A stretch of DNA of 64,000 bases from contig NZ_JAMBNX010000004.1 in assembly GCF_023715325.1 (NCBI RefSeq), positions 248,001 through 312,000 on the forward strand, given 5' to 3'. Under the pieces are notes generated by a model, which was not told the DNA's origin, searched no databases, and was given only the letters and a program-made list of their open reading frames with translations. The translations under genes were made by a program, and so were the position numbers. This DNA comes from Agromyces mediolanus. GTDB lineage: Bacteria; Actinomycetota; Actinomycetes; Actinomycetales; Microbacteriaceae. Numbering within the stretch: position 1 is the stretch's first letter; every line of letters begins with the position of its first letter. Positions 1 through 64,000 of the stretch are shown here, one piece after another.

Positions 1-98
1 AGCGCAAGGGCGACGCCCCGAGCGACCACGTGCCGGTGCTCGTCGAGCTCGAGCTCGGTGGCGACGACGACGGCGACCTGCCGATGATCTTCGGCTGA
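1..98 (+). CDS. Exodeoxyribonuclease III, 3' end only
   Basis: Reading from base 3 gives 31 residues ending at the TGA at 96-98. They contain APSDHVPVLVEL, which matches the C-terminal SDHAPV signature of exonuclease III/AP endonucleases (ExoA/XthA), where the Asp-His pair is part of the active site. Such enzymes remove nucleotides at abasic sites in base-excision repair. After the motif comes an acidic tail (GGDDDGDLP). Only the end of the gene is in the window, so the family call rests on one short motif. Confidence 0.72.
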   Translation, partial: RKGDAPSDHVPVLVELELGGDDDGDLPMIFG

Positions 99-284
99 GC
101 GGCACCTCGCGCCGGGCGGGCTCGTGCGAGGCCCGACGGGCCCGTGTTACGCCATGGGTCGCACCGGGCTGACAGCGCGGCACCGGCTGGGTACCGTCGG
201 GGCATCCACCACCGCCCCGCGCGCTGATCTCCCCCGATGGGCGCCGCCGATCGGTTCCGGCGAGCCCGGAACCCGGGAGCCCAG

Positions 285-1157
285 ATGCCAGCGACGCCGA
301 CGAGCACGAGCGCAGCCGCGCTGCCCGTGGAGTTCCGCGGCGTCGGTCGCGCGTTCCCGACCGCCTCGGGCGACCGGCCGGTGCTGCGAGGGATCGACCT
401 CGTCGTCGAGGCCGGTGAGATCCTCGCGATCCTCGGCCCGAGCGGCTGCGGCAAGTCGACCCTCCTGCGCATCGCGGGCGGCCTCGACCGGCCGACGAGC
501 GGGTGGGTGACGATCGCCGGCAGCCCCGTCGGCGACTACGACGCGCGCAGCGCGATCGGCTTCCAGGAGCCCCGGCTGCTGCCCTGGCGCACCGTCGCCC
601 AGAACGTCGCCCTCGGCCTGCCCCGTGGCACCGCGCGCGCCGCGGGCCGGGCGCACGTCGCGCGCCTGCTCGAGCTCGTCGGGCTCGCCGAGTTCGCCGA
701 GCACCGGCCGCGCGAGATCTCCGGCGGGATGGCGCAGCGCACCTCGCTCGCCCGGGCCCTCGCCCGGTCGCCGCACGTGCTGCTGCTCGACGAGCCCTTC
801 GGCGCGCTCGACGCCCTGACCCGGCTGCGCATGCAGGACCTGCTGCTCGAGATCCACGCGGCGGAGCCCACCACGGTGCTGCTCGTGACGCACGACGTCG
901 ACGAGGCGCTCCAGCTCGCCGACCGCATCGTCGTGCTCGGCACGGAGCCGGGCCCCGACGGTGCGGCGTCGACGGACGCGGCGCCGGGCGCGGGCATCCG
1001 CCAGACCGTCGTCGTGCCCGGCACCCGGCCGCGCGACCGCGGCTCCGCCGAGCTCGCCGAGCTCCGCGGCCGACTGCTCGACGGGCTCGGCATCGACCGG
1101 CACGGCGCCGCCCGCGGCATCCAGGCCACCAGCACCATCCCGGCGTTCCCCTACTGA
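285..1157 (+). CDS. ABC transporter ATP-binding protein, sulfonate/taurine/nitrate type (SsuB/TauB-like)
   Basis: A 290-residue cytoplasmic ATPase that would power the importer encoded with the next two genes. It has Walker A GPSGCGKST (about residues 51-59), a Q-loop in GFQEPRLLPW (91-101), the signature SGGMAQ (146-151), Walker B with LLLDEPFGALD (166-176) and the switch His in THD (202-204). The QEPRLLPW segment is typical of SsuB/TauB/NrtD proteins. An upstream in-frame ATG exists at 237, but GGGAG at 275-279 lies five bases before the ATG at 285, so I start there. Gene order is ATPase, binding protein, permease. The substrate is not readable from sequence; an aliphatic sulfonate, taurine or similar small anion is likely from the family. 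Confidence 0.9.
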   Translation: MPATPTSTSAAALPVEFRGVGRAFPTASGDRPVLRGIDLVVEAGEILAILGPSGCGKSTLLRIAGGLDRPTSGWVTIAGSPVGDYDARSAIGFQEPRLLPWRTVAQNVALGLPRGTARAAGRAHVARLLELVGLAEFAEHRPREISGGMAQRTSLARALARSPHVLLLDEPFGALDALTRLRMQDLLLEIHAAEPTTVLLVTHDVDEALQLADRIVVLGTEPGPDGAASTDAAPGAGIRQTVVVPGTRPRDRGSAELAELRGRLLDGLGIDRHGAARGIQATSTIPAFPY

Positions 1158-1198
1158 GCGCGCCGGGCCCCGTCTGCACCCCACCCCCGAGGAGTCAC

Positions 1199-2227
1199 AT
1201 GTCCCGCACCAGTCTCATCCGCACCGCGCTCGTCGCGGGCGCCGCCGCGAGCGCCCTGCTGCTCTCCGGCTGCGTCGCCGGCGAAGGCCAGGCCGCCGAG
1301 CCGGCCCCGAGCGCCGAGTCCGGCTCGCTCGAGGGCCAGACGCTCGCGATCGACTTCGCCACCTACAACCCGCTGAGCCTCGTCATCAAGGACCAGGGCT
1401 GGCTCGAGGACGCCGGGCTCGACGTCACCTGGGTGCAGTCGGCCGGATCGAACAAGGCGAACGAGGCGCTGCGCGCCGGCGCGATCGAGGTCGGCTCGAC
1501 CGCCGGCTCCGCCGCCCTGCTCGCCCGCTCGAACGACTCGCCGATCCAGGTCATCGACCTCTTCTCGCAGCCCGAGTGGGCCGCGCTCGTCACGGTCGAC
1601 GGCACCGGGGTCTCCTCGGTCGCCGACCTCAAAGGCAAGCAGGTCGCCGCGACGAAGGGCACCGACCCGTACTTCTTCCTGCTGCAGTCGCTCGAGGCCG
1701 AGGGCCTCCAGGCCTCCGACATCACCGTGCAGAACCTCCAGCACGCCGACGGCTGGGCCGCGCTGCAGAACGGCTCGGTGCAGGCCTGGGCGGGCCTCGA
1801 CCCGATCATGGCCGGAGCCGAGGAGCAGGGCGCGACGCTGTTCTACCGGAACGTCGACTTCAACTCCTACGGCTTCCTGAACGCCACCGAGGACTTCATC
1901 CAGAACAAGCCCGAGGTCGCGCAGGCCGTCGTCGACGCGTACGAGCACGCCCGCCAGTGGGCCCAGGAGAACCCCGAGGAGACGGCGCAGATCCTCGCCG
2001 ATGTCGCGGGCCTCGACCTCGCCGTGGCCACCAAGGTGATCGACGAGCGCACGAATCTCGACGTCGACCATGTGCCGGGCGACGCGCAGGTCGCGGTGCT
2101 CGAGAAGATCGGCCCGATCTTCGTCGAGCTCGGCGACGTCGCCAGCCAGGACCAGGTCGACGCCGCGCTCGGCTCGCTCATCAACGACGAGTTCGCGGCC
2201 AAGGCCGACGCGTCGCGCTTCGAGTAG
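1199..2227 (+). CDS. ABC transporter substrate-binding lipoprotein (SsuA/NMT1-like)
   Basis: A 342-residue secreted lipoprotein, the extracellular receptor of the importer. The N-terminus has a positively charged start, a hydrophobic stretch and the lipobox LLLSGC, with Cys as the lipidation site, so it should be anchored to the outer face of the membrane. The mature part has features of the SsuA/TauA/ThiY periplasmic-binding-protein-like II fold (TYNPLSLVIKDQGWLEDAGL near the start, then a central DLKGKQVAATKGT segment). The ATG at 1199 is preceded by GAGGAG at 1189-1194. It lies 41 bases after the ATPase gene and 10 bases before the permease start, which indicates one operon. Confidence 0.9.
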   Translation: MSRTSLIRTALVAGAAASALLLSGCVAGEGQAAEPAPSAESGSLEGQTLAIDFATYNPLSLVIKDQGWLEDAGLDVTWVQSAGSNKANEALRAGAIEVGSTAGSAALLARSNDSPIQVIDLFSQPEWAALVTVDGTGVSSVADLKGKQVAATKGTDPYFFLLQSLEAEGLQASDITVQNLQHADGWAALQNGSVQAWAGLDPIMAGAEEQGATLFYRNVDFNSYGFLNATEDFIQNKPEVAQAVVDAYEHARQWAQENPEETAQILADVAGLDLAVATKVIDERTNLDVDHVPGDAQVAVLEKIGPIFVELGDVASQDQVDAALGSLINDEFAAKADASRFE

Positions 2228-2237
2228 GGCCGATCCG

Positions 2238-3260
2238 ATGACGGCGGATGCCTCGCGCGGCGGCGCGCGCACGAGCACGGACCCCGGCGCCGGCCGCACC
2301 GGCGCCGAGGACGGCCCTGCGGGCGTGACCTCGGTCGACCGGCAGTCGAACGCGCCCGTCGCCGACGGCGGCCTCGCGGTCGCCGTGGCCGGGCCGCTCG
2401 GCGTCTCCGGGATCGACCGGCGCGAGGCATCCGGCCGCCGGAGCGGTGGTGCCGGCAGCGCCGGTCCGGCCGGGGCATCCGCCGTCTCGACGCGCCGCCG
2501 TCTCGCCGACCGGCGCTGGTTCCGGATCGCGGGCGGCGCGCTGCTGCCGCTCGGGCTGCTCGTCGCGTGGCAGCTCGCCTCGACCTCGGGCGCCGTGCCG
2601 GTGTCGATGCTGCCGAGCCCCGAGATGGTGTGGACGGCCGGAGTCGATCTCGCCGAGCGCGGCCTGCTGGGCCTCTACGTCGCGATCTCGACGCAGCGCG
2701 TGTTCATCGGCTTCGCCGTCGGCGCGGCGCTCGGCCTCGTCGTCGGCGCCGTCGTGGGGCTGTCGAAACTCGGCGACCTCCTGCTCTCGCCGACGCTCGG
2801 CGCGATCCGCGCGGTGCCCTCGCTCGCCTGGGTGCCGCTGCTCATCCTGTGGCTGAAGATCGGCGAGGAGTCGAAGGTCGTGCTCATCGCGATCGGCGCC
2901 TTCTTCCCCGTGTACACGGTCGTCGCGGCCGCGCTGCGGCACGTCGACCGGCAGCTGCTCGAGGCCGGGCGGGCGTTCGGCCTGCGCGGCGTGCGGCTGC
3001 TGTCGGTGGTGCAGCTGCCCGCCGCGGTGCCCTCGGTCGTCTCGGCGCTGCGGCTCGCGCTCGCGCAGTCGTGGCTGTTCCTCGTCGCGGCGGAGCTCAT
3101 CGCGAGCTCGATGGGGCTCGGCTTCCTGCTCGTGGACTCCGGCAACAACGGCCGGATCGACCGGATCTTCCTCGCGATCATCCTGCTCGCCGTGCTCGGC
3201 AAGCTGAGCGACGCCGTCGTCGGCCTGTTCGAGCGCTGGGCCGTGCGCAAGTGGGCCTGA
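2238..3260 (+). CDS. ABC transporter permease (SsuC/TauC-like)
   Basis: A 340-residue membrane protein, the channel of the importer. Roughly the first 90 residues are polar, Gly/Ala/Arg/Pro-rich and probably disordered. The membrane core starts near WFRIAGGALLPLGLLVAWQL and has about six helices. The cytoplasmic EAA loop that docks the ATPase is visible as LLEAGRAFGLRG, and the LRAVPSLAWVPLLILWL-type helix is characteristic of this permease family. The open frame extends back into the lipoprotein gene, but the ATG at 2238 follows that gene's stop by ten bases and avoids a long overlap. The long polar N-terminal extension is unusual; a later start is possible. Confidence 0.87.
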   Translation: MTADASRGGARTSTDPGAGRTGAEDGPAGVTSVDRQSNAPVADGGLAVAVAGPLGVSGIDRREASGRRSGGAGSAGPAGASAVSTRRRLADRRWFRIAGGALLPLGLLVAWQLASTSGAVPVSMLPSPEMVWTAGVDLAERGLLGLYVAISTQRVFIGFAVGAALGLVVGAVVGLSKLGDLLLSPTLGAIRAVPSLAWVPLLILWLKIGEESKVVLIAIGAFFPVYTVVAAALRHVDRQLLEAGRAFGLRGVRLLSVVQLPAAVPSVVSALRLALAQSWLFLVAAELIASSMGLGFLLVDSGNNGRIDRIFLAIILLAVLGKLSDAVVGLFERWAVRKWA

Positions 3261-3280
3261 GCCCCCGCCGCCTCCCCCAC

Positions 3281-3379
3281 TCACACAACTCAGGAACATC
3301 TGGCCGTTATGCGCGGCGTGGTATCGCGGCATCCGCGGAACGGCGCCGATCGGCCGGGGCCCGTTCCTGAGTTCTGTGC
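3281..3379. repeat. Family A palindromic element, copy 1
   Basis: About 97 bases bounded by CACACAACTCAGGAAC (from 3282) and GTTCCTGAGTTCTGTG (to 3378), near-perfect inverted repeats. The left arm continues ATCTGGCCGTTATG, which recurs in copies 3 and 4. It fills the gap between the convergent permease and AlkD-like genes, so it may serve as a two-way terminator. The conserved ends and length suggest a dispersed repeat (REP/MITE-like) rather than a simple terminator. Confidence 0.85.
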
Positions 3380-3390
3380 GCGGAGGCCGC

Positions 3391-4149
<759 letters not shown>

Positions 4150-4155
4150 CCCAGT

Positions 4156-4161
4156 ACCGTA
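4156..4161 (-). promoter_or_regulatory. -10 box TACGGT of the AlkD-like gene (leaderless)
   Basis: On the minus strand TACGGT is followed by six bases and then the GTG at 4149. In actinobacteria transcription begins about 6-7 bases after the -10 hexamer, so the transcript should start at or next to the start codon. No Shine-Dalgarno sequence is present. Confidence 0.6.
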
Positions 4162-4173
4162 CCGCCCGACCCA

Positions 4174-4272
4174 TCACACAACTCAGGAAGATCTGCCGAT
4201 TCGGCGGAGCGCCCGGTCGGCGCGCCCGCGGAATCGCGCGGGGCGCCGGTCGGGCGTTCCTGAGTTGTGTGA
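4174..4272. repeat. Family A palindromic element, copy 2
   Basis: Bounded by CACACAACTCAGGAAG (from 4175) and GTTCCTGAGTTGTGTG (to 4271), the same length as copy 1 but with a different core (ATCTGCCGATTCGG, then a GC-rich palindromic middle). It lies between the start of the AlkD-like gene and the end of a small membrane protein gene, both on the minus strand, so here it is not in a convergent gap. Confidence 0.85.
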
Positions 4273-4278
4273 GGCGGG

Positions 4279-4779
4279 TCAGCCCCGCGGTGCGCCGGGC
4301 GCGGCCGGCTCGGCCGGGTCGGCCGGGTCGGCGGGCTCGGCCGGGTCGGCGGGGTCGGCGGCCCGCGCGGGCTCGGCGGGCTCGGCCGGCTCGGCGCCCG
4401 GCTCGGCCTCCACCACGGTCGTCTCCTCGACGACGACCTCGTCGACGTGTTCCTCGTCGGCGAACGCCGGCTCGGCGGCGAGCGCCGGCGCAGGGGTCCG
4501 CCGCGAGAGCGCGCCGAAGCCGATCAGCACCGCGAACAGCGCGAGCGAGACGACGAGGCCGACGATGCCGCCGGTGAGCAGCCCCGACGACACGACGATC
4601 TCCGACTGGCTGCCGTAGACGTCGACGGCGGTGCCGGTGCCGCTCGTGAGCGCGGCGTTGAGCGTGGTGTTCGCCTGCGACGTCCACATGGCGCCGATCA
4701 CCGTCACGACGGCGGAGCCGGCGAGGGCGATCGTCGGCACGACGAGCGCGACGGCGGCGGAGGGGCGGGTGTGGGTCAT
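4279..4779 (-). CDS. Small two-helix membrane protein with acidic Ala/Pro/Asp/Glu tail
   Basis: A 166-residue protein of unknown function. It has a hydrophobic helix near residues 9-30 (AVALVVPTIALAGSAVVTVIG), an extracellular-type segment of about 40 residues, a second helix (GIVGLVVSLALFAVLIGFGAL), then a long low-complexity tail rich in A, E, P and D, including an ADPADPAEP-type repeat. The topology puts the tail in the cytoplasm. An in-frame ATG at 4899 exists, but the region from it to 4779 looks like untranslated DNA; I chose the ATG at 4779 because the membrane helix follows directly. I do not recognise the family. Confidence 0.6.
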   Translation of the reverse strand: MTHTRPSAAVALVVPTIALAGSAVVTVIGAMWTSQANTTLNAALTSGTGTAVDVYGSQSEIVVSSGLLTGGIVGLVVSLALFAVLIGFGALSRRTPAPALAAEPAFADEEHVDEVVVEETTVVEAEPGAEPAEPAEPARAADPADPAEPADPADPAEPAAPGAPRG

Positions 4780-5075
4780 GTGGGACTCGTTTCGTCTGGT
4801 CGAGTTCGGCGGACGCCGATCCGGATGCCGGTGCGCCGGGCCGGTGCGGAGGAGTCCGTCGCCCGGCCTCGAGCGACGGTACGCACGCACGCTATGCATC
4901 CCCTATGCGTCCGCTATCGGATTCGTGTGCGGGCTGGCGATCGCCAGCGCGGATCGCGCGATCGGCGCAATATTCCCGCGTCGCACCGCAACCAATCGCA
5001 GAGCGCGTGCGCCTACCCTGGGATGGGCGGCGATTCCGCGCTGCCGCAGACCACCACGACGACGGGAGGTTCCGA
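4780..5075. promoter_or_regulatory. Divergent intergenic region with 11-bp repeated motif
   Basis: 296 bases between divergent genes. At 4892-4924 the sequences CTATGCATCC, CTATGCGTCC and CTATCGGATTC follow each other with an 11-base period, one helical turn, as expected for adjacent sites of one regulator. GGCGATCGCC (4936-4945) is a perfect 10-base palindrome. TACCCT near 5014 is a possible -10 box for the downstream plus-strand gene. No gene is seen in this stretch. Confidence 0.4.
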
Positions 5076-6530
5076 ATGTCACAGACCACTCTTGACACCA
5101 TCGTTGGCGAACCCGAGGTCCTGGAGGACGCGGTGTCGCCGGAGGCGATCGCCCTCGCGGCCGGGGTCGAGCAGGACCCCGCCTGGCTCGCGCTGAAGGA
5201 CGCGGCGACCCGGCTGCAGGCGCTCCAGGTGAAGGACGGCTCGGTGCCGGTCGAGACCGACCGCCCCGAGGCATCCGCGCTCGTCGACACGATCGTCGAG
5301 TCCGTCGCCGCGCTCGCCCCGCGCTTCCCGCACGAGGCCGCCTACCTCACGGCGCTGCAGGCCGACTTCCGCAGGTGGCAGGGCGAGGGCTTCGGCATCC
5401 CCGACTTCCTCGACTCGCTCGTCGAGTTCCAGCCGCAGCGGCACCGCGTCGACGGCATCCGCCACCTCGTCGTGTTCCCGATGTACACGCAGAACGGCTC
5501 GTCGGAGCGCCACGTCGAGGCGCTCGTCGTCGAGACGATCTGGCCGGAGTTCATCGCCGCGCTCGAGGCCGGCGACTACGGCAACAAGCTCTTCGTGAGC
5601 CTGCGCCTCGTCGACTTCACGCCCGGCTACGACACGAACTCGGCGGTGCTCTTCCCCGAGACGGTCGCGATGCGCGAGATCCCCCAGTTCACCTGGGGCG
5701 CGATCTTCCAGGACCGCGAGGCGGCCCGCTACCGCCGCGTCGTGCGCGCGGCGAGCGAGATCACGAAGCTCGAACTGCCCGAGGATGCCGCGAGCCTCCT
5801 GGGCGATCAGGAGCTCGCCGAGCGCACCTTCGTGATGTGGGACATCATCCACGACCGCACCCACATGCGCGGCGACCTGCCGTTCGACCCGTTCATGATC
5901 AAGCAGCGCATGCCGTTCTTCCTCTACTCGCTGGAGGAGCTGCGCTGCGACCTCACCGCGTTCCGTGAGTCGGTCAAGATCCAGCGTGCGCTCGACGCCC
6001 GTCTCGCGGCCGGCGAGGAGCTCACCGACATCGAGGAGCAGATGCGCTCGACCGGCAAGCTCGTGCAGTACGCGGTCATCTTCGACCGCATCTTCCGCTT
6101 CTCGATCACCGGCAGCCGGGTGCGCAACTACGACGGCCTCGGCGGGCAGCTGCTGTTCGCGTGGCTGCACCAGAAGCACGTGCTGGAGTGGCGCGACGTC
6201 GAGCTGAGCTTCGACTGGGACGCCGTCGCCGACGCGGTCGTCGAGCTCGGCGACGCGATCGACCAGCTCTACTGGGAGTCGATCGACCGCCCGAAGACGG
6301 TGCACTGGCTGAAGGCCTACGAGCTCGTCACCTCGGTGGTCACGCCGAACCCCGCGTCGGTGTGGGCCGAGGGCCTGCCGCGCGAGGTGCTCGCCGGGCC
6401 GCCGAAGGGCTACACCGACCTCGTGATGGACGACGAGTTCCCGCTGTCGATGTTCTTCGAGGCCCTCGACAAGAAGATGAAGCCGGTCATCGAGTCGACG
6501 GTCGGCATCACGGGCGACGCCGAGGCCTGA
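5076..6530 (+). CDS. DUF6421-like protein
   Basis: A 484-residue soluble protein that I match by overall look to the actinobacterial DUF6421 family; its biochemical role is not known. A notable conserved-looking stretch is DIIHDRTHMRGDLPFDPF (about residues 252-269), with two His and several Asp that could bind a metal. The downstream DGLGGQLLFAWLHQKHVLEW is also striking. The ATG at 5076 has GGGAGG at 5065-5070. The longer frame starting at 4905 reads through a promoter-like region and is not used. An SDR oxidoreductase follows after an inverted repeat, so the two probably act together. Confidence 0.65.
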   Translation: MSQTTLDTIVGEPEVLEDAVSPEAIALAAGVEQDPAWLALKDAATRLQALQVKDGSVPVETDRPEASALVDTIVESVAALAPRFPHEAAYLTALQADFRRWQGEGFGIPDFLDSLVEFQPQRHRVDGIRHLVVFPMYTQNGSSERHVEALVVETIWPEFIAALEAGDYGNKLFVSLRLVDFTPGYDTNSAVLFPETVAMREIPQFTWGAIFQDREAARYRRVVRAASEITKLELPEDAASLLGDQELAERTFVMWDIIHDRTHMRGDLPFDPFMIKQRMPFFLYSLEELRCDLTAFRESVKIQRALDARLAAGEELTDIEEQMRSTGKLVQYAVIFDRIFRFSITGSRVRNYDGLGGQLLFAWLHQKHVLEWRDVELSFDWDAVADAVVELGDAIDQLYWESIDRPKTVHWLKAYELVTSVVTPNPASVWAEGLPREVLAGPPKGYTDLVMDDEFPLSMFFEALDKKMKPVIESTVGITGDAEA

Positions 6531-6546
6531 GCCCTGGATTCACCGG

Positions 6547-6593
6547 ATCACCCCGGGCGCACACGGAGCTTCCGTTCCGGCGCTCGGGGTGAT
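6547..6593. terminator. Two-tier inverted repeat between the DUF6421-like and SDR genes
   Basis: ATCACCCCGGGCGC (6547-6560) pairs with GCGCTCGGGGTGAT (6580-6593) with one internal mismatch, and the loop itself holds ACGGAGCTTCCGT, a second perfect hairpin. There is no clear T-run. It could attenuate read-through into the SDR gene or be a single-copy REP-like element. Confidence 0.5.
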
Positions 6594-6627
6594 TCGCTTT
6601 CGATGGAGCACGCGGATGGAGAACGAC

Positions 6628-7299
6628 ATGGTGGATGACTCGACGAACGGACCCGCGGGCCGGGTCGTGCTGATCGCGGGTGCGACGAGCGCGTCCGGCC
6701 GCGCGGTCGCGCGCGCGCTGCTCGACGCGGGCGCGATCGTCGTCGCGGTCGGCAGCGACCGGGGGCGGCTCGAGGCGATGGCGGCCGAGTTCCCCGGACT
6801 CGTGACCGAGCTCGCCGACCTCACCGATCAGCAGCAGGTCTGGCCGCTCGCGATGCGGGTGCACGGTCGTGTCGGCGACGTCGACGGCGTCGTGCACCTC
6901 GTCGGCGGCTGGCGGGGCGGCGGCGGGCTCCCCGGGCAGACCGAGGAGGACTACCGCGTGCTCGAGCGCTCCTTCTCCGCGCTGCGCCACCTCAGCCGCG
7001 CCCTGTGGGACGACCTCGTCGGCTCCTCCGCCGGGCGGATCACGATCATTTCCTCGACGACCATCGAGCACCCGACCGCCGGTGGCGCCAACTACACGGC
7101 GGTCAAGGCCGCGAGCGAGTCGTGGATGCAGAGCGTCGCGCAGGGCCTCGGCAAGGCCGGCGACCGCGGCGCGGCCGTCACCTTCCGGGTGAAGGCGCTC
7201 GAGGGGCTCGAGGAGCGCTTCGCCGAGCGGGTCGTCGCGCTCTGGCGCGAGGATGCCTCGGCGCTCAACGGTCGGGTGGAGACGCTCTCGGCGGAGTGA
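6628..7299 (+). CDS. Short-chain dehydrogenase/reductase (SDR)
   Basis: A 223-residue classical-type SDR that would use NAD(P)H on an unknown substrate. The nucleotide-binding turn is seen as AGATSASGRAVA near the N-terminus, slightly different from TGxxxGxG. The catalytic Ser lies in IISSTTI and the Tyr-Lys pair in NYTAVKAASESW. I chose the ATG at 6628 because GGAGA lies at 6618-6622; an ATG at 6616 with GGAG at 6605-6608 is almost as good. It follows the DUF6421-like gene on the same strand. The substrate cannot be inferred. Confidence 0.82.
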   Translation: MVDDSTNGPAGRVVLIAGATSASGRAVARALLDAGAIVVAVGSDRGRLEAMAAEFPGLVTELADLTDQQQVWPLAMRVHGRVGDVDGVVHLVGGWRGGGGLPGQTEEDYRVLERSFSALRHLSRALWDDLVGSSAGRITIISSTTIEHPTAGGANYTAVKAASESWMQSVAQGLGKAGDRGAAVTFRVKALEGLEERFAERVVALWREDASALNGRVETLSAE

Positions 7300-7354
7300 G
7301 CGTGGCGTCACCGCTCGGGTAGGCTCGCTGCGGAACTCAGAGGGGAGAGCGCCC

Positions 7355-7642
7355 GTGCTCCGTCAACGATCGACCGTGTTCGATGCCATCGCACACCCGG
7401 TCAGACGGGACCTCCTCGAGGTGCTGAACGGCGCGCACTGGGTGTCGATCACCGAACTCGCGGATCGGATCGAGGTCTCCCGCTCCACCGCGTCGCGGCA
7501 TCTCGACATCCTGCGCCGCAGCGGCCTCGTGCGGGCGCGCCGGGTCGACCAGGCGACCATGCACCGGCTCCGCCGCGATGCGCTCGAGCCGGTGTTCGAG
7601 TGGATCGAACCGCTCGTCGCCGAAGAGGCGCTCGCGGGCTGA
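7355..7642 (+). CDS. ArsR/GntR-like winged-helix transcriptional regulator
   Basis: A 95-residue DNA-binding protein, almost entirely one winged-helix domain. The start (FDAIAHPVRRDLLEVL) and the recognition part (STASRHLDILRRSGLVRARRV) are typical of small ArsR-family repressors. There is no pair of Cys residues for metal sensing, so it is probably not a metal sensor. It begins at a GTG preceded by AGAGGGGAGA at 7340-7349; a TAGGCT hexamer at 7320-7325 is a likely -10 box. It follows the SDR gene, but with its own promoter. Its targets are unknown. Confidence 0.8.
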   Translation: MLRQRSTVFDAIAHPVRRDLLEVLNGAHWVSITELADRIEVSRSTASRHLDILRRSGLVRARRVDQATMHRLRRDALEPVFEWIEPLVAEEALAG

Positions 7643-7756
7643 GCGCCGCGCACCGCGGCACTGCGGCTGAGCCCCGGCACCGCGGCACTGCGGCTGAGCC
7701 CCGGCACCGCGGGCTGGGACCCGGCACCGCGGGCTGAGCGCCGGCACCGCGGACGG
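7643..7756. repeat. GC-rich tandem repeat array
   Basis: The gap after the ArsR-like gene consists of imperfect head-to-tail copies of a GCACCGCGGCACTGCGGCTG-type unit of 27 bases, followed by shorter 21-base versions (GCACCGCGGGCTGRG). All copies are rich in CCGCGG palindromes. It encodes nothing convincing and looks like a minisatellite formed by slippage. Confidence 0.7.
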
Positions 7757-7765
7757 CCGCCGCGG

Positions 7766-8698
7766 CTAGGGCGCGGTCGTCGCGTCGTCGTCCGGCACTG
7801 CGGCGCCCCGGGAAGACTCGGCGGCATCCGACCGTTCGACGCCCTCCGGCGCGGGCGCAGTGCCGGCGCCGGGCGCGACGCCCGACTCGGGCGGCACCGA
7901 CGGGGGCACGCCCTCGGGGCTGAGCCCCGGCGGCACAGCCTCCGGAGGAATGGAGGGCGCGTCGCCCGCCGCCACGGCGCACCCCGCGGTTCCCTCATCG
8001 CCCTGCAGCGCGAAGCGCCAGGCGGTGTCGGTCTGCTCGTCGAGCCCGGCGGGCTTCGGGGTACCGCCGTTCCACCACTCCCACTCGCGGTACTCGAAGC
8101 CGGCCTCGGCCATGCACGCGCGCACCGCCCGTTGTCCGGTGGACCACGCCGCACGGTCACTCTCGGAGACGAAGCGCGGATCGGCGGGGTCGAGGTACGG
8201 GTTCGTGGGCGGCGTCGACGGGGTCGGCTTCGGCGACGGTGATGGTGACGGCCGCTCCGGGCGCGGGCTCGGCGACGGCTCGGGCGAGGGCGCCGGGGCT
8301 GGGAGCGTCGGCAGCGGGGTCGAGGGCACCGTGGGCGGGGCGCTCGGCGCCGGCGCCTCGGGGGACCCGGCCGCCGAGCCGTCGTTCTGCTCCGCCGCGC
8401 CCCCGCGCTCCGCATCGGGTCGGAGGTCGACACCGCGGTGGGCGAGCTGCACGGCGGGGCCGTCGTTGTCGCCGATCGCGGCGTGCACGCCGATCACCGC
8501 GCCGACCGTGCAGAGCGCGGCGACGCCGGCCGCGGCGATGGCGAGCATCGGCCCCGAGACCCGCGACGGCCGGTCCCGGTGCGCGTGCCTGCGGTGCGGC
8601 TCGACGCCGATGCGGGTGGAGCCGGTCTGCGCGGTCGCCGCGCCGCGCCGGGTCCGCTCGGGACGCAGCGCACGAGGAACATCGCGCGGTCGAGGCAT
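7766..8698 (-). CDS. Membrane-anchored extracytoplasmic protein with Pro/Ser-rich linker
   Basis: A 310-residue protein of unknown function. After an Arg-rich N-terminus (about 50 residues) there is one membrane helix (MLAIAAAGVAALCTVGAVIG), then a polar segment, a long linker dominated by Pro, Ser and Thr (about residues 110-170), and a small domain containing VRACMAEAGFEYREWEWW and GTAGCAVAAG. The two Cys residues may form a disulfide outside the cell. Small domains with a CMxxAGF segment occur in secreted proteins of related bacteria as far as I recall. The ATG at 8698 has GGAAAGGG just upstream on the minus strand. The frame runs on to 9730 but that part overlaps real genes. Confidence 0.7.
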   Translation of the reverse strand: MPRPRDVPRALRPERTRRGAATAQTGSTRIGVEPHRRHAHRDRPSRVSGPMLAIAAAGVAALCTVGAVIGVHAAIGDNDGPAVQLAHRGVDLRPDAERGGAAEQNDGSAAGSPEAPAPSAPPTVPSTPLPTLPAPAPSPEPSPSPRPERPSPSPSPKPTPSTPPTNPYLDPADPRFVSESDRAAWSTGQRAVRACMAEAGFEYREWEWWNGGTPKPAGLDEQTDTAWRFALQGDEGTAGCAVAAGDAPSIPPEAVPPGLSPEGVPPSVPPESGVAPGAGTAPAPEGVERSDAAESSRGAAVPDDDATTAP

Positions 8699-8803
8699 CC
8701 CTTTCCACCGTAGGCGAGGGTTCCTCCCCCGGCAAGGGGGGCATTTCGCCCGCTCCGACCGGCGGAGCCCACCGCCCGCCCCCTTCAGGCGGGCGCCGCA
8801 CGA

Positions 8804-8809
8804 TACGCT
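8804..8809 (+). promoter_or_regulatory. -10 box TACGCT of the PF04020 protein gene (leaderless)
   Basis: TACGCT is followed by exactly six bases and then the ATG at 8816, the same geometry as several other genes here. No ribosome binding site is visible. Confidence 0.55.
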
Positions 8810-8815
8810 CGCGCC

Positions 8816-9199
8816 ATGGTGCGCTTTCTGATCCGGCTGGCGATCTCGCTCGTCACGGCCGCACTCGGCCTCCTCGTCGCCTCGTGGGTGCTTCCCGATT
8901 TCCACCTCGAGTGGGGCGGCTTCCTGGTCGCGATCATCGTGTTCTCGGTGGCCCAGGCGATCCTCGGACCGTTCGTCTTCAATCTCGCCCGCCAGTACGC
9001 GTCGGCGGTGCTCGGCGGCATCGGCCTGGTGACGACCTTCCTCGCGCTGCTGATCGCCTCCCTGTTCCCGGGAGGCATCCACATCGACGGCGCGGTCACC
9101 TGGGTCCTCGCGACGCTCGTCGTGTGGATCATCACCGCGCTCGGCGGATGGCTGCTGCCGCTCATCTTCCTGAAGCATCGCGCCGAGAAGCGCACGTGA
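8816..9199 (+). CDS. Four-helix membrane protein, PF04020 (phage holin-like superfamily IV)
   Basis: A 127-residue protein made almost wholly of four hydrophobic helices, with short charged ends (MVRF... and ...KHRAEKRT). Sequence style and length fit the mycobacterial/actinobacterial four-TMS family PF04020 (Phage_holin_4_2). Despite its name, most members are chromosomal proteins of unknown role with no phage nearby, and no phage genes are seen here. Features include a conserved-looking WVLPDFHLEWGGFLVAIIVF after the first helix. It is monocistronic with its own leaderless promoter. Confidence 0.75.
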   Translation: MVRFLIRLAISLVTAALGLLVASWVLPDFHLEWGGFLVAIIVFSVAQAILGPFVFNLARQYASAVLGGIGLVTTFLALLIASLFPGGIHIDGAVTWVLATLVVWIITALGGWLLPLIFLKHRAEKRT

Positions 9200-9221
9200 C
9201 GGCGGGCTTCGGACGGATGCC

Positions 9222-9250
9222 TTGACACCGCGCCGCGGTCGGGCTAATTT
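9222..9250 (+). promoter_or_regulatory. Consensus sigma-70-type promoter of the ArsR-SRPBCC-DHFR-like operon
   Basis: TTGACA (9222-9227), a 17-base spacer and TAATTT (9245-9250). This is the closest match to the canonical bacterial promoter in the window and suggests strong transcription when not repressed. Confidence 0.75.
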
Positions 9251-9278
9251 AAACAAATCCTTAATTAAGGAGTTGCTT
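9251..9278. promoter_or_regulatory. 28-bp palindromic operator over the transcription start and RBS
   Basis: TCCTTAATTAAGGA (9258-9271) is a perfect palindrome. Extending to 9251-9278 keeps 12 of 14 positions symmetrical per arm. It lies immediately after the -10 box and covers the ribosome site AAGGAG (9267-9272). Its low GC stands out sharply. The likely ligand is the ArsR-family protein encoded directly downstream, giving autorepression. Confidence 0.7.
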
Positions 9279-9280
9279 AC

Positions 9281-9619
9281 ATGACCGACCGGCTCAGCCT
9301 CGTCTTCCAGGCCCTCGCCGACCCGACCCGCCGCGCGATGCTCTCGCGGCTCCGCGTGGGAGCCGCGACCGTCGGGGAGCTGGCCGAACCGTTCGAGATC
9401 AGCCGGCCAGCGATCTCGCAGCACCTCAAGGTGCTCGAGCGCGCCGGGCTCATCGAGCGCGCCGCGCAGGCGCAATGGCGCAGCTGCACGCTGCGCACGG
9501 AGCCCCTCGACGAGGCATCCGAGTGGGTCGAACGCCACCGCGGCGAGTGGAACGAGCGCTTCGATCTGCTCGACGAGCAACTCCGCCGACTGAAGGGAAC
9601 CGGCGATGACCGCGCCTGA
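9281..9619 (+). CDS. ArsR-family transcriptional repressor, SRPBCC-linked type
   Basis: A 112-residue winged-helix regulator. It opens with LVFQALADPTRRAMLSRL, and the recognition helix region is ISRPAISQHLKVLERAGLIER. This matches the metal-independent ArsR subgroup that is normally encoded just before an AHSA1/SRPBCC protein, as here. It probably represses its own operon through the palindrome at 9251-9278. The next gene begins at 9606, overlapping its last codons, so translation is coupled. The inducing signal is not known for this subgroup. Confidence 0.88.
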   Translation: MTDRLSLVFQALADPTRRAMLSRLRVGAATVGELAEPFEISRPAISQHLKVLERAGLIERAAQAQWRSCTLRTEPLDEASEWVERHRGEWNERFDLLDEQLRRLKGTGDDRA

Positions 9620-10070
9620 CGACCGACCGCAGTTCACGATCACCCGCATCCTCGACGCGCCCCGCGCCCTCGTCTGGCGCGCCTGGACCCAGCCGGAGCA
9701 GGCCGTCACGTGGTGGCATCCGCGCGGCATCGACGTCGAGGAGGGCAGCGTCGAGCTCGACGTGCGCCCCGGCGGGCGGTACCGCTACACGATGGTGAAT
9801 CCCGCGGACGGCTCCCGCTACCCGACCGCCGGCGTCTACCGCGAGGTGCGACCGCCCGAGCGGCTCGCCTTCACCTGGGGTTCGCCGGAGGATGCCGACG
9901 ACGCGGCCCCGCTCATCACGGTGCTCCTGCGCGAACTCGACGGCGAGCGCACCGAGATGCTGTTCCACCTCGTGGGCATCGCGGCGGGCCCCGGCGACGA
10001 CGACGTCTACGACGGCTGGGCCTCCGCGTTCGACGTGCTCGACGAGCACCTCGCGAACGGGGCGCGCTGA
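9606..10070 (+). CDS. SRPBCC/AHSA1 domain protein
   Basis: A 154-residue START-like protein forming a hydrophobic-ligand pocket. The N-terminal FTITRILDAPRALVWRAWTQPEQAVTWW and the PPERLAFTWGS segment are hallmarks of the AHSA1 (activator of Hsp90 ATPase-like) branch. It overlaps the upstream ArsR gene by 14 bases, and its TGA shares bases with the ATG of the next gene. Proteins of this type next to ArsR regulators are common, but no reaction has been assigned to the group. Confidence 0.87.
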   Translation: MTAPDDRPQFTITRILDAPRALVWRAWTQPEQAVTWWHPRGIDVEEGSVELDVRPGGRYRYTMVNPADGSRYPTAGVYREVRPPERLAFTWGSPEDADDAAPLITVLLRELDGERTEMLFHLVGIAAGPGDDDVYDGWASAFDVLDEHLANGAR

Positions 10071-10633
10071 TGGGCCGCCTGACGCTCGAGCAGATCGTCT
10101 CGGCCGACGGCTACGCGGCCGACGAACAGGGCGGGCTGGACTTCGTCGAGGCGGTGCCCGCCTTCGACGTGACCGACGACGACCAGCTCGCCTACCTCGA
10201 GGATGTCGACGCCATCCTGCTCGGCGCGAACAGCTACCGCATGTTCGCCGAGTACTGGCCCGCGGCCGACCCGGTGGCGGAGCCCGTCGCCGAGCCGATC
10301 GCCCGGCTGCCGAAGTGGGTCGTGTCGAACTCGCTCGAGCGTGCGCCCTGGGGCGACGGCGAGGCGACGCTGCTGCGCGGCGACCCGGCGGACTCGGTCG
10401 CGGCGTTGAAGGCGGAGCGCGAGCACGTGATCGTCTGGGGCAGTCTGCAGCTCGCCGACGCACTGCTCGAGGCCGGACTCGTCGACACGCTGCGCCTGCG
10501 CGTCGTGCCGGTGCTGCTCGGGGCCGGGCGCTCGTTCACCCCGAACGCGCTCGCCCTGCAGCGCCTGGCGCTCGATCACGTGGTGAGCTTCCCCACCGGG
10601 CACCTCGGGCTCACCTACCGGCTGGCGCGCTAG
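10070..10633 (+). CDS. Dihydrofolate reductase-like protein (RibD C-terminal domain family)
   Basis: A 187-residue reductase-fold protein of the RibD_C/DHFR-like family. Supporting segments are LTLEQIVSADGYAA at the N-terminus, ILLGANSYRMFAEYWP, and VWGSLQLADALLEAGLVD followed by VVPVLLGAGRSFT, the usual NADPH-binding and C-terminal signatures. The ATG overlaps the SRPBCC stop (ATGA). Family members reduce pteridine- or pyrimidine-like rings, but single-domain versions beside ArsR/SRPBCC genes have no proven substrate. Its stop codon shares CTAG with that of the convergent MFS gene. Confidence 0.85.
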   Translation: MGRLTLEQIVSADGYAADEQGGLDFVEAVPAFDVTDDDQLAYLEDVDAILLGANSYRMFAEYWPAADPVAEPVAEPIARLPKWVVSNSLERAPWGDGEATLLRGDPADSVAALKAEREHVIVWGSLQLADALLEAGLVDTLRLRVVPVLLGAGRSFTPNALALQRLALDHVVSFPTGHLGLTYRLAR

Positions 10634-12231
10634 CCGGATCCACGGGCCGGGTCGGCGTGGACCTCAGGTTCGCCGGCCCGCGCCTCGCCGGGCGTCGCCT
10701 CACCTGGCTGCGGTTGGCCCGGCTGCGGTTCGCCTGGCTGCGGTTCGCCCGGCTGCGGTTCGCCGGCCTGCGCCTCGTCGGGCGTCGTCGCGTCGGCCGT
10801 GCGGTACTCGGCCGAGAGCGTGCGGTACGCCCTGGTGGCGAAGGCGGCGAGCCCGAGGGCGGCCGTCGCGAGTCCGCTGACGAGGAACACCAGGGCGATA
10901 CCGCGCGCCTCGCCGTCGCCGAGCAGCCAGCCCCAGGTCTCGTAGCCGGCGTCGGAGCGCATGAACGGGATGATCCAGAACTCCGCGATCGGTGCGATGA
11001 GGAACGCCGTGATCGGCGCCGCCGCCGCCTCGAACGCGGCCGCGAAGCCGAAGACGCGGCCCTGCTTGGTGAACGGCACGACCTTCTGGATGACGGTCTG
11101 CTCGGCGGCCTCGACGGCCGGCACGAGCGCCATGTAGAGCCAGATGCCGACCGCGTACAGCCACCACCACTCGCGCACGGTGAAGAACGCCCCGAGGATT
11201 CCCATGCCGATCACGACCAGCAGCATCGTTCGGATCGGATTGCGCCCGAGGCCCCACTTGGCGATGATCAGGCCGCCCACGATGAAGCCCGTCGACGCGA
11301 CGCCGAAGACGACGCCCCACCACTCCACCTCGAACAGGGTGAGGCCGTACGGGTCCATCAGCGCCATGTAGACGCCGCCGATGAGGTTGTTGAACGTCGA
11401 GAACAGGATGAGCGCGAACAGGCCCGGCGCCAGTCGGATCGCCGCGATGCTGCCCCGGAAGTCGATGGCCGGCGACCGGCCCGCCTCGACCACGGGCTTC
11501 GCTTCCGGGATGCGCACGAAGAGCAGGTGCAGCACCGAGACGAAGGTGAGCCCCACCGCGATGATCATCGTGCCGCCCATGCCGAGCAGACCGACCGCGA
11601 GGCCGGAGAACACGCTCGTCACGATGAAGGCGAGCCCCTGCACGGTGCCCACCAGGCCGTTCGCGTTGGCGTGCCGTTCGACGGGCACGAGCAGCGTCAC
11701 CGTCGTGGACAGCGCGATGTTGCGCAGGTGCTCGACCACGGCGCCGAACAGGATGATGCCCGTGAACACCCAGAACCACGGGCCGCCGAGGTCGAGCAGT
11801 GCCCGCTCGGGCTGGAGCAGGTACAGCAGCCCGGCGAGCGCGAAGGACGCCAGCGTGACGACGCTCGACAGCATCATGACCCGGTACTTGCGATGCCGGT
11901 CGACGATCGTGCCGAAGATCATGGAGAAGAACGCGATGAAGAGCATGTACGCGCCGCCGATGATGCCGGTCGCGAGCACGGACTTCGTCTCGAGGTAGAC
12001 CCAGAAGGTGAGTGCGAACCAGAGGAAGCTCGTGGTGACGTTCGCCACCATCGTGTTGACGAGCACCTGGGCGAAGGTGCGCATGCCGTTGGCGGGCGGC
12101 GTCGGCGCGGGTGCCGATGCGGCGGGCGCGCCCGGCGCGGGCGGCACGCTCTCGGCAGCAGCCGCGACCGCGGACACCGGCACTCCCGGTGCCGTGCCTT
12201 CGTCAGCCGTCGGGCGGCGCTGCTCGTCCAC
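10630..12231 (-). CDS. MFS transporter with repetitive Pro/Gln/Gly/Glu tail
   Basis: A 533-residue 12-helix major facilitator. About 50 Ala/Pro-rich residues precede the first helix (FAQVLVNTMVANVTTSFLWF), and the A-motif region reads FGTIVDRHRKYRVMM. The general look is of drug or macrolide-type exporters (MefA/TetV-like). The C-terminal tail contains several copies of a GEPQP-type hexapeptide, encoded by an 18-base DNA repeat at about 10705-10775. The GTG at 12231 is my start; a start at the Met just before the first helix is also possible. The stop overlaps the convergent DHFR-like gene within one CTAG. Confidence 0.82.
   Translation of the reverse strand: MDEQRRPTADEGTAPGVPVSAVAAAAESVPPAPGAPAASAPAPTPPANGMRTFAQVLVNTMVANVTTSFLWFALTFWVYLETKSVLATGIIGGAYMLFIAFFSMIFGTIVDRHRKYRVMMLSSVVTLASFALAGLLYLLQPERALLDLGGPWFWVFTGIILFGAVVEHLRNIALSTTVTLLVPVERHANANGLVGTVQGLAFIVTSVFSGLAVGLLGMGGTMIIAVGLTFVSVLHLLFVRIPEAKPVVEAGRSPAIDFRGSIAAIRLAPGLFALILFSTFNNLIGGVYMALMDPYGLTLFEVEWWGVVFGVASTGFIVGGLIIAKWGLGRNPIRTMLLVVIGMGILGAFFTVREWWWLYAVGIWLYMALVPAVEAAEQTVIQKVVPFTKQGRVFGFAAAFEAAAAPITAFLIAPIAEFWIIPFMRSDAGYETWGWLLGDGEARGIALVFLVSGLATAALGLAAFATRAYRTLSAEYRTADATTPDEAQAGEPQPGEPQPGEPQPGQPQPGEATPGEARAGEPEVHADPARGSG
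10705..10775. repeat. 18-bp coding tandem repeat in the MFS tail
   Basis: CTGCGGTTCGCC followed by a YGG-type triplet recurs about four times in tandem with point changes. It encodes the Gly-Glu-Pro-Gln-Pro repeats of the transporter tail. Copy number could vary between strains without breaking the frame, because the unit is a multiple of three. Confidence 0.7.
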
Positions 12232-12302
12232 GGTGCGAGGGTACCCACCACCGCCGACATCCGGTACCCCGGGCAGGGTCCGCCCGACGCGCAACGCGCC
12301 CC

Positions 12303-12381
12303 GCGGGAGGAGTTCGACCGCCAGGGAGGTGAACTCCGGCCGAATGGCCCTCCCGGGGCGCGGCGGGCGCGCCACCTCCCC
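12303..12381. repeat. Family D-like element, degenerate copy 1
   Basis: GGGAGGAGTTCGACCGCCAG followed by GGAGGTGAACTCCGG resembles, almost base for base, the left half of the element at 14504-14572. The right boundary is less clear (CACCTCCCCC near 12373-12381). It lies upstream of the histidine kinase promoter. Confidence 0.5.
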
Positions 12382-12388
12382 CGCGCGA

Positions 12389-12420
12389 CGGATGCCCCGA
12401 GGCATCCGCCCCGCTAGCGT
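12389..12420 (+). promoter_or_regulatory. Promoter and palindrome of the histidine kinase operon (leaderless)
   Basis: CGGATGCC (12389-12396), four bases, then GGCATCCG (12401-12408) form a palindrome in the -35 region. TAGCGT (12415-12420) is the -10 box, six bases before the ATG at 12427. The ABC exporter promoter at 14665-14696 has the same design: 26 bases from the first half-site to an identical TAGCGT box. Confidence 0.6.
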
Positions 12421-12426
12421 GATGGG

Positions 12427-13752
12427 ATGCAGCAGCCGCCCCCAGCCCCGCCCGTGATCGAGGGCGTCGAGTGGGTCCGTCAGGGCCCGACGAGACGGCA
12501 GCTGCGCAACGACCTCCTGCTCGCCCTCGTCCTCGCCGTCGCCAGCGCCGCGAGCCTCGTGCTCTACCGCGCGACGGGCTACAACGACGACGGCCCCTGG
12601 TGGGCGTCGCTGCTCTGGGCCGCGGCGATGACGCTCCCGCTCGCATTGCGCCGCCGGTTCCCGGACCTCGTCGCGATCGTGGCCTCCGCGGCCTTCATCA
12701 CGGGCGCGGTGCTGTACGTGAGCGAAGCGCTGTTCAGCAACATCGCCCTCTTCATCGGGATCTACACCGTCGGCGCGTGGGGCCGCAGCCGCCGCCGCGC
12801 GTTCGTGGTGCGCCTCGTGATCGTCGTCGCGATGTTCGGCTGGCTGCTCTGGTCGCTGATCTTCTTCTCGACCGTCCAGGAGGTGGCCCCCGAGCTCGGC
12901 CGGGAGGGCGTCCTCTCGCCGTACCTGGCGTACGGCCTCGTGAATGTGCTGACGAACCTGCTCTACTTCGGCGGGGCCTGGTACTTCGGCGACGCGAGCT
13001 ACCGTTCGGCCCGCGAGCGGGCGGCGCTCGAGCAGCGCACCGCCGAGCTCGCCGCCGAACGCGAACGATCGCGTCGCCAGGCGGTCGCGCTCGAGCGTGT
13101 GCGGATCGCCCGGGAGCTGCACGACGTCGTCGCGCACCACGTCTCCGTGATCGGCGTGCAGGCGGGCGCGGCGCGACGCGTGCTCTCCTCGGATCCGGAT
13201 GCCGCGAGCGACGCCCTCTCCGCGATCGAGACGAGCTCCCGTGAGGCCGTGACCGAGCTGCACGCGCTGCTCGGCACGCTGCGCGCCGACGGCGAGCCCG
13301 AGCCCACGGCCAGCACGCTCGGCATCGCGCAGATCGAAGCCCTCGCCGCCGAAGCGACCGCCGTGGGGCTGCCGACCGCGTTCGCCGTCGTCGGCGACCC
13401 CCGGCCGGCGCCGACCCTCGTCGAGGCCAGTGCGTACCGGGTCGCCCAGGAGGCGCTCACGAACGTCCGCAAGCACGCGGGTGCCGCCGCGACCGCCGAT
13501 GTGCGCGTCCGCTGGACGGCCGAGCGCCTCGAGCTCGAGGTCGCGAACACCGGTATCGTGCGGCGCTCGGCCGGCGGATCGGCCTCGGCCGAGCCCGCCG
13601 GACTCGGACTCGTCGGCATGCGGGAGCGCGTCGCCGCGACGGGCGGCGAACTCGAGGTCGGGCCTCGTGCGCGCGGCGGGTATCTGGTGCGTGCGGCGTT
13701 CCCGCTGCAGCATGACGCACGGCGGCCGGGGTCGAACGGAGACGGTCGATGA
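12427..13752 (+). CDS. Sensor histidine kinase, HisKA_3/NarL-partner type
   Basis: A 441-residue membrane sensor kinase. The N-terminal half has about five hydrophobic helices (from NDLLLALVLAVASAASLVLY to NVLTNLLYFGGAWYFG), with little outside the membrane, so the signal is probably sensed within or at the membrane. A short coiled stretch rich in E and R leads to the dimerisation helix RIARELHDVVAHHVSVIGVQ, with the phospho-accepting His at about residue 232. The HATPase_c domain follows (VAQEALTNVRKHAG, and the G-box GLGLVGMRERV). Its stop overlaps the start of the response regulator gene, giving a coupled pair. It probably controls the ABC exporter downstream. Confidence 0.92.
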   Translation: MQQPPPAPPVIEGVEWVRQGPTRRQLRNDLLLALVLAVASAASLVLYRATGYNDDGPWWASLLWAAAMTLPLALRRRFPDLVAIVASAAFITGAVLYVSEALFSNIALFIGIYTVGAWGRSRRRAFVVRLVIVVAMFGWLLWSLIFFSTVQEVAPELGREGVLSPYLAYGLVNVLTNLLYFGGAWYFGDASYRSARERAALEQRTAELAAERERSRRQAVALERVRIARELHDVVAHHVSVIGVQAGAARRVLSSDPDAASDALSAIETSSREAVTELHALLGTLRADGEPEPTASTLGIAQIEALAAEATAVGLPTAFAVVGDPRPAPTLVEASAYRVAQEALTNVRKHAGAAATADVRVRWTAERLELEVANTGIVRRSAGGSASAEPAGLGLVGMRERVAATGGELEVGPRARGGYLVRAAFPLQHDARRPGSNGDGR

Positions 13753-14516
13753 TCCGCGTCCTCGTCGTGGACGACCAGAGCCTGGTGCGCGCCGGCTTCC
13801 GCACGATCCTCGACTCGGAGCCCGGCATCGAGGTCGTCGGAGAGGCTGAGGACGGCGAGCTCGCCGTCGCCCGCACCCTGGAGCTCGCGCCCGACGTCGT
13901 CTGCATGGACGTGCAGATGCCGAACGTCGACGGCCTCGAGGCCACCCGCCGGCTGACCGCCGATCCGCGTGTCGATGCCGCGGTGCTCGTGCTCACGACC
14001 TTCGACCGCGAGGACTACCTGTTCGCGGCGCTCGAGGCCGGCGCGAGCGGCTTCCTGCTGAAGAACTCGAGCCCGGAACGGCTCATCGACGCCGTGCAGG
14101 TGCTCGCGGGCGGCGAGGCGCTGCTCGCGCCCGACGTCACCCGGCGCGTGATCGAGGCGGCTCGCCGGCACGGCGTGCTCGCGGCGGGCGGGAGCGGCGG
14201 GGACAACTCCACGGATGCCTCGAGCCGGCCCGCGCCCGCTCCCGCGCCCGACGCCGGCGACGAGGCATCCGCCCCTCCCGCGCGCCCGAGCGCGCCGCCG
14301 GAACTCGACACGCTGACCGATCGGGAGCGCGAGGTGCTCGTGCTGCTGGCCGAGGGACTCTCGAACGCCGAGATCGCGGGGCGCATGTGGGTCGGCGAGG
14401 CGACGGTGAAGAGCCACGTGTCGAAGGTGCTGATGAAGCTCGGCCTGCGCGACCGGGTGCACGCCGTGGTCTACGCGTACGAGCACGGGGTGGTCTCCCC
14501 CGCGGGAGGAGATTGA
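13749..14516 (+). CDS. Response regulator, NarL/LuxR family
   Basis: A 255-residue two-domain regulator. The receiver starts MIRVLVVDDQSLVRAGF, with the phospho-accepting Asp54 in VCMDVQMP and the conserved Lys in FLLKNSSPE. A roughly 50-residue Ala/Pro-rich linker, longer than usual, separates it from the LuxR-type helix-turn-helix (LTDREREVLVLLAEGLSNAEI, then TVKSHVSKVLMKL). It overlaps the kinase gene by ATGA. Its last codons run into a family D element. The palindrome shared by the kinase and exporter promoters is a candidate binding site. Confidence 0.93.
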   Translation: MIRVLVVDDQSLVRAGFRTILDSEPGIEVVGEAEDGELAVARTLELAPDVVCMDVQMPNVDGLEATRRLTADPRVDAAVLVLTTFDREDYLFAALEAGASGFLLKNSSPERLIDAVQVLAGGEALLAPDVTRRVIEAARRHGVLAAGGSGGDNSTDASSRPAPAPAPDAGDEASAPPARPSAPPELDTLTDREREVLVLLAEGLSNAEIAGRMWVGEATVKSHVSKVLMKLGLRDRVHAVVYAYEHGVVSPAGGD

Positions 14517-14572
14517 CGCGCAGGGAGGACACCTCCGGCGATGGAGACCTCCGGAACTGTCGATCTCCTCCC
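14504..14572. repeat. Family D element, copy 2
   Basis: 69 bases with inverted-repeat ends GGGAGGAGATTGAC and GTCGATCTCCTCCC (one mismatch), and internal CACCTCCGG/ACCTCCGG repeats. The left end overlaps the last codons and stop of the response regulator gene. A copy of identical length lies at 44030-44098. Confidence 0.65.
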
Positions 14573-14664
14573 ACCCGGGGGCGGGGGCGGGAAGCAGGGC
14601 AGAGCCGGTCTCCCCCGCAGGGGGGACGCGCACGGCGGCGCGGCCACGGGAACCCGTCGTGCGG

Positions 14665-14696
14665 CGGATGCCGGAGGCATCCCGGCTGCCTAGCGT
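14665..14696 (+). promoter_or_regulatory. Promoter and palindrome of the ABC-2 exporter operon (leaderless)
   Basis: CGGATGCC (14665-14672), three bases, then GGCATCCC (14676-14683), followed by TAGCGT (14691-14696) six bases before the ATG at 14703. The arrangement mirrors the kinase promoter at 12389-12420, suggesting shared control by the response regulator. Confidence 0.6.
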
Positions 14697-14702
14697 GGGA
14701 GC

Positions 14703-15587
14703 ATGCTCGAACTCCACCACCTCGGCAAGCGCTTCGGCGAGCGCGTCGCCCTCGACGATGTGTCGTTCCAGGTCGCGCCGGGCCGCCTCACCGGATTCGT
14801 CGGCGGCAACGGCGCGGGCAAGACGACGACGATGCGGATCGTCCTCGGCGTCCTCGGCGCCGACACCGGCACGGTCACGCTCGACGGCCATCCGCTCGGC
14901 ACCGCCGACCGCCGCAGTTTCGGCTACATGCCGGAGGAGCGCGGCCTCTACCCGAAGATGCGGGTGCTGGAGCAGACCGTCTACCTGGCCCGGCTGCACG
15001 GCTGGACGCCGGCCGCGGCCCGCCGCAACGCCGAGGAGCTCCTCGACCGCCTCGGCCTCGCCGAGCGGCACGACGACCCCGTCGAGAGCCTCTCGCTCGG
15101 CAACCAGCAGCGCGCGCAGATCGCCGCCGCGCTCGTGCACCGCCCCGAGGTGCTCGTGCTCGACGAGCCGTTCTCGGGTCTCGACCCCATCGCGGTCGAG
15201 ACGGTGCAGTCGGTGCTGTCCGACGCGGCCGATTCGGGTGCCCGTGTGCTGTTCTCCTCGCACCAGCTCGACATCGTGGAGCGCATCTGCGACGACCTCG
15301 TCATCATCGCCGGCGGTCGCATCCGCGCCGCGGGCTCGGGCGACGAGCTCCGCGCGGAGCACGGCTCCGAGCGCTGGGAGCTGCTCACCGACGGCGACGC
15401 CGGCTGGGTGCGCGAGCTTCCGGGGGTCGTCGTGACGGACTTCGACGGCGGCTGGGCCCGCTTCGAGGCCGACACGGATGCCGCGCGCCGCGCCGTGCTC
15501 GCCGAAGCCCTCCGCCGGGGCGAGGTCGCCGGCTTCACCCGCGAGCACACGACGCTCGCCCAGATCTTCAAGGAGGTCGTGCAGTGA
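14703..15587 (+). CDS. ABC-2 type exporter ATPase (NatA/DrrA-like)
   Basis: A 294-residue ATP-binding subunit. It has Walker A GGNGAGKTTT (about residues 34-43), a variant signature LSLGNQQRAQI in place of LSGGQ (a form normal for the NatA/YhaQ subgroup), Walker B VLVLDEPFSGLDP and the switch His in SSHQLD. A C-terminal regulatory domain of about 90 residues follows. It should energise the membrane protein encoded by the overlapping next gene. Exporters of this type next to a NarL-type two-component system often expel drugs, peptides or sodium; the substrate is not readable here. Confidence 0.92.
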   Translation: MLELHHLGKRFGERVALDDVSFQVAPGRLTGFVGGNGAGKTTTMRIVLGVLGADTGTVTLDGHPLGTADRRSFGYMPEERGLYPKMRVLEQTVYLARLHGWTPAAARRNAEELLDRLGLAERHDDPVESLSLGNQQRAQIAAALVHRPEVLVLDEPFSGLDPIAVETVQSVLSDAADSGARVLFSSHQLDIVERICDDLVIIAGGRIRAAGSGDELRAEHGSERWELLTDGDAGWVRELPGVVVTDFDGGWARFEADTDAARRAVLAEALRRGEVAGFTREHTTLAQIFKEVVQ

Positions 15588-16693
15588 GCACGTCACGCAG
15601 CACCGCCGAACTCCGCACCCCGAAGTTCACCGAGACGGTGGGACTCATCGCCGGCCGCGAGGTCACCACGCGGTTGCGGAGCAAGGCCTTCCTTGTCTCC
15701 ACGGGCATCCTGATGCTCGCCGTGCTCGCCTCGGTCGTGCTCGGCGGCATCTTCGGCGGCAAGTCCGACCCCGCGACGGTCGCGGTCGTCGGGACGGCCG
15801 CGACGGCCGTCGAGGGCAATCCCGCCCTCGAAGCGGTACCCGTCGACGACCGGGCCGCCGGCGAGGCGCTCCTCCGGGACGGCGAGGTCGACGCGATCAT
15901 CGTGCCCGAGGCATCCGACCCGACCGGCCTCCAGGTCATCGGGCTCGACCGCACCCCCGGCGGCGTGGTGCAGGCGCTCTCGGCGCAGCCCGGCGTCGAG
16001 CTGCTCGACCCGGCGACCGTCGACCCGCTGCTCGCGTACTTCATCGCGTTCGGCTTCGGCATCGTGTTCTTCATGTCGGCGATCACCTTCGGCTCGACCA
16101 TCGCACAGTCGGTGGTCGAAGAGAAGCAGACCCGCATCATCGAAATCCTGCTCTCGACGGTGTCGGCGCGCGAACTGCTGACGGGCAAGGTGATCGGCAA
16201 CAGCGTGCTCGCCTTCGGGCAGATCATCGCGATCGCAGTGCTCGCCGTCGTCGGGCTGCTCGCGACCGGGCAGCGGGTGCTGCTCGGGGTGCTCGGCTCC
16301 TCGGTGATCTGGTTCGTGGTGTTCTTCGCGATCGGCTTCGTGATGCTCGCGGCGCTGTTCGCGGCGTCGGCCGCGCTCGTGTCGCGCGCCGAGGACGTCG
16401 GCTCGGTGACCTCGCCGGTGACGATGCTCGTGATGATCCCGTACTTCGCGGTGGTGTTCTTCTTCGACAACCAGGCGATCCTGACGGTGATGAGCTACAT
16501 CCCGTTCTCGGCCCCGGTGGGGATGCCGGTGCGGATCTTCCTCGGCCAGGCCGAGTGGTGGGAGCCGGTGCTCTCGCTGCTCATCCTGGTCGCGACGACG
16601 CTCGGCGCCCTCGCGATCGGGGACCGGATCTATCGGAACTCGCTGCTCCGCACGGGCACGCGGGTGAAGCTCGCCGAGGCGCTGCGGGGGTAG
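15584..16693 (+). CDS. ABC-2 type exporter permease (NatB-like, ABC2_membrane_3)
   Basis: A 369-residue membrane subunit. One helix near the N-terminus (AFLVSTGILMLAVLASVVLGGIF) is followed by an extracytoplasmic domain of about 130 residues, then five to six C-terminal helices. The cytoplasmic SVVEEKQTRIIEILLSTVSARELLTGKVIGN segment is the typical coupling region of NatB-like exporters. It starts with GTG inside the ATPase stop (GTGA), so the two subunits are translationally coupled. Confidence 0.9.
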   Translation: MSTSRSTAELRTPKFTETVGLIAGREVTTRLRSKAFLVSTGILMLAVLASVVLGGIFGGKSDPATVAVVGTAATAVEGNPALEAVPVDDRAAGEALLRDGEVDAIIVPEASDPTGLQVIGLDRTPGGVVQALSAQPGVELLDPATVDPLLAYFIAFGFGIVFFMSAITFGSTIAQSVVEEKQTRIIEILLSTVSARELLTGKVIGNSVLAFGQIIAIAVLAVVGLLATGQRVLLGVLGSSVIWFVVFFAIGFVMLAALFAASAALVSRAEDVGSVTSPVTMLVMIPYFAVVFFFDNQAILTVMSYIPFSAPVGMPVRIFLGQAEWWEPVLSLLILVATTLGALAIGDRIYRNSLLRTGTRVKLAEALRG

Positions 16694-16765
16694 CGCGGGC
16701 TGGCCCTCCTCCCCTGCTCCCTGGCCCGCTCCCGGGGCCGCTCCCCGGCCCGCTCCATTCCACGA

Positions 16766-16829
16766 GGGGGTCGGATTCCGACAGAAATGCCGTCGCACTC
16801 CCTGGGCTTTGTCGGAATCCGACCCTTTC
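16766..16829. repeat. Family B palindromic element, copy 1
   Basis: GGGGGTCGGATTCCGAC (16766-16782) and GTCGGAATCCGACCC (16811-16825) are near-perfect inverted repeats about 28 bases apart, and each arm is itself palindromic around GGATTCC. It lies in the convergent gap between the ABC permease and the amidohydrolase. Two relatives lie at 58044-58107 and 58172-58239. Confidence 0.8.
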
Positions 16830-16864
16830 GCGCCGGGGGCGCCGGGGCGGGCGCGGGGCGCCGC

Positions 16865-18523
16865 TCAGGCGGCGGTCGCCTGAGCGAGCTCCCCGGCGAC
16901 GTCGAAGCCGAACACGCCGCCCACCATCGTCGCGCCGACGGAGAGCTCGCGGATGCGCTCGGGCGCCACCTGCAGCGGGTCGTCCGAGAGCACCACCAGG
17001 TCGGCGAGCTTGCCGCGCGAGAGCGCACCCTTCCGCGCCTCCTCGTGCTCGGCGTACGCCGAGCCGACCGTGTACGCCCGCAGTGCCTGCGCCGGGGTCA
17101 GCGCCTCGTGCAGCCCGATCGGCGCCCCGCTCGCCGCACGCCGATTCACCATGTCGTGCAGGCTGATCAGCGGCTCGCCGGGCACCACCGGGGCATCCGT
17201 CGATCCGGGCAGTTCCACGCCCGCGTCGACGAAGCTGCGCATCCGGTACGCGAGCCGGGCCCGGTCCTCGCCGAGCGCGGCGAGGAAGCCGTCACCGAGC
17301 GCCGAGACGAAGCGGCCCTGCGGCACGGGCACGAGCCCGCCCGCGACGATCCGGCGCACCTGCTCGTCGGAGGCCACGCCCACGTGCTCGATCCGGTGCC
17401 GCGCTCCCGGCCGGGGCATCCGCCGCTGCGCCTCCTCGTACGCGTCGAGCACGACGTCGAGCGCGCCGTCGCCGATCGCGTGAGTCGCGAGCTGCCAGCC
17501 GTTCTCGTGCCCGCGGAGGATGAAGCGGCGGATCTCCTCGGCCTGCCACTGCAGGTAGCCGGCGTTGCCCGGGGTGTCGGCGTAGTCGCAGCACATGGCC
17601 GCGGTGCGCCCGATGAGCGAGCCGTCTGAGACGACTTTGATGGGACCGATCCGCAGCCACTCGTCGCCGAGCCCGCTGCGGATGCCGAGGTCGACGCCCC
17701 AGCCGTCGACGCCGTCGCCGAGCGGGCCGAGGTCGTGGATCGCATCGATGTAGGGCATGAGCGTCACACGGGTGCGCAGCAGGCCGCGTTCCCGGGCGAG
17801 CTGGAACGCCCGCACGTCGGCGGGGCCGTGCCCGATCAGGGCGCCGCCGATGCCCGGCTCCGTGACGCTCGTGACGCCGTTGCGCAGCGCCCACTCGCTC
17901 GCCGCGGCGAGCGCGGTGACGAGTTCCTCCTGCGGCACGGGCTTCAACACGTGGTTCACGAGCTGCATGGCCTGCTCCTGCAGGAGACCGGTCGCCCGGC
18001 CGGCGTTGCGAGCCATGCTGCCGCCGGCGGGCGCCTCGAGGGCGTCGGGGTCCGGGTGCCCGGCGCGACGGAACGCCTCCGTGTTGGCGACGGCCATGTG
18101 GTTCGAGTTGTGAACGAGGTAGACGGGGCGGCCGCCGGCGATGCGGTCGAGCACTGCGCGGTCGGGGTGGGCGCCGATCTTGTTCTGGTCGTAGCCGTTG
18201 CCGATGACCCAGGCGCCCTCCGGCTTCGCAGCGGCCCACGCCTCGACCCGCGCGTACAGCGCGTCGAGGGTGGGCGCCTGCTCGAAGGCGAGGTCGAGCT
18301 GCACCTGCTCCTTGCCGAGCATCGAGAAGTGCAGGTGGGCGTCGTTGAAGCCGGGCACGACGGGGGCGCCGCCGAGGTCGAACCGCTCGTCGGCGGTGAC
18401 CCCGTGCAGCTCCTCGTCGAAGCCGACGACACGGCCGCCGAGGATGCCGAGGCTGCTCGCCGTCGGCCGTTCCGGGTCGAGCGTCGTGATGCGGGCGTTG
18501 CTGAGGATGGTGTCGATGCGCAT
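16865..18523 (-). CDS. Amidohydrolase, YtcJ / N-substituted formamide deformylase-like (Amidohydro_3)
   Basis: A 552-residue metal-dependent hydrolase. The first metal-ligand motif is VVPGFNDAHLHFSMLG (near residue 55-70). Further markers are VYLVHNSNHMAVANTEAF, GDGALDVVLDAYE with a preceding ATHAIGDG, HRIEHVG, and the closing STDAPVVPGEPLISLH, all as in YtcJ-type enzymes. The typical length is about 540. The ATG at 18523 has AAGGAG upstream. A frameshifted MHS transporter gene lies directly upstream on the same strand, so enzyme and uptake of its substrate were probably linked. Substrates in this family are diverse; none can be named. Confidence 0.88.
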   Translation of the reverse strand: MRIDTILSNARITTLDPERPTASSLGILGGRVVGFDEELHGVTADERFDLGGAPVVPGFNDAHLHFSMLGKEQVQLDLAFEQAPTLDALYARVEAWAAAKPEGAWVIGNGYDQNKIGAHPDRAVLDRIAGGRPVYLVHNSNHMAVANTEAFRRAGHPDPDALEAPAGGSMARNAGRATGLLQEQAMQLVNHVLKPVPQEELVTALAAASEWALRNGVTSVTEPGIGGALIGHGPADVRAFQLARERGLLRTRVTLMPYIDAIHDLGPLGDGVDGWGVDLGIRSGLGDEWLRIGPIKVVSDGSLIGRTAAMCCDYADTPGNAGYLQWQAEEIRRFILRGHENGWQLATHAIGDGALDVVLDAYEEAQRRMPRPGARHRIEHVGVASDEQVRRIVAGGLVPVPQGRFVSALGDGFLAALGEDRARLAYRMRSFVDAGVELPGSTDAPVVPGEPLISLHDMVNRRAASGAPIGLHEALTPAQALRAYTVGSAYAEHEEARKGALSRGKLADLVVLSDDPLQVAPERIRELSVGATMVGGVFGFDVAGELAQATAA

Positions 18524-18539
18524 GTCGGGGTGCGGCTCC

Positions 18540-19875
18540 TTACTCCGCGTTCCGCAGCTCGCGCTCGCGCGCCGCGGAGAATCCGGTGATCGCGGCGAGC
18601 GCGAGCACGCCGGCGACCGTGATGACGATGAGGGCGATGAAGAAGCCGGCCACGCCGCCCCAGTGCCCGCCGCCGAGGTTCAGGAACAGCTGGGCGAGCA
18701 GCGGCGTCGTGCCGCCGATCAGGGTGGAGCAGAGCTGGTACGAGAGCGAGACGCCGCTGTAGCGGACCTCGACGGGGAAGGCCTGCGCGAGGAAGCCCGC
18801 GAGCACCGCGTAGTAGCCGGTGCCGGCGATCATCGACATGCCGATGCCGAGCAGGATGAGCCAGGGCTCGCCAGTCGTGACGAGGAGGAAGAGCGGCACG
18901 GCGAGCAGGGCGCTCGCGCCGAGGCTCCAGATCATGAACTTCGTCGTGCCGACCCGTTCGGCGATGCGGGTGCCGATCGGCTGCCAGATGAACTGGATCA
19001 CCGCGCCGACGAGCAGGATGTTCAGCATCACCTGGCGGTCGACGCCGAGGGTGGTGGTGGCGTAGGAGAGCATGAAGGTGCTGACGAAGTACGCCATGCC
19101 GATGCCGAGTCCGCTCGCGAAGACGGCGGCGACGACGGTCTTCCAGTGGCGCTTCAACAGCTCGAAAAGGGGCACCTTCACGGTCTCGGCGGCGGCCTTC
19201 GTCTGGGCGAACTCCTCGGGCTCCTCGAGGCGGAGGCGGATCACGAGGCCGATGATGACGAGCAGGGCGGAGAGCAGGAACGGCATCCGCCAGCCCCAGG
19301 CGAGGAACGCCTCGTCGGGCAGGAACGCGGCGAGCGCGAAGGCGGTCGTCGCGAGGATGTTGCCGGCGGGCGAGCCCTGCTGCACGAACATGCCGCCGCG
19401 CACGGCCTTGGACTTCGGCCCCGATTCGGCGGCCAGCAGCACGGCGCCGCCCCATTCGCCGCCGACGGCGAAGCCCTGCAGGGCGCGCAGCAGGGTGAGC
19501 AGGACGGGCGCGGCGACGCCGATGGTCGCGTAGCCGGGGAGGATGCCGATGCAGAACGTCGCGACGCCCATGATCAGCAGCGTGGCGACGAGGGTGTTCT
19601 TGCGGCCGAACTTGTCTCCGAGGTGGCCGAAGACCATGCCGCCGATCGGGCGGGCGAGGAAGCCGGCCCAGAAGGTGGCGAAGGAGGCGAGGATGGCGGT
19701 CGAGGCGTCCACGTTCGGGAAGAACACGGGCCCGAAGGCGAGGGCGGCGGCGGTGCCGTAGATGTAGAAAGTCGTACCACTCGACGGTCGTGCCGAGGAA
19801 GGCGGCGATGCGGGCGGTGCGGCCCTGCCGGTCGGGCGTGGTGCGGGCGCGGGCGCGCGTCTCGGTCTGTGCCAT
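18540..19875 (-). pseudogene. MHS-family MFS transporter, broken by a one-base insertion
   Basis: Start MAQTETRARAR at 19875 (GGAG upstream) leads into AAFLGTTVEWYDF, the conserved beginning of metabolite:H+ symporters of the MHS (proline/betaine/citrate) group. The frame then shifts: instead of YIYGTAAALAFGPVFF the first frame gives LHLRHRR. The correct continuation is in the next frame and runs intact to 18540. An extra A in the AAA at 19768-19770 explains this. Without it the protein would have about 445 residues and twelve helices, including GMVFGHLGDKFGRK. Either a real recent mutation or a sequencing error. It is followed 16 bases on by the amidohydrolase gene. Confidence 0.85.
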
Positions 19876-20050
19876 GGGTGCTCCGTTGCGGGGGATGGGT
19901 GCTGACGAGGTGGATGTCCCGGGATCGCCCCATTCTGCGCGTGGCCGTGCCATGCTGTCGAATACCGAATCTGCACTGTTTTCATGCCTCAGCAGCATGG
20001 CCTGTGGATGGCGGAGTCGCCGGGGCAGGGCCGCCCACTACGGTCCAGCC
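19876..20050. promoter_or_regulatory. Intergenic region upstream of the MHS transporter, with an AT-rich patch
   Basis: No gene is seen. An AT-rich stretch around 19955-19990 (AATACCGAATCTGCACTG, then TTTTCATG) stands out from the local composition and is a reasonable place for a minus-strand promoter and operator. TACGGT at 20039-20044 is a -10 box for a short plus-strand ORF at 20051. Confidence 0.35.
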
Positions 20051-20122
20051 ATGACCCGCTCGCCCCTCGCTCCGCTCTCGTTCGCCGCCGGCCTGCTCGG
20101 GCCGTACCCCCTGTTCAACTGA
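20051..20122 (+). CDS. Short leaderless ORF upstream of the DUF3800 gene (23 aa)
   Basis: The ATG lies exactly six bases after TACGGT, the leaderless geometry seen elsewhere in the window. It encodes MTRSPLAPLSFAAGLLGPYP plus three residues and stops at 20122, 13 bases before the DUF3800 ATG, which has no ribosome binding site of its own. It may be a leader peptide whose translation feeds the next gene, or the remaining 5' end of a gene truncated when the DUF3800 gene arrived. I cannot decide between these. Confidence 0.4.
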   Translation: MTRSPLAPLSFAAGLLGPYPLFN

Positions 20123-20135
20123 GCGGGCTGCCCGC

Positions 20136-20891
20136 ATGCACCTCTGCTACGTGGACGACTCCGGCGATTCGAGACACGGAACGACCCTCACCGCACTGAT
20201 CGTCGAGGACGCGCACTGGACCTCGGTGCTCGACGCCTGGCTTTCGGGCAGGCGGGAGATCCACCGGGCGTTCGGAGTTCCGAAGCTCCGCGAGCTGCAC
20301 GCCAACGAGCTGTACAAAGGTCGCGGGAGGTACTGCGAGTCGTCCGCCGACAACCGCCGCTTCGGCGCGGCGCAGCGCGCCGCCACCGGCCGGATCATGC
20401 TCAGCCACCTCAGTAAGCGCAGCGCATTCACGGTCTTCACCGTCGGCTCGACGGATCGGTCGCCCGCAACGCTCTACGCGCGTTTCGTCGCACGCCTCGA
20501 GGACTGGGCGGAGGCGCACGACACCCGAGTCCTCGTCTTCTACGACGGGCAGCAGGGGACCGACGAATCACCCGAGCTGGACCCCGCGCAGCGTCGGAAC
20601 ATCTGGGAACGCGCCATCCGATCGGCGGCCCCCTACCGTGCGGCGCACCGCGCCCTCGAGCTGCGCTCGCGGCGCATCCTCGAGGACCCCATGATGCAGG
20701 ACAGCCGGTACAGTCAGCTGATCCAAGCTGCCGACCTCCTGGCGTATGGCGCCTACCACCTCCACAGACAGCGCCACCCCGAGATCTGGACGGCACCGCA
20801 CGCCACGAGCGCGGGCGCTGTCCGCGCATACCTGCAGGCGCGCGCCCACTGGCCCGACGACACTGACGACGGGGTCTACTGGCTCGACTGA
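20136..20891 (+). CDS. DUF3800 domain protein
   Basis: A 251-residue protein with the DUF3800 signature: MHLCYVDDSGD at the start (Asp pair in a predicted RNase H-like fold), YDGQQGTDE in the middle, and SRYSQLIQAADLLAYGAYHL near the end, where Gln and Asp-Leu are conserved. DUF3800 genes are frequent in accessory islands and near defence genes; a nuclease activity is suspected from the fold but not proven. It contains none of the GGATGCC/GGCATCC words common elsewhere, which weakly hints at foreign origin. It stands alone, with hairpins directly downstream. Confidence 0.85.
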   Translation: MHLCYVDDSGDSRHGTTLTALIVEDAHWTSVLDAWLSGRREIHRAFGVPKLRELHANELYKGRGRYCESSADNRRFGAAQRAATGRIMLSHLSKRSAFTVFTVGSTDRSPATLYARFVARLEDWAEAHDTRVLVFYDGQQGTDESPELDPAQRRNIWERAIRSAAPYRAAHRALELRSRRILEDPMMQDSRYSQLIQAADLLAYGAYHLHRQRHPEIWTAPHATSAGAVRAYLQARAHWPDDTDDGVYWLD

Positions 20892-20910
20892 GTGACGCCC
20901 GCCAACGCAA

Positions 20911-20936
20911 GAACCCCCAGCCTGGGCCAGGGGTTC
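20911..20936 (+). terminator. Hairpin after the DUF3800 gene
   Basis: GAACCCC (20911-20917) pairs with GGGGTTC (20930-20936) around a 12-base loop. It lies about 20 bases after the stop codon. No T-run follows, as is usual for actinobacterial terminators. Confidence 0.6.
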
Positions 20937-20943
20937 GCGGGGC

Positions 20944-20986
20944 GCAAGACCCTTCGAGCGACCTCACGGGTCGCATAGGGCCTTGC
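20944..20986. repeat. Nested 43-base inverted repeat
   Basis: GCAAGACCCT (20944-20953) pairs with AGGGCCTTGC (20977-20986) with one mismatch. Inside it GCGACC (20958-20963) pairs with GGTCGC (20969-20974). It follows the terminator hairpin and precedes the LysR gene. It might be a small RNA, a second terminator or an attachment-type site of the DUF3800 segment; nothing decides this. Confidence 0.45.
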
Positions 20987-20991
20987 ATGAA

Positions 20992-21087
20992 GAAATGTAC
21001 CATTTCACGGCGATGCCCGCGCCCGTCCTCCACACGCGGCGACGCCCATGGCATGCTTTCGACATCCCCAAACAGTCTGTGGCATGC
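20992..21087. promoter_or_regulatory. Putative operators upstream of the LysR-type regulator
   Basis: GAAATG-TAC-CATTTC (20992-21006) is a perfect interrupted palindrome. TGGCATGC occurs at 21049-21056 and again at 21080-21087, 31 bases apart, three helical turns. Both are candidate sites for the LysR protein controlling its own gene. Confidence 0.35.
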
Positions 21088-21100
21088 CTTGGAGGCATTG

Positions 21101-22006
21101 ATGGAACTCCGCGTCGTGAAGTACTTCCTGGCGGTCGCCGAGGCGGGCTCGATCACGGAGGGCGCCCGCCAGGTCCGGATCTCGCAGCCGGCAGTGTCCC
21201 GGCAGCTGCGCGCGCTCGAGCAGGAGCTCGGCGTCGAGCTGTTCGAGCGCGGCCACGGGGCGCTCCGGCTGACCCAGGCCGGACGGCGCTTCCTCGGGGT
21301 CGGGCGCGACCTGGTGCGACGCGAACAGATGGCCCGCAACGCCGTCGGCGTCGAGCGCCCGCTCGAGACCCGGCTCGTCGCCGTCGCCCCCTTCGCGACG
21401 ATCCTGCGAACCCTCGCGCCGTTCGCCGCCGCGCACGGCGCGAGGCATCCCGTCATCGACGCGATCGAGTGCGAGCCGAGCCTCGTGTTCGAGCGAACGG
21501 TCGCCGTCGGCGCGGACTTCGGCGTCTCGACAGTACCGCCGCCCGCGGATTGGGCGGGCCGGCGGCTCTCCCCCATCGGCATCACCGCGCAGGTCGCCGC
21601 CGGCCACCCGCTGCACGGCCGACCGGACGTCGAGGTCGCCGAGCTCGTGCGGCATCCGCTCATCCTCATGGACCGCACGAACCAGGCCAGGATGGTCTTC
21701 GACGACGCGCTCGCGGAGGCGGGCCTCGCCCTCCCCGAGGCCACCGAGATGAGCTCCTCGTTCATGGCCCAGGGGCTCGCCGCGGCCGGCCGCGGCGCGG
21801 CCGTCCTCACCAACGAGGCCGCGTTCGGCCTGCACCCCGTCCGCGTCATGCGCGACGGCCGCCAGGTGCGGATGTCGCTCTACGCGGGCTGGGACCCCAG
21901 CCACTACGCCGCCGGGCTCATCGAGCGCTGGGTCGCGGAGTACGGCGACTGGCTGCAGACCGTCGACGACGTCGCGAACGTGGATGCCCCGGCGGCGAGC
22001 GCCTAG
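21101..22006 (+). CDS. LysR-type transcriptional regulator
   Basis: A 301-residue regulator. The N-terminal winged helix reads MELRVVKYFLAVAEAGSITE, then ISQPAVSRQLRALEQELGVELFERG, the textbook LTTR pattern. The remainder is the co-inducer-binding domain (substrate-binding-like, PBP2). The ATG at 21101 has GGAGG at 21091-21095. The gene is convergent with an MHS transporter gene, sharing the stop tetramer CTAG at 22003-22006. It probably controls the transporter and/or the hydroxy-acid oxidase beyond it. Confidence 0.92.
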   Translation: MELRVVKYFLAVAEAGSITEGARQVRISQPAVSRQLRALEQELGVELFERGHGALRLTQAGRRFLGVGRDLVRREQMARNAVGVERPLETRLVAVAPFATILRTLAPFAAAHGARHPVIDAIECEPSLVFERTVAVGADFGVSTVPPPADWAGRRLSPIGITAQVAAGHPLHGRPDVEVAELVRHPLILMDRTNQARMVFDDALAEAGLALPEATEMSSSFMAQGLAAAGRGAAVLTNEAAFGLHPVRVMRDGRQVRMSLYAGWDPSHYAAGLIERWVAEYGDWLQTVDDVANVDAPAASA

Positions 22007-23355
22007 TCCGACACCCGCTCGGCCCGCGCGAGCCGCGACGGGTCGGCCGCCTCCTCGGGCTGCAGGTCGCCGATGCGCTTCGGCGTCGCGACGACGGCGA
22101 GGAGCGACACGACGCAGGCCGCGATGACGAACACGACGACGAACGCGAGCCCTCCCCCGGCCGCGGCGACGAGCGCGGTGGCGATGAGCGGTGTCGGCCC
22201 GGCGACCAGAGCGCCGTTGAGCTCACGGGCCGTCGCGACGCCGGTGAACCGATAGCGGGTCGGGAAGAGGTTGGTGAGGAACGTCCCGGTGGAGGCCGCG
22301 GTCGCACCCACGGCGACGACGCCGAGCGCGGTCATGCCGAGCGCGGCGAGCACCGGATCGCCCGACTGCAGCGAGAGGAAGACCGGGTACGTGAGGACGA
22401 TGCCCGCCACCGACCCGAAGACGAGCACACGCTTGGCCCCGAATCGATCGACCGCGATCCCGCCGAGGACGGGCGCGAACGCCGTGAGCAGCGACGCGAC
22501 CAGCACGGCGATCAGTGCTTCGACGCGCGGCATCCCGACCGTCAGCGTCAGGTAGCTGAGCGCGAAGGCGCTCAGGACGTAGTTGGTGACGTTGTGCCCG
22601 CAGACGCTGAAGAAGCCGAGCACGAGTTCGCGGGGGCTGCGGCGGAACAGCTCCGCCAACGGCACCTTGATCGCGGTGTGCTCGGCGTTCGCGACCGCGT
22701 CCCGGTACTCGGGCGTCTCCTCGAGGCGGCGACGGATCCACAGGGCGAGGACGAACAGCACGGCGGAGACGAGGAACGGGATGCGCCAGGCCCAGCCGAG
22801 CAGCACGTCGCCCGGGAGCATCGAGGCGAAGGTGAAGGCCAGCGTCGCGAGGAACGCTCCGCCCGGGGCGCCCGAGGTGACCAGCCCGATGACCCGGCCT
22901 CGCCGCCGCTCGGGGGCGTACTCGGCGACCAGGGTGAGCGCGCCGGCGAGTTCCGCTCCGGCGCCGAAGCCCTGGATGAAGCGGAACAGGATCAGGAGGA
23001 TCGGCGCCGCCAGTCCGATCGCCTCCGCGGTCGGGAGGAGCCCGATGCCGACGGTCGCGATGCCCATGAGCACGATGGTCAGGATCATCGCGGGCTTCCG
23101 GCCGACGCGGTCGCCGAGGTGGGAGATGATGAGCCCGCCGAGCGGCCGCACCACGAAGCCGACGGCGAACGTCGCGAAGGCCAGCATCGAGGCGGAGGCC
23201 GGGATGACGTCGGGGAAAAAGAGGGGACCGATCACGAGACCGGCGGCGGCGCCGTAGAGCGCGTAGTCGTACCACTCGATGAGGGTGCCGAAGTAGGCCG
23301 CGGCGATGGCGCGCCTCGCCTGCGGAGTCATGGTGCGCTGCTGTTCGATGGCCAT
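22003..23355 (-). CDS. MHS-family MFS transporter (metabolite:H+ symporter)
   Basis: A 450-residue, twelve-helix symporter. It opens with YFGTLIEWYDYALYGAAAGLV, the MHS signature; the A-motif is LIISHLGDRVGRKPAM, and GRVIGLVTSGAPGG follows in the centre. This group imports organic acids and compatible solutes such as citrate, alpha-ketoglutarate, shikimate or betaine. The ATG at 23355 has AAAGGA upstream. Being 44 bases downstream of a 2-hydroxy-acid oxidase gene on the same strand, it probably brings in that enzyme's substrate, a hydroxy acid such as lactate or mandelate (inference). Confidence 0.9.
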   Translation of the reverse strand: MAIEQQRTMTPQARRAIAAAYFGTLIEWYDYALYGAAAGLVIGPLFFPDVIPASASMLAFATFAVGFVVRPLGGLIISHLGDRVGRKPAMILTIVLMGIATVGIGLLPTAEAIGLAAPILLILFRFIQGFGAGAELAGALTLVAEYAPERRRGRVIGLVTSGAPGGAFLATLAFTFASMLPGDVLLGWAWRIPFLVSAVLFVLALWIRRRLEETPEYRDAVANAEHTAIKVPLAELFRRSPRELVLGFFSVCGHNVTNYVLSAFALSYLTLTVGMPRVEALIAVLVASLLTAFAPVLGGIAVDRFGAKRVLVFGSVAGIVLTYPVFLSLQSGDPVLAALGMTALGVVAVGATAASTGTFLTNLFPTRYRFTGVATARELNGALVAGPTPLIATALVAAAGGGLAFVVVFVIAACVVSLLAVVATPKRIGDLQPEEAADPSRLARAERVSD

Positions 23356-23399
23356 GGGGTGTCCTTTCGTCATTGAAAAGTGCTGGCGGTGGTGCGGGG

Positions 23400-24614
23400 C
23401 TATCCGGTCGGCTGCAGGAGGTCGGCGCCTCGACCGCGCAGCTCGGACGTGGTCCGCACGCCGAGCAGCTGCATCGTGGACAACGTCTCCGTCGCCACGA
23501 TGTCGAGTGCTCGCTCGACGCCGAGCTGCCCACCGGCCATGAGTCCGTACATGTACCCGCGGCCGAGGAAGACGAAGTCGGCGCCGCAGGCGATCGAGGC
23601 GACGACGTCGAGGCCGCTGCGGATGCCGGAGTCGAGCATGATCGGTACGTCGTCGCCGACGGCGGCGCGCACCGCGCTCACGACCTCGACGGGGGAGATG
23701 GCGCGGTCGAGTTGGCGACCGCCGTGGTTGGAGAGCCAGATGGCGTCGGCCCCGGCTTCGAGGAAGCGCTCGGCGTCGACGGCGGAGAGCACGCCCTTCA
23801 CGACGATCGGCCCGCTCCAGGCGTCGCGCAGCCAGCGCACGTCGTGCAACGACAGCGCGGGGTCGAACATGCTGCCGACGACGTCCGTGACGCGTCCGGA
23901 GCGAGGGCCGAAGTTCGCCATGGCCGGAGCGTCGTGCGCCAGCAGTTCGAGCGACCAGGCGGGATGCAGCGCCGACTGCGCGGCCGTGCGCACCGTCAGC
24001 CGCGGCGGCATCGAGAGCCGGTTGCGGTCGTCGCGGTAGCGCTGCCCCGGCACCCGGGTGTCGACGGTCAGCACGAGGGTGTCGAAGCCCGCCGCGGCGG
24101 CCCGGTCGATCAGGAGGAGCGACGCGGCTCGGTCGCGCCGCAGGTAGAGCTGGAACCACCGCCGGGCAGCCGGGGCGGCGTCGGCGAGCTGCTCGATGCT
24201 CCGCGTTCCCATGGTGGAGAGCACGAACGGCGCGTCCCGGCTCGCGGCCGCGCGGACGCCGTCGGTCTCGCCGGCTGCCCGCATGAGCGCGGTGAGCCCG
24301 ATCGGGGCGATGCCGATCGGCATCGCGTGCTCGCGTCCCAGGAGGCGGGTGGTGAGCGATGCGCCGGCCGCGCTCTCCGTGACGGACGGGACGAATCTCC
24401 GGCGGGCGAAGGCCGCCTCGTTGTCCCGCGCCGCCTGCTCCGTCACCGCAGCACCCTCGACGTAGTCGAAGACGAACCCCGGCACGCGCCGCTTGGCGAT
24501 CCGGCGAAGGTCGTCGAGGCTGCGCGCGGCCGCCACTCGCTTCGCCTCGGAGGGCAGCGCGGGTGGATCGAAGCTCAACAGCTCGGTGAAGGTGCGGATG
24601 CGGCGTCGCAGCAC
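23400..24614 (-). CDS. FMN-dependent alpha-hydroxy-acid dehydrogenase/oxidase (lactate dehydrogenase/mandelate family)
   Basis: A 404-residue flavoenzyme oxidising a 2-hydroxy acid to the 2-oxo acid. The TIM-barrel family markers are present: FDYVEGAAVTE near the N-terminus, PIGIAPIGLTALMR, FQLYLRRDR, VLTVDTRVPGQRYRD, VVKGVLSAVDAERFLEAGAD, and the active-site WLSNHGGRQLD with the catalytic His and substrate-binding Arg. The GTG at 24614 has GAGAGGA eight bases upstream. It is the first gene of an operon with the MHS transporter, between a LysR and a GntR regulator. The exact substrate is open. Confidence 0.9.
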   Translation of the reverse strand: MLRRRIRTFTELLSFDPPALPSEAKRVAAARSLDDLRRIAKRRVPGFVFDYVEGAAVTEQAARDNEAAFARRRFVPSVTESAAGASLTTRLLGREHAMPIGIAPIGLTALMRAAGETDGVRAAASRDAPFVLSTMGTRSIEQLADAAPAARRWFQLYLRRDRAASLLLIDRAAAAGFDTLVLTVDTRVPGQRYRDDRNRLSMPPRLTVRTAAQSALHPAWSLELLAHDAPAMANFGPRSGRVTDVVGSMFDPALSLHDVRWLRDAWSGPIVVKGVLSAVDAERFLEAGADAIWLSNHGGRQLDRAISPVEVVSAVRAAVGDDVPIMLDSGIRSGLDVVASIACGADFVFLGRGYMYGLMAGGQLGVERALDIVATETLSTMQLLGVRTTSELRGRGADLLQPTG

Positions 24615-24684
24615 TCGTGGGTCCTCTCAGCGCGTCGCACCGATGGCGGGGCGCCGACCTCGGTGTCGGCACCCACCATAACTG

Positions 24685-24729
24685 ACATATATCTTGCGCA
24701 CAACACACATATTCCTGAGATATATCTCA
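24685..24729. promoter_or_regulatory. AT-rich operator region upstream of the hydroxy-acid oxidase gene
   Basis: TGAGATATATCTCA (24716-24729) is a perfect 14-base palindrome, and ACATATATCTTG (24685-24696) is a partial second copy, in an otherwise very GC-rich region. This fits operators of FCD-type GntR regulators, and such a protein is encoded next door. It lies between the GntR gene end and the oxidase gene start. Confidence 0.6.
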
Positions 24730-24767
24730 ATCGACGGGGAGGTGCCGACGCGTCGGGCGAGCGCGAT

Positions 24768-25496
24768 TCAGGCTTCGAGGAACGCTTGGAGCACGAACTC
24801 GCGGAGCTCCAGGAGGTGCCGGCGCATGGCCTCCTCGGCGGCCTGCGGATCACCGGACTCGATCGCCGCCAGGACCAGCTCGTGGCCCTCGTTCTCGACG
24901 TCCGAGTGGATGCGCGCGTCGATCGCCGGGATGAGGTGGTGGCTCCTGGTGGTCTCGTCGAAGAGACCGCTCATCAGCCCCTTCGCCCGCGCATTCCGCG
25001 ATGCGCCGAGGATGCACTCGTGGAACGCGCGCGCCGCGTCGGTCAGTTCCGCCGTGCCCGATCCGCTGCGCTGCGCGTCCAGGATCGCGCCGAGCTCTTC
25101 GACGAAGGCCGCGCTCCCGTAGCGGGTCGCCGCCGCGGCCATCGGCGGTTCGATGATCAGGCGCAGATCGAGCACCTCCCGCACCTCGCTGATCCCGAGC
25201 GGGCGGACCACGTAGCCGCGACGCGGAAGCGCGACGACGAGCCCTTCGACGACGAGGATCTGCAGCGCCTCGCGCACGGGCGTCTTCGACACCCCGAACC
25301 GCGCGGCCAGCTCCGGCTCGATGACGACCTCGCCGGGCGCGAGCCGGGTTCGGACGATGTCGTCCCTGAGCGCCACGTACACCTTCTGGGTGCGCGACAG
25401 CACCCGATTCCCCTCGCCGAGGGCCGCCGCCCGGCGCTGGCTGTCGACCGCGTGCGTGTGCAGGGTCGAGCCGGGTTCGCTGGGCGCCGCATCCAT
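24768..25496 (-). CDS. GntR-family regulator with FCD domain
   Basis: A 242-residue regulator. The winged helix includes YVALRDDIVRTRLAPGEVVIEPELAARFGVSKTPVREAL (GntR pattern). The all-helical FCD ligand domain follows, with the metal/ligand residues in RAFHECILGASRN, the HLIPAIDARI segment and EGHELVLAAIESGD plus MRRHL. FCD regulators such as LldR, VanR and FadR bind organic acids, consistent with the neighbouring hydroxy-acid oxidase. The ATG is six bases after a TAGGCT box. It probably acts on the palindrome at 24716-24729. Confidence 0.92.
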   Translation of the reverse strand: MDAAPSEPGSTLHTHAVDSQRRAAALGEGNRVLSRTQKVYVALRDDIVRTRLAPGEVVIEPELAARFGVSKTPVREALQILVVEGLVVALPRRGYVVRPLGISEVREVLDLRLIIEPPMAAAATRYGSAAFVEELGAILDAQRSGSGTAELTDAARAFHECILGASRNARAKGLMSGLFDETTRSHHLIPAIDARIHSDVENEGHELVLAAIESGDPQAAEEAMRRHLLELREFVLQAFLEA

Positions 25497-25502
25497 GCCC
25501 TC

Positions 25503-25508
25503 AGCCTA
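25503..25508 (-). promoter_or_regulatory. -10 box TAGGCT of the GntR gene (leaderless)
   Basis: On the minus strand TAGGCT is followed by six bases and then the ATG at 25496. The same hexamer and spacing precede the ACR3-like gene at 54763. Confidence 0.65.
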
Positions 25509-25547
25509 CGACCCCGGCCCGAACCCGCCGCCGACCCCTGAACGGCC

Positions 25548-27761
25548 TCAGCGCGGGCGCTCGGAGTCCGGCGGCGCGATGGTGCCGTCCTCCCCGACCC
25601 GCGCCGCGCGCTCGGGGAAGTCGCGCGCCCCGAACTCGGCCACGAGCCGTGCCGCCGTCCCCTCCGGATCCGGCCGCGGGACGCCGCCCTCCTGCTCGAA
25701 GTCGATCGAACGCACCCGCCCGCCGGCGAAGCGCCCGTCGGCCTCGAGCGTCACGTCGAGGTACGCCCCGTACCTCGTCGCCTGCTCGGCGCCGAACACG
25801 CCCCCGCCGCCGAAGTTGCCGAGGCTGTAGGCGATGAGCCGCCCCCGGTAGAACTCCATCCCGCGCAAGGAGTGCGGCCCGTGCCCGATCACGAGGTCCG
25901 CGCCGGCGTCCACGACCGCGTGAGAGAAGGCCACCACATCCCCGCGTTGCTCGCCGTACGCTTCCTCCGGGCCGGGGGTCACGACGTTCGCCGTCGGCCC
26001 CTCCGCCCCCATGTGCGCGTGCACCACGACGAGATCGGCGCTCGCGGCCGCCGCGGCGACGAGCTTCCGAGCGTGCCGGAGGTCGGTGACCCGGTTCGTG
26101 TCCCGGTAGGGGGCGAAGCCGATCACCGCGACCGTCGTGTCGCCGATGCGGGTGCAGGCGATCTCGTTCCGGTCGCCGACGGAGCGGATGCCGTTCGCGG
26201 CGAGGTTCGTGCGGGTGTCGGCGTACCCGACGGGACCGAAGTCGCCCGTGTGGTTGTTCGCGAGGTTCATGAGGTCGAAGCCGTCGAGCGTGCCGGCCGT
26301 CTCCGGAGCGCTGCGGAAGGCGAGGCAGTCCTCGTCGCCGCCGCACTTGTCGTAGCCGGTGTCGTCGGCGATCACCTGCTCGAGGTTGCCGGTGACGAGG
26401 TCTTGGGTGAACCACGGGCGCACGGCGTCGAAGTGCGCCGCACCGCCGTCCGCGGGCACGCCGTGGCCGATGTCGTGCATGAGCACGTCGCCGACCGCGC
26501 CGATGCTCACGCGCCCGGGCCAGGCGGCGGCCTGCACCGACGGATCCGCCTCGCAGCCGGGGATCTCGGTCGCCCGGACCGCGACGACGCCACTCGCGAC
26601 GACGAGCGCGACGACGACGACCGCGCCCCACGCGGGCCCGCGGGACGGTCGAGGCGCGGGGTGGGGAGCGGATGCCTCGGCGGCACCCCGCGCCGCGGAC
26701 GCTCGGCGCCGCCGCCCGGGCAGCTCGAAGAGCCAGCCCGCCCCACCGCGGACCAGTACGCGCTCGAGCCCGACGCACGCCGCGACGAGCACCGCGGTCA
26801 GCACGAGCGGCAGCGCCGCCGCCGCCACGAGCTGCACGGGGCGCGAGGCGAGCGACAGCCATTCGGCGAGCACGATGTCGGCGATGGCGAGCAGCGGCAT
26901 GTGCAGGAGATAGATCGGAAGGCTCCGCCGTCCGATCCACGCGGCACCGGGGCCGAGCACCGGGATCCTGGCGAAGGCGGGCGCCGCAGCGAGGCCGAAC
27001 GCGACCCCCGCGACGCTGACGAGCGGCCAGACGCCCGGCACCGTCTCACTGCCGGTCAGCCGCATGGCCGCGAACACCGCGAGGTAGCCCGCCCCGAGGA
27101 GCGCGAGCCGCACCGGCCGCACCCGCCCCGCGAGTCGGCGCACGTGCGGAGCGAGATGGAGCCCGAGCAGGAAGAAGGTGAGGTTGTAGAGCAGGGAGCC
27201 GCGGTTGCTCACGATCTCGACGTAGCCGGCCGCGACGACGACCGAGAGCACGGCGGCGGCCCCGACGACGAGCCACGGAGACACCCGAGCGAGCCCCTTC
27301 GCGACGAGGAAGTAGAGCGCGAGCGCAAGAAGGTACCAGGTGTTCGGCGGACTGATCGTGACGGCCTCGACGAACTCGGCGACGCCCCGCGGCACGAGCG
27401 TGGGGAAGTCGGGGAACGCCCAGAGCGCCGCCGTGTGGATGAGCGACCAGAGCAGGTAGAGGTACAGGAAGCGCACGACCCGGGGGCGCAGCACGACCGC
27501 CCAGGGCCGGGTGAACGCCGTCGCGGCGAAGTACCCGGAGACGAGCAGGAAGAGCGGCATGAGGAACGGCCAGATCAGGTCGGCGAGCAGCCCCCACGCG
27601 CCGGGGATCGGCACGCCGAGCTGCCAGTCCACCTCGAGGTAGCTCTTCATGACGACGTGCCAGAACACGACGAGCACGATGAGCACGCCCTTGACGACGT
27701 CGCCCCAGATCTCGCGGGGCACGCCGGGGTCGGCGTGCCCGCTCCGCTCCACGCCGCTCAT
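25548..27761 (-). CDS. Fusion protein: acyltransferase-3 membrane domain plus CapA-like domain
   Basis: A 737-residue protein. Residues about 15-345 form an acyltransferase family 3 domain with some ten helices and the conserved His in the first helix (VVFWHVVMKS). After a linker and one more helix (GAVVVVALVVASGVVAV) comes a CapA/PGA_cap domain outside the membrane, with GAVGDVLMHD, TGNLEQV, NLANNHTGDFG, VVHAHMGAEG and GHGPHSLRG followed by IAYSLGNF. CapA proteins take part in poly-gamma-glutamate synthesis, attachment or editing. The start codon overlaps the stop of the racemase gene, so the two are co-translated. The combination suggests an envelope-modifying enzyme; substrates are unknown. 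Confidence 0.85.
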   Translation of the reverse strand: MSGVERSGHADPGVPREIWGDVVKGVLIVLVVFWHVVMKSYLEVDWQLGVPIPGAWGLLADLIWPFLMPLFLLVSGYFAATAFTRPWAVVLRPRVVRFLYLYLLWSLIHTAALWAFPDFPTLVPRGVAEFVEAVTISPPNTWYLLALALYFLVAKGLARVSPWLVVGAAAVLSVVVAAGYVEIVSNRGSLLYNLTFFLLGLHLAPHVRRLAGRVRPVRLALLGAGYLAVFAAMRLTGSETVPGVWPLVSVAGVAFGLAAAPAFARIPVLGPGAAWIGRRSLPIYLLHMPLLAIADIVLAEWLSLASRPVQLVAAAALPLVLTAVLVAACVGLERVLVRGGAGWLFELPGRRRRASAARGAAEASAPHPAPRPSRGPAWGAVVVVALVVASGVVAVRATEIPGCEADPSVQAAAWPGRVSIGAVGDVLMHDIGHGVPADGGAAHFDAVRPWFTQDLVTGNLEQVIADDTGYDKCGGDEDCLAFRSAPETAGTLDGFDLMNLANNHTGDFGPVGYADTRTNLAANGIRSVGDRNEIACTRIGDTTVAVIGFAPYRDTNRVTDLRHARKLVAAAAASADLVVVHAHMGAEGPTANVVTPGPEEAYGEQRGDVVAFSHAVVDAGADLVIGHGPHSLRGMEFYRGRLIAYSLGNFGGGGVFGAEQATRYGAYLDVTLEADGRFAGGRVRSIDFEQEGGVPRPDPEGTAARLVAEFGARDFPERAARVGEDGTIAPPDSERPR

Positions 27762-28903
27762 GCGGTGCGCCCGAGGCTGCGGCCGGCCGGGGCATCCACC
27801 CGGTGCACCCGCGCGACCCGGGCGCCGACCCGCGTCACGAGCTCGTGCTCGATGGTGCCCGCCCACCCGGCCCACTCCGCGACGGTCGGCTCGCCCGCGT
27901 CGCCGGGACCGAACACGGTCACCGGCTCGCCCGGCCGGATCCGCTCGCCTCCTGTGTCGACCACGACCATGTCCATCGAGAACCGGCCGACGAGCGGGCG
28001 GCGCCGGCCCCGCACGAGGACCTCCGCCCGCCCGGACGCGGCGCGCGGCAAGCCGTCGGCGTAGCCGAGGGGCAGCAGCGCCAGGTTCGTCCGCGCCTCG
28101 GCGACGTGATCGAGGCCGTAGCCGACGCCCGTTCCGGCGGCGACCTCGCGCGAGGCCACCACGTGCGTCGTCAACGTCAGCGCGGGGCGCAGCGCACTGG
28201 ACGTCCCGGACGGATCGATGCCGTAGAGCCCCGCCCCGATCCGGTGCAGGCCGAAGCCGTTCCCCTCCCCGGTCACCGTCGCAGCGGTCGCCGCGAGGTG
28301 CAGCACGCCCGGCCGGAGCCCCCGCCGCCGCGCCGCCAGCACCGCGTTGACGAAGCGCTGGCGTTCCACGCGCGTCTGCGGGTGTCCGACGGCGTCCGCA
28401 CAGGAGAGGTGCCCCATGAGGCCGACCACCTGCACCGCCCCCTGCCGTTGCAGCTCGTGCGCGAGTTCGCACAGCGCCGACCACCCCTCCCGCGGGCACC
28501 CCTCTCGCGCCATCCCGAGGTCGAGGTGCAGGTGCACCCGCGCCGGCCGGCCGCGCCGCGCCGCCGCTCGGCTGACCGCGCCGAGCAGGGTGGGGCTCGC
28601 CACCGCGAGGTCGACGTCGGCCGTCACCGCCGCCTCGAAGTCCGCGTCGAGCGGGTTCAGCCAGCTCAGGATGGGGGCGCGCAGGCCCGCCGTCCGGAGC
28701 GCGAGCGCCTCGTCGATGGAGGCCGCCCCGAGCCACGCCGCACCCTCCTCGAGCGCGATCCGCGCCACCTCCGTGTGCCCGTGGCCGAACGCGTCGGCCT
28801 TGATGACGGCCATCAGGCGGCCCTCGGTCGACGCTGCGAAGTGCGCGGCGTTCGCGCGGATCGCGTCGTGGTGGACGAGGAGTGCGGATGCGGGTGGGGC
28901 CAT
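27758..28903 (-). CDS. Alanine racemase-family PLP enzyme
   Basis: A 381-residue fold-type III PLP enzyme. The Schiff-base Lys lies in AVIKADAFGHG; further markers are HLDLGMAREG, MGHLSCAD, GLHRIGAGLYGIDPS, GVGYGLDHVAEARTNLALLPLGYADGLPR and RFSMDMVVVD. It should interconvert L- and D-alanine or another small amino acid such as serine. It is coupled to the downstream acyltransferase-CapA gene and divergent from a D-Ala-D-Ala ligase. Whether it is the housekeeping alanine racemase cannot be told from this window. The ATG at 28903 lacks a ribosome site. Confidence 0.88.
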   Translation of the reverse strand: MAPPASALLVHHDAIRANAAHFAASTEGRLMAVIKADAFGHGHTEVARIALEEGAAWLGAASIDEALALRTAGLRAPILSWLNPLDADFEAAVTADVDLAVASPTLLGAVSRAAARRGRPARVHLHLDLGMAREGCPREGWSALCELAHELQRQGAVQVVGLMGHLSCADAVGHPQTRVERQRFVNAVLAARRRGLRPGVLHLAATAATVTGEGNGFGLHRIGAGLYGIDPSGTSSALRPALTLTTHVVASREVAAGTGVGYGLDHVAEARTNLALLPLGYADGLPRAASGRAEVLVRGRRRPLVGRFSMDMVVVDTGGERIRPGEPVTVFGPGDAGEPTVAEWAGWAGTIEHELVTRVGARVARVHRVDAPAGRSLGRTA

Positions 28904-28925
28904 GCGGCCAGTCCAGCGGCGGGCG

Positions 28926-28967
28926 TGTTGCGCCGCCGTCTGCGGATTCCGATACGCCCACGCAACA
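28926..28967. promoter_or_regulatory. Divergent promoter region of racemase and ligase genes
   Basis: TGTTGCG (28926-28932) and CGCAACA (28961-28967) are perfect inverted repeats whose centres are 35 bases apart. Between them GGATTCCGATACG holds -10-like sequences for both strands. A dimeric regulator binding both arms could control the two divergent operons together. Confidence 0.4.
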
Positions 28968-29002
28968 TCCGGCGGGGTGGACTGCCAGCCGAGGAGGCCT
29001 CC

Positions 29003-30022
29003 ATGCCAGCACCGAGCAGCGCCGAGCGCGCCGCCGCCCGACCCGCCCGACCCGCCCGACCCGTCCGACCGGTCCGCCGCATCGCCGTCATCTCCGGCGG
29101 CACCAGCGCCGAGCACGACGTAAGCGTCGCGAGCGCCGCCGCCGTCGAGGCCGCGCTCGCCCGGATCGGCGTCGAAGCGGTGCGGCTCCGCATCGAACGA
29201 GACGGCTGCTGGAGCATCCGCGGACGCCAGCTCGGCCCGAGCCCGGCGGCGGGCCTCGCCGCGGCGCTCGAGCTGCTCGCCGACTGCGACGCCGTCTACC
29301 CGATGATCCACGGCGCTCCGGGCGAGGACGGCGCACTCGCCGCGCTCGCGACGCTCGCCGGGATCAGACTGATCGGCTCCCCGCTCACGGCGAGCGCGGT
29401 GACCATGGACAAGGAGCTCACCAAGCTCGTCGCCGCCGCGAACGGCGTCGACGTCGCCCCGGGTCGCTGCTACGGGGCGGCCGAGCTCGACGCGGGCATC
29501 CCGTTCGTCCGCACCGTCGTCGTGAAACCGGCGACCGCGGGCTCCAGCCACGGCGTGCGGCTCGCGCGCACCGCAGCCGAGTTCGCCGCGGCGATCGCGG
29601 AGGCGCGGCGCTTCGACGACCGGGTGCTCGTCGAACAGCCCGTCGCGGGCCGCGAGATCGACGTCGCCGTCGTCCGTGCGGCCGACGGCCGGCTGCTCGT
29701 GCCGCCGCCGCTCGAGATCCACGGGGAAGGGGTCTTCGACTCCGCCACGAAGTACGACGGCTCGGCCAGGTTCACCGTGCCCGCCGCCCTCGACGACGCC
29801 ACGACGCGGCGGCTGGAAGAGGCCGCCCGCGCGCTCTTCGAGACGCTCGGCTGCGATGCGATCGCGCGCGTCGACTTCTTCGTCACACCGGACGGACGCC
29901 TCGTGCTGAACGAGATCAACACGATCCCGGGCATGACGTCGCACTCGCAGGTGCCCCGGATGTTCGCCGCCGCGGGCGTCTCCTACGAGGAGCTCATCGC
30001 CCGGGTCGTGGGTGTGCGCTGA
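29003..30022 (+). CDS. D-alanine--D-alanine ligase family protein
   Basis: A 339-residue ATP-grasp enzyme joining D-amino acids for peptidoglycan precursors. After about 25 residues rich in Ala, Arg and Pro come ISGGTSAEHDVS (with the active-site Glu), PMIHGAPGEDGALA, VVKPATAGSSHGV, EQPVAGREID, a VFDSATKYDGS omega-loop, and LNEINTIPGMTSHS. The Lys-Tyr of the loop is kept, as in dipeptide-forming Ddl enzymes and unlike VanA, but the Tyr usual three positions before the Lys is Ser. The ATG at 29003 has GAGGAGG at 28991-28997. It is divergent from the racemase gene. Confidence 0.87.
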   Translation: MPAPSSAERAAARPARPARPVRPVRRIAVISGGTSAEHDVSVASAAAVEAALARIGVEAVRLRIERDGCWSIRGRQLGPSPAAGLAAALELLADCDAVYPMIHGAPGEDGALAALATLAGIRLIGSPLTASAVTMDKELTKLVAAANGVDVAPGRCYGAAELDAGIPFVRTVVVKPATAGSSHGVRLARTAAEFAAAIAEARRFDDRVLVEQPVAGREIDVAVVRAADGRLLVPPPLEIHGEGVFDSATKYDGSARFTVPAALDDATTRRLEEAARALFETLGCDAIARVDFFVTPDGRLVLNEINTIPGMTSHSQVPRMFAAAGVSYEELIARVVGVR

Positions 30023-30035
30023 GTTCCACGAGATC

Positions 30036-30071
30036 CGAGTTGCCCAACTTTCATGAAAGTCGGGCAACTCG
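30036..30071. terminator. 36-base palindrome after the ligase gene
   Basis: CGAGTTGCCC (30036-30045) and GGGCAACTCG (30062-30071) enclose ACTTTCATGAAAGT, itself a perfect palindrome; the arms have one A/C mismatch. It could fold into a very stable hairpin and end the ligase transcript. Its composition differs from the four repeat families, and I see one copy only. Confidence 0.65.
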
Positions 30072-30092
30072 AGGCCTGAGCCGCCGAACCCG

Positions 30093-30112
30093 CGGACGCT
30101 TCGACGAGCTCA
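30093..30112. repeat. Family F unit, solitary copy
   Basis: GCTTCGACGAGCTCAGCGAC matches the repeat unit tandemly present at 60308-60405. It is a member of a REP-like sequence (GAGCT-rich, CTTCGACRAGCTCAG core) widely seen in bacterial genomes. Confidence 0.6.
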
Positions 30113-30204
30113 GCGACCCAGCGGGCGCGGCATCCGTGCGTCGCCGGGGCGCGCGGCGCGCGTTCCGTGCGCCAAGCTACGAGACGCTGCCAGGGAGCGG
30201 GTGG

Positions 30205-30210
30205 CAGGAT
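30205..30210 (+). promoter_or_regulatory. Possible -10 box CAGGAT of the threonine aldolase gene (leaderless)
   Basis: CAGGAT is followed by six bases and then the GTG at 30217. It lacks the first T of the consensus, so the assignment is weaker than for other leaderless genes here. Confidence 0.4.
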
Positions 30211-30216
30211 GGTTCG

Positions 30217-31293
30217 GTGACTTCGCAGCTCCACGACACGACGTTCCGCGGTTTCGCCAGCGACAACTACTCGGGCGTGCACCCCGCGGTGCTCGCCGCC
30301 ATCCAGGCCGCGAACGACGGCCATCAGGTCGCCTACGGCGAGGATGCCTACACCGAGCGCCTGCAGCAGGTCTTCGCCGGGCACTTCGGCGAGGGCATCG
30401 AGGCGTTCCCCGTGTTCAACGGCACCGGCGCGAACGTGACCGCGCTGCAGTCGATGCTGCCGCGCTGGGGCGCGGTCATCAGTGCGAAGACCGCGCACAT
30501 CAACTCGGACGAGGGCGGCGCGCCCGAGCGCGTCGGCGGCATGAAGCTGCTCACCGTGCCCGCCGAGGACGGCAAGCTCACCCCCGAGCTCATCGACCAG
30601 GAGGCCTGGGGCTGGGGCGACGAGCACCGCGCCCAGCCGCTCGTCGTGTCGATCACGCAGACCACCGAGCTCGGCACCGCCTACACCGTCGAGGAGGTGC
30701 GGGCGATCGCCGACCACGCGCACTCGCTCGGCATGAAGCTGCACCTCGACGGCGCGCGCCTCGCGAACGCCGGCGCCTCGCTCGGCGTGCCGCTGCGGGC
30801 CTTCACCCGCGACGCGGGCGTCGACGTGCTGAGCGTCGGCGGAACGAAGAACGGTGCCCTCGGTGCGGAGGCCGTCGTCGTGCTGAACCCCGAGGCATCC
30901 GAGGGCCTGAAGTACCTGCGCAAGCTGAACATGCAGCTCGCCTCGAAGATGCGCTTCGTCTCGGCGCAGCTCATCGCCCTGTACGAGGGCGAGCTGTGGC
31001 TCGAGAACGCCAGGCACTCCAACGCGATGGCCCGCCGACTGCGCGACGCGCTCGACGCCGGCATCGCGGCGGGCGAGCTGCCGGGCCTCGGCTTCTCGCA
31101 GGAGACGCAGTCGAACGGCGTCTTCGCGGTGCTCCCCGAGGGCGTCGCCGACCGGCTGCGCGAGCGCGGCTTCCGCTTCTACGACTGGGATGCCTCGCGC
31201 GGCGAGGTGCGCTGGATGTGCTCCTTCGACACGACCGAAGCCGACATCGACGCCTTCGTCGCCGGCATCCGCGAGGAGCTCGCCGCGCGCTGA
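30217..31293 (+). CDS. Low-specificity threonine aldolase-like PLP enzyme (beta-eliminating lyase family)
   Basis: A 358-residue fold-type I PLP enzyme that would cleave threonine or another beta-hydroxy amino acid to glycine and an aldehyde. It begins FASDNYSGVHPAVLAAIQ, followed by VAYGEDAYTERLQQVF, FNGTGANVTALQSML, the cofactor Asp in LHLDGARLANAG, and the PLP-binding Lys in VLSVGGTKNGALGAEAVV. The last motif is the family's SxGGTKNG variant of SKG. The upstream frame is long, but the GTG at 30217 matches the family N-terminus. It is monocistronic. Confidence 0.88.
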   Translation: MTSQLHDTTFRGFASDNYSGVHPAVLAAIQAANDGHQVAYGEDAYTERLQQVFAGHFGEGIEAFPVFNGTGANVTALQSMLPRWGAVISAKTAHINSDEGGAPERVGGMKLLTVPAEDGKLTPELIDQEAWGWGDEHRAQPLVVSITQTTELGTAYTVEEVRAIADHAHSLGMKLHLDGARLANAGASLGVPLRAFTRDAGVDVLSVGGTKNGALGAEAVVVLNPEASEGLKYLRKLNMQLASKMRFVSAQLIALYEGELWLENARHSNAMARRLRDALDAGIAAGELPGLGFSQETQSNGVFAVLPEGVADRLRERGFRFYDWDASRGEVRWMCSFDTTEADIDAFVAGIREELAAR

Positions 31294-31434
31294 GCCGCGG
31301 CGCCCCCCGCGCCCCGCCCGCGGCCCGCCCGCGGCCCGCCCGCGGCCGCCACGCCCCCCGCGCCTCGCCCCACGCCCCGCGCCTCACCCGCCCCCCCTCG
31401 GGGCCCCGCCCCTCGCCCTCGCCCCGCCTGCCCT
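31294..31434. repeat. GC-only low-complexity gap with CCCGCGGCCCG tandem units
   Basis: About 140 bases almost without A or T. CCCGCGGCCCG-type units repeat in tandem at about 31317-31350, followed by CGCCCC-rich sequence. No coding or regulatory signal is seen. Confidence 0.55.
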
Positions 31435-31529
31435 CGCAGAACTCAGGAACGCGTCCGCGCGAAGCCCGGAATCCCGGGCCTCGCGCCACCGCTCACCGGC
31501 CATAACCGGCAGATGTTCCTGAGTTGTGA
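31435..31529. repeat. Family A palindromic element, copy 3 (inverted orientation)
   Basis: Ends CAGAACTCAGGAAC (from 31437) and GTTCCTGAGTTGTGA (to 31529). The conserved inner segment ATCTGCCGGTTATG is at the right end on the minus strand, so this copy is reversed relative to copies 1 and 4. The core holds CCCGGAATCCCGGG. It lies in the convergent gap between the aldolase and kinase genes. Confidence 0.82.
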
Positions 31530-31564
31530 AGGGGACGGGAGGGAGTGGGGAGGGGAGGGAGGCG

Positions 31565-32512
31565 TCAGCGGGTGGCGGCGGCCACGTGCGCGTGGAGCGG
31601 GTTGCCGGGCGCCATCGCCACGAGCCGCGCGGCACCGTCGAGCGGATCCGTGGAGCCGATCTCGACCTCCACGGCCGGGATCTCGTGCCGCACCGCGCGC
31701 TCGAACGCGCCGGCGAGGCGCGTCGAACCGAACACGCCGCCCACGGCACGCACGGTGGGCGCCGCGGCGAGATCCTCGCCGACGCGGCGAAGCCCCGTAA
31801 CGGCGGCGAGGGCGAGCTCACGCGCGGCGGCGTCGAGGATGCCGGCGGCCACCGGGTCCGTGTCGGCGAGCTCGGCGACCGCTCGCGCGTAGCGGGCGAC
31901 GCGGCGGATGCGCTCGCCGTCTCCCTGGAGCACGATGTACGCCTCCTCGAGCTCGGGGAACTCGCGCCGCACCGCGTCGGTGAGCGCCGTCGCCTCGCCG
32001 CGCCCGTCGTGCGCGCGCATGACGGCCTCCAGGGCGGCGCGGCCGATCCAGTAGCCGCTCCCGGCATCCCCCATGATGTTGCCCCAGCCGTCGATGCGCG
32101 CGACGGCCGACTCCCCGACCGCGAGCGTGACGACGCCCGTGCCCGCCGCGACGACGACGCCGCGCGCCTCGTCGAGCGCGCCGAGGTAGGCCGTGATCGA
32201 GTCGTGCGCGAGGATCAGCTCGCGCGTACCGAGCGGGGCGGCCGCCTCGATGAGGGGCTCCGCATCGAAGTCCGGCGTGGTGAGGCCCGTCGTCCCGATG
32301 CCGACCGCCTCGGCCGAGAGCCCGCGCGCGGCGGCACCGCGGATCGCGTCGGCGAGCTGCGGCAGCAACGGCTGGTCGGTGCGCACGCCGGGCTCGGCCC
32401 ACTCGACGAGGCCGTCGGGGGAGCGATGCCGCACCTTCACCCCGGTCTGGCCGGCGTCGATCGCGAGCACGCTGGCGGGCACGCGCGCAGGCGCGTCGGC
32501 TGCGGAATCCAT
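31565..32512 (-). CDS. BadF/BadG/BcrA/BcrD ATPase-family sugar kinase (N-acetylglucosamine kinase-like)
   Basis: A 315-residue ASKHA-fold kinase. The N-terminal phosphate-binding loop is VLAIDAGQTGVKVR; AHDSITAYLGAL carries the catalytic-type Asp, followed by VVAAGTGVVTL, GWGNIMGDAGSGYWIGRAAL and, near the end, VRAVGGVFGS. These match the N-acetylglucosamine kinase-like branch. The ATG at 32512 is six bases after CACAAT. It appears to stand alone. It might salvage amino sugars from cell-wall turnover, an inference from the family. Confidence 0.85.
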   Translation of the reverse strand: MDSAADAPARVPASVLAIDAGQTGVKVRHRSPDGLVEWAEPGVRTDQPLLPQLADAIRGAAARGLSAEAVGIGTTGLTTPDFDAEPLIEAAAPLGTRELILAHDSITAYLGALDEARGVVVAAGTGVVTLAVGESAVARIDGWGNIMGDAGSGYWIGRAALEAVMRAHDGRGEATALTDAVRREFPELEEAYIVLQGDGERIRRVARYARAVAELADTDPVAAGILDAAARELALAAVTGLRRVGEDLAAAPTVRAVGGVFGSTRLAGAFERAVRHEIPAVEVEIGSTDPLDGAARLVAMAPGNPLHAHVAAATR

Positions 32513-32518
32513 ACGGGT

Positions 32519-32524
32519 ATTGTG
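32519..32524 (-). promoter_or_regulatory. -10 box CACAAT of the sugar kinase gene (leaderless)
   Basis: CACAAT on the minus strand is followed by six bases and then the ATG at 32512. It keeps A2 and T6 of the TANNNT consensus. Confidence 0.45.
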
Positions 32525-32638
32525 CCCGCTCTGGAGCACGCCGTCCGACGCGGGCGGAATAGGCTCGGAACTCGATACGTTCGAATGGACGGGTCAACGG
32601 CGTCCCGGCAGAACCTCCACGATCACGAAAGCCGCATC

Positions 32639-33232
32639 ATGACCCTCGTCACCGATCTCACCAGCCGCAAGGCCGCCACCGAGGCCCCGCTCATCGACCC
32701 GCTCGCCGACCGCTGGAGCCCGCGCGCGTTCGACCCGGAGGCTGTGGTCGAGTCCGAGCAGCTCCGCACGATCCTCGAGGCGGCCCGCTGGGCGCCGTCG
32801 GCGAACAACTCGCAGCCGTGGCGGTTCATCGTCGCCCGCCGTGGCACCGCCGCCTTCGCTTCGCTGCACGGGGCGATGGCCGGGTTCAACAAGGAGTGGG
32901 CCGACTCGGCCGCCGTGCTGATCGTGAACATCGCCGAGACGGTGGATGCCGAGGGCCGGCCCCGCCCGTGGGCGCGCTACGACCTCGGCCAGGCGGTCGC
33001 GCACCTCACCGTGCAGGCGCAGCACGAGGGCCTGCACACCCACCAGATGGGCGGCTTCGACGCGCAGGCGATCCACGACGCCTTCGGGCTCGACGAGCGA
33101 CACGAGGTCGTCTCGATCACGACCATCGGCGCGCTCGGCGACGTCGACCGGCTTTCCGACGTGCTCCGCGAGCGCGAGATCGCTCCGCGTCAGCGCAAGC
33201 CCCTCGCCGACTTCGTCACCGTCGGCGAGTAG
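32639..33232 (+). CDS. Nitroreductase-family protein
   Basis: A 197-residue FMN-dependent oxidoreductase. RWSPRAFDPEAVVESEQLRTILEAARWAPSANNSQPWRF is the nitroreductase N-terminal signature, with FMN-contacting Arg, Ser and Asn. The C-terminal third is short, ending KPLADFVTVGE where many relatives place a Gly-Arg FMN-phosphate contact. Substrates of such reductases vary widely (nitroaromatics, quinones, flavins). A TAGGCT hexamer at 32560-32565 or TACGTT at 32576-32581 may be the -10 box. There is no clear ribosome site. Confidence 0.87.
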   Translation: MTLVTDLTSRKAATEAPLIDPLADRWSPRAFDPEAVVESEQLRTILEAARWAPSANNSQPWRFIVARRGTAAFASLHGAMAGFNKEWADSAAVLIVNIAETVDAEGRPRPWARYDLGQAVAHLTVQAQHEGLHTHQMGGFDAQAIHDAFGLDERHEVVSITTIGALGDVDRLSDVLREREIAPRQRKPLADFVTVGE

Positions 33233-33250
33233 CCCCCTCCCCCTCCCCCC

Positions 33251-33347
33251 TCACACAACTCAGGAACATGTGGCAGTTATGGGGTGCGTGATTTGCGGGA
33301 GCCCCGGGATTCCGGTGCTCGCCGGGAGGCGTTCCTGAGTTCTATGA
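33251..33347. repeat. Family A palindromic element, copy 4
   Basis: Begins TCACACAACTCAGGAACATG and ends GTTCCTGAGTTCTATGA, with the inner segment GGCAGTTATG and a core CCCGGGATTCCGG shared with copy 3. It lies in the convergent gap between the nitroreductase and MFS genes. Like copy 1, it follows a C-rich tract. Confidence 0.85.
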
Positions 33348-33415
33348 GGCGCGAGGCGAGCCCGGCGGGAGGCGGGGCCGGCGGCGGCGCGCGGTGAGGC
33401 GCGAGGCCGCCAGCG

Positions 33416-34747
33416 TCAGTGCAGCGGCACCGGCGCGGTCGGCGGGTCGACGCGCTCGGATGCCGCGGGCACCGGCATCGCCTCCATCGCGCGCTTCACC
33501 CGCCACGCGGCGAACACCGCGATGACGCTGACCGCGAGGTGCATGCCGAGGAACACGTCGGCGAGCCCGGCGCCGAGCAGCACGCCCGCCACCAGCGGAC
33601 CGGCCGCCGAGAACGCCGTCTGGAGCGCGCCGATCGTGCCGAGCGTCTGCCCGACCATGCCCTTCGGGGCGAGCTGCGCGGTGAGCGGGTTCAGCACCGG
33701 GCTGTAGATCGTCTCGCCGATCGCGAAGACGCCGTACGTCGTCACGAACAGCGCGGTCGCGATGCCCGGCGCGAACTGCGCGGCGGAGAGCGCGAGCCAC
33801 GACACCACCCAGATCATGCCGACGACCATGAGCAGCGACGGCGCGCTCCGCTTGGCGGTGAGCTTCACGACGAGCACCTGCAGGGCGACGATCACGATGC
33901 AGTTCACCGCTGCGGCGATGCCGATCGCCGAGGCATCCACGCCGAGCACGGTGAGGCCGTAGGCGGGCAGCCCCGACTCGAACTGGGCGTAGAACCCGAG
34001 CGCCAGCGTCACGGTGACGATGGCCGTCCAGCGGAGGGCCGGCGTGCGCAGGATGGCTCGGACGACGCTGCGGTCCCGCTTCGCCGCGCGCACGTCGATG
34101 GCGGCGATCGCGCCGGTCGCCGCTTCGATCGCCCCGACGGAGGCGGTGACGGGACGCCCGTCGGCGACCGCCGCGACCGCGAACTCGCTCGGCACGACGG
34201 CACCGCGCCCGGCGAGCGCGATGATGGCCGAGGAGAGCACGAACCCGGCGGCTGCCATCGCGAAGCCGACGTCGAGTCCGTCCGCCCGGCCGAGGTCGAC
34301 GATCTGCCCGGCGAGGAACGCGCCCGCCGCCATGCCGAGCGACTCGCCCGTGAACTTGTACGCGAACACCTTGCGCCGGTCGTCGCTCGTCGACCACTGC
34401 AGCGCGAGCACCTGCTTCGCGGGAACCGCGGCGGCGAGGCCCAGACCGAACACGAGCATGCCGGCGAGGAAGAAGCCGGGGCTGTCGACGAAGGCGAGCG
34501 CCCCGACCCCGGCCGCGCCGATGAGCTGGGCGATGACCGCGACGAGCACGGGGTTGAAGCGGTCGCTCAAGCGTCCGGCGATCGGCGCGGCGACGAGCGC
34601 CCCGATCGAGAACAGGGAGGATGCCCCGGCGGCCACGAGCGCGCCCCAGCCGCGGGTGTCGGCGGCGTACGCGTACTGATAGGGGAGCACGGCCCCCCAG
34701 CCGAGCATGCCGATGGCGGATGCGAAGATCAGCAGTTTCGCGCGCAC
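33416..34747 (-). CDS. MFS transporter (exporter type)
   Basis: A 443-residue, twelve-helix major facilitator with a short cytoplasmic tail. The A-motif region is APIAGRLSDRFNPVLVAV. LLIFASAIGMLGWGAVLPYQYAYAADTRGWG begins the protein; a central loop of about 45 residues separates the halves. It resembles MdtH/YceL-like drug exporters. The GTG at 34747 has AAAGGGGG upstream. A MarR-family gene lies divergently, and palindromic sites lie between, so it is likely repressed by that MarR protein. Confidence 0.85.
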   Translation of the reverse strand: MRAKLLIFASAIGMLGWGAVLPYQYAYAADTRGWGALVAAGASSLFSIGALVAAPIAGRLSDRFNPVLVAVIAQLIGAAGVGALAFVDSPGFFLAGMLVFGLGLAAAVPAKQVLALQWSTSDDRRKVFAYKFTGESLGMAAGAFLAGQIVDLGRADGLDVGFAMAAAGFVLSSAIIALAGRGAVVPSEFAVAAVADGRPVTASVGAIEAATGAIAAIDVRAAKRDRSVVRAILRTPALRWTAIVTVTLALGFYAQFESGLPAYGLTVLGVDASAIGIAAAVNCIVIVALQVLVVKLTAKRSAPSLLMVVGMIWVVSWLALSAAQFAPGIATALFVTTYGVFAIGETIYSPVLNPLTAQLAPKGMVGQTLGTIGALQTAFSAAGPLVAGVLLGAGLADVFLGMHLAVSVIAVFAAWRVKRAMEAMPVPAASERVDPPTAPVPLH

Positions 34748-34883
34748 GGGGTCGCGCCCCCTTTCAGGCCTCAGGTCCGGACGGCTCCGGTGAGTCCGCG
34801 ACGGGTTCCGTCGCGGACTCGGGTTGGGATGGTGCTCGCGGCGGGCCGCCCCGGCGCCGCACCGGGCCGAGGCATCCGCGCGC

Positions 34884-34910
34884 TTCGAATACGAACTATT
34901 CGATGTCGAA
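34884..34910. promoter_or_regulatory. Overlapping palindromes in the MFS/MarR divergent region
   Basis: TTCGAATA (34884-34891), five bases, then TATTCGAT (34897-34904) form an inverted repeat with one mismatch. TTCGA-TG-TCGAA (34899-34910) is a second, overlapping palindrome. The AT content is high for this genome. This is a typical MarR operator layout in a divergent promoter. Confidence 0.6.
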
Positions 34911-34947
34911 ATATTAGCAACCGAACGGGGCGTGCGAGAATTCCCAG

Positions 34948-35454
34948 ATGGCCAGACGCACCCCGAGCGCCCCGGAGCTGCACCGCCGGGCCGTCGCGAC
35001 CTATGTCGCCGCCGGCGGCGAGGAGTCGGTGCAGCGCGTCATCACGGCCGTGCAGAGCCTCACGAAGAAGCTCGACCAGTGGTATGTGCGCCAGCTCGCG
35101 GACCTCGACGTGACCGCGGGCGAGTGGGCGGTCGTGACCTCGCTCGCGAAAGCCGGCGAGCCGCTCACCCCGAGTCAGCTGGCTGATCTGACGAACGTCG
35201 CCCCGTCATCGATGACGCACCGGCTCGACAAGCTGGCCGGGCGCGGGCTCATCGAACGCACACCCGACGACACCAACCGCACCCGCATCTTCGTGAACCT
35301 CACCGAGGAGGGCTGGCGGCTGTTCAGCCTCGCCATCCGCGGCTCGGACGTCGTCGAGTCCGACGTGCTGCAGGACCTCAGCGATCAGGAGCGAGGGGAA
35401 CTCGCGCGGCTGCTCGAGGTGGTCATCGACCGCCTCGACGACATCGACGCCTAG
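34948..35454 (+). CDS. MarR-family transcriptional regulator
   Basis: A 168-residue dimeric winged-helix repressor. The DNA-binding part reads GEPLTPSQLADLTNVAPSSMTHRLDKLAGRGLIERTPDDTNRTRIFVNLTEEG, with the recognition helix and the D-x-R-type wing of MarR proteins. The ATG lies six bases after GAGAAT, a weak -10 box. It is divergent from the MFS gene, the usual partner arrangement, and its stop shares CTAG with that of the convergent gene at 35451. Confidence 0.9.
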   Translation: MARRTPSAPELHRRAVATYVAAGGEESVQRVITAVQSLTKKLDQWYVRQLADLDVTAGEWAVVTSLAKAGEPLTPSQLADLTNVAPSSMTHRLDKLAGRGLIERTPDDTNRTRIFVNLTEEGWRLFSLAIRGSDVVESDVLQDLSDQERGELARLLEVVIDRLDDIDA

Positions 35455-36035
35455 TCGGATTCGATCTCGCCCGCCGCGTCGCGCTCCCGCTCGGGCCTCG
35501 GCCGCCACTCTTCGAGCTTGCGGTGCACCTCGGCGTGCGCGACGGCAGCCGCGATGAACCGTTCCCGCAGGCGCTGCACGGCCGGCCGCTCGTCCGTCGC
35601 ACGCTTCGCCTGCTGCAGCCGGCGGGTGACCGGCCCGACCCGCGCCGCCAGCCGATGCAGCGCGGGCGGCAGCTCCGGCAGCGTCGTCGCGGCGGCGAGC
35701 TCGGCCGGCACGAGCACCGCACCGTACTCGGCGCTCTCGAGCACACCCCACGGCTCGACGCCCTCCGCCTCGAACACCTCGGCGGAGGTGACGGTCAACC
35801 GGGCGTAGAACGAGCGCTGGAGCTCGCCCTGTCCGACGACGCCGACCGCACGGCGCGTGCGGAAGTGCGCGTGCAGCGTCGCGAGGTCATCGTCGGGCAC
35901 CCGTGCGGCGTCGTACCAGCCGATCGACTCACGCACCGAGGTGCACCGGGCACGGGTGCGTCCCGTGGTCGCGAGCAAGTGGAGACGATCGGGGGAACAG
36001 TGCACGCATACGTCCACTGAATCACACCGCCCCAT
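35451..36035 (-). CDS. Hypothetical protein
   Basis: A soluble protein of up to 194 residues that I do not recognise. It has three Cys residues in the first 31 positions (CDSVDVCVHC), a central FYARLTVTSAEVFEAEGVEPWGVLESAEYGAVLVPAEL segment that looks folded, and a charged helical C-terminus rich in Arg, Glu and Ala (about residues 125-194). No membrane helix is present. The start is uncertain: the ATG at 36035 has no clear ribosome site or -10 box, and GTG codons 6 and 10 codons downstream are alternatives. Confidence 0.6.
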   Translation of the reverse strand: MGRCDSVDVCVHCSPDRLHLLATTGRTRARCTSVRESIGWYDAARVPDDDLATLHAHFRTRRAVGVVGQGELQRSFYARLTVTSAEVFEAEGVEPWGVLESAEYGAVLVPAELAAATTLPELPPALHRLAARVGPVTRRLQQAKRATDERPAVQRLRERFIAAAVAHAEVHRKLEEWRPRPERERDAAGEIESD

Positions 36036-36486
36036 CGCCGGTGAAGCCCGCGGGCCCGATCGGCGATCCGCGCCTGGAGGAGTCGAGCAATGGTCACCGA
36101 TTGGAGGATGTGGTATCCCTAGCGCGCCCTGGGCGGGGCGAGTTGGATGATCCGCACGAACGATTCCCCGCGGGACCCTCAGGTGGCTACGCTCGCTGCG
36201 GGATCACCCACCTCGCCCCAAACCCGATGTCCCGCTGGGGTCGAGGGGCCGCGGGGCTCGCCATCCCCCTCGGCGGGCTCCGCGGCACACCCCTCTTGCC
36301 GCGTGGTATCCCGGTCGCTACACTCCGCTCGAGGGATGTTCGTCGAACGACCGGCCGTCTGGGGAACGACCGGCGATCGGGTCAGCGGACGTTCGTCTCC
36401 TGGCGCTCCGGTTCGGGTTCCGGAGGTCAGCAGACCCGGGATGCCGCCCTGCCTCCCTTCGGGGCCGCATCCCGGCTCCACCCCGC
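36036..36486. other. Gene-less stretch of 450 bases
   Basis: Open frames cross this region, but their translations (Pro, Ser and Arg-rich, no fold-like pattern) look like shadows. I see scattered short inverted repeats (for example GGTG...CACC around 36184-36213) and AACGACCGG twice (36345 and 36364), but no tRNA, no recognisable structural RNA and no clear promoter. Confidence 0.4.
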
Positions 36487-37056
36487 TCAGCGCGACCCGC
36501 GCAACGCCTCGGCGAGTTCCGGCGCGAGCCCGGGGACCTCGTCGACCGGCACCGCGAGGGCGAGCAGGGCCCGGCTGAAGAAGTTCCGGGCCGCGGCGGC
36601 GAGGGTGAGGTCGACGATCTGCCGATCGCTGAACCCGGCGTCGCGGAGCTCCTGCGTGTCGGCATCCGTCATCGACGCGGGCTCGCGCGAGAGGCGCTCG
36701 GCGTAGCGGATGACGAGCTGCTCGTCCGCCCGGAAGCCCGAGTCGTCGCCCGCGGCGAAGGCCGCGAGCCCGGCCTCGTCGACGACCTCGGCGCGGAGCG
36801 CCTTCCGCCCGTGCGCGAGCAGGCAGTGCTCCGAGCCGATCGCGCGCGCCGCGCCGAGAGTGGCGGCCTCGTACAGTCGGAGGCCGATCGACGGCACGAC
36901 CGCCCGGACGAGTTCCTCGAACGCGCGGTACGCCTCGGGGTTCGTCGCCATCGCCGCGGTGTGCGCGTAGACGAGGCCGTCGGCGCGGAGGTCGTCCTCG
37001 TACATCTCGGCGACGGTGCCGGTCGCGGTCTCCACCGCGGGTGGAGTGATGATCAT
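36487..37056 (-). CDS. Carboxymuconolactone decarboxylase/AhpD-like protein
   Basis: A 189-residue all-helical protein of the CMD/AhpD superfamily. The usual active-site motif is a CxxC with a nearby His; here the stretch is AIGSEHCLLAHGR, so the first Cys is replaced by Ser while the second Cys and the His remain. Disulfide-type peroxidase chemistry would therefore be altered. The ATG is six bases after TAGCCT, whose TAG is also the stop codon of the preceding gene. It follows an unknown protein gene on the same strand. Confidence 0.78.
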   Translation of the reverse strand: MIITPPAVETATGTVAEMYEDDLRADGLVYAHTAAMATNPEAYRAFEELVRAVVPSIGLRLYEAATLGAARAIGSEHCLLAHGRKALRAEVVDEAGLAAFAAGDDSGFRADEQLVIRYAERLSREPASMTDADTQELRDAGFSDRQIVDLTLAAAARNFFSRALLALAVPVDEVPGLAPELAEALRGSR

Positions 37057-37062
37057 GGCCGC

Positions 37063-37068
37063 AGGCTA
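37063..37068 (-). promoter_or_regulatory. -10 box TAGCCT of the CMD-family gene (leaderless)
   Basis: On the minus strand TAGCCT is followed by six bases and then the ATG at 37056. Its first three bases are the stop codon of the upstream gene, so this gene may have its own transcript besides read-through. Confidence 0.55.
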
Positions 37069-38136
37069 GGCCCGGGCGCCGGCGACCGCGCGGATCGGCG
37101 GACGCATGGCCGGGACGGCCGAGAACCCCGGGCCGACGCCCCACTCGCGCGCGGGCAGCTGCGCCTGCGCGACGGCGCTCGCCCAGATCCGGGTGGCGAA
37201 GCCGCCGCGACGGGCGAGGGCCTCGGCGATCGCGTCCTTCTGCGGCCCGTCGAGCTCGGCGAACGGGGCGAACAAGGCGAACACGGCGCGGGTCTCCCGC
37301 CCCTCGAGCTGCTCGCGGCACGCCGTCACGACGCCCTCGGGGAGTTCCTCCACGTACGCCTGCAGATCGGCGGCGAGCCGCCGGTCGAGGCGCCCGCGCG
37401 TCGGTCGCGGCAGCTCCTCGTCGGCGGCGACGGCGGCCCACAGTTCGAGCTTCGCCTCCCGGCGGGTCACCCGCCCGCGCTCGAGCCGGTCGAGCAGGCG
37501 GTCGCAGGCGCCGCCCGTGACGGTGCCGGCGAGGCCCGCGGTCGTGGCATCCGCGGTTCCGTCGGCCGAACCGCGCGCGTCGATCGCACGCGAGAGCAGC
37601 ACGTCGACGACGTCGGCGTCGTAGCGGTCGATCGAGAGCGGCTTCGAGAAGCCCTCGACGAGGTGGAACCGCTCCACCGGGCGATGCCGCGGGTTGAAGT
37701 CGGGGCCCAGGCGCACCTCCTCGGCGAGCGCGGCGACCGCCCGGCTCGACAGCGCCCGGCCGAGCACCGCCTCCTCCGCCGCGACGCGCTCCTTCAGGAT
37801 GCGCAGCGCCTTCGCCGTCTCGTGCCGCACCGGTCCGTTCACGAAGCGCGAGCACACGGTGGTCGCCACCCGCTGCACGATGGCGCCCGGAACCGGATGC
37901 CCCGCCTCGAGGCGCTTCGCGAGCTCCAGGAGGGTCTCGCCGATGGCGTCCTGCACGTCGGCGTCGCCGAGCCCCATGCGGACGCGCAGCCCGCGCACGG
38001 CGCGGGTCGTCTCGTCGAGCAGCTCCGCGGCGGCGCGGCGCACCTCGTGCGGGTCCTCGCTCGCGAGGTCGACCGTCCAGTCGCGCGGCACCGCGGCGAG
38101 CTGCGCGTTCGCGGCTGAGCGGTCGAGGTGTTCCAC
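37066..38136 (-). CDS. Unknown protein with sigma region 2-like N-terminal part
   Basis: A 356-residue soluble, mostly helical protein. Residues about 58-95 (DADVQDAIGETLLELAKRLE, then PGAIVQRVATTVCSRFVN) recall the region-2 helices of RNA polymerase sigma factors, but no clear region 4 helix-turn-helix follows. The rest is rich in Arg, Ala and Leu with DRLLDRLERGRVTRREAKLE. It starts at a GTG six bases after CACGAT. It is divergent from the flagellar-type sigma factor gene, with 290 bases between. Function is unknown; a regulator or degenerate sigma factor is one possibility. Confidence 0.6.
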   Translation of the reverse strand: MEHLDRSAANAQLAAVPRDWTVDLASEDPHEVRRAAAELLDETTRAVRGLRVRMGLGDADVQDAIGETLLELAKRLEAGHPVPGAIVQRVATTVCSRFVNGPVRHETAKALRILKERVAAEEAVLGRALSSRAVAALAEEVRLGPDFNPRHRPVERFHLVEGFSKPLSIDRYDADVVDVLLSRAIDARGSADGTADATTAGLAGTVTGGACDRLLDRLERGRVTRREAKLELWAAVAADEELPRPTRGRLDRRLAADLQAYVEELPEGVVTACREQLEGRETRAVFALFAPFAELDGPQKDAIAEALARRGGFATRIWASAVAQAQLPAREWGVGPGFSAVPAMRPPIRAVAGARA

Positions 38137-38426
38137 GCGCCCATCGTGCGCGGCGCAGATTCACCCGACGACGCCGCGAATCCCCCGAATCCGACACCGT
38201 GGTGGCATCCGATCCGCTCGCCCCGCGATTCCGGCGGGATTCTCCGCCGGACGGCGCGCTCCCCACCGGATCCGCGCGCGGCATCCGCCGAAGCGATTCA
38301 CGGATCCCGCGCCGGATTGCGCCGCCCCCGCGTCCGGGGGCCGTCCGACGACCGCCGCGCATGTACTGAGCGCCGGGTGACCGTCGTGGGAGCGCGACGG
38401 CCCGGCGCTGAGAGTGAGGACCCCCG
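38137..38426. promoter_or_regulatory. Divergent region between the unknown protein and the sigma factor gene
   Basis: No gene is seen. CACGAT on the minus strand (38143-38148) is a -10 box for the left gene. CGCCGGG (38371-38377) and CCCGGCG (38401-38407) are inverted repeats before the sigma gene. GCTGAGAG at 38407-38414 resembles the flagellar -10 element, but no TAAC lies at the required distance. Confidence 0.4.
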
Positions 38427-39212
38427 GTGAAGACCGACGAACGCGATCGGATGATCGTCGAGCACCTGCCGCTCGTGGGCTTCCTGGTGTCCAAGGTGAT
38501 CGCGACCGCCACCCATCTCTCCCGTGACGACCTCGCCCAGGCGGGCGCCGTCGCCCTGGTCAAGGCGGTCGACGCGTACGACGCCGAGCGCGGCGTGCCC
38601 TTCGGCGCCTACGCTCGCGAGCGCATCCTCGGCGGCATCCGCGACGAGATGCGCGCGACGGACTGGGCGAAGCGCAGCACCCGGCAGACCATCAAGGAGA
38701 CGGTCGCGGTGCAGGAGCAGCTCACCGCCGCCCTCGGTCGCCGCCCCTCGACCGGCGAGCTCGCCTCGGCGCTCGGCGTCGATCGCGCCACCGCTTCCGA
38801 GTACGAGGGGCTCGCGTCCCGTCGGGTCGGCCCCTACGACGAGACCTTCATCGGCGACGAGGCATCCGAGGTCATGCTGCCGGAGGCGGAACTCGTCGTG
38901 CGCGAGCGGGTCGAGTTCGCCCACGCCGCCGTCTCGGCGCTGCCCGAGCGGCTGCGGTACGTGATCGAGGAGATCTACTTCCACGACCGTGCGGTCACCG
39001 AGCTCGCCGAGGAACTCGGCGTCACCCACTCCGCCGTCTCGCAGCAGCGCAGCGAGGGCCTGCGCCTCCTGCGGCTCGGCGCCGCCGGCTATCTCGCCGA
39101 CGAGGCCGAGGTGCCGCTGCAGGTGCCGGCGCCGAGCACCTCCCGGGCGAAGAAGTACCTCGACGACCTCGGCGGCGCCTTCGGCGGGCGCCGCAGCACC
39201 ACACTCGCCTGA
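38427..39212 (+). CDS. FliA/WhiG-type RNA polymerase sigma factor
   Basis: A 261-residue group 3 sigma factor. Region 2 is seen in LPLVGFLVSKVIATATHLSRDDLAQAGAVALVKAVDAYDAERGVPFGAYARERILGGIRDEMRATDW (DNA melting and -10 recognition), region 3 around residues 90-140, and region 4 in RLRYVIEEIYFHDRAVTELAEELGVTHSAVSQQRSEGLRLL. The KRSTRQ junction fits the FliA/WhiG group. The GTG has GTGAGGA upstream. It precedes the flagellar cluster and is the natural reader of the four TAAC-N16-RCCGANAG promoters. No anti-sigma factor FlgM is visible in the window. Confidence 0.88.
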   Translation: MKTDERDRMIVEHLPLVGFLVSKVIATATHLSRDDLAQAGAVALVKAVDAYDAERGVPFGAYARERILGGIRDEMRATDWAKRSTRQTIKETVAVQEQLTAALGRRPSTGELASALGVDRATASEYEGLASRRVGPYDETFIGDEASEVMLPEAELVVRERVEFAHAAVSALPERLRYVIEEIYFHDRAVTELAEELGVTHSAVSQQRSEGLRLLRLGAAGYLADEAEVPLQVPAPSTSRAKKYLDDLGGAFGGRRSTTLA

Positions 39213-39282
39213 GCCGGGCTCCCCCGGCCCGGCTCAGGTGACCCTCAGCGGCCGACCGGCTCTGCGGGCGGGTCCGCCGCCA

Positions 39283-39609
39283 TCAGAGCGGTTGCGAAGC
39301 GCCGGCGCTCGCGGCGGCGGCGAGGCCGATGACGACGATCACGGCCACGACGGCGACCCAGACGAGCAGGATGAGTCCGCTGATCACGATGCCGGTGATC
39401 GCCATCCCTCGGCCGGCGGGCTCCTTCTTCAGGCCGACGAATCCCAGGATCAGGGAGAGCAGGGGCAGCAGGAACGTGAAGCCGAACACGATCGAGACGA
39501 GCGCGAGCACCATCGACGTGATGCTGAGCCCGCGGGGCGGAGCCGGCGGAGCCGCAGTCACCACGATCTGCGGCGGAAGCTGAGGCGGGGAGGGCGGCTG
39601 CGTCGTCAT
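39283..39609 (-). CDS. DUF4190-type small membrane protein
   Basis: A 108-residue protein with a Pro-rich cytoplasmic N-terminus (about 35 residues) and two membrane helices: SITSMVLALVSIVFGFTFLLPLLSLILGFVGL, a Gly-rich turn (KKEPAGRGMAITGIVISG), and LILLVWVAVVAVIVVIGLA. This layout, with the two hydrophobic blocks and the middle GRGMAITGI turn, matches DUF4190. Function is unknown. The ATG at 39609 has GGAGC upstream. Confidence 0.8.
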   Translation of the reverse strand: MTTQPPSPPQLPPQIVVTAAPPAPPRGLSITSMVLALVSIVFGFTFLLPLLSLILGFVGLKKEPAGRGMAITGIVISGLILLVWVAVVAVIVVIGLAAAASAGASQPL

Positions 39610-39925
39610 CGGGCTCCGTTTCTCGATCATGGCATCCCGCGCACCATCACAGGGGCAGGCCGCCGCGAGTACACCGCTGCACTGTGCAGGATACCGGCTG
39701 TCGCGCTGATATCCCATTTGCGCGCGGCATCCTTCGCCTGACCTTTCCGAACCAGGTGCAATTTGGTACCTTGGCCTCCCGAGGGGATGAATCGTCGGCA
39801 CCCACAACAGACGCTCGCGAGAATCACAGCGAAAAGCTCCCGGCTGCCAGGCCCAAGATTCAGACCGTTTCGTGCGCTGGCATGACCCGCACCCACTGAC
39901 AACGCGCCCGAACGGATGAACGCAC
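39610..39925. other. Gene-less stretch with AT-richer sequence
   Basis: 316 bases with noticeably lower GC than the surroundings. No convincing ORF is present. Promoters for the two flanking divergent genes should lie here, but I cannot fix any -10/-35 pair with confidence. Confidence 0.4.
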
Positions 39926-40216
39926 ATGCGAACGCAGCACCGCTCCCCCGTCCCGATGCTCGTGTTCGCTATCGCCGCTGGACTGAACGTCGCATTCATC
40001 GCGTTCTTCGCGCTCTGGTACGCAGCGGACACCCAAGCGGTGAACGCCGCGGAGACCACGTCGGGCTTCGATCAGTCTTCGCTGTTGCCGAACTCGGACT
40101 TCCTGTGGATTGCCGCTCATACTTCGCTGGCGCTCGTGATCGCGCTCGACGTGTGCCTCGTTCTTCTCTGGCGCACGAGCCGTCGCGACCACTCCGCAGA
40201 ACGACGAGGCGAGTGA
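39926..40216 (+). CDS. Small two-helix membrane protein, hypothetical
   Basis: A 96-residue protein with helices at about residues 11-33 (MLVFAIAAGLNVAFIAFFALWYAA) and 60-82 (DFLWIAAHTSLALVIALDVCLVLLW), separated by a polar loop (ADTQAVNAAETTSGFDQSSLLP). Both ends are basic or polar and probably cytoplasmic. The codon use and composition look somewhat less GC-rich than in neighbouring genes. I do not recognise a family. Confidence 0.55.
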   Translation: MRTQHRSPVPMLVFAIAAGLNVAFIAFFALWYAADTQAVNAAETTSGFDQSSLLPNSDFLWIAAHTSLALVIALDVCLVLLWRTSRRDHSAERRGE

Positions 40217-40300
40217 CGCGCTGCCGGGGTGGCAGACTCGGAGCCTGACCGCGGTGGTCGGGTGCGTGCCCGCCGCTCCTGACGTCGAGCGCGCGAGGAA

Positions 40301-40711
40301 TCACGCCGATGCGTCGGCGCGTCGGACGCGACGCCCGCGCGCCCGGACGACCGCCACGAGCACCAGCGCGGCGCAGGCGACCGCCCACAGAAGCGCACTG
40401 TTCACGGCGAACGGCACCCAGTCGACGGAGGTGACGAGCGGGTCGGCGAGCCCCTTCGGGCCCACGTACTCGACGGTCGTCGGGAACTGCTGCGGCGCGT
40501 AGCGGCGCTGGTCCTGCACCGTCCAGGCGAGCGGCCACCCGAACCCGACCGCCGCCAGCTCGGCCTCCGACCGCACGGTCACCGGAAGCGACCGCAGCCA
40601 GAACGCGGCGACCACTCCGAGTGGCAGGCAGCCGAGCAGCGGGAGCACCCAGCCGCGCCAGCCGGGGCGCGCGCCGGGCCGACTCGTCGAGGGCCGGTCA
40701 GGGTCGGTCAC
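40301..40711 (-). CDS. Hypothetical two-helix membrane protein
   Basis: A 136-residue protein with one helix at about residues 20-42 (WVLPLLGCLPLGVVAAFWL), an extracytoplasmic segment of about 60 residues containing GFGWPLAWTVQDQRRYAPQQFP, and a second helix (FAVNSALLWAVACAALVLVAVV), then a basic tail. The GTG start is six bases after TACGAT. It is divergent from fliC, but nothing ties it to the flagellum. Family unknown. Confidence 0.6.
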   Translation of the reverse strand: MTDPDRPSTSRPGARPGWRGWVLPLLGCLPLGVVAAFWLRSLPVTVRSEAELAAVGFGWPLAWTVQDQRRYAPQQFPTTVEYVGPKGLADPLVTSVDWVPFAVNSALLWAVACAALVLVAVVRARGRRVRRADASA

Positions 40712-40717
40712 CCGACC

Positions 40718-40723
40718 ATCGTA
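40718..40723 (-). promoter_or_regulatory. -10 box TACGAT of the hypothetical membrane protein gene (leaderless)
   Basis: On the minus strand TACGAT is followed by six bases and then the GTG at 40711. It lies about 30 bases from the divergent fliC promoter. Confidence 0.6.
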
Positions 40724-40756
40724 GGGACGCGAGCGCGGCGAGACCCCGACGGCGCC

Positions 40757-40784
40757 TAACGGACGCGGATGCCGCGACCGAGAG
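40757..40784 (+). promoter_or_regulatory. FliA-type flagellar promoter of fliC
   Basis: TAAC (40757-40760), 16 bases, ACCGAGAG (40777-40784). It shares its form with three other promoters in the cluster and resembles the sigma-28/WhiG consensus (TAAA, then GCCGATAA about 15 bases later). The fliC ATG is 54 bases downstream. Confidence 0.78.
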
Positions 40785-40838
40785 TGCCTCTCGACGGTCC
40801 ACGGATGGACCGCGACCGATCAAGGAAGAGATCACACC

Positions 40839-41684
40839 ATGGGTATGCAGATCAACACCAACGTTGCGGCGTTCAACGCGCACCGCAACCTCACCAACAC
40901 GCAGAACGATCTGTCGAAGTCGCTCGAGAAGCTCTCGAGCGGTCTGCGCATCAACCGTGCTGCCGACGACGCCGCGGGCCTCGCGATCTCGGAGGGCCTG
41001 CGTTCGCAGATCTCCGGCACCAAGGTCGCGGCGCGCAACGCGCAGGACGGCATCTCCGTCATCCAGACGGCGGAAGGTGCGCTGACCGAGGTCCACAACA
41101 TCCTCCACCGCATGCGCGACCTCGCGGTCCAGGGCGCGAGCGACTCGAACAACGCCGAGTCGCGTGCGGCCATCCAGAAGGAAGCCGACGCGCTGAGCCT
41201 CGAGCTCTACCGCGTCTCGGAGGGCGTGAACTTCAACGGGATCGACCTGCTCAAGGGCGGCTCGCTGAACTTCCAGGTGGGCGCGGGCGACACCGCGAAC
41301 GACACGATCGCGATCAACCTCGCGAACGTGGGCACCTCGGTCGGCACGCTGGCCTCGGCCGACGGCACCGCCGTCGGTGCGGGCTTCGTCGTCACGAGCA
41401 ACGCGACCGCGAACACCACGCTGACCGCGATCGACACCGCCGTCACGGCGATCTCGACCGCTCGCGCCGACCTCGGTGCGCAGCAGAACCGCTTCGAGTC
41501 GACCATCCGTACGCTGAACGTCTCGGCCGAGAACCTCTCGGCGGCCGAGTCGCGCATCCGCGACACGGACATGGCGGCCGAGATGGTCAGCTACACCCGC
41601 GCCAGCATCCTCTCGCAGGCCGGTACCGCGATGCTCGCCCAGGCCAACCAGGCCAACCAGGGCGTGCTGAAGCTCCTCGGCTAA
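40839..41684 (+). CDS. fliC: Flagellin
   Basis: A 281-residue filament subunit, exported by the flagellar type III system. The conserved N-terminal D0/D1 region is MQINTNVAAFNAHRNLTNTQ onward, with LEKLSSGLRINRAADDAAGLAISE; the C-terminal D0/D1 region includes RTLNVSAENLSAAESRIRDTDMAAEMV and ends LAQANQANQGVLKLLG. The variable middle is short and Ala/Thr-rich, so this is a small flagellin. AAGGAAG at 40822-40828 precedes the ATG at 40839. It is transcribed from the promoter at 40757 and followed by a strong hairpin. Confidence 0.97.
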   Translation: MGMQINTNVAAFNAHRNLTNTQNDLSKSLEKLSSGLRINRAADDAAGLAISEGLRSQISGTKVAARNAQDGISVIQTAEGALTEVHNILHRMRDLAVQGASDSNNAESRAAIQKEADALSLELYRVSEGVNFNGIDLLKGGSLNFQVGAGDTANDTIAINLANVGTSVGTLASADGTAVGAGFVVTSNATANTTLTAIDTAVTAISTARADLGAQQNRFESTIRTLNVSAENLSAAESRIRDTDMAAEMVSYTRASILSQAGTAMLAQANQANQGVLKLLG

Positions 41685-41705
41685 GCCGCAGGGATCACCT
41701 GACCG

Positions 41706-41756
41706 AACCCGGCGGTGACCGAGGCGCTGCACTCCGCCCCGTCACCGCCGGGTTCG
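41706..41756 (+). terminator. Hairpin between fliC and fliD
   Basis: GAACCCGGCGGTGAC (41706-41720) pairs perfectly with GTCACCGCCGGGTTC (41742-41756) across a 21-base loop. It would stop most fliC transcripts and let some continue into fliD, matching the needed excess of flagellin over cap protein. Confidence 0.8.
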
Positions 41757-41793
41757 TCCCGTTCCACCGCACCACGACCGCAAGGAGCAACGC

Positions 41794-43188
41794 ATGGGGA
41801 TCGCCCTCGACGGCCTCGTGAGCGGCCTCAACACGACCGAGCTGATCGCGAAGCTGATGGCCGCCGAGGCCGCGCCGCGCACCCTCCTCGTGCAGAGCAA
41901 GGCGAAGGCCTCCTCCGTCGTCACCGACCTGCTCTCGCTGAATGCGCGCCTCGCCTCGCTCATGGAGCTCGCCCAGACGGCCGCGAAGCCCGAAGCCCTC
42001 TCGAAGTTCACCACCACCGCATCCGACCCTTCGGTGTCCGTCGCGACCCGCCCCGGCGCCTCCGTCGGCGGTATCGACCTCACCGTCACGCGCGTCGCGA
42101 GCGCCCACGTCATGGTCTCCGCCGCGATGCCGAGCCTGCCGGGCGTTCCGCCGGTGCTCACGATCGTGCGCCCCGACGGCACCCGCACCCAGGTCGTCGC
42201 GAGCAGCAACTCGATGGAAGACGTCGCCCGCGCCGTCAACAATGCGGAGCTCGGCATCCGCGCCACCCGCATCCAGGCCGGCACCGACGCCGGCGGCGCG
42301 GCCCTCTCGCGACTCCAGCTCGCGTCGACCGAGACGGGCGCCGCGGCATCCTTCCGCGTCTTCATCGGCAGCGAGGCGGACGTCGACGCCGGCACCGCGA
42401 CCGAGCTCACCGATCAGCCCGGCGCGGCCCTGCTGCGCCAGGGCGTCGACGCCCAGGTCACCCTCTTCGCCGGCACGGCCGCCGAGCAGCAGCTGACGAG
42501 CGCCTCGAACACCTTCACCGACCTGCTGCCCGGGGTCGACGTGACCGTGTCGAAGGCCACCTCCTCCCCCGTCACGATCGCCATCGATCCGAACACGAAG
42601 GAGTCGGCGACGGCGGCCCAGGCCTTCCTCGACAAGATCAAGGAAGTGCTCACCTTCATCGACGCGAAATCGGCGACGGCGAAGTCGACGGATGCCGCGG
42701 GCAACCCCATCACCGTCGTCGGCAGCTTCACGAGCGACTCGAACATCCGCACCCTCCGCCAGTCGCTCGTCGCGGCCATCCAGGGCCCGATCGGCGGCAA
42801 CTCGATCTCACCCTTCGGCATCAGCGTCTCGAAGGACGGCGAGCTCGAGTTCGACGCCGAGAAGTTCCAGAAGGCGCTCGAGACGAACCCGGACGCGGTG
42901 CGCTCGGCGTTCGTCACCGTCGCGACTCGGATCGAGGACGTCACCGATCGCTACTCCGACCGCTTCGACGGTCTGCTGACGAAGCAGATCCAGGGCCGCC
43001 AGACCACCATCGCCGACCTCGACAAGCAGATCGACTCCTGGACGCGCCGGCTGGAGCAGCGCGAGGCGACCCTGAAGCGCACCTACACGGCGCTCGAGGT
43101 CGCCTTGAGCAGCATGAACAAGCAGTCCGACTACCTCGCCTCGCAGCTCGCGAACCTGCCGAGCTGGTCGCCGAACTCGAACAAGTGA
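41794..43188 (+). CDS. fliD: Flagellar filament cap protein (hook-associated protein 2)
   Basis: A 464-residue protein that caps the growing filament and guides flagellin assembly. The N-terminal FliD domain starts GIALDGLVSGLNTTELIAKLMAAEA, and the C-terminal FliD domain includes IQGPIGGNSISPFGISVSKDGELEFDAEKFQKALETNP and a terminal coiled coil (DLDKQIDSWTRRLEQREATLKRTY). The ATG has AAGGAG at the right distance. It follows fliC and precedes fliS, the usual order. Confidence 0.95.
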   Translation: MGIALDGLVSGLNTTELIAKLMAAEAAPRTLLVQSKAKASSVVTDLLSLNARLASLMELAQTAAKPEALSKFTTTASDPSVSVATRPGASVGGIDLTVTRVASAHVMVSAAMPSLPGVPPVLTIVRPDGTRTQVVASSNSMEDVARAVNNAELGIRATRIQAGTDAGGAALSRLQLASTETGAAASFRVFIGSEADVDAGTATELTDQPGAALLRQGVDAQVTLFAGTAAEQQLTSASNTFTDLLPGVDVTVSKATSSPVTIAIDPNTKESATAAQAFLDKIKEVLTFIDAKSATAKSTDAAGNPITVVGSFTSDSNIRTLRQSLVAAIQGPIGGNSISPFGISVSKDGELEFDAEKFQKALETNPDAVRSAFVTVATRIEDVTDRYSDRFDGLLTKQIQGRQTTIADLDKQIDSWTRRLEQREATLKRTYTALEVALSSMNKQSDYLASQLANLPSWSPNSNK

Positions 43189-43210
43189 CCCACGCCCGGA
43201 AGGAGCCGGC

Positions 43211-43612
43211 ATGACCGATCGGCTGAACGACTACCAGCGCACCGCGATCCTCTCGGCGAGCCCGGCGCAGTTGCTCACCATGCTCTACGACCGGCTGCTG
43301 CTCGACCTGCACCGGGCCGAGCAGGCCCAGCTCGCGGAGCGGTGGGGCGAAGCGAGCACGCAGCTGTTGCACGCCCAGGACATCGTGAGCGAGCTGCAGC
43401 GAACCCTCGACGTGCGCGTCTGGGACGGCGCGAGCCGGCTCATGGCGATCTACGACTACGTCTACCAGTCCCTCGTGCGGGCGAACATCTCCCGCGACGT
43501 GGAGCTCACGCGGGAGTGCCAGGCGCGCCTCGAACCGCTGCGCCAGGCGTGGCACGAGGCCGCCGCGATGCCGGTCGCCGCTCCGGCCGGCGGGGTCGCC
43601 CGTGTCGGCTGA
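43211..43612 (+). CDS. fliS: Flagellin chaperone
   Basis: A 133-residue helical chaperone that keeps unexported flagellin unfolded. It shows the FliS features YQRTAILSASPAQLLTMLYDRLLLDLHRAEQA near the start and a helical core through LMAIYDYVYQSLVRANISRD. The length is typical. The ATG has AGGAG upstream, and the next gene starts within its 3' end. Confidence 0.92.
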   Translation: MTDRLNDYQRTAILSASPAQLLTMLYDRLLLDLHRAEQAQLAERWGEASTQLLHAQDIVSELQRTLDVRVWDGASRLMAIYDYVYQSLVRANISRDVELTRECQARLEPLRQAWHEAAAMPVAAPAGGVARVG

Positions 43613-43997
43613 CCCCGTGGGCGGGTCGCCGCTCGGCGGCTCGGGAGCGGATGGCTCGGGAGCGGATGGCTCGGGAGCGGATGACTCGGAGACGGCCGCG
43701 TTGGGGGCGGCCGCCTCGGAGCCGCCCGCTCCCGAGGGCTGGGCCAGGTGGCTCGACGAGCTGGAGCTGGCGCTCGCGGCGGACGGCCCGGTCTCGCTCC
43801 CCGAACCGGCCGGACTCGACCGGCTGCCCGCCGAGCTCGCCGCCCGGGCGGCCGCCGTGCGCGAGCGGATCGATGCCCGCGCCGCCGAGCTGCGCCGCGA
43901 CCGCGACGACACCGCCGCCGAGCTCGCCCGGCTGAGTGCGGCGGGAGCCGCGGCAGCCTCCGCCCCTCGCCCCGCCTACCTCGACGCCACCGCCTGA
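43602..43997 (+). CDS. Unknown flagellar-operon protein with Gly/Ser/Asp repeats (FliT position)
   Basis: A 131-residue protein whose first 30 residues contain three tandem GSGADGSGADGSGAD-type repeats, encoded by an 18-base DNA repeat (GGCTCGGGAGCGGATGGC) at about 43637-43690. The remainder is helical with WARWLDELELALAADGPVSL and a possible coiled coil (RERIDARAAELRRDRDDTAAELARL). It starts with GTG inside fliS. Position after fliS and the helical shape suggest a FliT-like export chaperone, but sequence similarity is not visible. Confidence 0.6.
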   Translation: MSADPVGGSPLGGSGADGSGADGSGADDSETAALGAAASEPPAPEGWARWLDELELALAADGPVSLPEPAGLDRLPAELAARAAAVRERIDARAAELRRDRDDTAAELARLSAAGAAAASAPRPAYLDATA

Positions 43998-44029
43998 GGC
44001 GCCCCTCTCCCTCTGCCCCTTTCCCGGCC

Positions 44030-44098
44030 GGAGGAGATCGTCGCCCGGCGAGGATGCCAGCGGCCGAACCATCCTCCCGCCGTGCGAATCTCCTCCCA
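44030..44098. repeat. Family D element, copy 3
   Basis: 69 bases between GGAGGAGATCG and CGAATCTCCTCCC inverted ends, the same length as the copy at 14504-14572. It lies between the FliT-position gene and the flgB promoter. Confidence 0.6.
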
Positions 44099-44134
44099 CC
44101 CGGCGCACCCGGTGCACCCGAGCGGCACCGCACC

Positions 44135-44162
44135 TAACGGCCGCACCGGCCGCAGCCGAGAG
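44135..44162 (+). promoter_or_regulatory. FliA-type flagellar promoter of the flgB operon
   Basis: TAAC (44135-44138), 16 bases, GCCGAGAG (44155-44162). The flanking bases (CCTAACGG and GAGAGTG) match the fliC and flbD promoters. flgB starts 69 bases downstream. Confidence 0.8.
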
Positions 44163-44231
44163 TGACCCTCGAGCACGGATCGCTCGAGACGAGGCCAGGG
44201 ATCGGCCCCCACCACGCACCCTGGGAGGATC

Positions 44232-44576
44232 GTGCTCGAATCCGTCTCCTCGCTCGCCCTCGCGAGCGCGCTCGACGGCCTCGCCGAGCGCCAGCGGGCG
44301 ATCGCGAACAACATCGCGAACGTGAACACGCCGTTCTACACGGCCAAGCGCGTCCAGTTCGAGGACGCCCTGGCCGCCTCCATCGAGGCCGGTGACGGCC
44401 GCGTGCGCGCAACCACCCAGAACTCGCTCGAGCCGACGAAGCTCAACGGCAACAACGTCAACCTCGACACCGAGACGCTGTCGAACATCGACACCGTGCT
44501 GCGGTACCAGTTCGCGGCACAGGCCGCGAACGGCCAATTCACCTCGCTGCGCACCGCGATGCGCACCAACGGATGA
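44232..44576 (+). CDS. flgB: Flagellar basal-body rod protein FlgB
   Basis: A 114-residue proximal rod subunit. The N-terminal ALDGLAERQRAIANNIANVNTPFYTAKRVQFED is the rod-protein signature (ANNIANVNTP), and the C-terminal part TVLRYQFAAQAANGQFTSLRTAMR is typical of FlgB. It starts at a GTG preceded by GGGAGG. It is the first gene of a long operon running through flgE. Confidence 0.95.
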   Translation: MLESVSSLALASALDGLAERQRAIANNIANVNTPFYTAKRVQFEDALAASIEAGDGRVRATTQNSLEPTKLNGNNVNLDTETLSNIDTVLRYQFAAQAANGQFTSLRTAMRTNG

Positions 44577-44589
44577 CCCGGAGGACCCC

Positions 44590-44982
44590 ATGACCTTCGA
44601 CGCGATCGGCATCGCCGGCTCCGCCCTCACCGTGCACCGCAAGTGGCTCGACGCGGTCTCGGACAACCTCGCCAACGTCAACACGGCGGCACCCACGAAC
44701 GGCGACGCCTTCCAGGCGCGCTACGTGATCGCCCAGGCGGGCGAGGGCACCTCCGGCGTCTACGTGCAGGGCGCCGCCTACGGGGACGCCGAGGGCCGCA
44801 TGGTCTACGAGCCGGCGCACCCGCTCGCCGATGCGGAGGGCTACGTGCGCTACCCGGACATCGACCTGTCCAGCCAGATGGGCTCCCTGATCATGGCGCA
44901 GCGCGGCTACCAGGCGAATGCCGCCGTCGTGGACCGCGCCCGCGAGACCTACATGTCGGCCCTGCAGATCGGACGCAGCTGA
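44590..44982 (+). CDS. flgC: Flagellar basal-body rod protein FlgC
   Basis: A 130-residue rod subunit, slightly shorter than typical (about 134-150). The N-terminus has FDAIGIAGSALTVHRKWLDAVSDNLANVNT and the C-terminal SSQMGSLIMAQRGYQANAAVVDRARETYMSALQIGRS. It follows flgB by 13 bases with GGAGG upstream, and its stop overlaps the fliE start (ATGA). Confidence 0.95.
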   Translation: MTFDAIGIAGSALTVHRKWLDAVSDNLANVNTAAPTNGDAFQARYVIAQAGEGTSGVYVQGAAYGDAEGRMVYEPAHPLADAEGYVRYPDIDLSSQMGSLIMAQRGYQANAAVVDRARETYMSALQIGRS

Positions 44983-45308
44983 TGCCCATCCCCGGAGTGG
45001 ACGGCGTGCAGGCCGGTGTGCAGGCCGTGGCCCAGAGCGGCTACCTCGAGGCCGACGCGACCCGCACGAACGGGGTCGCCGGCACCGGCGGTGCCGCCTT
45101 CGCGGGCGTGCTCGGCGCCGTCGACGGCGCGCAGGCGCTGCAGGCCGAGTCGAAGACGCTCGCGCTGAAGGCCGTCACGGGCGACCTCACCGACATCCAC
45201 CAGGCCACGCTCGCGTCCTCACGCGCGGCCGTGACGCTCGAGCTCGTCGCCGCCGTGCGCAACAAGGGCGTCGAAGCGTTCAACGAGATCATGCGGATGC
45301 AGGCCTGA
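44982..45308 (+). CDS. fliE: Flagellar hook-basal body complex protein FliE
   Basis: A 108-residue adaptor joining the MS ring to the rod. The C-terminal half, LTDIHQATLASSRAAVTLELVAAVRNKGVEAFNEIMRMQA, matches the FliE family consensus; the N-terminus is Ala/Gly-rich. It overlaps both neighbours by ATGA. Confidence 0.9.
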   Translation: MPIPGVDGVQAGVQAVAQSGYLEADATRTNGVAGTGGAAFAGVLGAVDGAQALQAESKTLALKAVTGDLTDIHQATLASSRAAVTLELVAAVRNKGVEAFNEIMRMQA

Positions 45309-46876
45309 TGCCGGCCCCCGTGAAGGCCGGGCTCGCGCGGATCGGCGCGTTCATCGGCGGCTTCAGCACCGCGCAGCGGGTGCTCGCCGTGCTCGCGGTC
45401 GGCCTGCTCGTGCTCGGCGTCGTCGGGCTCTCGGCCTGGCTCACGAAGCCGTCGTACACGCCGCTGTTCAGCGGGCTGTCCGGCTCCGACGCGAGCGCCG
45501 TCGTCGAGCAGCTGCGCTCCGGCAACGTGCCCTACGAGCTCGCCGACGGCGGCACCACGGTGATGGTCCCGGAGCAGGTCGTGTACGAGGAGCGCATCAA
45601 GGCGGCCTCCGCCGGCCTCCCCGCGAACTCCGACGGCGGCGGCTACGCCCTGCTCGACGACCTCGGCATGACGACCTCCTCGTTCCAGCAGTCGGTGACG
45701 TACAAGCGCGCCATCGAGGGCGAGCTCGCGTCGACCATCAAGGCGATGAAGGGCGTGCGTTCCGCCTCGGTGCAGCTCGCGCTGCCCGAGGAGACCGTGT
45801 TCGTCTCCGAGAAGGTCGACCCGACGGCATCCGTCTTCGTCGAGACCGACGCGGGCACCACCCTCTCGACCACCCAGGTGAACGCGATCACCCACCTCAC
45901 GAGCGCCGCGGTCGAGGGCATGAAGGCCGAGGACGTCGCGGTCGTCGACGCCGACGGCAACGTGCTGTCCGCGGTCGGCGTCGGCGCCTCCGGCGGCGCC
46001 GAGAGCCGCGCCGCCGACTACGAGACCCGCACCACCACGGCGGTGCAGCAGATGCTCGACCGGATCGTCGGCTCCGGCAACTCGAGCGTGGCCGTCGCCG
46101 CGACGATCAGCGACGAGTCCGCCGAGGTGACGACCGAGCGGTTCGAGGGCGCCGAGGACACCCCGGCGCTGAACGAGTCGGTCAACACCGAGACGTACAG
46201 CGGCACGGGCGGCGCCCAGGCCGGCGTGCTCGGCCCCGACAACATCGCGGTGCCAGGCGGCACCGGCGGCGACGGCACCTACACCTCCGAGCAGCGCGTG
46301 CAGAACAACGCCGTCGACAAGGTGACCGAGACCCGCAGCATCCCGGCCGGCGCCGTCGCGCGGCAGACCGTGTCGGTCGCGATCGACCGCGACGCGGCGA
46401 AGGGGCTCTCTTCGAACGCGATCCAGGACCTCGTGGCCGCCGCCGCCGGGATCGACCGGCAGCGCGGCGACGCCGTCAACGTCGAGCTCGTCGACTTCAG
46501 CACCGCCGACTCCGAGCGGGCCACCGAGGCGCTGCGCTCCGCCGAGGCGCAGGCCGAGCAGGACCGCCTGGCCGACCTCATCCGCATGGGCGTCATCGCC
46601 CTCGTGACGCTCGTCGTCGGCGTCGTCGGCGCGATCGTCATCGCCCGCCGCCTGCGTCCCCGTCGCGAGCCCCTCGAGCTCGAGGAGGCCGTGCCGCACT
46701 ACACGCAGATCCTCGAATCGGCACCCGAGCCCATCGCCCTCGACGCCCCGACCGAGCCCATCGGCCCGGACCCGGCCGAGAGCCGGCGCAGCGACATCGC
46801 CCGGATGGCCCAGCAGGACCCCGAGCGCACCGCGAAGCTGCTGCGCGCCATGCTCGATGATCGGAGCGCCGGGTGA
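45308..46876 (+). CDS. fliF: Flagellar MS-ring protein FliF
   Basis: A 522-residue membrane-ring protein. The first helix is VLAVLAVGLLVLGVVGLSAWL (about residues 25-45), followed by the ring-building YTPLFSGLSGSDASAVVEQL and NVPYELADGGTTVMVP. SFQQSVTYKRAIEGELASTIKAMKGVRSASVQLALPE is typical of FliF. A second helix near residues 420-440 (LIRMGVIALVTLVVGVVGAIVIA) leads to a cytoplasmic tail that binds FliG. Length is a little under the usual 550. Confidence 0.96.
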   Translation: MPAPVKAGLARIGAFIGGFSTAQRVLAVLAVGLLVLGVVGLSAWLTKPSYTPLFSGLSGSDASAVVEQLRSGNVPYELADGGTTVMVPEQVVYEERIKAASAGLPANSDGGGYALLDDLGMTTSSFQQSVTYKRAIEGELASTIKAMKGVRSASVQLALPEETVFVSEKVDPTASVFVETDAGTTLSTTQVNAITHLTSAAVEGMKAEDVAVVDADGNVLSAVGVGASGGAESRAADYETRTTTAVQQMLDRIVGSGNSSVAVAATISDESAEVTTERFEGAEDTPALNESVNTETYSGTGGAQAGVLGPDNIAVPGGTGGDGTYTSEQRVQNNAVDKVTETRSIPAGAVARQTVSVAIDRDAAKGLSSNAIQDLVAAAAGIDRQRGDAVNVELVDFSTADSERATEALRSAEAQAEQDRLADLIRMGVIALVTLVVGVVGAIVIARRLRPRREPLELEEAVPHYTQILESAPEPIALDAPTEPIGPDPAESRRSDIARMAQQDPERTAKLLRAMLDDRSAG

Positions 46877-47889
46877 ACGACGCCGCGACGATGACGGGCG
46901 CCCAGAAGGTCGCCCTCGTGCTGATGAACCTCGAGCGCGAGCAGGCCGCCGCGCTGCTGAAGGAGTTCAGCGAGACCGAGGCGGAGGAGATCGCCGCCGA
47001 GATCATCCGGCTGCAGCGGGTCGACCTCGACGCCGCGGACCACGCGATCGCGGAGTTCCACGAGCTCGCCATGCGCGGCCGGCTCGCGGCCCGCGGCGGC
47101 CTCGACGTGGCCGAGGGCCTGCTCGAGTCCTCCTTCGGCAGCGAACGCGCCACGGGCGTGATGAACCGCGTCGCCTCCTCGCTCGCCGGGCGCTCCTTCG
47201 AGTTCCTCGACGCCGCGGAGCCCACGCAGGTCATCTCGCTGCTCGAGGCGGAGATGGCCGAGACCGTCGCCCTCGTGCTCACGCACCTGCGCACCCCGCA
47301 GGCCTCGAACATCCTCGCCGCCCTGCCGGACCCCCGCCGGGCGGACGTCGCGGAGTGCATCGCCGGGCTGTCGAGCGCGACCCCCGCCGCCGTCGCGATC
47401 GTGTCCCAGGTGCTGAAGTCCCGCGCCGCATCGATGATCTCGCCCCGCAGCGCCGCCGAGGTGACGGGCGGCGTGCAGCCGCTCGTCGACATCATCAACC
47501 GCGCCCCCGTGGCGACCGAGAAGGCCGTGCTGGAGGCGCTCGAGCAGCGCAACCCCGAGCTCGCCGCCGAGGTGCGCAGCCGCCTGCTCACGTTCACCGA
47601 TCTGGTGCGCTTCGAGGACCGCGACGTGCAGCTCATCGTGCGCGGCATCGACATGGGGGTGCTCGCCCTCGCCCTCCGCGGGGCACCCGCCGCCGTCGAG
47701 GAGAAGATCCGGCACAACCTCTCGGAGCGCAATCGCGAGCTGCTGGACTCCGAGGTCGAGCTGCTCGGCCAGGTGCGCGTCTCGCAGGTCGAGGAGGCGC
47801 GCTCCGAGCTCGTGCGCACCATCCGCGAGCTGGCCGAGGACGGCCGCATCACCGTGCAGCGAGGGGACGCCGATGAGTTCGTCGCGTGA
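46873..47889 (+). CDS. fliG: Flagellar motor switch protein FliG
   Basis: A 338-residue switch component. Typical parts are TGAQKVALVLMNLEREQAAALLKEFSETEAEEIAAEI at the start, a middle domain, and the C-terminal charged torque helix region, LITFTDLVRFEDRDVQLIVRGIDMGVLALALRGA-like, followed by IRHNLSERNRELLDSEVELLG. It interacts with MotA and with FliM. The GTG overlaps the fliF stop by GTGA. Confidence 0.96.
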   Translation: MNDAATMTGAQKVALVLMNLEREQAAALLKEFSETEAEEIAAEIIRLQRVDLDAADHAIAEFHELAMRGRLAARGGLDVAEGLLESSFGSERATGVMNRVASSLAGRSFEFLDAAEPTQVISLLEAEMAETVALVLTHLRTPQASNILAALPDPRRADVAECIAGLSSATPAAVAIVSQVLKSRAASMISPRSAAEVTGGVQPLVDIINRAPVATEKAVLEALEQRNPELAAEVRSRLLTFTDLVRFEDRDVQLIVRGIDMGVLALALRGAPAAVEEKIRHNLSERNRELLDSEVELLGQVRVSQVEEARSELVRTIRELAEDGRITVQRGDADEFVA

Positions 47890-48475
47890 GGCCGCCTTCG
47901 GCACGATCGACTTCCCGCGCATCGGACGCCAGGGCGAGGCGGATGCCGCGGCCGAGGAGCGCGGCTACGCGCAGGGCCTCGCGGCCGCCCGCCGACGCAC
48001 CGAGGCCGAGCGCGAGGAGCTGCTGACCGCGATCGCCGCCCAGGCAGCCGAGCGCGAGGCGCGCCGCGACGCCGAGCACCGGGCCGCGATCGAGGCGCTC
48101 GTGCTCGCCCGCACGGCGCTCGAGGCGGCGGCGCTGCCGGTGCTCGCCACGGCCGAGCGGCAGCTCGCGGAGGGCGCGCTCGCCCTCGCCGAGACGGTGC
48201 TCGGCGCCGAGCTCGGCGCAGACCCCGACCGGGCCGCCCGCGCGGCACTCGCCCGCGCGCTGGACCACGACGACGCGGCGCTCGTCGCACGCGTGCGGAT
48301 GCATCCCACCGCCCTCGCCCGCATCGCCGCCGCAGCCCCCGAGCACGTCGAGCTCGTCGCCGACGCCGCCCTCGGCGAGGCGGACGCCGTCGCCGAGCTG
48401 CCCGACGGGCTCGTCGACGCCCGCATCGCCGCGGCCCTCGACCGGGCCCGCCGGGCCATCCGGGAGTCGCGATGA
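47873..48475 (+). CDS. fliH: Flagellar export regulator FliH-like protein
   Basis: A 200-residue protein in the usual fliH position between fliG and fliI. It is strongly helical and Ala/Arg/Glu-rich (about residues 25-75), with AEERGYAQGLAAARRR resembling the GxxxG-type N-terminal part of FliH, and a folded C-terminal half. FliH regulates the FliI ATPase. The assignment is based largely on position and composition. It starts inside the 3' end of fliG. Confidence 0.8.
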   Translation: MSSSREAAFGTIDFPRIGRQGEADAAAEERGYAQGLAAARRRTEAEREELLTAIAAQAAEREARRDAEHRAAIEALVLARTALEAAALPVLATAERQLAEGALALAETVLGAELGADPDRAARAALARALDHDDAALVARVRMHPTALARIAAAAPEHVELVADAALGEADAVAELPDGLVDARIAAALDRARRAIRESR

Positions 48476-49788
48476 CGACGCTCCTCGACGCCCCCGCCTT
48501 CGGCTCAGCGCTGGACGCGGCACGACCCGCCCGCCTCGGCCGGGTGCGCAGCGCGATCGGCCTCGCCCTCGAGGTCGAGGGGCTGCCGCTCGCCGTCGGC
48601 GAGGTCGTCGAGCTCGGCGGCGCCTCCGCCGAGGTCGTCGCCGTGCGGCCGGGCGCGGCCTCCTGCATGCTGCTCACCCCGCTCGACGCGCCCGCCGTCG
48701 GCCTGCCCGTGCACCGCGTCGCGGGCACCGCGACCGCCCCGGTCGGCCGTGGCCTCCTCGGCCGCGTGATCGACGGGCTCGGCCGGCCCATCGACGGCCG
48801 CGGGCCGATCCGCGCCGAGGCGCAGGTGCCGCTCCGGCATCCCTCGCCCCCGCCGCTCGACCGCGCCCGCATCGACCGCCGCCTGCAGACCGGGGTGCGC
48901 GTGCTCGATGCGCTCGTCCCGCTCGGCCGCGGCCAGCGGCTCGGCCTCTTCGCCGGCTCCGGCGTCGGCAAATCGACGCTGCTGTCGATGATCGCCCGCG
49001 GCTCCGAGGCCGAGGTCTCGGTGATCGCGCTCATCGGCGAGCGCGGCCGCGAGGTGCGCGAGTTCATCGAGGACGACCTCGGCCCGGCCGGCCTCGCCCG
49101 CTCGGTCGTCGTCGTCGCGACGGCGGACGAGCCGGCGCCGATGCGCCTGCGGGCCGCCCAGCTCGCGACCCGGATCGCCGAGCACGAGCGGGAGCGCGGT
49201 GCGCACGTCGTGCTGATGATGGACTCCCTCACCCGCGTCGCCATGGCGCAGCGCGAGGTGGGCCTGTCGGCGGGCGAGCCGCCCGCGACCCGCGGCTACC
49301 CGCCCTCGACATTCGCCCTGCTGGCCCGTCTCCTCGAGCGCGCCGGCGCGGGCAGGAGCGGCTCGGTCACCGGCCTCTACACGGTGCTCGTCGACGGCGA
49401 CGACCACAACGAGCCCATCGCCGACCAGGCCCGCTCGCTGCTCGACGGGCACGTGGTGCTCGACCGCCGCATCGCCGTGGCCGGGCGCTACCCCGCCGTC
49501 GACGTGCTCGGATCGATCTCCCGCGTCGCCGGCCGGATCACCCCGCCCGCGGAACTCGCCGACGCCGCCGCCCTGCGCCGGGCCATCGCCGCGCGCACTC
49601 AGGCGCAGGACCTCATCGACGTCGGCGCGTACCAGCCCGGCGCGAACCCGCTCGTCGATGCGGCGCTCGCGAACGAGCAGGCGATCGACGCATTCCTCGG
49701 GCAGCGGCTCGGCGAATCGACGCCGCTGGAGCAGACCACCGCCGCGCTCGCGGCGCTCGTGAGTGCGATCGGAGGTGCCACGGCATGA
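48472..49788 (+). CDS. fliI: Flagellum-specific ATPase FliI
   Basis: A 438-residue F1-beta-like ATPase that helps feed substrates to the export gate. Walker A is AGSGVGKSTLL, and GERGREVREFIEDDLG is the family signature. Walker B is VVLMMDSLTRVAMAQREVGLSAGEPPATRGYPPS-like, with the catalytic Glu just before. It overlaps fliH and fliJ at both ends by ATGA. Confidence 0.97.
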   Translation: MTTLLDAPAFGSALDAARPARLGRVRSAIGLALEVEGLPLAVGEVVELGGASAEVVAVRPGAASCMLLTPLDAPAVGLPVHRVAGTATAPVGRGLLGRVIDGLGRPIDGRGPIRAEAQVPLRHPSPPPLDRARIDRRLQTGVRVLDALVPLGRGQRLGLFAGSGVGKSTLLSMIARGSEAEVSVIALIGERGREVREFIEDDLGPAGLARSVVVVATADEPAPMRLRAAQLATRIAEHERERGAHVVLMMDSLTRVAMAQREVGLSAGEPPATRGYPPSTFALLARLLERAGAGRSGSVTGLYTVLVDGDDHNEPIADQARSLLDGHVVLDRRIAVAGRYPAVDVLGSISRVAGRITPPAELADAAALRRAIAARTQAQDLIDVGAYQPGANPLVDAALANEQAIDAFLGQRLGESTPLEQTTAALAALVSAIGGATA

Positions 49789-50207
49789 AGGGATTCCGCT
49801 TGGACGGCCTGCTTCGGGTGCGTCGGGTGCAGGAGGAGCGCACCGCGAGCGTGCTCGCCTCGCGCACCGCGAAGCTGCGCGACAGCGAGGCGCTGCGCGC
49901 CCGGGCGCAGCGGGAACTGGGCGCCTACGGCGAGCCGGGCACCCAGCTCGAGACGCTGCGCGCGATCGCCGCGGCGCGCGCGTCGAGCGAGGCCATGCTC
50001 GCCGAGCTCCTCGCCGCGAGCATGTTGCTCGAGGCCGAGGTCGACGAGGCGAAGCTCACGCACGACGAGGCCCGTCGCCGCGTGCGCACCCTCGAGCGGA
50101 TGGAGCGCGCGCACGTCGAGGCCGAGCTCGAGACCGAGCTGCGCGTCGAGCAGAACCGATTGGACGAGATCGCGAGCGGGCACCGTGCCCGCGGAGGGGA
50201 GGAGTGA
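49785..50207 (+). CDS. fliJ: FliJ-like flagellar export chaperone
   Basis: A 140-residue protein predicted to be one long antiparallel coiled coil, with a heptad-like pattern of Leu/Ala and charged residues. It starts MKGFRLDGLLRVRRVQEERT, as FliJ proteins do, and lies directly after fliI. Sequence identity within FliJ is low in general, so the call rests on shape and position. Its TGA overlaps the next ATG. Confidence 0.82.
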   Translation: MKGFRLDGLLRVRRVQEERTASVLASRTAKLRDSEALRARAQRELGAYGEPGTQLETLRAIAAARASSEAMLAELLAASMLLEAEVDEAKLTHDEARRRVRTLERMERAHVEAELETELRVEQNRLDEIASGHRARGGEE

Positions 50208-51265
50208 TGGCCGCCGTCGACGCCGTCGCCCGCATGCAGGAGATCAGCCAGACCGTCGCCGCGCTGCAGGGCCGTCAGGCCGCCGCGAGCGACGGCACCG
50301 CCTTCGCGCAGGCGCTCGCCGCGCTCGGCGCGAACGGGACCGCCGCAGCGAACGCCGCTCCCGCCGCCTCGCTCGACCGGAGCGGCTCGCTCGCCCAGGG
50401 CGTCACCGGCGAGGACCTCGTCGCCGAGGCCAAGACGTGGGTCGGCGTGCCCTATGTGCTCGGCGGGAACGACCGTTCGGGCGTCGACTGCTCGGGCCTC
50501 GTGCAGCAGGTGCTCGCGAAGTTCGGCATCGACGCGGAGCGCCGCGTCTCGCTGCAGACCGATCTCGGCGTCGAAGTGCCGTCGATGGCGCAGGCGCAGC
50601 CGGGCGACCTCATCATCACGAACAACGCCGACCACGTCGTCATCTACGCGGGCGACGGCATGATCGTGCACGCACCGTACGAGGGGCGCACCGTCTCGTA
50701 TCAGAAGAACTACCTCGACGAGTCGGACGTGCTGACGATCCGCCGGGTCGTGCCGACGGCTGGTGAGCCGACTGCGGCGGCGGGTGCTGCCGGTGGTGCT
50801 GGCGCTGCCGCTGGTGCCGGTGCCGCTGGCGGTGCCGCTGGCGCTGCGGGTGGAGCTGGCGCTGTGGGCGGAGCTGGCGCTGCGGGGGCCTCGGCGCTCG
50901 GCAGGGCGGACGTCGCGGCGCAGCTGCAGTCGTTGCTCGCGTCCTCGGGCGGCGGCCTCGACGGGCTCGGCACGGCCGCCATGCTGAGCGCCCTGCTCGG
51001 CCTCGGCGGCGCGGGCGGGAACGGCGGCGCGGGCCTCGGGTCCGGTCTCGGTCTCGGGTCCGGCCTCGGGCCGCTCGGCGCCGGTCTCGGGCCGCTCGGC
51101 GCGGGCCTCGGTTCCGGGTCCGGCCTCGGGCCGCTCGGATCCGGCCTCGGGCCGCGCGGCGCCGGTCTCGGTACTGGCCTCGGCGCCGGCACGCAGGGCG
51201 CGGGCAGCCTGGGCGACCTCGTCGCGGCCGCCCAGCTCCAGGCGATCCTCCGGAGCACCGTATGA
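50207..51265 (+). CDS. NlpC/P60 peptidoglycan hydrolase in the flagellar operon
   Basis: A 352-residue protein. Residues about 70-185 form a C40 peptidase domain with YVLGGNDRSGVDCSGLVQQVL (catalytic Cys), ADHVVIYAGDG (catalytic His) and MIVHAPYEG (third polar residue). No signal peptide is present, so it may be exported by the flagellar system itself. The C-terminal half is low complexity: Ala/Gly-rich, then many GLGSGLGPLG-type repeats. In Gram-negative flagella FlgJ opens the wall for the rod; this gene, between fliJ and fliK, is a plausible substitute. Confidence 0.88.
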   Translation: MAAVDAVARMQEISQTVAALQGRQAAASDGTAFAQALAALGANGTAAANAAPAASLDRSGSLAQGVTGEDLVAEAKTWVGVPYVLGGNDRSGVDCSGLVQQVLAKFGIDAERRVSLQTDLGVEVPSMAQAQPGDLIITNNADHVVIYAGDGMIVHAPYEGRTVSYQKNYLDESDVLTIRRVVPTAGEPTAAAGAAGGAGAAAGAGAAGGAAGAAGGAGAVGGAGAAGASALGRADVAAQLQSLLASSGGGLDGLGTAAMLSALLGLGGAGGNGGAGLGSGLGLGSGLGPLGAGLGPLGAGLGSGSGLGPLGSGLGPRGAGLGTGLGAGTQGAGSLGDLVAAAQLQAILRSTV

Positions 51266-52629
51266 CCGCGATCGCCCCCGCACTCCCCGCTCCCGCACCC
51301 GCGGCGCGGACCGGCGGCGCCGCGAGCCGCGCGGAGTCGAACGACCGCGGCTTCGCAGCCGCGCTCGCGGGCGTCACGAGCACGGCCCAACAGGCGGATG
51401 CCTCGAGCACCGCCCCCGGCACGGGCACCGGCGCGACCTCCGACGGTGGCACCGGCACCGGCACCGCGCAGCAGACGTCGACCGAGCCCGCCGTCGATCC
51501 GACCGTCGCGGCCGCACTTCCTGCGGCCTTCACCCTGACGACTGCGGTGCCGGAGCCCGCCGCGGATCCCGCGCTCGCGCTGCCGGAGCCCGAGCCCGGT
51601 GCGGTCCAGGCCGAGGTGCTCGGGGCGACTGGAGCGGGCGACGGCGATGCCGCAGCCGGCGCCGTGCTCGCACCGGGAACCGTCGGTGCGCCGGCGTCCG
51701 CAGCGAGCCCGGCCGGGAACGGCGCGGCGGGCACTGCCACGGGTGGTGCCGGCGAGCTCGCCGGCACCGGAGTGGCCGGAAGCGGGCCGGTCGCCGGTGA
51801 GTTCGCCGGCGGTGGTGGACTCGCCGGCGAGCCGGGACCCGGCTCCGGCGACGCGGAAGGCGAGGGGCCCGACGCCACCACACCGACCGGCCGGCAGGGA
51901 GCCGCGAGGCCGGGCGCCGGCGCCGATGGCGCGGAGCCCGCGCGGCCCGGCTCGGCGGACGGGACCGCTCCGGCATCCGCGCACGCAGCGGCCGGGGCAT
52001 CCGCCGTCCCGAACGGCACAGCCGTGCCGGGCGCAGCCGACACCGCCGCGTCCGCAGCCACCCCCGCAGCCACCACGGCGACGCCGGCCACGGCGCCGAC
52101 GGGCGACGGGATCGCCGCGGCATCCGCGCCGACCGCACCGACGACGGCCGCCGCGCCGACCGCGCCCGCCGCGCCCTCGGCCGGGGCCTCCGCAGCCCAG
52201 CCGGCCGCGCCGTCGCTCGCGGAGCAGCTCGGCGGCCACCTCGTCTCCCTCGCCCGTCGCGGACCCGGCGAGCACCTCGTCTCGGTGCGCGTCGCGCCCG
52301 AGGAGTTCGGCCCCGTCACCGTCCGGGCCGTCGTCGGCGCCGACGGGCACGTGCGCGTCGAGCTGCACGCCCCGAACGATGCCGGACGCGAAGCGCTGCG
52401 CCAGGCGCTCGGCGACCTCCGCCGTGACGGCGTCGCCGCGGGCCTGTCCGGTTCGCTCGACCTCGCCCCGCAGGACCGCGACGGGCGCGAGCCGAGCGAC
52501 GAGGCCCGCCCCGCCGCAGCCACCGACGACGCGCGGACCGCCGCGACGGCTCCGGCCCGCAGCCAGCCCCCGACCCCCGCCCCGACCGGGCCGATGCCGC
52601 TCGGCACCGGCCTCGACGTGATCGCCTAG
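51262..52629 (+). CDS. fliK: Flagellar hook-length control protein FliK-like
   Basis: A 455-residue protein. The first 310 residues are an Ala/Gly/Pro/Thr-rich low-complexity ruler-like segment; the C-terminal Flg_hook domain reads LVSLARRGPGEHLVSVRVAPEEFGPVTVRAVVGADGHVRVELHAPN, then ALGDLRRDGV. FliK measures hook length and switches export from hook to filament substrates. The gene lies just before flgD, as usual, and overlaps the hydrolase gene by four bases. Confidence 0.88.
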   Translation: MTAIAPALPAPAPAARTGGAASRAESNDRGFAAALAGVTSTAQQADASSTAPGTGTGATSDGGTGTGTAQQTSTEPAVDPTVAAALPAAFTLTTAVPEPAADPALALPEPEPGAVQAEVLGATGAGDGDAAAGAVLAPGTVGAPASAASPAGNGAAGTATGGAGELAGTGVAGSGPVAGEFAGGGGLAGEPGPGSGDAEGEGPDATTPTGRQGAARPGAGADGAEPARPGSADGTAPASAHAAAGASAVPNGTAVPGAADTAASAATPAATTATPATAPTGDGIAAASAPTAPTTAAAPTAPAAPSAGASAAQPAAPSLAEQLGGHLVSLARRGPGEHLVSVRVAPEEFGPVTVRAVVGADGHVRVELHAPNDAGREALRQALGDLRRDGVAAGLSGSLDLAPQDRDGREPSDEARPAAATDDARTAATAPARSQPPTPAPTGPMPLGTGLDVIA

Positions 52630-52639
52630 GAGGCACCGG

Positions 52640-53065
52640 ATGACCGTCGACGCAGTGAACGCGACCGCAAGCACCGGTGGCACGAGCATGTACACCGGCC
52701 AGGTGGCGACCCGCCGCCCGAAGCAGGAGATGGACGGCGAGCTGTTCCTGAAGCTGCTCGTCACCCAGCTCGCCAACCAGGACCCGAGCTCGCCCATGGA
52801 CACCAACGCCATGATCGGGCAGACCACCCAGCTCGCCACGATGGAGCAGCTGACGGCGCTGTCGAAACGGCAGGAGGAGTCGTTCTCCCTGCAGATGCGC
52901 ACCGCCGCGGCCGCCCTGATCGGCAAGGAGGTGGAGTACCTCGACGCCGACGGCAAGACCGTGAAGGGCGTCGCCGGCTCCGTCTCGTTCGCCGGCCCGA
53001 TCCCGACCGTCGACGTCGGCGGGGTCTCCGTCGCCCTCGACAAGCTCTCCGCCGTCCGCACCTGA
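52640..53065 (+). CDS. flgD: Flagellar hook assembly (cap) protein FlgD
   Basis: A 141-residue hook scaffolding protein. KQEMDGELFLKLLVTQLANQDPSSPMDTNAMIGQTTQLATMEQLTAL is the FlgD N-terminal signature (FLKLLVTQLxNQDP). The C-terminal beta domain is short, and the protein is near the lower end of the family's length. The ATG has AGGAGG upstream. Confidence 0.95.
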   Translation: MTVDAVNATASTGGTSMYTGQVATRRPKQEMDGELFLKLLVTQLANQDPSSPMDTNAMIGQTTQLATMEQLTALSKRQEESFSLQMRTAAAALIGKEVEYLDADGKTVKGVAGSVSFAGPIPTVDVGGVSVALDKLSAVRT

Positions 53066-53147
53066 TCCCGTCGCGGCATCCGCCCGCGGCCCCACCGACC
53101 ACCACGACCGACCCCGCGCTCCAGCGCACGACCGAAAGGACGCCACC

Positions 53148-54308
53148 GTGCTCCGCTCGATGTTCTCCGGGATCTCCGGACTCCGCGCCCACCAGACCAT
53201 GCTCGACGTCACCGGCAACAACATCGCCAACGTCAACACCACCGGGTTCAAGGGCTCGGCGACCCAGTTCCAGGACACGCTGTCGCAGCTCATCCAGGGC
53301 GGCGGCGCTCCCGGTGCCGCCATCGGCGGCACGAACCCCGCCCAGATCGGCCTCGGCGTGCAGATCGCCGGCATCAGCACGAACTTCACGCAGGGCTCGG
53401 CGCAGGCCACCGGTCGCGCGAGCGACCTGATGATCTCGGGCGACGGCTTCTTCGTCGTCAACGCGGGCGGCGAGACGCTGTACACCCGGGCGGGCGCGTT
53501 CGACTTCGACGCGCAGGGCCGGCTCGTGTCGCCGAACGGCGGCTTCGTGCAGGGCTGGATGGCGCAGAACGGCGTCGTGAACCAGGGCGGCGGGCTGCAG
53601 AACATCACGCTCCCCCGCGGCGTCGTCGCCCCCGCCGTGCCGACCACGTCGGTGCGGTTCACGGGCAACCTGCCGCTGGATGCCGCGGCCGGAACCGAGA
53701 TCGTCCGCGACATCGACGTCTACGACGCCTCCGGCAACGCGACGAGCGTCACGCTCTCGTTCACGCGCAGCGCGACCGGCTGGGACGTCGCCTCGGGCGG
53801 CACCAACCTCGGCGCCATGACCTTCGTCGACGGACAGCCGACCGGCACCACCTCGGTCACGGTCGCCGGCGCGACCATCGACCTCGCGGGCGTCACCGGC
53901 TTCGCCGAGCTCAGCACGCTGAAGGTCGCCGGGCAGGACGGCCGCCCCGCCGGCACGCTCGACGCCTACTCGATCGGCCCGGACGGCACGATCACGGGCA
54001 CCTTCTCGAACGGCGCGACGCAGGCCGTCGGGCGCATCGCGCTCGCCACCTTCGTCAACCCGGGCGGCCTCGAGAAGGCGGGCGACTCCTCGTACCGGGC
54101 GACCGCGAACTCGGGCGCCGTCGAGCTCGGCGCCGCGGGCGACCCCGGCTACGGGAAGCTCGCGAGCGGCTACCTCGAGATGTCGAACGTCGACCTCTCG
54201 CAGGAGTTCACGAACCTGATCATCGCGCAGCGCGGCTTCCAGGCGAACGCCCGGATCATCACCACGAGCGACGAGGTGCTGCAGGAGCTGACGAACCTGA
54301 AGCGGTAG
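53148..54308 (+). CDS. flgE: Flagellar hook protein FlgE
   Basis: A 386-residue hook subunit. The N-terminal region MLRSMFSGISGLRAHQTMLDVTGNNIANVNTTGFKGS is the rod/hook signature. The middle includes LMISGDGFFVVNAGGETLYTRAGAFDFDAQGRLVSPNG, and the C-terminus SGYLEMSNVDLSQEFTNLIIAQRGFQANARIITTSDEVLQEL is typical of FlgE/FlgG. The GTG start has AAAGGA upstream. It is the last gene of the flgB operon. Confidence 0.95.
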   Translation: MLRSMFSGISGLRAHQTMLDVTGNNIANVNTTGFKGSATQFQDTLSQLIQGGGAPGAAIGGTNPAQIGLGVQIAGISTNFTQGSAQATGRASDLMISGDGFFVVNAGGETLYTRAGAFDFDAQGRLVSPNGGFVQGWMAQNGVVNQGGGLQNITLPRGVVAPAVPTTSVRFTGNLPLDAAAGTEIVRDIDVYDASGNATSVTLSFTRSATGWDVASGGTNLGAMTFVDGQPTGTTSVTVAGATIDLAGVTGFAELSTLKVAGQDGRPAGTLDAYSIGPDGTITGTFSNGATQAVGRIALATFVNPGGLEKAGDSSYRATANSGAVELGAAGDPGYGKLASGYLEMSNVDLSQEFTNLIIAQRGFQANARIITTSDEVLQELTNLKR

Positions 54309-54350
54309 CCGCGGCTGGGCGAGGCGGGGCGGCCATTCCCGCTCCGCGGG

Positions 54351-54484
54351 CACCGCCTGCGCCACTTCGTGCTCCACGCGCCACCTCTACTGGCGCAACG
54401 ACACCGAACTGGCGCAGACGGGCCGCGCAAGCCATCCCGCCCGCTCCGACACAGCGCCTGCGCGCCACTTCCGCGCCCACGCGC
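54351..54484. repeat. 200-bp-spaced direct repeat, first copy (contains family C element 1)
   Basis: Bases 54351-54484 recur at 54551-54684 with a single difference (A at 54453, C at 54653). Inside each, CTGCGCCACTTCG pairs with CGAACTGGCGCAG and encloses GCGCCA/TGGCGC, a double hairpin (about 54357-54415) related to the elements at 55771-55962. Confidence 0.85.
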
Positions 54485-54550
54485 ACTCCCGCACCGCCAC
54501 ACCACTCCCGCGCCCCCGCCCCACTCCCGCGCGCTCCGCGCAGCTCTCGA

Positions 54551-54684
54551 CACCGCCTGCGCCACTTCGTGCTCCACGCGCCACCTCTACTGGCGCAACG
54601 ACACCGAACTGGCGCAGACGGGCCGCGCAAGCCATCCCGCCCGCTCCGACACCGCGCCTGCGCGCCACTTCCGCGCCCACGCGC
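54551..54684. repeat. 200-bp-spaced direct repeat, second copy (contains family C element 2)
   Basis: Nearly identical to 54351-54484, so the duplication is recent or kept uniform by gene conversion. The duplicated block contains the same double hairpin. The stretch between the copies is GC-rich with CCACTCCCGCGC-type repeats and no gene. Confidence 0.85.
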
Positions 54685-54750
54685 CACTTCCTGCGACGCA
54701 CCCGCGGCGCTGCCCGTCCACCACACGCACCGCCCCGGCACGCGCTTCCC

Positions 54751-54756
54751 TAGGCT
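54751..54756 (+). promoter_or_regulatory. -10 box TAGGCT of the ACR3-like gene (leaderless)
   Basis: TAGGCT is followed by six bases and then the GTG at 54763. Same hexamer and spacing as for the GntR gene at 25496. Confidence 0.65.
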
Positions 54757-54762
54757 GGAGCG

Positions 54763-55752
54763 GTGCAGCGGACGATCGAGTGGTGGGACCGGCACCAGCT
54801 CGCACTCGCCATCGCCGCCATCCTCGTGGGCGCCTTGCTCGGACTCGCGGCCCCCGCGGTCGCGCCGGTGCTGTCCTCGGCTACCAATCCGGTGCTCGCG
54901 CTGCTGCTGTTCGCGACGTTCCTGGGCGTGCCGATCGACGGGATCGGGCGATCGCTCCGGGACGCCCGCTTCCTCGGCACCGTGCTGCTCGTGAACTTCG
55001 TGGCGGTGCCGGTGCTCGTCTTCGTCCTCTCGCGCTTCGTGGCCGACGACCGGGGCCTGCTGCTCGGGGTGCTGCTCGTGCTGCTCACGCCCTGCGTCGA
55101 CTACGTCATCGTGTTCACCGGCCTCGCCGGCGGCGCGCGTGATCGGCTGCTCGCCGCGACCCCGCTGCTGATGATGCTGCAGCTCGTGCTGCTGCCCGGG
55201 TACCTCTGGCTGTTCGCCGGTGCGGATGCCCTCGCCCTGCTGGATCCCGGGCCGTTCCTCGAGGCGTTCCTCGTGATCATCGTCATGCCGCTCATCGCCG
55301 CCGCCCTCGTGCAGGCGCTCGCCCGGCGGCACCGCGTCGCCCGCGGGTTCGAGCGCGGCCTGGCCGGCGCGATGACGCCGCTGCTGATGCTGACGCTCGC
55401 CGTCGTGGTGGGTTCGCAGATCGCGGCGGTCGGCGCGGAGGCCGTCGCGCTCGCACGACTCGTGCCGATCTACCTCGGTTTCGCGGCGGTCATGGTCGGT
55501 GTCGGCATCCTGGCCGGACGGATGGCCCGGCTCGACGTCCCGCGCATCCGCGCCGTCGTGTTCAGCGGGGTCACCCGGAACTCGCTCGTCGTGCTCCCCC
55601 TCGCCCTCGCCCTGCCCGCGAGCCTGGGGATCGCCCCGCTCGCGGTCGTGACGCAGACGCTCGTCGAGCTGGTGTGCCTGCTCGTGCTGGTGCGGCTCGT
55701 GCCGATGCTCGTGCGTGCGCGCGCGTCGGGCGCTGGGGGTCCGGGGCCGTGA
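54763..55752 (+). CDS. ACR3/bile-acid:Na+ symporter-family permease (arsenic-resistance type)
   Basis: A 329-residue, ten-helix transporter. LLLFATFLGVPIDGIG and the loop TPCVDYVIVFTGLAGGARDRLLAATPLLMMLQ carry the Pro-Cys pair and surrounding pattern of ACR3 arsenite carriers; SGVTRNSLVVLPLALALP is the second conserved helix. Canonical ACR3 loops read PCTAMVFVW, so the substrate may differ from arsenite. No arsR or arsC gene is nearby. It interrupts the flagellar cluster and has its own leaderless promoter. Confidence 0.78.
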   Translation: MQRTIEWWDRHQLALAIAAILVGALLGLAAPAVAPVLSSATNPVLALLLFATFLGVPIDGIGRSLRDARFLGTVLLVNFVAVPVLVFVLSRFVADDRGLLLGVLLVLLTPCVDYVIVFTGLAGGARDRLLAATPLLMMLQLVLLPGYLWLFAGADALALLDPGPFLEAFLVIIVMPLIAAALVQALARRHRVARGFERGLAGAMTPLLMLTLAVVVGSQIAAVGAEAVALARLVPIYLGFAAVMVGVGILAGRMARLDVPRIRAVVFSGVTRNSLVVLPLALALPASLGIAPLAVVTQTLVELVCLLVLVRLVPMLVRARASGAGGPGP

Positions 55753-55770
55753 CGGCCGCGCGTGCGGCCC

Positions 55771-55840
55771 CCGTCCGCGCCACTTCGGACGCCACGCGCC
55801 AGCAGAAATGGCGCAACGATGCCGAAAGGGCGCGGACGCA
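55771..55840. repeat. Family C palindromic element, copy 3
   Basis: 70 bases from CCGTCCGCGCCACTTCGG to GCGCGGACGCA. The outer arms are inverted repeats, and the middle holds GCGCCAGCAGAAATGGCGC, an inner hairpin. It differs from copy 4 at only five positions. Confidence 0.85.
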
Positions 55841-55892
55841 CAGAAGTGGCGCTCGTGCGGGGCAGCCTGACGGGAACCCGACGGGCTCGACC

Positions 55893-55962
55893 CCGTCCGC
55901 GCCACTTCGGCCGCCACGCGCCAGCAGAAGTGGCGCAGCGATGCCGAAGTGGCGCGGACGCA
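55893..55962. repeat. Family C palindromic element, copy 4
   Basis: 70 bases, outer arms CCGTCCGCGCCACTTCGG and CCGAAGTGGCGCGGACG (almost perfect inverted repeat), inner hairpin GCGCCAGCAGAAGTGGCGC. It follows copy 3 by 52 bases in the gap before the convergent cupin gene. Confidence 0.87.
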
Positions 55963-56041
55963 CCGCGCTGGGGCAGCGGCCGGCACGGGAACGGACAGCC
56001 GGCACCGGGCGGGCGCCGGCCGCGCGGCGCCCCGGGCCTGC

Positions 56042-56392
56042 TCAGTCGTCGATCGTGATGTACGTCTTCCGCAGCGCCTCGTGCACGTGCCAGACGCCTT
56101 CCCAGCCGCTCGGCATCACGAGCGTGTCGCCCGCACCGATGGTGGCCCGCTGCCCGCCCGCCGTCTCCACGGTGACGGAGCCCGAGAGGATCTGGCAGAT
56201 CTCGGTGTAGCCGTCACGGCGGGCCGTGAAGCTGCCGGGCGAGCACTCCCAGAAGCCGACCTCGGTGCCGCCGCCGCTCCAGAGCGGGCTCGTCGCCTCG
56301 ACGACGTCCGGCGTGGTGGCGGTCGGCTTCGGGGCCGGCTCGCCGAGGTCGGCGGCGAGCGGCTGGGACTGGATGACGAACTCGACGGTCAT
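56042..56392 (-). CDS. Cupin_3 (DUF861) protein
   Basis: A 116-residue single cupin. GSFTARRDGYTEICQILSGSVTVET and GAGDTLVMPSGWEGVWHVHEALRKTYITI match the DUF861/EutQ-like cupin pattern, with candidate metal ligands Glu in YTEI and His in VHE. Such cupins are often encoded beside amine-oxidising flavoenzymes, as here. The ATG at 56392 has AGAGGAA upstream. It follows the oxidoreductase gene on the same strand by 64 bases. Confidence 0.87.
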   Translation of the reverse strand: MTVEFVIQSQPLAADLGEPAPKPTATTPDVVEATSPLWSGGGTEVGFWECSPGSFTARRDGYTEICQILSGSVTVETAGGQRATIGAGDTLVMPSGWEGVWHVHEALRKTYITIDD

Positions 56393-56456
56393 GCTGGTTC
56401 CTCTCGTGAGCGTGGAATCGTGCCTCGGTGCCCTCCGGCCCCGGTGCCCTCGTGCC

Positions 56457-57830
56457 TCAGTGCCGGCCGGCGATGAGATCGGCGAGCCGGGCGGTCGGCG
56501 CCGTCGTGCTGCGTCCGGCGAACTCGGCCCGGTCGGCGTTGCGGTAGAGCCCGTAGATCCCCTGCACGGCGAGCCAGCGCAGCGGCTCGAACTCCCAGTT
56601 GCGGGCGCGGTGCCCCACCCAGGGCAGCCGCACGAGCTCGGTGTCGCGTTGCAGCACCAGGTCGGCGAGCGTGCGTCCGGCGAGGTTCGTCGCCGTGACG
56701 CCCGTGCCGACGTAGCCGCCGGCCCAGCCGAGTCCGGTCGAGGCATCCAGTCCGACCGTGGCGGCCCAGTCGCGCGGCACGCCGAGCACGCCGCCCCAGC
56801 CGTGCGCGATCGGCACCTCGGCGGCGGCCGGGAAGAAGCGGCGCAGCAGCGCCGCGAGCGACTCGATCGTCTGCGCCTGCGTCGCCCCGTCGGTGTCGAC
56901 GCGCGAGCCGTAGCGGTACGGCACGCCGCGGCCGCCGAACGCGATGCGGTCGTCGGCGGTGCGCTGCGCGTACATGTAGACGTGCGCGAAGTCGCCGAGG
57001 GTGTCGCGACCGGCCCAGCCGAGCTCGTCCCACACCGCCGCGGGGATCGGGTCGGTCACGATCATCGACGAGTTCATCGGCAACCAGCGCCGGTGCTCGC
57101 CCTTCAGGTTCGCCGTGAAGCCCTCGGTCGCGCGCAGCACGTGCCCGGCGCGCACGACGCCGCGCTCGGTGACGGCCTCGCCCGGCCGGATCTCGGTGAC
57201 GAGCGTCTGCTCGAGGATCGGCACCCCCAGCGCCTCGACGGCTGCGGCGAGGCCGCGGGCGAGCTTCGCCGGGTGCACGCGCGCGCAGTGCGGGTGCCAC
57301 ACCCCGCCGAGCGTGCCGGCGACGTTGACGCGGGCGGCGGATGCCTCGGCCGAGAGCAGCTCGACGTCGGCGCCGGGCCACTCCGCCTCTGCCGCGGCGA
57401 ACGCCTGCAGGCGGGCCAGCTGAGCGGGCGCGTACGCCACGTTCAGTTCGCCGCCCTTCACGAGGTCGGCATCGATTCCCTCGGCCTCGGTGACCCGGGC
57501 GACCTCGTCGACGGTCTCGTTCAGTGCGCGCTGCTGGGTGATGGCGGCCTGCCGGCCGTGCGACTTCGCGTAGCGCTCGCGGCCACCGGTCACGGAGTTG
57601 GTGAGCCATCCGCCGTTCCGCCCGGAGGCGCCGAACCCCGCGAACCGCGCCTCGAGCACGACGACCCGGAGGTCGGGCTGCAGCGTCTTCAGGTAGTACG
57701 CCGTCCAGAGGCCGGTGTACCCGCCGCCGACGATCGCGACGTCGACGTCGAGGTCGCCGTCGAGCCCCTTCCGCGGCGCGGGGAGCCCGAGCTGCTGCCA
57801 CCACCAGGACACTCCGCCGTTGCCCGTCAT
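56457..57830 (-). CDS. FAD-dependent amine oxidoreductase (DAO family, PuuB/gamma-glutamylputrescine oxidase-like)
   Basis: A 457-residue flavoenzyme. The dinucleotide-binding motif is DVAIVGGGYTGLWTAYYL (about residues 29-46), followed by RFAGFGASGRNGGWLTN, the GASGRNGG signature of the PuuB-type DAO group. The closing GLGWAGGYVGTGVTATNLAGRTLADLV is the second FAD contact. It would oxidise an amine or amino acid, for example a polyamine derivative, releasing H2O2. The ATG at 57830 has GGAGGAAAC upstream; the frame continues further back but only through repeats. It forms a pair with the cupin gene. Confidence 0.87.
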   Translation of the reverse strand: MTGNGGVSWWWQQLGLPAPRKGLDGDLDVDVAIVGGGYTGLWTAYYLKTLQPDLRVVVLEARFAGFGASGRNGGWLTNSVTGGRERYAKSHGRQAAITQQRALNETVDEVARVTEAEGIDADLVKGGELNVAYAPAQLARLQAFAAAEAEWPGADVELLSAEASAARVNVAGTLGGVWHPHCARVHPAKLARGLAAAVEALGVPILEQTLVTEIRPGEAVTERGVVRAGHVLRATEGFTANLKGEHRRWLPMNSSMIVTDPIPAAVWDELGWAGRDTLGDFAHVYMYAQRTADDRIAFGGRGVPYRYGSRVDTDGATQAQTIESLAALLRRFFPAAAEVPIAHGWGGVLGVPRDWAATVGLDASTGLGWAGGYVGTGVTATNLAGRTLADLVLQRDTELVRLPWVGHRARNWEFEPLRWLAVQGIYGLYRNADRAEFAGRSTTAPTARLADLIAGRH

Positions 57831-57975
57831 CGTTTCCTCCCTGCGACGTTCCGTCCGACGACGGCCGTCCGTTCGATCATGCGGGACGCCCCGGCTGGGG
57901 CGCCACCGTCCATCTGCTGGCTTTCCGGACTCCGTCCGGACGATGTGTCGTGCGCGCCCGGTCGGGCGCCCCCTC

Positions 57976-58035
57976 TGCCCCTCCGTGCTCTGCCCCTCCG
58001 TGCTCTGCCCCTCCGTGCTCTGCCCCTTCGTGCTC
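57976..58035. repeat. 15-bp minisatellite, four units
   Basis: TGCCCCTCCGTGCTC repeats four times without gaps (57976, 57991, 58006, 58021), with one change in the last unit. It lies in the 530-base gap before flbD, which otherwise holds two family B elements and a flagellar promoter and no gene. Confidence 0.85.
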
Positions 58036-58043
58036 TCTCCCGG

Positions 58044-58107
58044 CGGGGTCGTTTCCCGACACGCGCTCCGCGCCCGGGCCATCCGCCCGTCGGAATCCGA
58101 CCCCCTC
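58044..58107. repeat. Family B palindromic element, copy 2
   Basis: GGGGTCGTTTCCCGAC at the left (degenerate arm) and GTCGGAATCCGACCCCCTCG at the right, about 64 bases in all, in the same orientation as copy 3. The GGGCCATCC core segment is shared with copy 3. Confidence 0.75.
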
Positions 58108-58171
58108 GGGGTGGCGGGGGCGGGGCGGGCGGAGCGGGCGCTACCCGGGCACCACTTCCCGCCGTTTCCCT

Positions 58172-58239
58172 CGAAAGGGTCGAATCACGGCAAGCGTGTG
58201 GCGCCCGAGCCATCCCGCCGTCGGAATCCGACCCCCTCG
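58172..58239. repeat. Family B palindromic element, copy 3
   Basis: CGAAAGGGTCGAATCACGGC at the left and GTCGGAATCCGACCCCCTCG at the right. The reverse complement of copy 1 begins CGAAAGGGTCGGATTCCGAC, so the left arm here is a decayed version. Confidence 0.78.
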
Positions 58240-58286
58240 GCGGGGCGCGGGCCGCGCGGGGCGCTGCGGGAGCCGCACCCACCCCC

Positions 58287-58314
58287 TAACGGCGGGACAC
58301 CGCGCGGCCGAGAG
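58287..58314 (+). promoter_or_regulatory. FliA-type flagellar promoter of the flbD-motAB operon
   Basis: TAAC (58287-58290), 16 bases, GCCGAGAG (58307-58314), again in the context CCTAACGG and GAGAGTG. flbD begins 46 bases downstream. Confidence 0.8.
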
Positions 58315-58360
58315 TGAACAGCGGCGGCCGTCCTGGCCGCCTCCGCACATCGGGGGACCC

Positions 58361-58612
58361 ATGATCGTCGTGACACGACTGAACGGCAGCAGCTTCGCGC
58401 TGAACGCCGACCTCGTCGAGCGCATCCACGCGACCCCCGACACGACGCTGCTCATGGTCGACGGCACCAACTACGTCGTGACCGAGTCCGTCGACGAGGT
58501 CATCGAGCGGATCGTCGAGTTCCGCGCCCGCGTGCTCGCCCGCGCGCAGGAACTCGACCGCGGCACCCCCGCCCCCGTGACCCGCCTCACCCTGGCACCG
58601 AAGGCGGACTGA
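58361..58612 (+). CDS. flbD: FlbD-family flagellar protein
   Basis: An 83-residue protein. IVVTRLNGSSFALNADLVERIHATPDTTLLMVDGTNYVVTESVDEVIERI is the full FlbD family pattern (short, mostly beta then helix), found before motA in many Gram-positive flagellar operons. Its job is unclear (the name is shared with an unrelated Caulobacter regulator). The ATG at 58361 has GGGGGA upstream; motA follows two bases after its stop. Confidence 0.9.
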   Translation: MIVVTRLNGSSFALNADLVERIHATPDTTLLMVDGTNYVVTESVDEVIERIVEFRARVLARAQELDRGTPAPVTRLTLAPKAD

Positions 58613-58614
58613 CC

Positions 58615-59382
58615 GTGGACCCTTCCCTGCTCATCGGCCTCGTGCTCGCGTTCGGCTCCCTGTACGCGATGATCACGATGGAGGGCGCGAACGTCGGGGC
58701 GCTCCTCCTCCCCGCACCGATGGCGCTCGTCTTCGGGGCGACCATCGCCGTCGGCATCGCCGGCGCGACGCTCAGCGACGCGTTCCGCGCGGTCAAGGCC
58801 CTCCCCCGCGCCTTCCGCGGGAAGACGGCGAAACCGCAGGGCACGATCGACCGGCTCGTGGAGATCGCGGAGAAGGCGCGGCGCGAGGGCCTCCTCTCGC
58901 TCGAACAGGATGCCTCGGAGACCGACGACCCGTTCCTCCGCAACGCGCTGCAGAACATCGCCGACGGCACCGACGGCGACGAACTCCGTTCGCTCCTCGA
59001 GGAGGAGATCGCCTCCAAGGAGCGCGACGGCATGCAGTCCGCCAAGTTCTACAAGGCGCTCGGCGGCTACGCCCCGACCATCGGCATCATCGGCACCGTG
59101 GTCTCGCTCACCCACGTGCTCGAGAAGCTCGACTCCCCCGACACGCTCGGCCCGTCGATCGCGACCGCCTTCGTCGCCACGCTCTGGGGCCTGCTCTCGG
59201 CGAACTTCATCTGGCTGCCGATCGGCGACCGGATCGCCCGGCTCACCACGCTCGAGGCCGAGCACATGACGCTCGTGATGGAGGGTGCGCTCGCCGTGCA
59301 GGCCGGCAGTCAGCCCCGACTCCTCGGCGAGCGCCTGCGCGCGATCGCCCCGGGCCTGGGGCAGCAGCAAGAGGCGGCATGA
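58615..59382 (+). CDS. motA: Flagellar motor stator protein MotA
   Basis: A 255-residue, four-helix stator subunit. The conserved periplasm-to-membrane part KALGGYAPTIGIIGTVVSLTHVLEKL and ATAFVATLWGLLSANFIWLPIG are the MotA/ExbB-type helices 3 and 4. The cytoplasmic loop between helices 2 and 3 carries the charged residues that touch FliG. It starts with GTG, and its stop overlaps motB by ATGA. Confidence 0.94.
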   Translation: MDPSLLIGLVLAFGSLYAMITMEGANVGALLLPAPMALVFGATIAVGIAGATLSDAFRAVKALPRAFRGKTAKPQGTIDRLVEIAEKARREGLLSLEQDASETDDPFLRNALQNIADGTDGDELRSLLEEEIASKERDGMQSAKFYKALGGYAPTIGIIGTVVSLTHVLEKLDSPDTLGPSIATAFVATLWGLLSANFIWLPIGDRIARLTTLEAEHMTLVMEGALAVQAGSQPRLLGERLRAIAPGLGQQQEAA

Positions 59383-60197
59383 GCGCCCGGCGGAAGCGCC
59401 GCCAGGCCGGTGGCGAGGTCCACAACGACGAACGCTGGATGGCGTCGTACATGGACATGGTCACGGTGCTCATGTGCATGTTCATCGTGCTGTTCGCCAT
59501 GTCGACCGTCGACGCGGAGAAGTTCGAGGCGCTCAGCAACTCGCTCGCCACGGGCTTCGGCCAGGAGATCAGTGACGAGGTGGATGCCTCGGACGGGTAC
59601 GTCGTACCCGCCGAGCTGCGCAGCGACGAGATGGAGCAGGAGCCGACGCCGCTCGACCTCGCGAAGCAGGAGCTGCAGAACCTCGTCGAGATCCGCGACC
59701 GCATCGACGCCGGCCTGAAGCAGGCGGGCCTGCGCGAGGCCGTCGCCTTCGACATCGACGAGCACGGCCTCATCATCCGCCTCGTCGGCGCGGAGACGTA
59801 CTTCACCGGCAACAGCGTCGAGCTCAGCGAGCTCGCGCAGCGGGTGCTGACGATCGTGGGCGGGGTGCTGAAGACCCTTCCGAACGAGATCCGCGTGGAG
59901 GGCCACGCTGACCCGCACGGTTCACCCGGGCCGTTCCCGACGGACTGGGAGCTCGCGAGCGGACGCGCCGCCCGCGTCGTGCGGTACTTCGTCGAGCAGG
60001 GCTCGCTGGCGCCCGAGCGCGCGGTCGCGATCGGCTACGGCTCGGCGCGGCCGATCACGGCACGGACCGACGAGGAGGGGATGTCGCTGAACCGCCGGGT
60101 CGACCTCGTCGTGGTGTCGGACCAGCCCGAGGACGTGCGGGCGCTGCTCCCCGCCCTCTACGACCAGCTCGAAGCGGCGACGACGGCCGGGCAGTAG
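59379..60197 (+). CDS. motB: Flagellar motor stator protein MotB
   Basis: A 272-residue stator subunit with one helix. WMASYMDMVTVLMCMFIVLFAMSTVDAEKF contains the ion-binding Asp (SYMD) used by proton- and sodium-driven motors. The C-terminal OmpA-like domain binds peptidoglycan, with GHADPHG and SGRAARVVRYFVEQG followed by AIGYGSARPIT and LNRRVDLVV. It forms the stator with MotA. Confidence 0.95.
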   Translation: MSARRKRRQAGGEVHNDERWMASYMDMVTVLMCMFIVLFAMSTVDAEKFEALSNSLATGFGQEISDEVDASDGYVVPAELRSDEMEQEPTPLDLAKQELQNLVEIRDRIDAGLKQAGLREAVAFDIDEHGLIIRLVGAETYFTGNSVELSELAQRVLTIVGGVLKTLPNEIRVEGHADPHGSPGPFPTDWELASGRAARVVRYFVEQGSLAPERAVAIGYGSARPITARTDEEGMSLNRRVDLVVVSDQPEDVRALLPALYDQLEAATTAGQ

Positions 60198-60230
60198 CTG
60201 CCCCTGGCTCCCCGAGCCGTCGAGGGGCGC

Positions 60231-60405
60231 CCTGGGTCCCCGAGCTTGTCGAGGGGCGCTTCGACGAGCTCAGCGAACCACCCCTGGCTCCCCGAGCTTG
60301 TCGAGGGGCGCTTCGACGAGCTCAGCGAACCAACGCTTCGACGAGCTCAGCGAACCAACGCTTCGACGAGCTCAGCGAACCAACGCTTCGACGAGCTCAG
60401 CGAAC
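60231..60405. repeat. Family F repeat array upstream of fliM
   Basis: Two copies of a longer unit (CCCCGAGCTTGTCGAGGGGC plus CTTCGACGAGCTCAGCGAAC) at about 60237-60330, then three exact tandem units of 25 bases starting at 60331, 60356 and 60381. The GAGCTTGTCGA and TCGACGAGCTC parts are complementary, so each long unit can form a hairpin. The array ends five bases before the fliM promoter. Confidence 0.85.
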
Positions 60406-60410
60406 CGGGC

Positions 60411-60438
60411 TAACCGCGCCCGGCACCGCGACCGATAG
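60411..60438 (+). promoter_or_regulatory. FliA-type flagellar promoter of the fliM operon
   Basis: TAAC (60411-60414), 16 bases, ACCGATAG (60431-60438), the copy closest to the classical GCCGATAA. The GTG at 60447 lies where transcription should start, so the mRNA is probably leaderless. Confidence 0.8.
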
Positions 60439-60446
60439 TGGGATCC

Positions 60447-61343
60447 GTGCTGACGAGAACCGAGGAGCAGGTCGAGACGCCGACGCGCGCCGCCGAGCCC
60501 TACGACTTCCGTCGACCGACGACGCTCGCCCGCGAGCACTCCCGCGTGCTCGAGCTCGCCTTCGAGAGCTTCGCCCGGCAGTGGGGCACGCAGCTCACCG
60601 CGAACGTGCGCGCCCGCTCCCAGGCGACGTTCCTGCAGGTGGCGATGCACACGTACGACGACTACGCCGCCTCGCTGCCGCCCGCCACCACGATGGTGCT
60701 CTGCCGGCTCGCGGGCGACGAGGCGAAGGCCGTCATCCAGTTCCCCGCCTCGGCCGCGCTCGGTTGGATGACGCACATGCTCGGCGGCTCCGGCGAGCGC
60801 ATCGAGCCCGAGCGCACCTTCACCGAGATCGAGCAGCAGCTGTTGCGCGCGCTCATCGACGACCTGCTGGACGACCTGCAGTACTCGCTCGGCCGCATCC
60901 TGCCCGCCCGCCCGGAGTTCGACTCGCTGCACCACACGGCGCAGTTCGCCCAGGCGGCGCCGACGTCGGCGCTGATGATCGTCGCGAGCTTCGTCGTCGA
61001 GTGCGCCGAGCGCGAGACGACGGCGACCTTGGCACTGCCCGCCGACGCGGTGCTCCGCGGACTGGGCGAGTCGAACCCCGTCGTCGCGACCGACCGCGCC
61101 CGCAGCCTCGTCGCGGCGCAGATCGAGCTCACCCCGGTGCCGCTCGGCGTCGGCCTCGCGCCCGTGCCGGTGACCCCGCAGGACATCCTCGAGCTCGCCG
61201 TCGGCGACGTGATCCCCCTCGCGCACGCCGCGAGCGAGCCGTTCCTCGTCACGGTCGACGGCCGTGCCGTCGGGCGCGCGGCGATCGGCCGCACCGGCAA
61301 CCGGCTCGCCTGCACCATCACCGAGACCCTGGAGATCCTCTGA
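60447..61343 (+). CDS. fliM: Flagellar motor switch protein FliM
   Basis: A 298-residue switch protein. DFRRPTTLAREHSRVLELAFESFARQWGTQLT is the FliM middle-domain start. The body contains CRLAGDEAKAVIQFPASAALGWMTHMLGG and the C-terminal SpoA domain ends with VGRAAIGRTGNRLACTITETLEIL. The N-terminal CheY-binding motif normally reading LSQxEIDxLL is not recognisable (VLTRTEEQVETPTRA). I prefer the GTG at 60447 over 60438 because the latter lies within the promoter. Confidence 0.92.
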   Translation: MLTRTEEQVETPTRAAEPYDFRRPTTLAREHSRVLELAFESFARQWGTQLTANVRARSQATFLQVAMHTYDDYAASLPPATTMVLCRLAGDEAKAVIQFPASAALGWMTHMLGGSGERIEPERTFTEIEQQLLRALIDDLLDDLQYSLGRILPARPEFDSLHHTAQFAQAAPTSALMIVASFVVECAERETTATLALPADAVLRGLGESNPVVATDRARSLVAAQIELTPVPLGVGLAPVPVTPQDILELAVGDVIPLAHAASEPFLVTVDGRAVGRAAIGRTGNRLACTITETLEIL

Positions 61344-62011
61344 TGACCTCGACCACCTCCGCCGCGCTCGCCGCCGACGCCGCCGCCGAGCTCGCCCGCG
61401 CCCTGCCGAGCGAGAACGGCTACACGGTCGGCGGGACGGCGGGCCGGGTCGCGCCCGCGGAGTCCTTCGAGGCGAGCTCGGTCGGGCAGGTCTCGGTCGA
61501 TGTCGCAGTCGGGTTCCTCGGCGTCGGAACGATCGCCCACGACGGGCTCGCCGTGCAGAACCTCGTGCACCCGGCGCTCGCCGCCGCGGCCCGCGTCTAC
61601 GGCACGGGCGTGCTGGGCGAGGTCCGCGAGGGCGCCGGGCTCTTCGACGACCCCGACGCGGAGGTCTTCGAGCTGCTCGACGGTGAGACGATCGTCGGCT
61701 GGTTCGCGGTGCGGCCGCGCCGCTCGGCCCGCCAGGGCGGCCCGCTCGCGGGCGACCCGGAGGAGCGGTTGAACCGCATCAACGGCGTCGAGATGGCGCT
61801 CACGGTCGAGATCGGCCGGACGCGGATGACGGTGCGCGACGTGCTGGGCCTCGAGCCCGGCGCCGTGGTCGAGCTCGACCGCTCGGCGGGCGCCCCGGCC
61901 GACATCCTGCTGAACGGCCGCGTCATCGCCCACGGCGAGGTCGTCGTCGTCGACCAGGACTACGGCGTGCGCGTCACCCGCATCCTCGACGCCCAGGAGG
62001 GCGCCCGCTAG
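61343..62011 (+). CDS. fliN: Flagellar motor switch protein FliN, long form
   Basis: A 222-residue switch protein. The C-terminal SpoA domain (about residues 145-215) reads NGVEMALTVEIGRTRMTVRDVLGLEPGAVVELD, then ILLNGRVIAHGEVVVVDQDYGVRVTRI. It is preceded by about 135 residues with a separate folded domain (VSVDVAVGFLGVGTIAHDGL, and so on), making it longer than enterobacterial FliN (about 137) and comparable to FliY-like forms. ATGA overlaps with both neighbours' ends or starts. Confidence 0.92.
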   Translation: MTSTTSAALAADAAAELARALPSENGYTVGGTAGRVAPAESFEASSVGQVSVDVAVGFLGVGTIAHDGLAVQNLVHPALAAAARVYGTGVLGEVREGAGLFDDPDAEVFELLDGETIVGWFAVRPRRSARQGGPLAGDPEERLNRINGVEMALTVEIGRTRMTVRDVLGLEPGAVVELDRSAGAPADILLNGRVIAHGEVVVVDQDYGVRVTRILDAQEGAR

Positions 62012-62562
62012 TGGATGCCGTCTTCCTCGTCCTCCGCGTGGTCGTCGCCCTCGGCGTCGTCCTCGCCGTCATCTGGGTGGCGCACCGCCAGCTCAGCCGG
62101 CGGCGTTCGGGGTCGAGGAAGGCGAACCTCGTGCAGGTCGTGGCGCGCCAGTCGCTGTCGCCGAAGGCCTCGGTCGCGATCGTGGATGCCGACGGCCGCC
62201 GCCTCGTGCTGGGCGTCACCGAGCACGGGGTCTCGGTGCTGAGCGATCGCCCGGCGCCGGTGCCCGACGCGGAGTTCGACGCGGTGCTCGCCGCCGCAGT
62301 CGCGCCCGCCGAGCCCGTGCGGGCCGAGGCATCCGCGCAGCCGTCAGCAGCGCGTCGTGAGGACGACGCCCGCGAGGACCTCGACCCCTTCGCCATCTTC
62401 GACGGCCCTTCGGCTGACGCCGAACCGCCCGCCACCCGCCGTGCCGCCCTCGCGGCGGCCTCCACCGGACCCGCATCGCACGGATCGCGCCGCGGGTCGA
62501 TCCTCTCGGCCGAGACATGGAAGCGCTCGCTCGCCGGGGTGAAGGAGGGCCTCGGCATATGA
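62011..62562 (+). CDS. fliO: Flagellar biosynthesis protein FliO-like
   Basis: A 183-residue protein with one N-terminal helix (VFLVLRVVVALGVVLAVIWVAHRQL) and a small beta domain (VQVVARQSLSPKASVAIVDADGRRLVLGVTEHGVSVLSD), the FliO pattern. The C-terminal 90 residues are disordered, Ala-rich and acidic. FliO assists FliP assembly. It starts with GTG at the last base of the fliN stop and overlaps fliP. Confidence 0.88.
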   Translation: MDAVFLVLRVVVALGVVLAVIWVAHRQLSRRRSGSRKANLVQVVARQSLSPKASVAIVDADGRRLVLGVTEHGVSVLSDRPAPVPDAEFDAVLAAAVAPAEPVRAEASAQPSAARREDDAREDLDPFAIFDGPSADAEPPATRRAALAAASTGPASHGSRRGSILSAETWKRSLAGVKEGLGI

Positions 62563-63416
62563 CGCGCCCCTCGGCCGGCAGCAGCCGGTCGGGGAAGCCT
62601 CTGCGGATCGCCGCCATCGCGGCCGCTTCCATCCTGATCGCGCTCCTCTGGGTCGTGCTCTCCTCCGCAGCCGGCTTCGCCGTGGAGATCGACCCCACCG
62701 TCCCGGAACCGCCGAGCGACCCCGTCGCCCCCGTGGATCCCGGGCAGGGCGGCTTCGGCGTGTCCATCAACGGCCCCGACGGCACGCCCTCCTCGGCGAT
62801 CGTCACTCTCATCGGCATCACCCTGCTCGCCGTCGCCCCGGCGCTGCTGATCATGACGACCTCGTTCACGAAGATCTTCGTGGTGCTCGCGATGGCCCGC
62901 AACGCGCTGTCGCTGCCGGCGATCCCGCCGAACCAGGTGCTCGCCGGCCTCGCCCTGTTCCTCTCCTTCTTCGTCATGCAGCCGGTGCTCGCGCAGGTGA
63001 ACGAGCTCGGCATCCAGCCCTACCTCGCCGGTCAGCTCGACGCGAGCCAGGCGTTCGAGGCGGGCGTCGCGCCGCTGCGCGACTGGATGCTGTCGTTCAC
63101 CCGGGAGGAGGACCTCGCCCTGATGACCAGGGCCGCAGGGCTCCCGAACCCCGCGGACCCCTCGGCGGTCGACCTCTGGACGCTGATCCCCGCCTTCGTC
63201 ATCTCGGAGCTGCGTTCGGCGTTCATCATCGGCTTCGTCGTGTTCGTGCCGTTCCTCGTCATCGACCTCGTCGTCTCCGCGGTGCTGATGTCGATGGGCA
63301 TGATGATGCTGCCGCCGGTGATGATCTCGCTGCCGTTCAAGATCCTGCTGTTCATCCTCGTCGACGGCTGGGGCCTGCTCGCCACGACCCTCGTCTCCAG
63401 TTACCGGGGAGGCTGA
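62559..63416 (+). CDS. fliP: Flagellar export gate protein FliP
   Basis: A 285-residue core component of the type III export gate. It has a signal-like helix (LRIAAIAAASILIALLWVVLSSAAGFA), an acidic Pro-rich segment, and then the conserved FliP domain: ALLIMTTSFTKIFVVLAMARNALSLPAIPPNQVLAGLALFLSFFVMQPV, and near the C-terminus LIPAFVISELRSAFIIGFVVFVPFLVIDLVVSAVLMSMGMMMLPPVMISLPFKILLF. Among the best conserved proteins in the window. Confidence 0.97.
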   Translation: MTRPSAGSSRSGKPLRIAAIAAASILIALLWVVLSSAAGFAVEIDPTVPEPPSDPVAPVDPGQGGFGVSINGPDGTPSSAIVTLIGITLLAVAPALLIMTTSFTKIFVVLAMARNALSLPAIPPNQVLAGLALFLSFFVMQPVLAQVNELGIQPYLAGQLDASQAFEAGVAPLRDWMLSFTREEDLALMTRAAGLPNPADPSAVDLWTLIPAFVISELRSAFIIGFVVFVPFLVIDLVVSAVLMSMGMMMLPPVMISLPFKILLFILVDGWGLLATTLVSSYRGG

Positions 63417-63692
63417 GTGGACACCGCCGCCGTCCTCGACATCGGCCTGCAGGGCCTCCTCGTCGCCGCGAAGCTCGGCGCGCCGGCGCTGCTCACCGCG
63501 CTCGTCGTGGGCTTCGCGATCTCGCTGCTGCAGTCGATCACGCAGATCCAGGAGGTGACGCTCTCGTTCGTGCCGAAGGCGGTCGCCGTCGGCATCGCGC
63601 TCGTCGTCTGCGGGCACTGGATGATCAGCGAGATCGTGGCCTTCACGCTCGGCCTGTTCGAGCGCATCCCGAGCCTCGTGGGGGCCGGCTGA
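63417..63692 (+). CDS. fliQ: Flagellar export gate protein FliQ
   Basis: A 91-residue, two-helix gate subunit. KLGAPALLTALVVGFAISLLQSITQIQEVTLSFVPKAVAVGIALVVCGHWM is the FliQ signature (SLLQ.ATQIQE.TLSFVPK in relatives). It starts with GTG directly after the fliP stop, and its stop overlaps the fliR ATG. Confidence 0.96.
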   Translation: MDTAAVLDIGLQGLLVAAKLGAPALLTALVVGFAISLLQSITQIQEVTLSFVPKAVAVGIALVVCGHWMISEIVAFTLGLFERIPSLVGAG

Positions 63693-64000
63693 TGGAGTTC
63701 ACCTTCGACCCCGCCTGGCTCGAGGCCGTGATGCTCGCGAGCGTGCGGATGGCCGCGTTCCTCGTGATCGCCCCGCCGTTCTCGAACCGGGCGGTGCCGA
63801 TGCGGGTGAAGGCCGGGCTCGCGCTCGCGCTCGGGCTGGCCGTGTCGCCCGCCGTGGTGCCCGGCTACACGCCGCCCGACGGCGCCGGCTTCCTCGGCGC
63901 CCTCATCGCGGAGGTCGGCACGGGGGCGCTGCTCGGCTTCCTCGTCTACGCCGTGTTCAGCGCGATCCAGTCCGCCGGCGGGCTGCTCGACCTCTTCGGC
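63692..64000 (+). CDS. fliR: Flagellar export gate protein FliR, 5' part only
   Basis: 103 codons are visible before the window ends. WLEAVMLASVRMAAFLVIAPPFSNRAVPMRVKAGLALALGLAVSPAV and FLGALIAEVGTGALLGFLVYAVFSAIQSAGGLLDL match the start of FliR, a multi-helix export gate protein. The gene directly follows fliQ, as in most flagellar clusters; flhB and flhA would be expected next. Confidence 0.93.
   Translation, partial: MEFTFDPAWLEAVMLASVRMAAFLVIAPPFSNRAVPMRVKAGLALALGLAVSPAVVPGYTPPDGAGFLGALIAEVGTGALLGFLVYAVFSAIQSAGGLLDLFG

Follow-up and report, generated by a model that had tools for sequence, protein, structure and literature searches.

What is the palindromic repeat that flanks a transporter gene at this locus, and why does it carry the same six-letter word four times? 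Within the 64,000-nucleotide stretch of Agromyces DNA analyzed here (the window), four copies lie in two pairs, one on each side of the gene (Table 1).

A four-hexamer palindrome and its copies

By aligning the copies, we found that the common unit is a 57-bp palindrome, GCGCCA-N13-GCGCCA-N7-TGGCGC-N13-TGGCGC, in which the hexamers start at offsets 0, 19, 32 and 51. Three of the window units matched this pattern at all 24 hexamer positions and the unit starting at 55777 had one mismatch; among 60 windows simulated with a second-order Markov model, the closest chance match had four. Folded with RNA parameters and 6-nt flanks, units 1 to 4 gave predicted energies of -35.9, -35.9, -41.7 and -55.1 kcal/mol, respectively, and all of them formed the nested outer and inner GCGCCA/TGGCGC stems that a first-pass annotation of this DNA had described. 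The near identity that it reported for the two downstream copies also held, with 5 differing positions between the 70-nt stretches 55771-55840 and 55893-55962. A search against Rfam 15 returned no family, either at gathering score or at E-values up to 1.

Table 1. Repeat units, half sites, duplicated block and neighbouring genes (positions in the window)
Feature	Position	Strand	Remarks
FlgE-type hook protein gene	53148..54308	+	upstream of units 1 and 2; 50 bp from gene end to unit 1
134-bp block, first copy	54351..54484		holds unit 1
Unit 1	54359..54415		four hexamers intact
Half site GCGCCACTT	54462..54470	+	outside the units; 103 bp past the GCGCCACTT opening unit 1
134-bp block, second copy	54551..54684		holds unit 2
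Unit 2	54559..54615		same sequence as unit 1
Half site GCGCCACTT	54662..54670	+	outside the units
Half site GCGCCACTT	54681..54689	+	19 bp past the half site at 54662..54670
SBF-family (PF01758) transporter gene	54763..55752	+	between both unit pairs; 24 bp from gene end to unit 3
Unit 3	55777..55833		single mismatch, in the last hexamer
Half site	55844..55852	-	between units 3 and 4
Unit 4	55899..55955		no hexamer mismatch; most stable predicted hairpin among the window units
Cupin gene	56042..56392	-	convergent with the transporter gene; 86 bp from unit 4 to gene end

Two further repeats were seen in the window. A scan for hairpins with arms of at least 18 pairs, up to 3 mismatches and loops up to 16 nt reported a single one, at 41704-41756 (20-nt arms, 2 mismatches), which stands outside the four-hexamer family; and a short tandem repeat at about 57930-58000 shows up as the peptide PSVLC, repeated within an ORF that is probably spurious.

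The first-pass annotation had proposed a genome-wide copy count as one check of its repeat family, and the family is real. The window genome (G000; 4.04 Mb in 89 contigs) holds 46 units at up to 2 mismatches, 38 with none and 8 with one mismatch in 24 positions, and raising the limit to 3 mismatches added one place only, overlapping another unit. The reversed pattern, used as a control, was found 0 times at 2 mismatches and once per strand at 3. When the spacing was allowed to vary, sets of four exact hexamers had the 19/7/19 geometry in all 38 cases within the fetched loci of this genome, which had been picked by similarity to a unit. Half sites GCGCCACTT were found outside units elsewhere in the genome too, and a few clusters contain GCGCCA runs with a period of about 19 bp. 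At L025:1295-1431, eight same-orientation GCGCCA follow each other with a 19-bp period (one step being 17), the last two forming the left arm of a unit. We also observed that L024, at the end of contig C3, and L030, at the start of contig C33, lie side by side in A. mediolanus and A. soli; in G000 the assembly breaks inside a unit array between these two contigs.

History of the transporter locus

The gene between the two pairs had been called ACR3-like. Its product belongs to the SBF family and scored 37.4 bits against the ACR3 equivalog model, for which the cut-off is 282.8 bits, so that the label stands as a distant resemblance only. Units 3 and 4 lie between this gene and the cupin gene, whose start codon we picked inside a longer ORF. 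Among named species, the transporter has its closest relatives in A. mediolanus and A. soli, and the gene order flgE, transporter, cupin, DAO is the same in these two species and in G000. flgE was seen near an SBF transporter in these three genomes and was not found in 8 other Microbacteriaceae loci (12-13 kb fetched).

A. mediolanus has no unit at either junction, the anchors being 10 nt apart between flgE and the transporter gene and 9 nt apart between the transporter and cupin genes. In A. soli a single unit, with conserved sequence on its flanks, stands upstream of the transporter gene in place of the window's two, and the downstream junction has no unit. Since A. mediolanus and A. soli are somewhat nearer to each other than to G000 at this locus, the common ancestor probably already carried the upstream unit, with a later loss in A. 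mediolanus and a duplication, as a 134-bp block, in G000; this history is drawn from one locus. The comparison of the three genomes indicates that the transporter gene was already in place while units around it appeared, disappeared and multiplied, and the transposition of the transporter segment suggested in the first-pass annotation does not fit the gene order shared with A. mediolanus, without any unit, and A. soli, with one.

The 134-nt direct repeat was confirmed with exactly one mismatch (54453, A versus C); its identity ends at both borders, and 66 bp separate the two copies. Units were multiplied locally in tandem in this genome: among the 23 neighbouring pairs less than 500 bp apart, 17, in 9 clusters, are homologous beyond the unit, a pattern that the 134-bp block fits and that supports the local duplication proposed earlier. 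For units 3 and 4, detectable homology is limited to the unit itself. The 134-bp duplication most likely arose recently and locally, from an older unit that had been present once. That it is an assembly artefact seems highly unlikely to us: the assembly is a draft of 89 contigs and broke inside another unit array, at the end of C3 and the start of C33, but the two copies differ at one base and are kept apart by the 66-bp spacer, and tandem homology beyond the unit recurs in 8 other clusters of G000. Finally, although the transporter gene is flanked by two unit pairs, a move of this segment as a composite element is extremely improbable, since A. mediolanus and A. soli share the gene order without flanking pairs, the pairs are unlike each other (units 1 and 4 with their flanks differ at 17 of 70 positions), and the SBF gene lies alone between them, with no transposase between the copies.

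Hexamer conservation, arm pairing and distribution

Related species differ in where they carry a unit. Of the 22 G000 clusters, 11 have a unit at the matching intergenic position in A. soli (decayed in two cases) and 2 in A. mediolanus, where some places are N runs and one anchor is missing. Two A. soli units are without a G000 counterpart, L217:3411 and L213:4269 (gap missing in G000; oriented coordinates). At orthologous copies the hexamers are conserved: comparing nine intact A. soli copies at syntenic loci, each with the nearest G000 copy, we found 2 of 216 hexamer positions changed versus 76 of 297 other positions (Fisher p 1e-17), two decaying syntenic copies (one with a 1-nt deletion, the other with 3 mismatches) having been left out of this count. 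At one and the same site, therefore, the hexamers are maintained and the sequence around them changes. Likewise, the mean pairwise difference among 42 distinct G000 units was 0.016 in the hexamers and 0.379 elsewhere. At L024 and L026, reversing the unit improves its alignment with the A. soli orthologue (9 instead of 15 and 8 instead of 12 differences of 33), as would be expected if the palindrome had flipped at its site.

Then, we compared the pairing of the N13 arms with arm shuffles within each genome. First, pairing was 0.53 versus 0.59 for shuffles in G000 and 0.70 versus 0.65 (maximum 0.71) in G041. Second, four other genomes equalled their shuffles within 0.01, and no genome tested exceeded its own shuffle range, so that these data do not demonstrate selection on arm pairing in individual copies. 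An explanation by the hairpin alone was dropped in favour of hexamer recognition when this within-genome test failed. Third, between genomes the arms differ yet remain largely complementary, with 84.3% of cells paired versus 75.4%. Two-sided changes numbered 228 against 112 +/- 11 in shuffles, a comparison inflated by the relatedness of copies, and at most 101 in slid controls; two other cross-genome measures did not stand out (12 versus 12.0 pairs with a two-sided change, 47 versus 43.6 further pair types). Sharing of flanks between outer and inner hexamers, as extended sites, was weak (permutation p ~0.003) and absent in G000.

The family is patchily distributed, most Microbacteriaceae being without it. 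At up to 2 mismatches, the strict pattern occurs in 10 of 60 Agromyces genomes, with 46 units in G000, 11 in A. soli and 2 in A. mediolanus; at 1 mismatch it occurs in 10 of 398 Microbacteriaceae genomes (5 of 85 genera) and in 1 of 394 class members, G000 itself. These counts favour intact hexamers by design, as do the 60 units from other genomes and the cross-genome arm alignment that were drawn from them. A covariance model trained on 75 units derived from the strict pattern extended the range to 22 of 60 Agromyces genomes at E 1e-4, some single matches being doubtful, and to 30 of 398 Microbacteriaceae genomes in 14 of 85 genera at E 1e-5, five of these genera (g23, g29, g36, g69 and g77) having one or two strand matches each that may be chance hairpins. 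At E 1e-6 it matched 5 of 394 class genomes, of which one, G699, is outside Microbacteriaceae; its two copies have a common arm start and are located between convergent genes, at 26/10 and 48/34 nt from where these are predicted to end. In the Microbacteriaceae and class searches 14 candidates were scored per genome, so copy numbers are floors. A 211-bp query gave no match in phages and plasmids, and the exact 57-bp pattern was found 0 times in IMG/VR viral contigs.

Spacing varies from genome to genome, mostly with equal arms. Of 46 loci from the model search, 5 with more than 3 hexamer mismatches were set aside; among the remaining 41, 36 were symmetric (17 with 20/7/20, 9 with 19/7/19, 9 with 19/8/19 and 1 with 19/10/19) and 5 had unequal arms. 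A scan free of any assumed hexamer, run on all fetched loci (1.82 Mb, picked for having matches), found repeated quads only for GCGCCA and its overlapping frames, with 83 distinct cases at 19/7/19, 21 at 20/7/20 and 4 at 19/8/19. Single hairpins with GCGCCC (L271) or CCGCCA (L274) at all four positions and 19/8/19 spacing were seen once each, and could have arisen by chance, given that the model favours words of this kind.

A second palindromic family, with arms close to GCAAGACGTCACTATTnGTGGGTG, was noticed in A. mediolanus and A. soli, partly at the same intergenic places (L191, with its core motif at 2356/2396 and 2712/2752, L210, L205 and L217). Neither the window nor the G000 loci that were fetched yielded its core motif GACGTCAnTATT.

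Candidate functions and known repeat systems

In the other carriers examined, units are placed near 3' gene ends and between convergent genes. According to home-made gene calls from GC content by codon position, which are rough, and ignoring ORFs that swallow a unit, the 60 units outside G000 comprise 27 between convergent, 24 between tandem and 5 between divergent genes, with 4 at an edge (undetermined); 27 versus 5 gives a binomial p of 1e-4, and 37 of the 60 have a predicted gene end no more than 63 bp away. For the 22 G000 clusters, judged by similarly rough gene calls in A. mediolanus, the counts were 6, 12 and 4, so that the bias is much weaker there. With a cruder first gene call, 23 of 108 units fell inside predicted ORFs, most of which we took as spurious. 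Among nearby ORF starts, no mobile or recogniser gene was recognised by eye beside the units.

The near absence of change in the hexamers, against the drift of the letters that separate them, suggests that a putative component of the cell reads them. Pairing alone ties outer hexamer to outer and inner to inner, and does not impose one word four times; we infer that recognition by one factor would explain this. Our preferred reading, to which we give a probability of roughly 0.55, is that the units are REP-like palindromes in which the four rigidly spaced GCGCCA/TGGCGC hexamers are recognition sites of one putative trans-acting factor. Its sites would keep a rigid and mostly symmetric spacing, 19/7/19 in G000 and 20/7/20 or 19/8/19 in other genomes, and the factor would act on the palindrome as DNA, on its cruciform or single-stranded hairpin form, or on a hairpin in RNA close to where genes end. 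On the simplest reading, new genome-specific families would start from near-perfect hairpins, of which later only the hexamers and their spacing would be needed. No candidate factor was found in this analysis.

Three other readings bear on the same data. It is doubtful that the hexamers are duplex-DNA sites of a nucleoid-organising or regulatory oligomer, with hairpin formation irrelevant. The one-orientation GCGCCA arrays of about 19-bp period (eight at L025, two of them belonging to a unit, and four at L026) and the poorly paired N13 arms of G000 agree with such sites; however, slippage could also yield 19-bp arrays, and duplex binding requires neither that arms be largely complementary in other genomes nor that arm length mostly change on both sides together (36 of 41 loci).

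We consider it unlikely that the units are purely selfish, non-autonomous elements, in which the hexamers would be needed only for movement by a putative transposase and their conservation would reflect turnover of movable copies. The patchy distribution, the genome-specific arm sequences and the many presence/absence differences between G000, A. soli and A. mediolanus across the 22 clusters all agree with such elements. Nevertheless, a search limited to the Y1 family found no transposase in 16 carriers, and orthologous copies keep their hexamers intact. In nine clusters aligned to A. mediolanus and A. soli, inspection by eye showed no target-site duplication, though the junctions were ragged.

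Less plausible still are bidirectional transcription terminators or stabilisers of mRNA 3' ends in which the sequence word is incidental. The predicted hairpins are stable, and the 60 units outside G000 are often just after stop codons and between convergent genes, as are the G699 copies. However, no T-rich terminator tract follows a stem in the window between 54250 and 56450, A. mediolanus is without a unit (at up to 3 mismatches) at 20 of the 22 clusters, and pairing alone needs no hexamer repeated four times around a poorly paired middle, as seen in G000.

Beyond recognition by one factor, we tentatively consider that the units could represent a new class of palindromic element in Microbacteriaceae and, sparsely, in other Actinobacteria, in which a single putative non-RAYT factor would read the hexamer four times in a fixed hairpin geometry, the arms being replaced wholesale between lineages while hexamers and symmetry persist. 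If true, this pairing of element and recogniser would be a new dissemination machinery, or a system acting on the chromosome or on RNA at gene ends. In these units the letters that are kept stand apart, to an unusual degree, from those that are free to change, and the number of units varies between related species. With these features, affinity capture or comparative genomics could lead to the recogniser, and one could ask if repeats of this kind benefit the host or only themselves.

No published description of a four-hexamer family was found in a search limited to open-licence literature and judged partly by title; as far as that search reached, the family is undescribed. BIMEs are clusters of palindromic units with spacers. 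The units described here are likewise clustered and separated by spacers, but many of their clusters in G000 are tandem duplications of the unit plus its flank.

The element is a REP-like family of extragenic palindromes in the broad sense: a short palindrome at many sites, with convergent or unidirectional intergenic placement near 3' ends, which resembles the placement described for REPs in PMC3733652. GTAG REPs and REPINs are, according to PMC3733652, also dispersed extragenic palindromes, often near 3' ends, species-specific and often grouped. In contrast to them, GTAG occurs within 8 nt in 1 of 206 flanks, and the unit here is one palindrome with arms of 25-26 bp and four identical hexamers. 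A RAYT-type Y1 transposase (Y1_Tnp, PF01797) was found in 0 of 16 carrier genomes, the control search finding Y1_Tnp in 5 of 14 named genomes. The identification as GTAG REP or REPIN was therefore rejected on both the tag (1/206) and RAYT (0/16).

CGTC REPs, too, are palindromic, share the convergent or unidirectional intergenic placement and have no known dedicated transposase (PMC3733652). Their stem is 8-9 bp and their loop 4-5 (PMC3733652), whereas the arms here are 25-26 and the loop is 7-8 in nearly all units. A CGTC tag, hinted at by the GCGTCC flank consensus in G000, was rejected as not general, and the stem and loop differ from those of CGTC REPs as well: CGTC was found at -5 to -2 in 12 of 77 G000 flanks and elsewhere in 1/43, 2/22, 0/11, 1/22, 0/10 and 1/20, the variants CCTC and TGTC being left out of these counts. 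The word Actinobacteria is absent from the text of PMC3733652. By description, the untagged REP-like families of M. tuberculosis, D. radiodurans and others named there are, like the four-hexamer units, repeated stem-loops without a terminal tag (PMC3733652).
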